From assembly GCA_905182985.1 (NCBI GenBank), contig CAJJDN010000128.1, positions 326,291-343,055 on the forward strand: a stretch of DNA of 16,765 nucleotides, in the 5' to 3' direction. The notes under the pieces were generated by a model that was not told the origin of the DNA, searched no databases, and was given only the letters and a program-made list of their open reading frames with translations. Made by a program: the position numbers and the translations under genes. Source of the DNA: Paramecium sonneborni. Lineage: Eukaryota; Ciliophora; Oligohymenophorea; Peniculida; Parameciidae. Within the stretch, counting starts at the first letter, position 1. Each line of letters begins with the position of its first letter. Shown one piece after another: positions 1 through 16,765 of the stretch.

Positions 1-872
1 ATTTTAATAAATTAGTTAATTCTTAAAAAATATAATTTTTTATAATTTAATTATATTTATTTCCAGAAAATTCTAAGTATTAATAATTTATTTGAGTTTC
101 ATATTTTAGATGGCCTTTATAAATTTTTATACTTCATATTCAAATAAAGGATTAGTTAGAAATTATAATTATTCATGTTAATTTTTAATTTATTATGTTT
201 AATAACTTTTGAATGAAAACTATATTAATCCAATTACAAAAATAAATAAATATTTAGTATTAAATATAATTTATATAATGAAATAGCGTGATAATTATTA
301 CATTTAAGAGAGAATCTATTAAGTATTTACTTTAAAGTTTCAATATTGTTCAATAATTTATATTTCATAATTAGAATATTTAAAAATATAATAATAATAT
401 TTAATGGAAATTTATAGCTTTATCCTTAAAATATATAGTTTTTGAAATATAAAAATTTAATCATTTTAATTATCCTTAATGATAATTAATATATTAAACT
501 TATATTATTATAATTAAAATAGTTTGAAAACTTAGAGATTAAATAAACAAACAACGGATTACAATGAATTTATATTTGCTATAAAAAGTAATATAAAATT
601 TGATTGATAATAGGTAAAATATGTATACATTAGAATATGTTGAAAATTTGAAAATTGATAATTGATCAATGAGAATTTCAAAAGACGGAATTGAAAGCAG
701 AAATTTAGGAAGTAGATATAGATTTCAAAATCAACAGAAGTAATGTTGAGAATCAAATAAAAAATTTGATTGAGTCTTCATTTATTATTATTAATTCATA
801 ATACTTTTTAATTAAAATAAATGAATTAGAAGAAATTGTGATTAAAATAAATATTAAATATAATTTTAAGAT
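1..872. other. AT-rich spacer with a weak coding-like remnant
   Basis: No intact gene is visible. At about 600-790 on the plus strand two short stretches in different frames look protein-like when TAA/TAG are read as Gln. The first starts MYTLEYVENLKIDN; the second contains KTELKAEIQEVDIDF and has a charged, coiled-coil-like composition. A TGA and a frame change separate them, so this may be the decayed end of a gene. The rest is low-complexity A/T. The promoter of the gene starting at 873 must lie here, but no clear element can be named. Confidence 0.4.
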
Positions 873-2342
873 ATGAGTTATCTTATTAAATAGATAAAAA
901 AGATAGATTTTTTTGGTGCTCCATTAGTTTAGCAAATAGATTAAGAATAGTCGATTTATAAAAGTATTTTAGGAGGGATTATTACATTACTTATTTGTTC
1001 AGCTAGTTTATTTTATGCTACATGGGTTATATATTTATGGAATACCAATTAGTTTAGTCCTAAAATATCCAGTTCTGTATTTGTTTCAAACTTTGAGTTA
1101 TTAGACATAAATTATGATTTGATCAAAATCTGTTATTATAAATATGAATAGAATTTGATAGACCCATTTGAAGCTAAAGTACTTTTAGCTTTAATAATGT
1201 ATACTGAAAATTATACATTTACCGAAACAAAAGTGTTAAATTTATCAAATGATACAACATATTATGGAAACAAATACATTAACCCATAAATGAAATTAGG
1301 ATTCACTAATATTAATGGTGTATTAATAACAACATCTGAAATGTATATTTAAATAATAAAATGTAAACCTGAACTTTTATAAGAAGGAGAGTAATGTGCA
1401 TCAGAAGAAATAAGTAATTAGTTTTTTAGTTAAGCTCAAAATATTATTATAATGTAAATTAAATACAAATAATTGAATTCAAAAGATGGTTCAATAGAAT
1501 CAAGTGTTTAAGAATTTTTTGTTTAAGTTGAAAAACCTAATTGCTATACCTTAAATACATTTCTTTAAAGTAGTTATTATGAAGTTAAAGATTCAATACT
1601 TTTTGGATCACCTAAATATTTTGAATATGTTAATGGTGCTTTAATTTAACCCCAAACTAATACAGCTGAATTTTGTAATTAAGCATATGGTGATGAAACA
1701 TTTGCATCACTTTATGTTGTTATGAAAGGAAATTAAATGAAAACTATTATTGAATATCCTAATGCTGGAGACTTACTTGCTAATATTGGTTCTATTGTTT
1801 CAGTCTTGTTTATGGTTAGACACATTATTGTTTTCTTTAATTCTTATTTTTTAAATGAAAAAATAATTAATGATATGATTTCATATTATTATCCTTAATT
1901 TTCTAAAATTACAATTCAAAAAAATTGGAAGAAAGAAATTATTAAAGTTAATTTATAAAAGGAATAACTTGATTTAAATGAATATAAAAGATTTTATGAT
2001 GATGTAAGAACTAAAATTGAAGAAAAGCTTACATATGTCAACATGTTATATGAAATGTCAAGAATATATGTTTTAATTCGTTCACATAGATCTTTGGATG
2101 AAATTAGAAAATGTCATTCTTTAGGTGTAAAACTAGGTCATCTCAGATAAACTACTGTTGCAATGGATCCTTTTTCTAAATGTGCTATCAGTTCTAAAGA
2201 AAATGAAGATTAAATTCTTAATGATGAAGATATTGGAATACTTTCATTATAAGAAAGAAAAAAATAATTTAAAATTAATAATATTGTTGATGAAGAACCA
2301 GAAATTCTAGATTTTTATGATATTAATAGAATTAAATTATGA
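873..2342 (+). CDS. Two-span ciliate transmembrane protein, 489 aa, intronless
   Basis: Read with TAA/TAG as Gln, the frame is open from ATG 873 to TGA 2340-2342, exactly 490 codons, with no intron needed. The N-terminus is amphipathic and basic (MSYLIKQIKKIDFFG). A hydrophobic helix follows at about residues 32-54, starting SILGGIITLLICSASLFYAT. Next is a loop of about 245 residues with several Cys (CYYKYE, KCKPEL, EQCASEE, NCYTLN, FCNQAY) and NxS/T sites, then a second helix at about 300-322 (LLANIGSIVSVLFMVRHIIV). The last 165 residues are polar and probably cytosolic. The short N-tail with an I-D-x-F-G motif, a Gly-Gly helix and a large outer loop are, from memory, typical of a ciliate family usually named only 'transmembrane protein, putative'. 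The biochemical role is unknown. The start is supported by the immediate family-like N-terminus and an A-rich leader. It converges on the ART gene, with about 840 bp between the stop codons. Confidence 0.88.
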
Positions 2343-3183
2343 AAACAATTGAATTAAATTATTAAATAATCAATAAATATATCTCATTTTTATTATTGTT
2401 TCCATTTTATAATATTTATTATTATTCATATTCTAAAACATTTTTGAAATTTTAATTATATTGAGAGCTATATAAAATAATTCTGAAAATTTTTAACTAA
2501 ATCAAAATTAAATAATATAATATTTACATAATTGTTAATACTTATTTTTGAGAAAATTTATAATTATAAAATCTCTACTTTTAAGTTATAATTTAACTTT
2601 AAGGAATAATAAATTATAAGAAAAGTTCATAATCAATAATCGCCTATGATAATAATATTTATAAATGATATGAACAGCCAAAAATACCTACTGTATCGTT
2701 GAAAATTGAATATCTACTAAACAAAGATATTTTGATTTCTCTTAAGAAATAAATATATGAATATTTATTGAAGAAAATTATGATAAATTTTAAGCTGAAT
2801 TTATTTGGCTAACGGATATAATGGAAATTATTGTTTTTTTGTTTGGTTGAGAAATTTAAGGTATATTTCTAAATTAAAATGAGGTTTAATTTGCATCATT
2901 AAAATAATTATATTATTCAATTTAAATCTTCCTATTAATATTTAAAATAATCTATAATTTCTTTGTCTTTAAATAAAATATTTTACAAATTTGATTATAC
3001 ATTCATCAAATTGTTTAATTGGATCAAGAATTAAAATTATATTTCAGTAAAAGTTATTCATATTTAATTAAACTGAGGAGTAAAGAATAAATGAGAGAAC
3101 AATAAATTTAAAATTACATAGATTTAAATTAAAAAAAAATAATAAATAATGAATATTAAATAATACTTAACTAAATTTAGAAT
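2343..3183. other. Convergent intergenic region with weak coding-like remnants
   Basis: This spacer lies between the 3' ends of two convergent genes and should hold both polyadenylation regions. The plus strand has a TGA-free run of 135 codons at 2669-3073. Around 2770-2960 a neighbouring frame also reads protein-like (for example EENYDKFQAEFIWLTDIMEI), with TGA interruptions. Neither has a convincing start or a recognisable domain. I treat them as chance or decayed sequence. Confidence 0.35.
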
Positions 3184-6100
3184 TCATTCTTTTTCTAGTA
3201 AAATTCTATAAGGTCTCACATCTTATGTCTTATTGACAACAAAATATTCTCCTTAAACTACTCGTTCTAATAAACATTTTGGTACTTATTTAATTACCTC
3301 TGGATTGCATCTAGTCATAAAATAAACTCTAAAATAATTTTCTCCCACTTTTACTTAATTAGCATAATCCCTACAAACACTTATTTTATTTGAAAAATAA
3401 ATCCCTTCCCCAACTTTTTTCTTGTATTTCTATCCAGATCCTCTTTATAAATTATTTTAGATTATTGAAGCTATATTTTACTAATTGGTTCCATGAAATA
3501 AAATTCTCCATTCATTTGGATTTCCATCCATTTTTATCCAATCTTAGTCATCTGAATATTTATTTATATTTAACCCAAAGCCATAGCAATTCTTAGGAAA
3601 ATAATAAATGTATTTTTTAGATTAAGGTCCACGATTATCATAATATCCAACCATTTTCCAATTCATATTAAATTTAGGATTAAAATCATCAATAGATAAT
3701 CCAATTATATTTTGATTATGCCGTTATTTTTTATAAGCATCCATATAATAATTATAGTATTCAATTTTACCTTTGCATATCTATTAAAAAAATTATAATT
3801 TATCATTATTTTCAGGAGAAAATATTTCATTTATATCTTCGAAAATATTAAAATCAATTATCAAACTACCTTCTCTAAACCCTAAAATATTTACTTTATC
3901 AATATTAATATTAAATATTTTTGATATTTGAGTCTTGAAATTACTAAGATAATCCTATCTTAATTACTCATTTTCCATGAATTTTTAATAATTTATTTCC
4001 TCAGTTTTAAATTGTAAACAGTATTAATTAGAACCATAAGCTCCTATTAATGATGTTAATGCACCAGGGTAAGATTTTTATATCCATATTAAATTTCTTT
4101 ATTAAGATTATAATAATGATTCTTTTAATACATATAACATTAATTCAAAATTGTTTATCTTTATATTTTACTTTATATGTTATATTTTTATTTCTTAACA
4201 TCTCTTATTTTATATTAATAAATTTAAATATTCTTATTCAATTTTATTAATCTAGTATTATTAATTTTAATTCTATTAAATCATGTCACTATAATTATTT
4301 AGTTTTTATAAAAGCTTGTTAATTTATTTATCCAAAGTATTAGAAGTTTATAGTGTATTATAAAACGATATTTTATAACGATCATGAACAGGCAAAGAAT
4401 TCAAATACTATTAATTTAAAATCTCTAGTGTTAATTTAATTCTTTTTATATCACTCTTAACTTTATCAAATTAATTTTTATTATTGTAGAGATCAAGATT
4501 TTATTATTTACATAAATTAACAAAATATTCTATTTCTTATTAAAGAATTTTAATATTATTTAATAGATTTTTTGATCCATCATTCATAAATATAATTCCC
4601 TATAAACTCTTATATTAAATCACTAATTTTCTTGCTTATTTAGAAGTCTATTGTAATTGTGATATTATTATCTTCTTTTTATTATAATTTACTATTTTTT
4701 CATTATTAAATAACCAATTTTTAGTGTATTGACTATCTTCAATCTTGATTATATTTGAAATTAATAATTATTTTATTTCTTATCTGATTATTGTTATAGA
4801 TGAAACGTAATCGATTTTATTTTAATACATAAAATCATTTCTTAAAATATCATCAGTATGTTCCACTTAAAAGTTTACTATTATAGATTCTTACTTTTGA
4901 TTTACATTTCTCTATTTTATATCGAGAAAAATGATTGATTTGAATTGAGAATTTTGAAAGTCTTACATCAAATTTTCATTATATTTTAATGAATTAAGTA
5001 ATTCTAAATAATAATCTTCAGGCTTAAGTGTATTAACAATTATTATTGAGGAACAGATTTTGAGTAAAAATATCATTTTTAAAATAAAGCTATTCTTATT
5101 TTAAATAAAATCTTCATTAAATTAGAATAATAAAATAAATTCATCATTTAATTAAGTTAAAACGACCTGCGTCAAATTCATATCAATATAATTAAATTGC
5201 TTTAAATTAAATCCTTCTTCCATTATGTATTTCATATTTTATTAATCATTTCCAATAACTCCAACAAAAGTTACAGATTATTATTGAATATATTCCAATT
5301 ATGACATAAGATATTTCAATAGATTTTCATCAAACTAAATATTTAATATATTTTTAGGATTATTAATTTAGAGAAATAAAGGAATCCTTGAAAAAAACTT
5401 TTATTTATACTATTCAATATTTTAAAGTTCTAATAACTAAGATTAAGGAAATTCATACTGGTTTACACATAATAATTAAAATGATGTTTAAACAATTGAT
5501 AAATTCAAAGATAAAATTCTATTTTAGATAATTTTTTTTAATTATTCAAATACAACTAATTATAATTTATCTATGTCACAAAATTTCGATTGGTTTTATT
5601 CTTTAATACAATTCTCCAATAATACCATTGGAGCAAAATTAATATTAGATGTAATTAAATCATCAATGTTAATAAACTCATAAGAGTCAAATTAATTGGT
5701 TATTTAATTGTTAAAATTAACAAATAGATATAAATTCTTTTATTCATCAATAAAAAATTAACTCTCTTTCTTAAATTTAATTGAAATAATTTTATCAAAA
5801 TTATAAGAACATATATTAAGATATTCTTATTCTTTTTAAAAAATTAAATCTTTTACTAGAAGATTATCAAAATCTGTTTTTTATTCATCATATAATTTAA
5901 ATTATTATTTTTTTTCATCCCAAATATGTGTTTTTAAATTAAAATCTTAAAAAATGAATTAATTAATTTAAGAATTATAATTTATATTTTAAATAGGTAT
6001 AGATTATTTTTGAGTTTATAAATTAACTATTTATCCTTGATATTAAAAGTTACTTCTTAATACTAATCATTTGGATAATTAAATATGTATAAAAAACCCA

Positions 6101-7430
6101 AAATATATTTATTATTTAATTTTTCTAGAAAATAAAATATTGGATTAGAAAAATAAGCAATAAATGTTTAAACTAAACTTTTTTGTTAATAAATAGAATG
6201 AATATAAAAGCCTTTAGGACTCTAAATTATAAATATTTAAGTTTCGTTATGATCAGAAGCAAAATAAAAAATAATTTCAATTTAATCATCTCCAAAATTT
6301 TATCTTGACAATTTATAAATATCATTCTCTGAAATGAATGATATAGAAGAATCATTACTTTAAAAATTAAATACTATATTGACTTTTTAAATGTAAAGAT
6401 ATTTAGATTCTTATATTTGAAAATTCTTGAGTAAAGTATTTAAAAATTTATTAGAATATTCTTAAGTAATTTAAATTAATCTAATTAGTATGATTTAAAT
6501 TTCCTTTTAAAGTGTTTCATTAAGTTAATACTATTCTTGAAGATCGTCTTTAATCTTAAATTTCTATTTTTATTGATCTTTAGAATTAAATTATTGCATA
6601 AGAACTTAAAGATTATCTTTAATAATTTAATCATATTTCACTTAGCTTATTCCATAAGTTTTGAACATTTGCTATTCAATTGATAAAACATCAAATTTGA
6701 TATTATGTTCTATCTCTTACCAATTAATTTTGAACTATTATAAGGCATCGATTGATAAAGATATGGTTTATAAAATTTAATCTAAAATGATGTTTTCTTT
6801 TTTAAATGTTTTTTCAACAATGACTTGTATTAATTTATAAGTTTATTCTTCCATTTCATCTAAATCAAAATCACTTAGTAATCCTGTTGAATATAATAAA
6901 AATGAATTCGAAAAATTTTAAGATATTACAATTTTCGATTGGAAAAGCTTAGTAATTACTTTTGATTAGAAGGGTTTTGTTTAACAAATTTTATTCTCAA
7001 TTTGAGGTTATGTTAAATCAAAATTATATTATTTTAATCCAAAACAAATATTAACCATTTTAGATAGATCTAAAAAAATCTTCATCATCATCCTACACAA
7101 TTGTAATTATTCATCAAGGATGGGTATTAAAAATACAATAAATAAGAGATCTTAATTGTAACATAACATAATTTAACATGCACCTTCTAATTTAGATTCT
7201 TGAAATAAGAATTCATTTTTTAAGATATCACTTATTAATACTTAAACTTCCTTTCTTTATCCTAATAAACTATACAGTAGAAGTTTTTCTTAATTTAATC
7301 TTCTTAGACATTATTACAAATTTTAATAATCTGTTTTAACTTAAGGTTAAGTCTGAGAATCTATATTGTTTTCAAGATCTTCTATATAAAACACAGTTAC
7401 TTGCTCTAAATTAGAATCAAGTTCATTCAT
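3184..7430 (-). CDS. Large protein (about 1403 aa) with C-terminal PARP-like ADP-ribosyltransferase domain
   Basis: With TAA/TAG as Gln the minus strand is open from ATG 7430-7428 to TGA 3186-3184, apart from one frame change near 6060. Removing a 35-nt GT..AG segment (6063-6097) gives exactly 1404 codons. The C-terminal ~200 residues resemble the PARP/ART fold: EWRILFHGTN (His about 1301), then VGEGIYFSNKISVCRDYA (Tyr about 1333), then VVQGEYFVVNKTQDVRPYRI (Glu about 1383). In PARPs the His and Tyr bind NAD+ and the Glu in the E-Y-x-V-x-x-x-x-Q-V context is catalytic, so an H-Y-E triad is present. That predicts NAD+-dependent ADP-ribose transfer to a protein or nucleic acid. The segment before it (YYFPKNCYGFGLNI, DDQDWIKMDGNPNEW) fits an ART subtype I recall in ciliates and some fungi. 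The ~1170 N-terminal residues are Gln/Asn/Lys-rich, largely helical-looking and unrecognised; I see no zinc finger, BRCT, WGR or membrane span. It is soluble by appearance; its location is unknown. Confidence 0.85.
6063..6097 (-). other. Candidate 35-nt intron, or a retained IES-like insertion, in the ART gene
   Basis: The upstream frame (…EKLNNKYIL) and the downstream frame (LRSNFQYQGQIVNLQ…) differ by one. The downstream frame carries a TGA at 6069-6067, so the junction must lie here. A segment starting GTTTTTTATACA and ending GATTAG is 35 nt, removes the TGA and restores one frame. It is longer than the other introns here and begins GTT rather than GTA. A TA-bounded 29-nt segment (6063-6091) would also restore the frame, as a Paramecium internal eliminated sequence would, but its ends match the TAYAG consensus poorly. 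Confidence 0.5.
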
Positions 7431-8124
7431 TTTTCAGTATAAATACTATTAATAATATAAATTGAAGTGATAGAATTAGCAATTTTATTTATTATATATT
7501 TTGATGATTTCTGGTATATTCTAAATTTATTAATGATTTTTTTCTTCTGGAATAAATTTTTATGTTTATTTTATTAAACTGATTAAAGTTCTAATTAAAT
7601 ATCATTTATATTTACACAAATCATTTAATTCATATGAATAAATAATGATGTAGAAAGCAGAATGACATAATTAATTTTGAATTGGTTATTTTTCAATATT
7701 ATGTTTAAAAAACAATTTTATCTATATATAATTAATTTTTTAAAGGTCATTTAATTAGTATTTTATATACTAAATTTTTTAATTTGAATTATCTCATAGA
7801 TCGATTTCAATAATAAATAATTAATTCTTCATAATTGTTTATATATTAAAAATTTAGTTCAACATTTTCATAACTATTTAAATTAATTTATTCTACATTA
7901 TTTAATTATCATTAATTATTTCTAATATAAAAATATCTATTTTAAGCAAAAAAAATTATTTTTGTTTTTTAACCCATTAATCTCTTGAATATACAAATTA
8001 ATTTATTTTTTCTATAAATTTTAAATAATTCAACTCATAAATCAATAAATATTTTAAATTAATAACTTTTTTATTGCTTCTTTCATCTAGAGCAATACTA
8101 GAATTTAGAATTTGAATAATTTTT
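7431..8124. other. AT-rich intergenic region upstream of the ART gene
   Basis: Low-complexity A/T sequence with stops in all frames and no protein-like stretch I could support. It lies 5' of the minus-strand ART gene and should contain its promoter, but no conserved element is identifiable. Confidence 0.4.
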
Positions 8125-9709
8125 TCATATATTAAGGATTGGGAAATTTTAGTTAAATGCTTATTTAAAAAAACTTATTTTTCTAATATACGCATAAATA
8201 ACCCAAAAGCGATTTCAACAAAATGTGATCCATTTTATAGAATTAAAAGTAATGTCTTATCTGTAGAGCTTATTACAAAAACTGTTTAATTCATCTAAAT
8301 TAAAAGAAGAAATCAATACAAGAAATAAATTTAAATGTTTAAGATTGCTAATATCCAATCGAGAAATAATAATAAAAAAAAACAATTTAATATTTATTTT
8401 TACCATTAAAATTATCAATTAAGTAGTAGAACAGAATTCATAATTATTTTTGTTATAAATTTAAAAAGGTTACTATTTTGGTTACCTATTTTTATCATAA
8501 AAAAATTGTATTAAAAACTGTGCTTTTTAGCGTTATACTAAAATCTTCACTTAATTGATGACTTATTTTTAATCTTAATTGATACATACGATATAAATAG
8601 AAATGAATGGTGAACATTAGAATAATTTATTATTAAGGTTTATTTTTAGTGAAGTCTTGGTTTGATTAACTTCAAAGCTTGAATCTCTCAATTTTAATTT
8701 ATTGCTGATTTTGTGTTCATAACAATTTAAAAGTCTATAGTTTTTACAAACTTTTATCATTTTTCAATTTATCTCATATATGTTAATTACTGGTATTACT
8801 TTAAAATAATAAAATGATTTTATGATAGTGTGATTAAATTTAAAATTTCTTCATAATATACTATAATCTTTATATTTAAATTGTTAATCGTTATTCATTT
8901 CTGTATTAAAGGCTTTAATTGCCATTAATTGAATTATATTTTAGTTTTAATATGAAAGTGGAAGTACTATTTCCTTCTTTCTTTGAATAATCATTTTTTA
9001 CCATAAAGTTTTATAAATTATCTTATATTAGACAATGAAAAGTAATTAAAAAATTTGGTTACTCCCTCCTAAATATAATTTATTTTTTATAAATATATAT
9101 TAAATCGATAAAATTCTTATATGTATCAAAAATTTCAAACAATATTTCAAAAGCCAAACAAATATTAACAACACAAGGTCAATTTTTAAGTATTTTTATT
9201 ATCAAACTTAGAATTGATTACCATAGAATAAAAAATTACAATTGTCCTAAATATTCATTTAAAATAAAATCCCCTAATTTATCTAATTTTTTTTTTAAGC
9301 TTTAGAGTATGACGTATGGTTTTTTTCGAAAATTCTCGCATATTACTAATGTTTCAGAGAAGAATTTAATTATTTATTTCTGTCTTCATTCTAATTATAT
9401 TATTGAAAAAGTCCATTTGATCTATGAATCATTCTTTCTTTAAAAATTTGTATTATTTTGTCCTGTTTGCTATCATCTTCTTCTATTTTGAAATAGTTTC
9501 TTCTAGGAATGAATTGCCAATTAATAAATTCTCAAATAAATAGATTGCCTTTTAATGTTAAATAATAAGATTCTTATCCTTCAATGTTTATTTGACTTTG
9601 ATTAAATTTGTATTTATTCAATTATTCCATTAATTGTTCCTAAAACAACAGTAGCATTTTTAATTTAATGATGGTTTACTAATTCTTAAACTTGATAAAC
9701 TAATTTCAT
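8125..9709 (-). pseudogene. Degenerate minus-strand gene of unknown family
   Basis: Several protein-like segments follow each other on the minus strand. From ATG 9709, ten codons (MKLVYQVQEL) are followed by a possible 40-nt GTA..TAG intron (9640-9679). Then comes EQLMEQLNKYKFNQSQINIE… to an in-frame TGA at 9534-9532. The same frame continues coherently (EFINWQFIPRRNYFKIEED…) for 110 codons to TGA 9204-9202. A second open stretch of 134 codons ends at TGA 8776-8774 (it includes IIFRREQPNFLITFHCLIQD). A third, ATG 8760 to TGA 8217-8215, encodes 181 codons (it includes CNKLYRQDITFNSIKWITFC) and continues after its TGA with NRFWVIYAYIRKISFFKQAF. No known domain is recognised. Repeated in-frame TGA and frame changes suggest a decaying gene. 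Some frame changes could instead be introns. It is in tandem with the ATPase, starting about 300 bp beyond that gene's stop. Confidence 0.55.
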
Positions 9710-10010
9710 TTTTAATTTATAATAATATCAATAGATAATTAATTGAAATATTTCTAAATAAAAGAGTATCAAAAAATAATTATAGATAAATAATCTATGA
9801 AATCTATTGATAATTAAGAGACTAACTAGAAAGATTAAGTACTATTAGGAATATAATAAATTTAAAAATATTAAGTTAAAAAAAGAGCTTAAATAAACAA
9901 ATAACATAAATGAATAGAAGGCAGGATAGACAGGTTAAAGTAATACGAATAATTTGAGATTAAATTAATATGTATTATTTGTTTTCTCTAATGCACTGTA
10001 TAATATTATT
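9710..10010. other. Short AT-rich spacer
   Basis: This separates the ATPase stop from the next minus-strand gene start. On the plus strand at about 9800-9970 one frame reads as a Lys/Asn/Gln-rich stretch (for example NINEQKAGQTGQSNTNN). It runs on as the antisense of the ATPase C-terminus, with no start or domain, so it is not called as a gene. Confidence 0.35.
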
Positions 10011-13000
10011 TCAATTAGCCTTTAATTTGGCTTTGTTAATCTTTTAATTAATAGAAGTGATTTTTTTAACAAGAATTGGTTTGATGAACATAATTAGTAC
10101 AGCTCTCCAAACTATACTACCAAATCCAATAGCAATACAAATAAGCCTTTTTATATTAAAATTTTAAATTACCATTATTAAAGAGTTAAACCATTAAATG
10201 TTTATATTAATTTTCCTCCATATTCCACAATGATATATTGAAGCATTCCAATAATCATTATTGAAATGTAAATCATCCAAGAACCACAAAATCCTTTAAA
10301 GATATTGATCTCTAATTGAACCATACGAGAATTTATCAAATTAAACAATGTTGTAATTACAAAAATGTTGAATACCATTAAAGACTAGATATAGATTAAA
10401 ATAAATATACTTAATCTACAAATAAGATGCATACAGCTATGATATAGACAGATAATATAATAATGTGGATATAAAGAAGAATATCTATTAAAAACCCTTT
10501 TTTATTAAGAGGCTTTTAGTATTTAGTAGTTGGTTTACAATTAGACAAAGCAAATGAAGAAATTAAATCAGTTATAAATTTAATCCAAACAAATTATAGT
10601 GGAGTTATTATAATAGTATCACTAATAGTTAATGAAACGATTAAAATAATAATTAATGATAAATGAGTGGTAATTTAATATTGAATTAGTCTTTTAATAG
10701 AATCCAATAGATTTCTAGCTAAAATGATCCCTAGATAAATATAATGAAGACTATTATCCAACAAAAAAATCCCTGAATTCTCTTTAACTAATTCTGCTTC
10801 TGAACTTCCTATACAATAACTTACATCAGCCTATTTTAGACTATCAACTAATTTATAAAATTAAATTAATATTTACTATTATGTAATGAATGACCAGTTA
10901 CTCCTACAACATGTCCTAGTTATTGTAATTCTTTAACCATCTAGTAATGTACTTCGGGAGGTGCTCTACTAATAGCACAAATATCTTCTAATTCTTTAAT
11001 AAAATTTTCTGTTTTATTTTTTAATTATTCTGTAAAATAATTTCCTTCTGTAATTTTTGAGTCTTAAGACATAATCCCAGTCTTTTCAGCTATGTTCTTT
11101 ATAAACTTTTCATTATCACCTCCAATCAAAATAACTTTCACTCCTGCTTATTAAATTTCTTCAACAACCTTTTTCCCTTCACTTTTCAATTTAGATGAGA
11201 TTAAAAAAAAACCTAATAATGTCAAATTTTCTGTTTCATATTTAAAATTGTTCTTCTTCATCTATTCTTCAATATTTTCATTTTTTAAATCTATATCTCT
11301 AAATGCTATTGCTATAATTACACCAGCATTTTAACTTAATTACTTTAAATTATATTCTATCTTATTCTTTACAAAATCATTCATAGGAATTATCCCATCT
11401 TTTAAACTATAAAAACTATTTGATGATTTCAATATTACATCATTTGCTCCCTTCAGACAAATTCTGCTATTTTGAATAATGCATCCCTAATTAAATAAAT
11501 CTAAATTCTTACTCTTATCCTTCTAGCACTTGTATAAGGGATTAAATGAGTCACTTTACTTTTTCTCTCTTTTACTTCAATTTGTAATTCTTAGGATAGC
11601 TAATAAAATGCTTCTTCTGTTATAGAATTTATTGAATCTTTTTCTGGATTGTTATTTATAAAACAGCAATCAATTAAGGCTTATTTAAATTCTTATGGAA
11701 ATTGGTCTAATGTCGATTAAGTTAATTGTCCATCAGTATCATTTAGAAAACTATCAACAACCATTTTATTTTCATCTAGAGATGATGTACCAATAATTAA
11801 CTTGATTATTAAAAAATGAAAAATACTTTATTCATGAATGGCAAATTTTCTAATGTTTATAACATTCTAACTAAATTTTTTGAATTTAACATCTTCTTTA
11901 AAGTTTAAGCTTATTGAATTTTATAATGATTTATCAATGCTTTTGATGAATTCCATGATAATAAAACTATAATAAAGTTCAAAATATTCGATAATGTACA
12001 ATATCCATTTAAAATTGAGTTTTAATATTGAACCATATATCTGATCAGTACCATAATGATTACAATTAGAGAACCTAAAAACCCTATTATTTCCATTTTA
12101 GATGAAATATTTTCTACTGATTTATAGATAACTGGTTCTCCCTCTTCAAATTTTCCCAATAAACTTTATAATTTAAAACCATGAACATTTTCACCAACTG
12201 CCAAAACCAATAATTTGCCCTAACCTTTCAATACTTCGCTTTCTGAATAGACAAAATGACTACTACTCAAAGAAGTTGGCTCAATCTCTTGATTTCCCTC
12301 TTCTATTGTAAATTTAGGAACACCCAAAATCTCTCCTGTTAAAAAGCCTTCCTAAATAAATAATAATTAAATATATATATACATAAATACATAATTTAGA
12401 TTATTCCACGATTAAACCGTCAACATACACTTTATCATACTACTTTAAAATCACAACATCTCCAACTACTAAATCCCTAGCTATTATAGTCTACTCATTT
12501 CCATTCCTCAAAACTACGACTTATTTTTATTATTCATCTTGAATATATGAATTTTTTTTGTTACTATCATTGATTTTTATCTTGGTTAGGTTGTTATAAA
12601 TTTACTTGAATTGCTGATAATATTATCGGATTCAAAGAAATTATTACAAATATAATAACCCTTTCTATCCATTCATTTGTAAAAACTCCTTCGGTTGATA
12701 GGTAGGTTAAAATAAATGCCATTAGAGACATACATTAAAAAAATATTGTTTTTGGTCTCTGCTATATTATATTCATTATTTACAATTATTAGACTCCAAA
12801 TCTTACTCATTGAATTAAGAGGTATGAATCTCTCCTTCTCGTTGATTCCAAATACTTATTATCTTATACTTATCTCATTATCTCCCAATCCTTGATTTAT
12901 ATTAGATTTTAGAGATTCTACAAACTGCTTTGTTGATTTTAACTCATCCATACAATTTTCATCCTCTTTATTTAAAGCAGAAGTTAATATTTGTTGCAAT

Positions 13001-13023
13001 TATCTTTTGGATACTTTAAACAT
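10011..13023 (-). CDS. Catalytically dead P2B (plasma-membrane Ca2+) P-type ATPase homologue, 933 aa, nine exons
   Basis: The gene runs from ATG 13023 to TGA 10013-10011. Removing eight small introns leaves 2802 nt, exactly 934 codons. The fold is clear: VFGIN near 57-61; M1 about 86-103 and M2 about 112-130; A-domain LVVGDVVILKQYDKVYVDG and LTGEI at 202-206; M4 region; NLVRMLQTLEN before the P-domain; N-domain KGAND at 481-485; P-domain VKVILIGGDNE and QADVSYCIG; M5-M10, with PLQFVWIKFITDL as M6. The catalytic residues are replaced. PEGLP before M4 is SWNSS (330-334). The DKTGTLT phosphorylation loop is IGTSSLD (376-382), without the acceptor Asp. TGDGTND is TGHSLHN (666-672), losing both Mg2+-binding Asp. 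DP in the DPxR motif is SS, and SPxDK is PPEVH. The M6 Asn is Lys762. TGE and KGA remain. Active PMCAs pump Ca2+ with calmodulin control; this copy cannot form the phospho-Asp, and it lacks a long C-terminal calmodulin tail. The intact nine-exon frame implies a maintained pseudoenzyme, perhaps regulatory (inferred). Confidence 0.9.
10147..10172 (-). other. Intron 8 of the ATPase-like gene, 26 nt
   Basis: Starts GTAATTTAAA and ends TAAAAAG. It joins LTLQQW to LICIAIGFGSIVWRA, matching the last two membrane helices of the family. The acceptor is AAG. Confidence 0.85.
10385..10410 (-). other. Intron 7 of the ATPase-like gene, 26 nt
   Basis: Starts GTATATTTAT and ends TATCTAG. It joins CILFVDQ to SLMVFNIFVITTLFNLINSR, the conserved M8 neighbourhood of PMCAs. 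The unspliced frame ends in TGA. Confidence 0.9.
10848..10876 (-). other. Intron 6 of the ATPase-like gene, 29 nt
   Basis: Starts GTAAATATTA and ends AAATTAG, phase 1. It joins GHSLHN to IDSLKQADVSYCIG, directly after the altered GDGTND motif. Confidence 0.88.
11487..11512 (-). other. Intron 5 of the ATPase-like gene, 26 nt
   Basis: Starts GTAAGAATTT and ends TAATTAG. Its removal joins YTSARRIR to GCIIQNSRICLKGAND, recovering the N-domain KGA motif. Without splicing, a TGA follows within 25 codons. Confidence 0.88.
11801..11826 (-). other. Intron 4 of the ATPase-like gene, 26 nt
   Basis: Starts GTATTTTTCA and ends AATCAAG. Its removal joins PFMNK to LIIGTSSLDENKM. It sits exactly at the phosphorylation loop, so its boundaries decide how the missing DKTG motif reads. 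No other splice choice seen here yields DKTG. Confidence 0.75.
12352..12382 (-). other. Intron 3 of the ATPase-like gene, 31 nt
   Basis: Starts GTATATATAT and ends TATTTAG. Its removal gives EQSKLCIYEGFLTGEI, which aligns gap-free with the usual DESSLTGES region. A GTA eight bases upstream would instead create a TGA at the junction. Confidence 0.85.
12581..12605 (-). other. Intron 2 of the ATPase-like gene, 25 nt
   Basis: Starts GTAAATTTAT and ends ACCAAG. Its removal joins the end of M2 (ILSAIQ) to IKINDSNKKN and avoids a TGA. The 3' end is AAG rather than TAG. Confidence 0.8.
12762..12783 (-). other. Intron 1 of the ATPase-like gene, 22 nt
   Basis: Starts GTAAATAATG and ends ATATAG. Its removal joins KIWSLII to QRPKTIFFQ and restores the M1 frame, which otherwise reaches a TGA. 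Confidence 0.85.
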
Positions 13024-13612
13024 AATTAAAATATATTTAGTTATGAATAAACAAAATTTCCGCTTAAATTTTAATTTTTTTTTCTTAGATGAGATTAGAT
13101 ATTATTTTAATACTTAGTATTTCAATATTTAATTTAACTATACTTAACATTTGATGGAAACTTTAAAAATTACATTATTATAAATAACTATTAAGTTTTT
13201 TATTTCATATTTTTTAGGACCTATTTTTAATATAAAAAATGTTATGTTTTAAAAATATTTAATATTTAATTAAGGAAACAATGTTTTTTTGAATTAAAAG
13301 CATTCTGAAAATCCATTGAATTTATTTTAATAAGACATTTATGAATAAAAATGGTTTAATCTTTACTTTTTGCTTATTGGAATTTGATTAATAATATGCT
13401 AAACTATTTCCATTAAAATTATTGCATTTACTCAAATAATTGCAAAAATCAATAAGAGTTGCATAAAAAAGGGAATAACATTATAAAATTAATTAACTAT
13501 TTAAATAAGATTGAATTTAATCAAAGAAATTTTATAAAATTATAACAAGAAATCGAAGGGCTGATTTTGATCTTAAGAGATACAAAAATGAAATAGTAAT
13601 CTTATGAATAAA
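13024..13612. other. AT-rich spacer between divergent genes
   Basis: This lies 5' of the minus-strand ATPase-like gene and 5' of the plus-strand degenerate gene. It is A/T-rich, with no supported gene and no recognisable promoter element. Near 13510-13612 one plus frame is weakly protein-like (LQQEIEGLILILRDTKMK), so the degenerate gene may begin somewhat earlier than its annotated start. Confidence 0.4.
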
Positions 13613-16362
13613 GTAATTGAAAGGAAAAGCAAAATTTTGGTTAGATAAGTATTCTAATTATATTAATAAGAAGTGTCTTCTCCTGATATTTAAAACTTTA
13701 TGAAACATGCCAAAATCCTATAAAAAAATTAGTAATAATTTAAGCCAAAATAGAAATTATGAATGATGAAAATAAAATGATAAAAGTTTTAACTCCAATA
13801 GGCAAGAAATCTTTCTATTCGTCATTGGTTTATTTGAAATCATAGCATGGCCAGAATAAGTTGCTCAATCGAAAATTTTTTGAAGGAGCAAATGTGATTA
13901 AGAAAAATTGAATGATTATATCAAGCACCGACTAAAGTTGTGCTAATTCAAAACTGAAGAATTTTCAATACAGATCTCCATGCATCAACTTTGAATTTTG
14001 ATCATTCATTATCCAATTGAAGGCTTTTTAGAAATAATTTTCTCATCATTCACACTAAAATTCTAAATCTGTCTAAATCTTTTTTATTTATTTTTTATAA
14101 AAAATATATATTTTAAAACTGAATAAAAACTTTGATTACCCTCTAAAATATGTTGGAGAAATTCATGTCATTTGGACCTTCCAATTCCAATAGTTTTGGG
14201 TAAATAGGCTTCAATTGCATTACAGAAAATTTTTCTAAATCTTGATTTTAGTGTTCTCCTCAAACTTATCTAAAAGCTGTTTATGTGATTTCTTAAAAGA
14301 TTGGATCGAAAATTGAAACTGTTGAAACAATTAGAAATTAACCACTGAATGATAAATTTATAAATATTTTGTTTTAATATATCGTTACAATAACATTCTA
14401 AATAACTAAAATACTATATTATAAATCATCTTTTAAATTAAAGTATTTATCTTTCAAATCTTAATCTGTTTTGTATCCTATATTTTTTATACAAATTTTC
14501 AGAATTAAACAGAAAAATTAAGAATCACCAAAAAATACCATAACCCAATATTAATGAAATGATGTAATTGGAAGAAAAAAAGGGTATTTATAATAACCTA
14601 ATAGAAATGATTACAATTGCAAATAAATAACTGCCTCCAACTAAAATTGTTAAATTTAAAATACCAAAAATGGGATGAAGAATCGATTAAATCTAACAAA
14701 ATTAATTAATAAAGATAAAAAGGAATATCATTAAATAATAAAACATACTAGTGGAATTGGAAGATAAAAAGCTGGAATGATAGTTAATATATGAAATACT
14801 GAATCTAATGAATTTATTCCTAATTATAAACAAATAAACTCTGAATGTATTGACTAACTATGCTTAATATCTTAGAAATTAAATAAAAATAAAAATAGAG
14901 GATGGGTATATAAAAATTAAATTGAATTAAATGATATTGGTAGAGAAGGATATGAAGGATTAGACATACCAAATCTATCAGTAACATCTAAGGTAAAACC
15001 ACATTCTAATATTATGAAAAAAATTGTTAAAACAAATAGTTGGAGAATTAAATTTCTATCAAAACTTCTCCCTAGACATATATATAAATTATGGTAACTT
15101 TATTTTAAACCTTATTTTGATTAGATATCCTCAGCATTATGGTTATAAGAATTATGGCGTGTATGCATAGATGTTTAAAAAATGAATATGTGGAAAAAAT
15201 TTTTGAGAAATAAGCTGCTAAAAGAGGAGAAAAAATTTAATAGATGGGCTGAATAAGCAAAAAGAGATGAATTAAAATTTTAACTAAGAAATCATTTAAA
15301 TCAATAAATCATTAATTTTTAAAATCTTCCAACCACAAGTGAAATTGAAAACAAAAAATAAAATTTTTTTTTAAATGAAAAGATCTAAAAAATGCAAGAT
15401 GGTAAGTTTTAGCAAATAGATATAATTTTAGAAATCTTTGCGATGAAATTCCATAATGGAATTCCGAAATAATAAGAAAAATACCAAATTCTGGTTTCAT
15501 TGACTTATTTAAATACGATTCAATGTTATGTAAGGAATGTAATCTTCCTTTAAATTTAAAACATTTAGATTCATATTTTTAAACAAATTTTGAATATTAA
15601 GGAAGAAAAATATATATTCACATTATTGATGATACTAGAAAATTTGATAAAGGTTACTAAAAATATTGTAATGATCTGACTAAAGATAACTCTAAACTAT
15701 TAAATAATTTTGCATAATAAATTTGCAAAAAGAGAACTTTTGTTAAAAAATAAACAAAATGAAATTGAAAGTTGATTTTGATTTATCCCAATTATTATTA
15801 TTATGATGAATTAATTTTGAGTTTCTAAAATGATTTCAACTTAATTTTGAAAATATGAGCAACATAGGAGAATATTTTTTAAATAATTCTAATTTTGCTA
15901 AACAATAAGGTTTAATTTGAAATGTAATTGTTAATGTTAAAGATCAAAGAGACAAGCAGAATTTAAAAATTGAACCAATAATGGCAGATTTTTTTGATTT
16001 CTTAAAAGTACAAACTTTTTACCATGGCTAACTTGAATTTTTTAGGAATAGTACACTTAGATAATATTTATGATAGATCTAGAAAAAATTGCTAAAAACA
16101 ATCCCTAACTTCTATAATTGGAAAATACCAAGGGGATTGTATGGAAGCCAAATATTTAGAATTCTATTTTGTTTTATAATAATCCTATTAATTTTTAATT
16201 AGTTTATCTTTGTCTTTTTAAGGTTTTCCTTTTTATTTGAATAAGTCCTTTTCTCTAATATAGGATTAAACTTACACAATGGCTCTGATTTTCTTCGATG
16301 AAATATATTCTCTTATTAAAAGATCTGAATTACTAAAAGCGAGAATAACAAATCAGATATGA
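13613..16362 (+). pseudogene. Large degenerate plus-strand gene, family not recognised
   Basis: A chain of protein-like segments in changing plus frames, read with TAA/TAG as Gln. 13613-13762: IQNFMKHAKIL region. 13779-13883: contains FLFVIGLFEIIAWPEQ. 14150-14557: MLEKFMSFGPSNSNSF…, with an in-frame TGA at 14243 after FSKS and an immediate coherent continuation (FQCSPQTYLKAVYVISQKIG). 14795 onward: TGA-free for 294 codons, convincing to about 15380 (ELNDIGREGYEGLDIPNLSV; NSWRIKFLSKLLPRHIYKLW; KRDELKFQLRNHLNQ). 15379-15762: shifted frame, 127 codons (RNLCDEIPQWNSEIIRKIPN; MLCKECNLPLNLKHL; GRKIYIHIIDDTRKFDKGYQ). 15855-16073: NIGEYFLNNSNFAKQQGLI, TGA at 15918, NVIVNVKDQRDKQNLKIEP. 16024-16362: a further 112-codon ORF. 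The Cys pair CKEC might bind metal, but I recognise no family. A T9 run at 15365-15373 lies at one frame change, suggesting an indel. Some breaks could be introns, but the in-frame TGA codons are not removed by any intron I can see. Confidence 0.6.
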
Positions 16363-16572
16363 ATATCGAAATCTATATATTTATAAGGTCAAAGCTGAAT
16401 ATTTATTCTCTTTCTCAGTCTTATTTAAATTATATTACAATTTATATTATTAAATGTCATCTATAATTTCAGAAAATAATTTCTGCTTAGGTTTTTATAT
16501 TTAATAAATAATTACTGGTAAAATTATACTATGATCAAATCATGTTTAATATTTAATGAAAAATCAGATCAA

Positions 16573-16579
16573 TATAAAA
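16573..16579 (+). promoter_or_regulatory. TATA-like box upstream of the candidate ncRNA
   Basis: TATAAAA lies about 25-35 bp before the proposed 5' end of the GC-rich RNA, the spacing used by TATA-containing Pol III snRNA promoters. In such A/T-rich DNA the motif alone is weak; its position is the only support. Confidence 0.3.
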
Positions 16580-16603
16580 TCACTCCCTTGTGTATTTTCT
16601 CTC

Positions 16604-16694
16604 TTGTTTTAGCATCTTCTCGGCCAAGGCTGTTATATGTGTCTTGACGTCAACTGTACATCCTTGGCCTTGTTCGTTATCTCAGCTTTTTTTT
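16604..16694 (+). ncRNA. Candidate small Pol III-type RNA gene with strong hairpin
   Basis: Bases 16614-16686 are about 47% G+C, far above the surrounding A/T-rich DNA. GC islands of this kind in AT-rich protist genomes are often structured RNA genes. GGCCAAGG (16622-16629) can pair with CCTTGGCC (16662-16669). Inside the loop, ATGT can pair with ACAT, and the perfect palindrome TTGACGTCAA lies at 16644-16653. Eight T residues follow at 16687-16694, a Pol III-like terminator on the plus strand. TATAAAA at 16573-16579 lies about 30 bp upstream of the proposed start, as in U6-type promoters. The 5' end resembles the first bases of U2 snRNA (CTTCTCGGCC), but the U2 branch-site pairing sequence is absent. 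It is not tRNA, 5S, U6 or telomerase RNA as I know them. The ends are approximate. Confidence 0.5.
16687..16694 (+). terminator. T8 run, Pol III-type terminator
   Basis: An uninterrupted run of eight T follows the GC-rich stem region directly (…CTCAGC then T8). That is the sequence signal at which RNA polymerase III stops. Confidence 0.45.
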
Positions 16695-16765
16695 GTTATT
16701 GATTAGTACTAATAAAATTTACAAAAACTTAGCTTTTACTTCATCTCTACATAGATCATCATATT
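16695..16765. other. AT-rich flank at the window end
   Basis: Short A/T-rich sequence after the T8 run. No gene and no telomeric repeat is seen. Confidence 0.4.

Follow-up and report, generated by a model that had tools for sequence, protein, structure and literature searches.

P-type pumps are phosphorylated on the aspartate of the DKTGT motif, the aspartates of GDGxND bind Mg and the glutamate of PEGLP in M4 binds Ca. The P2B Ca-ATPases (PMCA and the plant ACA proteins) share with the protein studied here near-whole-length homology, the E1-E2_ATPase and Cation_ATPase_C domains and a predicted P-type fold, whereas DKTGT, GDGxND and PEGLP are missing from the latter, which has a short C-terminal tail. 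Two further systems are related in a looser sense. In Plasmodium, a P4-ATPase-like domain that has been called degenerated forms part of guanylyl cyclase beta (PMC6592433); this domain is of the P4 type and fused to a cyclase, whereas our protein is a stand-alone P2B. For CATP-1 of C. elegans, a Na,K-pump alpha subunit that, unlike our protein, has the catalytic aspartate (D409), a pump-independent role was suggested by Ruaud and Bessereau, as cited in PMC11631496, and a later study found, partly at odds with this, that pump activity matters in another assay (PMC11631496). Thus, pseudo-bodies of P-type ATPases have precedent. Searches of the open-licence literature turned up no stand-alone, duplicated and selected P2B pseudo-pump and did not contradict the view of the initial annotation that no P2B pseudoenzyme of this kind is known to have been described. 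Passages of a review on open questions in the P-type ATPase field (PMC10654040) make no mention of pseudo-pumps.

The window, that is, the whole stretch of 16,765 nt that was analysed, corresponds to positions 326291–343055 of a Paramecium sonneborni contig. It contains a pump-like gene on the minus strand (13023–10011), the product of which is 100% identical to a public P. sonneborni record, labelled P0001 here (public model of 932 aa). Plant ACA8, the best solved relative, aligned to residues 21–915 of the protein (E = 1.1e-66). In the Pfam search, PF00122 (E1-E2_ATPase), PF00689 (Cation_ATPase_C) and PF13246 (Cation_ATPase) scored over the cut-off and PF00702 (Hydrolase) below it. The P-type fold is intact in the predicted model, for which mouse PMCA is the best solved match and the predicted resemblance is closest to PMCA in the E1 state. 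By whole-length homology and P-type fold, the protein is a P-type ATPase homologue of the P2B (PMCA) lineage. Elsewhere in the window, Pfam searches with eight other ORFs returned only a PARP domain, and no RNA genes were detected at the gathering threshold.

The gene (10011–13023) has nine exons, stays open under table 6 and ends with TGA. Its coordinates, strand, exon number and open frame were reproduced exactly as first annotated, with 933 aa plus the stop making 934 codons. In the public model, intron 1 (12759–12783) ends three bases later (25 nt, ending CAG, instead of 22 nt), giving 932 aa. This version aligns without a gap at the junction to P0002–P0007, members of the subfamily described below, and P0008 is one residue longer there. 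The 25-nt intron, with 932 aa, is likely and not settled, because P0002 has 25 nt at this place but P0003, P0004 and P0006 have 22 nt. The number of introns annotated initially, eight, stands, and their range of 22–31 nt becomes 25–31 nt if intron 1 ends at CAG. Following the minus strand, exon 1 (12784–13023, aa 1–80) encodes the cytosolic N terminus, exon 2 (12606–12758, aa 81–131) the predicted M1 and start of M2, exon 3 (12383–12580, aa 132–197) the end of M2 and the start of the A domain, exon 4 (11827–12351, aa 198–372) the A domain, M3, M4 and stalk, exon 5 (11513–11800, aa 373–468) the phosphorylation loop and the start of the N domain, and exon 6 (10877–11486, aa 469–671 plus one base) the N domain and the second half of the P domain. 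Exon 7 (10411–10847) covers the hinge and predicted M5–M7, exon 8 (10173–10384) predicted M8–M9, and exon 9 (10011–10146) predicted M10, a short basic tail and the TGA. Introns 3 (12352–12382), 5 (11487–11512), 6 (10848–10876) and 7 (10385–10410) measure 31, 26, 29 and 26 nt, respectively. All eight introns correspond in the five genes compared (P0001, P0002, P0003, P0004 and P0006), intron 1 being identical in place and phase in 5/5; P0004 has a ninth intron near its end. Paramecium introns usually end in TAG. Introns 2 (12581–12605) and 4 (11801–11826) end in CAAG and intron 8 (10147–10172) in AAAG; AAG ends also occur at these positions in P0002, P0003 and P0004, and P0006 has one at intron 4, where the ending is common to 5/5 genes. 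The AAG ends are therefore an old feature and not a sign of decay.

Alignment confirmed three of the motif replacements reported initially. IGTSSLD (aa 375–381; 11774–11794) takes the place of DKTGTLT in a loop one residue shorter than in the motif-keeping paralogues, the window protein reading IIG-TSSLDENKM and P0004 IVDKTGTLTENRM; GHSLHN (aa 666–671; 10878–10895) stands for GDGTND, and PPEVH (aa 644–648; 10947–10961) for SPxDK (aligned RPEDK). The DP of DPxR, previously read as SS, aligns with SK (ISSKLK), so that SKLK (aa 566–569; 11184–11195) occupies the site that is DPLR in P0005. That every key catalytic motif had been replaced was too strong a claim: TGE of the A domain (aa 202–204, TGEILG; 12331–12339) is kept here and in 9/9 subfamily members, GGDN (aa 590–593; 11112–11123) retains the GDN of TGDN, and the KGA lysine of the N domain (aa 480–482; 11445–11453) is present, with K/R followed by G in all nine members. 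With these two corrections, the initial observation as a whole was borne out. Two changes in the membrane part were absent from the initial annotation. In M4, SWNSSKALI (aa 329–337; 11932–11958) occupies the place of PEGLP, the exact column match depending on the alignment (ungapped in one, with Lys at the PEGLP Glu; a gap of seven in the other); in M6, WIKFITD (aa 759–765; 10567–10587) has Lys for the Asn of WVNLIMD and keeps the Asp. In the alignment, a His in M5 and this Lys occupy Asn positions. As to a calmodulin-binding tail, the protein extends just some 27 residues beyond the PF00689 match, and the Pfam search returned no tail family. No minus-strand frame of 9901–13100 contains DKT, GDG or PEG, which rules out a hidden normal motif. 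Catalytic residues have been lost from the window protein.

The profile search, built on the first eight relatives (7995 candidates sharing most words were scored in a database clustered at 90%, and the best 120 of 2717 matches considered), recovered nine subfamily proteins at E ≤1e-292, the next match being at 2e-114. Five are from P. sonneborni, two from P. tetraurelia and one each from P. pentaurelia and P. octaurelia, all of the P. aurelia complex. PEGLP is absent from 9/9 members, whereas PEG is present in 36/36 non-family rows of the alignment (45 of the 232 proteins listed, i.e. the nine members and 36 others). At the PEGLP site five of the nine read SKAL, P0003 SKTM, P0006 TKIL, and P0007 and P0121 YETI. 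DKTGT is intact in 4/9 (P0004, P0005, P0006 and P0008), altered with the deletion in P0001, P0002 and P0003, of which P0002 keeps the Asp beside the deletion, and altered by substitution with the Asp kept in the tetraurelia/octaurelia pair P0007 and P0121 (DQTSILT, DETGILT). GDGxND is intact in only P0004 and P0005 of seven readable members, since P0008 and P0121 end early and motifs beyond their ends were not counted; P0006 has DKTGTLT but CNGLND for GDGxND. At the Asn position of WVNLIMD in M6, P0001 and P0002 have Lys and P0007 has His, whereas P0003–P0006 retain the Asn. The closest motif-keeping relatives, P0004 of P. sonneborni and P0005 of P. pentaurelia, are 59% and 56% identical to the window protein and likewise have SKALI for PEGLP, with corresponding introns in P0004; they differ in keeping DKTGTLT and GDGTND, and P0004 is under tighter constraint (ω = 0.14).

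In the phylogenetic tree, P0001, P0002 and P0003 group together at 100/100 and are joined by P0004 at 98/99, and P0006, P0007 and P0121 form a second group at 100/100; 4/12 inner branches are weak, two of them at the base of the family, which sits on a long branch, and seven rows were flagged for unusual composition. The two P. sonneborni paralogues P0002 and P0003 have the one-residue loop deletion of the window gene with different loop letters (IID-AQSLY and IIC-TESLY). The deletion is common to P0001–P0003, and the loss is therefore older than their duplications; the dead form was duplicated into three copies in P. sonneborni. Parsimony gives two changes each for DKTGT and GDGxND, and by this reconstruction DKTGT would have been altered independently in two lineages, the second of which keeps the Asp. 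The distribution of motifs shows the order of events, in which PEGLP went missing across the subfamily first and changes to DKTGT followed, in two lineages. Orthologues sharing the substitutions, as initially expected, were found only in part: the loop deletion recurs in two P. sonneborni paralogues, but their motif letters differ, the tetraurelia/octaurelia pair changed DKTGT independently with the Asp kept, and the best 120 of 2717 profile matches include no orthologue of the window gene from another species. Homology between the P0001 and P0002 loci runs a few hundred bases past the gene on both sides, the upstream stretch (13024–13403, minus strand) matching its P0002 counterpart at ~74% identity across 382 alignment columns. 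When window ORFs of ≥70 aa were compared with 18 kb around P0002 (E 1e-8), only ORFs overlapping the gene or its edges matched, and a block or whole-genome duplication as the origin of this pair is not supported. In an attempt at dating, dS between P0003 and P0004 was 1.33, as against 0.56 for the adjacent canonical pair (C72/C97 segments).

The proposed dN/dS comparison was carried out between paralogues, and neither pairwise nor branch values were near 1. All ω values come from an in-house GY94/F3x4 implementation for table 6 rather than from PAML, and the branch models used 910 of 937 codon columns, the 27 gapped ones being dropped. Pairwise ω of P0001/P0002 was 0.229 (dS 0.37). On the three dead tips, ω was 0.19 (window gene), 0.21 and 0.35, with 2ΔlnL against ω = 1 of 36, 49 and 24. 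The dead clade as a whole gave 0.28, compared with 0.14 on the P0004 and P0006 branches (2ΔlnL of 25 for two classes over one ratio); taken apart, these two branches gave 0.14 and 0.13, and P0004 differed from the dead clade with 2ΔlnL of ~8. A canonical PMCA pair near P0003 and P0004 in the same genome had ω of 0.027 (529 codons, after 86 of the 615 codons of the control exon had been dropped at the ends), and the mean for P. aurelia ohnologues is 0.05 (PMC10195154). As ω in the dead clade is raised yet below 1, constraint has been relaxed, not ended; thus, the dead genes evolve at a wide distance both from neutrality and from a housekeeping pump. In each of the three pairwise comparisons of dead copies, every exon gap has a length divisible by three, whereas intron gaps do not; between P0003 and P0004 this holds for 6/7 exon gaps, the exception being a 2-nt gap at the donor of the ninth intron of P0004. 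The three dead tips contain no TGA, against 6.2, 8.7 and 13.5 expected in a neutral simulation started from present-day sequences. Branch ω, in-frame exon gaps and the lack of TGA rule out a fresh pseudogene at the window locus, in line with the initial argument against recent decay. The gene has been kept by selection after motif loss, and the notion of a maintained pseudo-pump is upheld by the corresponding introns, the in-frame exon gaps and ω well below 1 both for the branch of the gene itself and for the dead clade.

The regional contrast in constraint, estimated with branch lengths and kappa held at the global fit and the loop-loss branch counted with the dead clade, is the sole pointer to the site of the remaining function. 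In the dead clade, ω is 0.18–0.23 in the membrane segments, 0.26 in the C-terminal tail and 0.31–0.33 in the N terminus and the A, N and P domains. On the P0004 and P0006 branches the tightest regions are M5–M6 (0.09) and P1, P2 and M7–M10 (0.11), and the loosest is M3–M4 (0.18). The ratio of dead to P0004/P0006 values is about 2.9 for P2, 2.8 for P1, 2.2 for N, 2.0 for M5–M6 and M7–M10, 1.9 for A, 1.5 for M1–M2 and 1.25 for M3–M4. Columns otherwise invariant (i.e. identical across the other six members, counting only those long enough to cover the column, at least four) vary among the dead copies in 28/69 cases in P2, 7/19 in P1, 10/38 in M5–M6, 5/23 in M3–M4 and 7/44 in A. Although the contrast is modest, this pattern fits a protein that has lost its ATP-using machinery while its membrane body and A domain have been better preserved.

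We judge the chances to be even that this Paramecium aurelia subfamily lost Ca pumping first (PEGLP gone in 9/9) and the ATP machinery later, in at least two lineages, and that the dead form, copied to three P. sonneborni genes, was kept as stand-alone pseudoenzymes with a conserved non-pumping membrane job. For the window protein itself, the explanation we favour, at slightly less than even probability, is that of a P2B homologue without DKTGT, GDGxND and PEGLP, held open by purifying selection and likely acting as a non-pumping membrane regulatory partner of active pumps or of its own ATP-motif-keeping members. Because the acceptor aspartate is absent, such a protein would form no phosphoenzyme and would not transport Ca at the expense of ATP. 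The working part would be the membrane domain, where ω is lowest in the dead clade; it may bind partners that also bind live pumps, or alternatively the live pumps themselves; the TGE loop of the A domain may be kept for shape. The regulatory role is our inference. Paramecium PMCA18/19 were reported to co-precipitate with a Ca channel of cilia (PMC4588038); this demonstrates the existence of complexes of this kind and says nothing on the window gene. Several observations weigh against this explanation. Dead-clade ω is twice that of P0004 or P0006 and ten times that of the canonical pair; moreover, no new motif has become fixed where the active site used to be, as the three dead copies carry different letters there and P0002 retains an Asp next to the deletion. 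The case for the membrane domain is softened by M5–M6 and M7–M10 being loosened about twofold relative to P0004/P0006, like the A domain, with 20/64 otherwise-invariant columns varying in M7–M10. Furthermore, the public models of two clade-A relatives in other species are short (575 and 662 aa), and the subfamily could be dispensable there. The initial interpretation is thus supported in part, as regards a maintained pseudo-pump, and less so in that orthologues with the same substitutions were found only in part; the regulator, chaperone and sensor roles it listed are putative.

The same elevated ω and early-ending models would also be expected of a slowly dying gene family, whose function is gone and whose leftover constraint acts only against toxic misfolding or stems from recent ancestry, the frame not having had time to break. 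This account, which is additionally favoured by the poor constraint even in DKTGT-keeping members, appears unlikely, if the most serious competitor: the loop loss predates two duplications and each tip has since rejected ω = 1, TGA codons expected under neutrality are missing, the exon gaps of the dead copies are all in frame and the intron ends are intact. The kept KGA lysine, with a basic residue followed by Gly in 9/9 members, and an N domain that is mostly of high confidence in the predicted structure would suit a nucleotide sensor that has kept the ability to bind ATP or ADP but does not hydrolyse it, and that relays its state to the membrane domain; we regard this as improbable, the N domain being among the least constrained regions of the dead clade (ω = 0.33; 18/46 otherwise-invariant columns vary). 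Of similarly low probability is a passive pathway or non-Ca transporter in which a substrate is conducted or flipped by the membrane domain independently of ATP: the low ω of the membrane segments, the polar M4 stretch in place of PEGLP and a G to W change fixed in the dead clade at residue 330 (M4) speak for it, but Lys in M4 at the PEGLP Glu (in one alignment, with a gap in the other), His in M5 and Lys in M6 at Asn positions are unlike a cation path. An assembly error, wrong splicing or a micronuclear insert masking a normal pump is highly improbable, even with micronucleus-derived sequence reported for the P. sonneborni assembly (PMC10195154), because the loop deletion and the gene structure recur in paralogues located on two further contigs, making three genes each on its own contig, and the frame is open throughout a region where no frame restores the motifs.

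Paramecium is open to gene silencing by RNAi, and its swimming behaviour reports on ciliary Ca (PMC4588038), which makes the pseudo-pump question testable. The phosphorylated aspartate is what defines P-type pumps, and a series of paralogues from motif-intact to dead in a single genome, with the loss placed on the tree and selection measured per branch, provides a natural test of what a pump body does once it is unable to pump.

Two further regions of the window contain long open frames. On the minus strand, long open stretches spanning window positions 3184-7433 probably belong to a single multi-exon gene, and a match to the PARP catalytic domain (Pfam PF00644, E = 1.8e-8) is placed near the 3' end of the frame at 3184-6066. 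On the plus strand, an open frame of 505 residues (825-2342, genetic code table 6) had no match in the Pfam search.

Pairwise alignment revealed that the DNA upstream of the dead PMCA homologue of the window (P0001; upstream positions 13024-13403 and beyond) is alignable with that of its dead P. sonneborni paralogues, P0002 (74% identity over 382 columns) and P0003 (71%, 591 columns), which themselves share 80% identity over 202 columns. This similarity may reflect a putative conserved promoter, a piece of a neighbouring gene or mere common ancestry. Introns 2, 4 and 8 of the window gene have the acceptor AAG instead of TAG, and AAG acceptors are found at the matching positions in P0002, P0003 and P0004, the P. 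sonneborni paralogue that keeps DKTGTLT and GDGTND.

P0003 and P0004 (stretches L023 and L025; contigs C72 and C97) each have a canonical PMCA gene (PEGLP, DKTGTLT and GDGTND) within ~4 kb. An extra copy of P0004 exon 1, 100% identical at the protein level, is located ~1.2 kb upstream of the P0004 gene (L026:5195-5434) and represents either a local duplication or an assembly artefact.

In the subfamily to which P0001 belongs, two public models stop early, owing either to gene truncation or to annotation errors: P0008 of P. tetraurelia has 575 aa, and P0121 of P. octaurelia has 662 aa. P0006 of P. sonneborni (contig C92, stretch L028) keeps DKTGTLT, with GDGxND replaced by CNGLND, and its P. 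tetraurelia relative P0007 has DQTSILT and CDGENN. Based on these motifs, P0006 appears to represent a half-way state, with P0007 further along.
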